Shown here piece after piece: positions 1-6,395 of a DNA stretch of 6,395 bases; position 1 is the first letter of the stretch; each line of letters begins with the position of its first letter. The DNA comes from Lachnospiraceae bacterium (lineage in GTDB: Bacteria; Bacillota_A; Clostridia; Lachnospirales; Lachnospiraceae). A program made the translations under genes and the position numbers. Under the pieces are notes generated by a model. It was not told the DNA's origin, searched no databases, and saw only the letters and a program-made list of their open reading frames with translations. The stretch lies in assembly GCA_003446335.1 (NCBI GenBank), contig DMAZ01000261.1, forward strand, positions 1 to 6,395, in the 5' to 3' direction.

Positions 1-630
1 GAGATGCATGTCGGAAAGAACATGCTGAATTATGACTCTCTTCTCACCCTGACACATTTTAAAGGGCATACCATGGGCGGATTCGGCGGATCCAACAAGA
101 ATATCGGAATCGGCTGCGCAGACGGAAGGATCGGAAAGAAGGAGATCCACTCGACGCCGGGCCAGCCGAATATGTGGGATATTGCGGAAGAAGAGCTCAT
201 GGAACGTATTTCCGAATCTACGAAGGCGACGATCGATTTCTTTAAGGATCATGTATCCTTTATCAATGTCATGAGAAATATGTCCGTCTCCTGTGATTGT
301 GAAGGAACTGCGGCAGAGCCGGTCGTAACACCGGATGTAGGGATCCTTGCATCCTATGACATTCTCGCGGTCGATAATGCATGCGTCGATCTTCTTTACA
401 ATCTGCCGGATGGCGGCGGAAAGGCAATGATCGAACGCATTGAGACAAGGCATGGTCTGAGACAGCTCTCTTACATGAAGGAAATCGGAATGGGCAATGA
501 CAGATATGTGCTCATTGATATCGACAACGGAGACAGGGAGATTACTGCTAAGGAAGCTGTGAAGGACATAGCGCCGGAGTGGACGCCGGATCGGTTCAAT
601 GTTTTTTATGGACGCAATAAAATCAAATAA
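1..630 (+). CDS. DUF362 domain protein, 3' part (5' end outside window)
   Basis: The reading frame is open from base 1, so the visible 209 codons are the C-terminal part of a longer gene; the Met at base 4 is probably internal, since DUF362 proteins are usually about 350-400 residues. Counting from that Met, family marks are THFKGHTMGGFGGSNKNIGI near residue 17, a CDC cluster near residue 97, and PDVGILASYDILAVDNACVD near residues 109-128, which matches the usual 'pDiGilaSkDpvAiDqAs' segment. The end (YMKEIGMGNDRYVLIDID) also fits. DUF362 proteins are often annotated as iron-sulfur centre proteins, but their reaction is unknown, and no ferredoxin-type CxxCxxC cluster is visible in this part. 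The end overlaps the following CorA gene by 32 bases, so the two are probably cotranscribed. The family call is firm; the function is open. Confidence 0.85.
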   Translation, partial: EMHVGKNMLNYDSLLTLTHFKGHTMGGFGGSNKNIGIGCADGRIGKKEIHSTPGQPNMWDIAEEELMERISESTKATIDFFKDHVSFINVMRNMSVSCDCEGTAAEPVVTPDVGILASYDILAVDNACVDLLYNLPDGGGKAMIERIETRHGLRQLSYMKEIGMGNDRYVLIDIDNGDREITAKEAVKDIAPEWTPDRFNVFYGRNKIK

Positions 631-1555
631 GGCAATGTATTACCTGATTTCTGATAATCTTGAGAAGGTTACTCTCGCAGAATGTATGAAGGGAATCAAA
701 CCGTATGTTGTGATAATGGATTCCTCAGAGTGGCAGAGAGAGAAGGACATCTTTCATATGGGAATCGATTTAGACATAGAATACGATCGAATCCATACAA
801 CAAAAGCCGAGGTCAACTATGATTCGCTGACGGGAGGTTTCACGATACCTGACAAGCGTAATATAGCGGAAATGAATCATGAGTTTACATTTGCTCTGGA
901 TGAGAAAGGCATCGTTTTTATCGACGATGACGGTCTGGCCGGGCAGATCGTAGAAGAACTGCAGATGACACGGAAGTGGAAGATCCCGAGCCTTGAGCGC
1001 TTTCTCTATGACTTTCTCAATAAAATCGTATTCGGCGATCTTGCTTATCTGAGTGAGGTGGAAGACAGACTGGCGGCAATTGAGGATGACATTCTCGAAG
1101 GAAAAGCCACCAATATGTCCCTGACTTATATTGTTGAGATCAGACGGGAACTTCTGCGCCTGAGGACTCATTACGAACAGCTCATAGATCTCGGACAGGA
1201 ACTGAGTGAAAATGAGAACAACTTTTTCGCTGAACATAATCTGCGCTATTTTGACATGTTCTCGGCAAGGGTCATGCGGCTTCAGGATATCGTGACCTAT
1301 CTGCGGGATTACTGTGTCCAGATCCGGGATCTGTACGCGAACCAGCTGGCGGTCCGGCAGAATAATACCATGACGGTCCTTACAGTCGTGACGACGATTT
1401 TCATGCCGCTGACATTGATCGTAGGCTGGTACGGAATGAACTTTCGATATATGCCGGAGCTGGATTCTCCGCTCGCTTATCCGATCGTCATCATTGTATG
1501 CATAGCAATCGTAATACTGAGTTTTGTATATTTTCGGAAAAAGAACTGGTTATAA
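599..1555 (+). CDS. corA: CorA-family divalent cation (Mg2+/Co2+) channel
   Basis: A predicted inner-membrane pentameric channel for Mg2+ and related ions, 318 residues from this start, a normal CorA length. The first ~255 residues are a charged, helix-rich cytoplasmic domain. Two membrane segments sit at the C-terminus: about 259-277, followed directly by the signature YGMNF (GMN at 279-281, the selectivity filter), and about 294-312. The loop between them has the usual MPEL, and the protein ends in a basic tail (FRKKNWL), as expected for a C-terminus facing the cytoplasm. The start is uncertain. ATG 599 and ATG 608 lie inside the end of the DUF362 gene, with only a weak GCCGGA upstream; ATG 635 (MYYLISDN) begins where I recall related proteins beginning, but AAGG lies too close to it. 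The overlap suggests translational coupling to the upstream gene. Confidence 0.9.
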   Translation: MFFMDAIKSNKAMYYLISDNLEKVTLAECMKGIKPYVVIMDSSEWQREKDIFHMGIDLDIEYDRIHTTKAEVNYDSLTGGFTIPDKRNIAEMNHEFTFALDEKGIVFIDDDGLAGQIVEELQMTRKWKIPSLERFLYDFLNKIVFGDLAYLSEVEDRLAAIEDDILEGKATNMSLTYIVEIRRELLRLRTHYEQLIDLGQELSENENNFFAEHNLRYFDMFSARVMRLQDIVTYLRDYCVQIRDLYANQLAVRQNNTMTVLTVVTTIFMPLTLIVGWYGMNFRYMPELDSPLAYPIVIIVCIAIVILSFVYFRKKNWL

Positions 1556-2701
1556 ATGAAGCAGCATGCACGCTATCATGTATTTCATGCGGTCATCCGC
1601 AGACTCAAGATCTGTACCCAGCAGTTTTTTTATGTTGCCGAGCTTGTAGATCACCGTGTTCCTGTGCATGAACATCTTTTTCGAGACTGCCTGTATACTT
1701 CCGTTGTTCAACAGATACTGCTCCAGAATTTCAACATAATTCGCATGGTGCTTTCTGTCATACTGTATGAGAGGCATGAGAAGCCCCTCACCCATTTCTT
1801 CCAGCAGCTGATCGTCCGGTACGAGCGCAAGGATCCTGTACAATCCCATATTGTCGAACCACACAATTCTCTGATTTATCTGGTGAGATGCCCTGAGAGC
1901 AGCCTTCGCTCTGTGATAACACAGGTGGAGGCTGCTGAGATCTTTCATAAGGCTGCTGCCTCCTGCATATAAAGTGCGGTCTTTCATACGCATCTCTGCC
2001 CTGTGAATAAAACCTTCAATGAGGTGATGCAGGTCTTCTTCGGGGATGGCATTTGCCACAACGACAAAACAGGAATCATAGTAAAAAAAGCAGGCATTGT
2101 GCGTGAGGCTCTCAAGATAGAGCTGGAGCTGGAAACTGATCCTGCGGCGTTCTACCGTGTCCATACTGTCCAGATCATCCATCGTGATCAGAATGACCTG
2201 AAAAGTACCGTCAACATCAAAGTAGGGGAGCAGTTCGTTCTTGAACTGCGGCGTCAGGGCGGGGGTCTCAATTGCGCCGATAAGGGCCTTTGAGATCTGC
2301 TCATCAGACATACCCTGCAGCAGGATCCGCATATCAAGGTCTTTGATCATTTCAAAGAGTTCCGTGCTCCAGGGGACTGTCAGGAGAGGGAAACTATTTT
2401 CATTGCAGAAACGGATCATGCTGTCCGGGATTTCCGTGATATACATACCGGTGTTGATTATAAGGCCGGAGGCACCGAGCTTTATGAGGGATGCGGCCAG
2501 TTCAAGCTGTGCAACCTCGTCCTGAAAACCGAATCCGGTCGTGATGGCCAGATCCTTTCCTTTAAAGTTGTTCAGTATTTTTACATCTTCGATGAGAAGG
2601 ATCCAGCTGATGGAGTTCGACCATCCGTTTTCGCCGGCCATAAGCTCCATACCATATCTCGTTTTGGAAACGGTGAGCATGTCTTCGATTGTGAACCCCA
2701 T
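1550..2701 (-). CDS. PucR-family transcriptional regulator
   Basis: A predicted cytoplasmic DNA-binding regulator of 383 residues. The N-terminal ~125 residues fit the PucR N-terminal domain (FTIEDMLTVSKTRYGMELMA at 3-22, then KGKDLAITTGFGFQD and LGASGLIINTGMY). A middle GGDEF-like domain lies around 165-270. The C-terminus is the PucR helix-turn-helix: YLLNNGSIQAVSKKMFM at 329-345, then HRNT at 346-349 and NIKKLLG. The founding member controls purine catabolism in Bacillus; other members control various amino acid or nitrogen pathways, so the ligand cannot be read here. The start ATG has GGGAGG (plus-strand 2709-2714) seven bases upstream, a strong site. The gene is divergent from the small ORF and the T-box operon and convergent with corA, sharing the TTATAA stop palindrome. 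Its target genes are unknown; the divergent region 2702-2936 is the natural place for an operator. Confidence 0.9.
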   Translation of the reverse strand: MGFTIEDMLTVSKTRYGMELMAGENGWSNSISWILLIEDVKILNNFKGKDLAITTGFGFQDEVAQLELAASLIKLGASGLIINTGMYITEIPDSMIRFCNENSFPLLTVPWSTELFEMIKDLDMRILLQGMSDEQISKALIGAIETPALTPQFKNELLPYFDVDGTFQVILITMDDLDSMDTVERRRISFQLQLYLESLTHNACFFYYDSCFVVVANAIPEEDLHHLIEGFIHRAEMRMKDRTLYAGGSSLMKDLSSLHLCYHRAKAALRASHQINQRIVWFDNMGLYRILALVPDDQLLEEMGEGLLMPLIQYDRKHHANYVEILEQYLLNNGSIQAVSKKMFMHRNTVIYKLGNIKKLLGTDLESADDRMKYMIACMLLHL

Positions 2702-2750
2702 TGATCATCCTCCCTGTGAAAGCAATTGAGATTGATGCAGCAATACAGAT

Positions 2751-2779
2751 ATGGTAACACAGTTACGGAGAAAATCCAA
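2751..2779 (-). promoter_or_regulatory. Possible promoter of the PucR-family gene
   Basis: Read on the minus strand: TTGGAT (2774-2779), a 17-base spacer, then TACCAT (2751-2756) preceded by TGT, i.e. an extended -10 (TGn). The -35 matches consensus at 3 of 6 positions and the -10 at 4 of 6. The site lies about 50 bases upstream of the PucR start codon. It is weak and called mainly from spacing and position. Confidence 0.3.
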
Positions 2780-2895
2780 TCTTCCGCCAACGTAAAATAT
2801 GTACCGGGAGCACATATCAATCCCTTCATTTTCAGCTTTTGAGCCTATAGAAATTCTCTTTATTTGAGGTATCATATAGTTAAAGGATACGGAAA

Positions 2896-3003
2896 ATGAA
2901 AAGGGAAGAACATAAAATGAAAGGGAGGTGTTCGATATGGTATCGTTTCCGATTGATTATACTTGCAACTATCACAACGAAGACCTTACTCCGGAATGGA
3001 TGA
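2896..3003 (+). CDS. Alternative overlapping small ORF (35 codons), doubtful
   Basis: An ATG-started 35-codon frame, in a different frame from the 52-codon ORF at 2937 and overlapping its first ~67 bases. It has AAAGGA (2882-2887) eight bases upstream of its ATG, which is a usable ribosome binding site. The peptide starts MKREEHKMKGRCSIW and has a hydrophobic stretch (LIILATITT, about residues 20-28) within a basic sequence: nine Lys/Arg against two Glu. That is the look of a short basic membrane-associated or leader peptide, but also of chance out-of-frame reading. If translated, ribosomes would cover the start site of the 52-codon ORF and could control it. I do not recognise it. Confidence 0.22.
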   Translation: MKREEHKMKGRCSIWYRFRLIILATITTKTLLRNG

Positions 3004-3095
3004 AGGGCGAGAGAATTGGCTACTGCGATCAGCCGGATGCCGGAGAGAACGGTGTGCTGAGAGGTATCAGAGAGTTTTTCAGCAAATTATTCTGA
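2937..3095 (+). CDS. Small protein of unknown function, 52 residues
   Basis: The ORF begins MVSFPIDYTCNYHNEDLTPE and ends GVLRGIREFFSKLF. Support for it being real is a near-perfect ribosome binding site (AAGGGAGGTG, 2921-2930) six bases before the ATG, and an intrinsic terminator starting 11 bases after the stop codon, which together make a complete monocistronic unit. The peptide is acidic overall (9 Asp/Glu, 5 Lys/Arg), has two cysteines (10 and 30), no signal peptide and no membrane segment. The last ~14 residues could form an amphipathic helix. I do not recognise the family and assign no function. It lies between the divergent PucR gene and the T-box operon; whether it belongs to either is not visible. 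No convincing promoter was found; TATCAT (2870-2875) is a possible -10 without a good -35. Confidence 0.6.
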   Translation: MVSFPIDYTCNYHNEDLTPEWMKGERIGYCDQPDAGENGVLRGIREFFSKLF

Positions 3096-3106
3096 TGATT
3101 TAGAGC

Positions 3107-3141
3107 GGATGTGAGGAAAATAAGTTCTCACATCCTTTTTT
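3107..3141 (+). terminator. Intrinsic terminator after the 52-residue ORF
   Basis: GGATGTGAG (3107-3115) pairs perfectly with CTCACATCC (3127-3135), a 9-bp stem that can extend by a G-U and an A-U pair, leaving a 7-base loop. Six T follow (3136-3141). This separates the small gene from the T-box operon downstream. Confidence 0.92.
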
Positions 3142-3212
3142 GTTCCATAACGCGGCATTTTCTGTAACAGGATCGTTTTGTGGGGGAGGCGGTTCTTTGT
3201 TTAAAAAACAGG

Positions 3213-3241
3213 TTGACAAACCTGACGACTTAAATTAGAAT
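3213..3241 (+). promoter_or_regulatory. Sigma-A type promoter of the T-box operon
   Basis: TTGACA (3213-3218, perfect -35), a 17-base spacer, then TAGAAT (3236-3241, 5 of 6 to TATAAT). The expected transcription start is near 3247-3249, immediately before the T-box leader. This is the strongest promoter in the window; it suggests vigorous initiation, with control by leader attenuation. Confidence 0.88.
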
Positions 3242-3246
3242 CTTTC

Positions 3247-3551
3247 ATTAGATGTGACAAAACATGATTGCTACATAAAATGCTATGAAGGCACTATGCA
3301 ATTTGCCAACCACTACAGAGAGCCGACGGGAGGTGCGAGTCGGAGTGAGTACAATGCGCAGTCTCATGCCGGAGCAGGTTTCCTGAAGGCGAACGCTGTG
3401 TAGGGAAATCCGGAAGGTCCCGTTATCAAGGCCAGGTACTTAGTAGAGTACTGCAGAGCGGTCGCTGTAAGCGGCAATCTGGGTGGTACCGCGATTAATT
3501 GATTAGTCGTCCCAGAGGTTCATCAAAATTTATGAGCCTCTGGGATTTTTT
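3247..3551 (+). promoter_or_regulatory. T-box leader (tRNA-sensing riboswitch), probably leucine
   Basis: A leader RNA that binds a specific uncharged tRNA and then lets transcription continue. Hallmarks in order: AGAGAG (3317-3322) followed by the distal Stem I hairpin CCGAC/GTCGG (3323-3327 with 3339-3343) enclosing GGGAGGTGCGA; the specifier region around 3358-3366; CCGTTATCAAGG near 3420, typical of the Stem II/III region; the hairpin GTACTtagtagAGTAC near 3437-3452; and the near-invariant T-box GGGTGGTACCGCG at 3481-3493. The specifier triplet is read as CTC (3363-3365), followed by A and TGCCGGAGC, which gives leucine and suits the LeuA-like gene downstream. The preceding AGT is not the usual GAA, and nearby triplets (GTC, TCT) cannot be fully excluded without folding. 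T-box identity is near certain; leucine specificity is likely. Confidence 0.95.
3511..3551 (+). terminator. Regulated T-box terminator
   Basis: CCCAGAGGTTCAT (3511-3523) pairs with ATGAGCCTCTGGG (3532-3544), a 13-bp stem with one G-U pair and an 8-base loop, followed by A and six T (3546-3551). The upstream edge TCGTCCC can instead pair with the T-box sequence at 3481-3493 to form the antiterminator, so the hairpin is a conditional stop. The LeuA-like start codon lies 27 bases after the U-run. Confidence 0.93.
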
Positions 3552-3577
3552 GTATCTATAGAAAGGAAAAGAAAAAC

Positions 3578-4987
3578 ATGAGAACACTGAAATTCATCGA
3601 CATGACCCTTAGACAGGCTGCAAATGCCCGCGGCAGAGACCTTTCCTTCAAGGAAAAACTTGAGGTCGCAAGGAGTCTCGACCGACTGAAAGCGGATACG
3701 ATCGAGCTTGCACCGATTTCGGACAGTAAGGCGGATCAGCTTGCCAACCGGACGATTGCCTCCATGGTGGTGACGAGAATCTCTGCGGCAGTCGATATTT
3801 CAGTCGGAAATATCGAGCAGACATGGGAGAGCGTGAAGACGGCGAAGAAGCCTAAATTAAATATTATCGCTCCGGTCTCGACCGTTCAGATGGAATACAT
3901 GTGCCATAAGAAAGCCGGTGCTATGCTTGACCTCATCACGGAATCCGTAAAGAAAGCCCGTTTCTACACGGAATTTGTCGAGTTCTCCGCTGAGGACGCT
4001 ACCCGTGCGGAACCGGAATTTCTGTATAAGGCTTTGAAAGCCGCTATCGAGGCAGGTGCTTATAAGATCACAGTCTGTGATACTGCGGGTATCATGATGC
4101 CGGATGAATTCGGTGCGTTTGTCAGAGGTATTATGGAAAATGTTCCCGGACTTGCGGATATTGAGCTTTACGTTGAGATCAGGGATACCATTAATATGGC
4201 TCTTGCATGCGCAGCACAGGCAGTGCGTGAGGGCGCGGTAGGTGTCAAATGCACGGCTGTCCCGAACGGATATCCTACCATGGAGGAACTTGCCAGATTC
4301 GTGGAAGTCAAGGGCAACGATCTTGACGTCACGACACAGGTCCGTGTGACAGAACTCCACCGCTCAGTCGGACAGCTGAGAAAGATCCTCGATCCTCAGG
4401 AAGATGAGCAGTCCCGCTTCAGCAATCTCGGTCTTGAGGATATTGCAAATGTCTGCCTGGACCGCAACGATGACATCAGTGAAGTGACGAAGGTCGTTCG
4501 CCAGATGGGCTATGATCTCAGCGAAGAGGATAATGCCCGCGTGTTCGAGTCCTTCAAGCGCGTAGCCGATAAAAAGACTTATGTCGGGACCAAGGAGCTG
4601 GATGCGATCATTGCAAGTACCGCCATGCAGGTCCCATCTACCTATACGTTGAAAAATTATGTCATCAACAGCGGCAATGTCATTACGGCAACGGCCAATA
4701 TCCTTCTTGTGAAAGAGGGGGAGGAAATCAGAGGCGTCGGTATCGGTGACGGACCGATCGATGCATCTTTCCAGGCTATTGAGCAGATCATAGGACATCA
4801 TTACGAACTGGATGACTTCCAGATCCAGACGGTGACCGAAGGACGGGATGCCATGGGAAGCGCTCTTGTCAAGCTTCGTGCCGGCGGCCGGGTCTATTCC
4901 GGTAACGGTATTTCGACAGATATTATCGGCGCTTCGATCAGGGCCTATATCAGTGCTTTAAATAAGATCGTCTATGAGGATGCTTAA
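3578..4987 (+). CDS. Isopropylmalate-synthase-like protein with LeuA regulatory domain, non-canonical active site
   Basis: 469 residues, shorter than typical bacterial 2-isopropylmalate synthases (about 500 or more). Residues 1-250 follow the HMGL/DRE-TIM barrel: IDMTLRQAAN at 7-16, STVQMEY at 101-107, FSAEDATR at 136-143, CDTAGIMMPDEF at 167-178. Residues ~300-350 match the linker helices. Residues ~360-465 are a clear LeuA allosteric/dimerisation domain (GDGPIDASFQAI at 390-401, STDIIGASIRAY at 446-457). The catalytic signature is lost: LRDGEQ is LRQAAN, so the metal-ligand Asp is Gln13; HxHND falls at EIRDT (200-204), and there is no histidine at all from 111 to 260; GIHQDG is absent. A standard acetyl-CoA/ketoisovalerate condensation is therefore unlikely. 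It could be a leucine-binding regulatory or scaffold protein, or an enzyme with changed chemistry. ATG 3578 has AAAGGA ten bases upstream. It is first in the T-box operon. Confidence 0.9.
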   Translation: MRTLKFIDMTLRQAANARGRDLSFKEKLEVARSLDRLKADTIELAPISDSKADQLANRTIASMVVTRISAAVDISVGNIEQTWESVKTAKKPKLNIIAPVSTVQMEYMCHKKAGAMLDLITESVKKARFYTEFVEFSAEDATRAEPEFLYKALKAAIEAGAYKITVCDTAGIMMPDEFGAFVRGIMENVPGLADIELYVEIRDTINMALACAAQAVREGAVGVKCTAVPNGYPTMEELARFVEVKGNDLDVTTQVRVTELHRSVGQLRKILDPQEDEQSRFSNLGLEDIANVCLDRNDDISEVTKVVRQMGYDLSEEDNARVFESFKRVADKKTYVGTKELDAIIASTAMQVPSTYTLKNYVINSGNVITATANILLVKEGEEIRGVGIGDGPIDASFQAIEQIIGHHYELDDFQIQTVTEGRDAMGSALVKLRAGGRVYSGNGISTDIIGASIRAYISALNKIVYEDA

Positions 4988-4994
4988 GGAGGGG
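4986..4994 (+). promoter_or_regulatory. Ribosome binding site that fixes a TTG start
   Basis: AAGGAGGGG overlaps the stop codon of the LeuA-like gene and lies seven bases before TTG 5002. No ATG or GTG lies at a suitable distance, and the next in-frame ATG (5038) would remove the first TIM-barrel strand. The overlap with the upstream stop codon supports coupled translation. Confidence 0.85.
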
Positions 4995-5001
4995 TTACAT
5001 T

Positions 5002-6395
5002 TTGAAACTGTCATTTTCAATACAGAACTGGAACAATATGAGCTGGGATGAATACTGCAATGTAGCTGTTTACACACGGATGCAGGGCATCGAGCTTTAT
5101 GATATACACGGACCTGTTTTTCGCGGGAAGGGGAGTCCGGCCAACCCGGAGCGCGCAGCCTCCGTAAGGCGCCATCTGATCGCGGATCATCTGCAGCTCC
5201 CGTGTATCAACACCGTAAATGATTTTACGGCTCCGGAGTTCATCGGGGAATTCAGGGAATGTCTCACCGTTGCTGTCAATCTCGGCATAAGCTGCATCGG
5301 TATACACACAGCGGAAGCGGATGCGGAAAAGTGCATGGAACCGCTCGGAGTGCTGCTCGAGCTGGTCGGGGAGAAGCCGGTGACGGTACTGGTGGAGACA
5401 GCGGACGCCTATGCGGATACAAGCCGCCTGAGGGATCTTCTTAATCGTTTCTCCGACGATCGGCTCGCCGCTCTCTGGGATATGCATACGACGGTATTTA
5501 CGGCCGGAGAGAGTGCGGAGAAGACCATCACGAATCTGGGCGCGTATGTGAAACATGTGCATATTCATGATTGCCGGAGAGAAGACGGAAAAATCATTCC
5601 CGAACTCATCGGAGAGGGTGAGCTTCCGCTGCAGGAACTGATGGATGCCCTTCGTTCAGTTAACTATGACGGATACGTTTCCCTGGAGTGGGATCCGAAC
5701 TGGATGGAAGGTCTTGAGGACATTGAGATCATCCTGACACATTTTGAGAACGGGATGAGACCGTTTGAAAATACCAAGCGCGGTAAGCGGCACCTCTACT
5801 GGAGCAACCGCCATGTCGGTCGGTATGTCTGGAAGAAAGGGACACTGATCGATAAAACGTTTCCGCAGGTGTTGGATACAATGGTCGAAGAATTCCCGGA
5901 TCAGACGGCGATCCGCTATACGACCCTGGACTATACGAGGACGTACAGTCAGTTCCGTGACGATGTCGATGAATTTGCCCGTACACTGGTCTCCCTCGGC
6001 GTGAAGGCAGGATCCAAGGTCACGATCTGGGCGACAAATGTTCCCCAGTGGTTCCTGACATTCTGGGCGACTACGAAGATCGGTGCAGTCCTTGTTACGA
6101 TGAATACCGCTTACAAGATCCATGAGGCGGAGTATCTGCTCCGCCAGTCGGATACCCATACGCTGGTCATGATAAGCGGTTACAGGGATTCCGATTATAA
6201 CGCGATCATAAACGAGCTCTGTCCGGAGCTCAGGGACAACAAGCCCGGACAGCCGCTGCACGCGAGGAGACTTCCTTTCCTTCGCAATGTCATAACTGTC
6301 GGTTTCCGCATGCCGGGTGCTCTGACCTGGGAAGAATCGCTCGAGTATGCTTCCCGTACACCGATCGAGGAAATCAACCGTATGGCAGCGGCCGT
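5002..6395 (+). CDS. Fusion: xylose-isomerase-like TIM barrel + AMP-forming acyl-CoA synthetase (3' end outside window)
   Basis: Starts at TTG and is open for 464 codons to the window edge with no stop. Residues ~2-250 form a sugar-phosphate isomerase/epimerase (AP endonuclease 2-like) barrel: KLSFSIQNW at strand 1, YDIHGP, VETAD (E132), WDMH (D160, H162), HVHIHD (H185, H187, H189, D190), IGEGELPL (203-210) and VSLEWDP (E229). The set of acidic and His metal ligands is intact, so the barrel may be active. After a linker (~250-275), residues from ~285 match the N-terminal part of an AMP-binding acyl-CoA synthetase: EEFPDQTAIRY, LVSLGVKAGSKVTIW, NVPQWFLTFWATTKIGAVLV and NTAYKIHEAEYLLRQSD. The ATP-binding Ser/Thr/Gly loop and the later motifs lie beyond the window. 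Such ligases make acyl-CoA from a carboxylic acid, ATP and CoA; the substrate is unknown. It lies 14 bases after the LeuA-like gene, so it is probably in the same T-box-controlled transcript. Confidence 0.9.
   Translation, partial: MKLSFSIQNWNNMSWDEYCNVAVYTRMQGIELYDIHGPVFRGKGSPANPERAASVRRHLIADHLQLPCINTVNDFTAPEFIGEFRECLTVAVNLGISCIGIHTAEADAEKCMEPLGVLLELVGEKPVTVLVETADAYADTSRLRDLLNRFSDDRLAALWDMHTTVFTAGESAEKTITNLGAYVKHVHIHDCRREDGKIIPELIGEGELPLQELMDALRSVNYDGYVSLEWDPNWMEGLEDIEIILTHFENGMRPFENTKRGKRHLYWSNRHVGRYVWKKGTLIDKTFPQVLDTMVEEFPDQTAIRYTTLDYTRTYSQFRDDVDEFARTLVSLGVKAGSKVTIWATNVPQWFLTFWATTKIGAVLVTMNTAYKIHEAEYLLRQSDTHTLVMISGYRDSDYNAIINELCPELRDNKPGQPLHARRLPFLRNVITVGFRMPGALTWEESLEYASRTPIEEINRMAAA

Follow-up and report, generated by a model that had tools for sequence, protein, structure and literature searches.

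We found a 469-aa protein, here called LeuX, that descends from the 2-isopropylmalate synthase (IPMS) LeuA and is, on strong grounds, judged from its sequence to be dead as an IPMS. Ligand loss, a single clade, the pattern of retained columns and dN/dS lead us to regard LeuX as a selected protein that appears to have given up IPMS chemistry and retained its leucine-sensing part. In our preferred reading, held with even confidence, this catalytically dead IPMS descendant would be the leucine sensor of an isovalerate-to-leucine operon, with feedback on the acyl-CoA ligase encoded beside it. Site loss, a kept regulatory domain, a leucine T-box, gene pairing and frequent LeuA absence can all be read from the DNA; isovalerate as the substrate, the direction of the pathway, leucine binding by LeuX, contact and allosteric control of the ligase are what we infer.

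The LeuX protein and its former catalytic site

The window, that is, the whole 6,395-nucleotide stretch analyzed, carries leuX with the following features.

3578..4987, + strand: leuX, encoding a 469-aa LeuA derivative that lacks the metal site (ORF, profile matches and tree)
3587..4360, + strand: HMGL-like (DRE-TIM) barrel, residues 4–261 (Pfam HMGL-like, 125 bits)
3614..3616, + strand: Q13 in the metal-Asp position (alignment to solved IPMS)
4175..4189, + strand: EIRDT, residues 200–204, in the HxHND metal position (alignment to solved IPMS)
4589..4969, + strand: LeuA_dimer leucine regulatory domain, residues 338–464 (Pfam, 108 bits)

The preliminary description had Gln13 of LRQA and EIRDT replacing the metal motifs, and indeed LRD and HxHND of solved IPMS align onto LRQ (LRQA starts at residue 11) and EIRDT. 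It further claimed that no His lies between residues 111 and 260 and that the GIHQDG segment is missing; His occurs only at 110, 261, 407 and 408 of the 469 aa, a scan of the 469-aa translation found no GIHQ, HND or GER string, and the GIHQxG segment, which we take to carry the catalytic His of IPMS, is deleted in the alignment with canonical LeuA. The same alignment shows a further loss beyond those listed before, that of the GERxGN loop in the barrel. What had been called well kept is present as well: the fold motifs EDATR (residue 139) and CDTAG (residue 167), and a complete C-terminal LeuA domain. The DRE-TIM barrel fold was found with Pfam and in a structure model, although the VIA-align comparison scarcely probes the C-terminal part of that model. 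LeuX scored below the cut-offs of IPMS models (TIGR00973, 286.8 vs. 598.7; NF002086, 304.2 vs. 532; NF002991, 55 vs. 455). Lacking the catalytic features by which an IPMS is defined, LeuX is not filed as one here.

LeuX is not a peculiarity of one strain. At least 8,000 relatives were scored in a protein search, and the 120 among the matches listed had 66–94% identity. A genome scan confirmed at least 577 LeuX stretches, and the best 80 were taken as loci L001–L080; their titles describe MAGs or uncultured Clostridia (among them Lachnospiraceae, Oscillospiraceae, Blautia, and Christensenella), and ruminant gut is a frequent source. We aligned 318 rows, a redundant set of 237 database proteins, these 80 loci and the window, three of which are gapped at residue 12. 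At most one of the three metal ligands survived in any of the 318 rows, and it did so in four. Among the 81 sequences from the best 80 loci and the window, the metal Asp survived in 2 of 78; of the two metal His, the first was present in 0 of 81 and the second in 2 of 81. In a tree of 53 rows, including 26 of the 81 LeuX sequences, LeuX formed a single clade (support 100/100) that was nested, on a long stem, within bacterial-type LeuA.

Conservation within LeuX was concentrated in the regulatory domain. Of the columns that do not vary across 12 canonical LeuA, LeuX kept 14 of 15 in this domain vs. 39 of 97 in the barrel and 4 of 36 in the section between them, where "kept" means retained by at least half of 26 LeuX rows. 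The mean frequency of the majority residue across the 81 sequences was 0.85 in the regulatory domain, the most conserved part of the family, vs. 0.64 in the barrel. Between the window and its nearest relative (L001), dN/dS was 0.028 overall (barrel, 0.030; regulatory domain, 0.012) at a dS greater than 1, and an internal stop occurred in one of the 81 sequences (L010). These results bear out the earlier view that the gene is not a decaying pseudogene; the tree that had been advised as a check for a conserved clade does show one, and it is large.

The barrel under such strong purifying selection raises the possibility that LeuX is still an enzyme, running a new metal-independent reaction on the ligase product or a 2-oxoacid with leucine feeding back. 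We consider this unlikely, albeit the foremost alternative. Arg12, for which a pure sensor would have no use, is retained in 269 of the 318 rows, and the same polar residues recur at the old metal site (for the most part E/Q13, Q/E200, S202, and D/N203), so that the barrel may still host a ligand or a reaction. However, the metal ligands are lost together with the GERxGN loop and GIHQxG, and fewer than half of the LeuA-invariant barrel columns survive. A replacement metal site was also considered and rejected, as E/Q at 13 and 200 did not covary significantly (p = 0.08 for all rows; p = 0.57 on 90 representatives).

The leucine T-box and the genes of the operon

A promoter-like site and a T-box leader precede leuX, in agreement with the dedicated promoter and T-box that had been ascribed to it.

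3213..3241, + strand: sigma-70-type promoter-like site, TTGACA-17-TAGAAT (identified by consensus match alone, at 11 of 12 bases)
3276..3517, + strand: T-box leader, RF00230 (covariance match, 106.6 bits; gathering score, 93)
3363..3365, + strand: specifier codon CUC (Leu) (Rfam alignment; same offset in relatives)
3509..3546, + strand: intrinsic terminator hairpin of the T-box (−25.7 kcal/mol, z = −7.4)

We surveyed 75 LeuX sequences with 330 nt upstream, including the window and drawn from the best 80 of at least 577 loci, and found the T-box core motif in 65. All 65 readable leaders specify leucine: a fixed-offset rule read CTC in 54 and CTG in 10 (64 of 65), and L058, which the rule misplaces, was read as CTG by eye. 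Rfam scored a T-box over the gathering score in 10 of 15 leuX loci tested. The remaining 10 of the 75 sequences lacked the motif, and Rfam detected no T-box in those ten (nine and L038) either. The CUC triplet reportedly confers leucine control on the ilv-leu operon of B. subtilis (Marta, 1996). There is good reason to think that the leuX operon serves leucine supply. Control of leu genes by a leucine T-box is known in other bacteria (PMC2494555).

Farther upstream, the window encodes a PucR-type regulator (PucR, GGDEF_2, and HTH_30; 1553–2701, − strand), divergent from leuX. Between pucR and the T-box lie a 52-codon ORF (2937–3095, + strand) and then a terminator-like hairpin (3107–3135). Relatives of DUF362, CorA and PucR were found beside LeuX in L001 only, among the best 80 of at least 577 loci, several contigs being short.

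Downstream, a ligase gene starts 14 nt after the leuX stop.

5002..6393, + strand: 5′ part of a gene that joins a xylose-isomerase-like TIM barrel to an AMP-forming acyl-CoA synthetase, running off the window (ORF and Pfam)

The fusion has a full length of 832 aa in L001. It lies 3′ of leuX in the window and in 77 of the best 80 of at least 577 loci; the contigs of the other three end within 333 nt. LeuX-linked ligases formed one clade in a tree with 22 of them (100/100), and they belong to a PRK12583-like group. LeuX and ligase distances were correlated (55 loci, r = 0.88), as expected for a unit that is inherited together. Compared with NCBIfam, the fusion had fatty-acid CoA ligases on top of its 25 best models, none of them over cut-off.

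Among 246 genomes of one order (that of G001), the fused ligase occurred in all 11 LeuX genomes (two matches partial), and also without LeuX in nine others (one match partial), all nine with yeast-type LeuA. Strict coupling of ligase and LeuX was thereby ruled out. In eight of these nine, no T-box motif, LeuX or PFOR was found in the 6 to 14 kb read around the ligase (G273, only ~300 nt upstream), so the ligase itself is not tied to a leucine job. The isomerase-site residues E132, D160, H189 and E229 were kept in 43, 25, 31 and 23 of 53 LeuX-linked ligases, respectively, and in 8, 8, 0 and 8 of 8 LeuX-less ligases. An intact isomerase site as a rule was rejected given the loss of metal residues in many LeuX-linked copies (L001:11550–14048 and relatives). 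The two degenerate barrels of LeuX and the ligase might dock, which is a guess.

We examined the neighbors further downstream by tblastn, within 8.5 kb, in 45 loci whose downstream flank spans 7 kb (among the best 80 of at least 577). PFOR or VOR genes were found in 30 of the 45, comprising 25 PFOR-like loci and five with VOR-type genes and an MbcS-like ligase, and 15 of the 45 showed neither in the 8.5 kb by tblastn. Just past this range, L069 and L071 have VOR genes, and L059 and L057 have VOR or PFOR genes on the upstream side. The operon PFOR of L001 scored 1729 bits for TIGR02176 (cut-off, 911). Operon PFOR formed a clade separate from housekeeping PFOR (12 vs. 13 sequences, 100/100; housekeeping fragments of G016 and G024 and a PFOR interrupted by a stop codon, L160, were left out of the tree), and the two were 53–57% identical within the same genome (ten genomes). 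Eleven of 33 group-specific changes fall in residues 39–118, which, from the roles of PFOR residues, we take to be near the pocket. The ligases within the VOR clusters have MbcS as best model, below cut-off. In L064, an acyl-CoA synthetase (14324–16591; best model MbcS, below cut-off) is fused to HTH and cupin domains and adjoins CbiA-like and VOR genes; it is possibly a self-regulating ligase. In 18 of the best 80 of at least 577 loci (e.g., L061:13940–14773), the ligase and PFOR genes are separated by an amidohydrolase gene (PF04909) that does not fit into the pathway proposed below.

Leucine genes of LeuX genomes and the proposed role

The preliminary description had advised checking for a canonical leuA in the same genome. 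We found canonical LeuA (E 1e-120 in the 246-genome set) of either type in 165 of the 246 genomes, that is, 140 with one type plus 29 with the other (27 of the 29 over cut-off) minus four shared. LeuX was present in 11 of the 246 (at least 434 bits; next match, 307). None of these 11 had canonical LeuA vs. 165 of the other 235 (Fisher's p = 3e-6, with kinship ignored). Of the 32 genomes reached via the 80 loci, two carried bacterial-type and six carried yeast-type LeuA over cut-off. Overall, canonical LeuA was detected in 8 of 42 LeuX genomes and not in 34. LeuB was over cut-off in 4 of these 42 (two more partial, just under) vs. 22 of 38 LeuX-negative genomes, and IlvC was found in 13 of 42 vs. 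22 of 38. Single absences are soft, because genome completeness was not given and the first LeuA pass scored part of the candidates. Three LeuX genomes (L128, L129, and L130) encode an HMGL-like protein of 459–468 aa that matches no NCBIfam model at 1e-60. The aligned copy has retained an HGHND motif, and this protein is possibly a Re-citrate synthase.

The earlier account left open whether LeuX had changed its reaction or served as a leucine sensor, decoy subunit or scaffold. This choice was well framed, and the retention of regulatory columns over those of the barrel and middle part favors the sensor. As LeuX lacks an active site, has kept its leucine domain intact and is constantly paired with the ligase, the simplest account is that it reports leucine to this ligase. 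When charged tRNA-Leu is short, the T-box would open. The ligase would then convert isovalerate to isovaleryl-CoA, the simplest acyl-CoA, and a PFOR/VOR-type oxidoreductase would combine it with CO2 and reduced ferredoxin to give 2-oxoisocaproate, which an aminotransferase would turn into leucine. LeuX would bind leucine and exert feedback on the paired ligase, as HisZ does on HisG. More tentatively, we propose that the operon may be the gene set of the isovalerate carboxylation route of the rumen, replacing LeuABCD in many uncultured gut Clostridia, with LeuA surviving only as a leucine sensor that acts allosterically on an isovaleryl-CoA-forming ligase.

LeuX could instead be a leucine sensor or scaffold in a pathway other than isovalerate carboxylation, acting on another acid or running the same enzymes backwards to break down 2-oxoisocaproate; we judge this improbable. 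The sequence of the predicted ligase points to no particular acid, with none of its 25 best NCBIfam models over cut-off, and the amidohydrolase has no role in the isovalerate route. Nevertheless, most LeuX genomes yielded neither LeuA nor LeuB, and a leucine T-box, which responds to a shortage of charged tRNA-Leu by switching genes on, disfavors the breakdown direction. It is far less probable that LeuX forms mixed dimers with canonical LeuA via LeuA_dimer, as its decoy or regulatory subunit. LeuX does branch with bacterial-type LeuA and its dimer domain is intact, and eight LeuX genomes would offer a partner; however, as canonical LeuA was not found in 34 of 42, the decoy role once envisaged is unlikely as a general one. 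Finally, a pseudogene or decaying copy, as the missing catalytic residues might suggest, is ruled out by the low dN/dS, the single internal stop in 81 sequences, and the family-wide conservation, T-box and operon included.

If the sensor reading is true, the leuX operon supplies testable genes for the long-known rumen pathway to leucine from a volatile acid, and helps to explain the leucine source of gut Clostridia lacking LeuA. It would also mean that a feedback site has outlived its enzyme and been passed to another pathway. Database names for LeuX-like proteins are hypothetical protein, LeuA regulatory-domain protein, or 2-isopropylmalate synthase, and the last label overstates leucine prototrophy.

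Comparison with known systems

In a search of open-licence literature, we found neither a description of a LeuA pseudoenzyme nor genes for the isovalerate route. LeuX shares the DRE-TIM barrel and the LeuA_dimer domain with LeuA (TIGR00973, PRK00915 group) and lies within bacterial-type LeuA, whereas it has other operon partners and lacks GIHQxG, the GERxGN loop and all three metal ligands (Asp and two His). Operon PFOR has the same usual domains as PFOR of TIGR02176, although it forms a clade apart from the housekeeping enzyme.

Allison is said to have reported the carboxylation of isovalerate to leucine in the rumen in 1962 and 1966. Leucine formation by this carboxylation is established in the rumen (PMC7356843). 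The route would need an acyl-CoA synthetase and a ferredoxin-dependent carboxylase; the leuX operon encodes a predicted synthetase and, in 30 of 45 loci, has a candidate oxidoreductase nearby, and many relatives come from ruminant gut. The route is known as physiology, and the open-licence literature search turned up no gene assignment for it. As for the ligase, MbcS of Staphylococcus aureus activates branched short-chain acids and hardly uses isovalerate (PMC10026030). MbcS-like genes occur with VOR genes downstream of leuX in five loci, whereas the LeuX-paired ligase is PRK12583-like and fused to a TIM barrel.

LeuX is enzyme-derived, has lost its site and is under selection, as a regulatory pseudoenzyme would be. 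HisZ derives from a dead HisRS. As a protein in its own right, it mediates amino-acid feedback on the catalytic ATP phosphoribosyltransferase HisG (PMC9734150). HisZ/HisG is an analogue of how LeuX would work and is not homologous to it, the counterpart on the LeuX side being the gene pairing with the ligase only.
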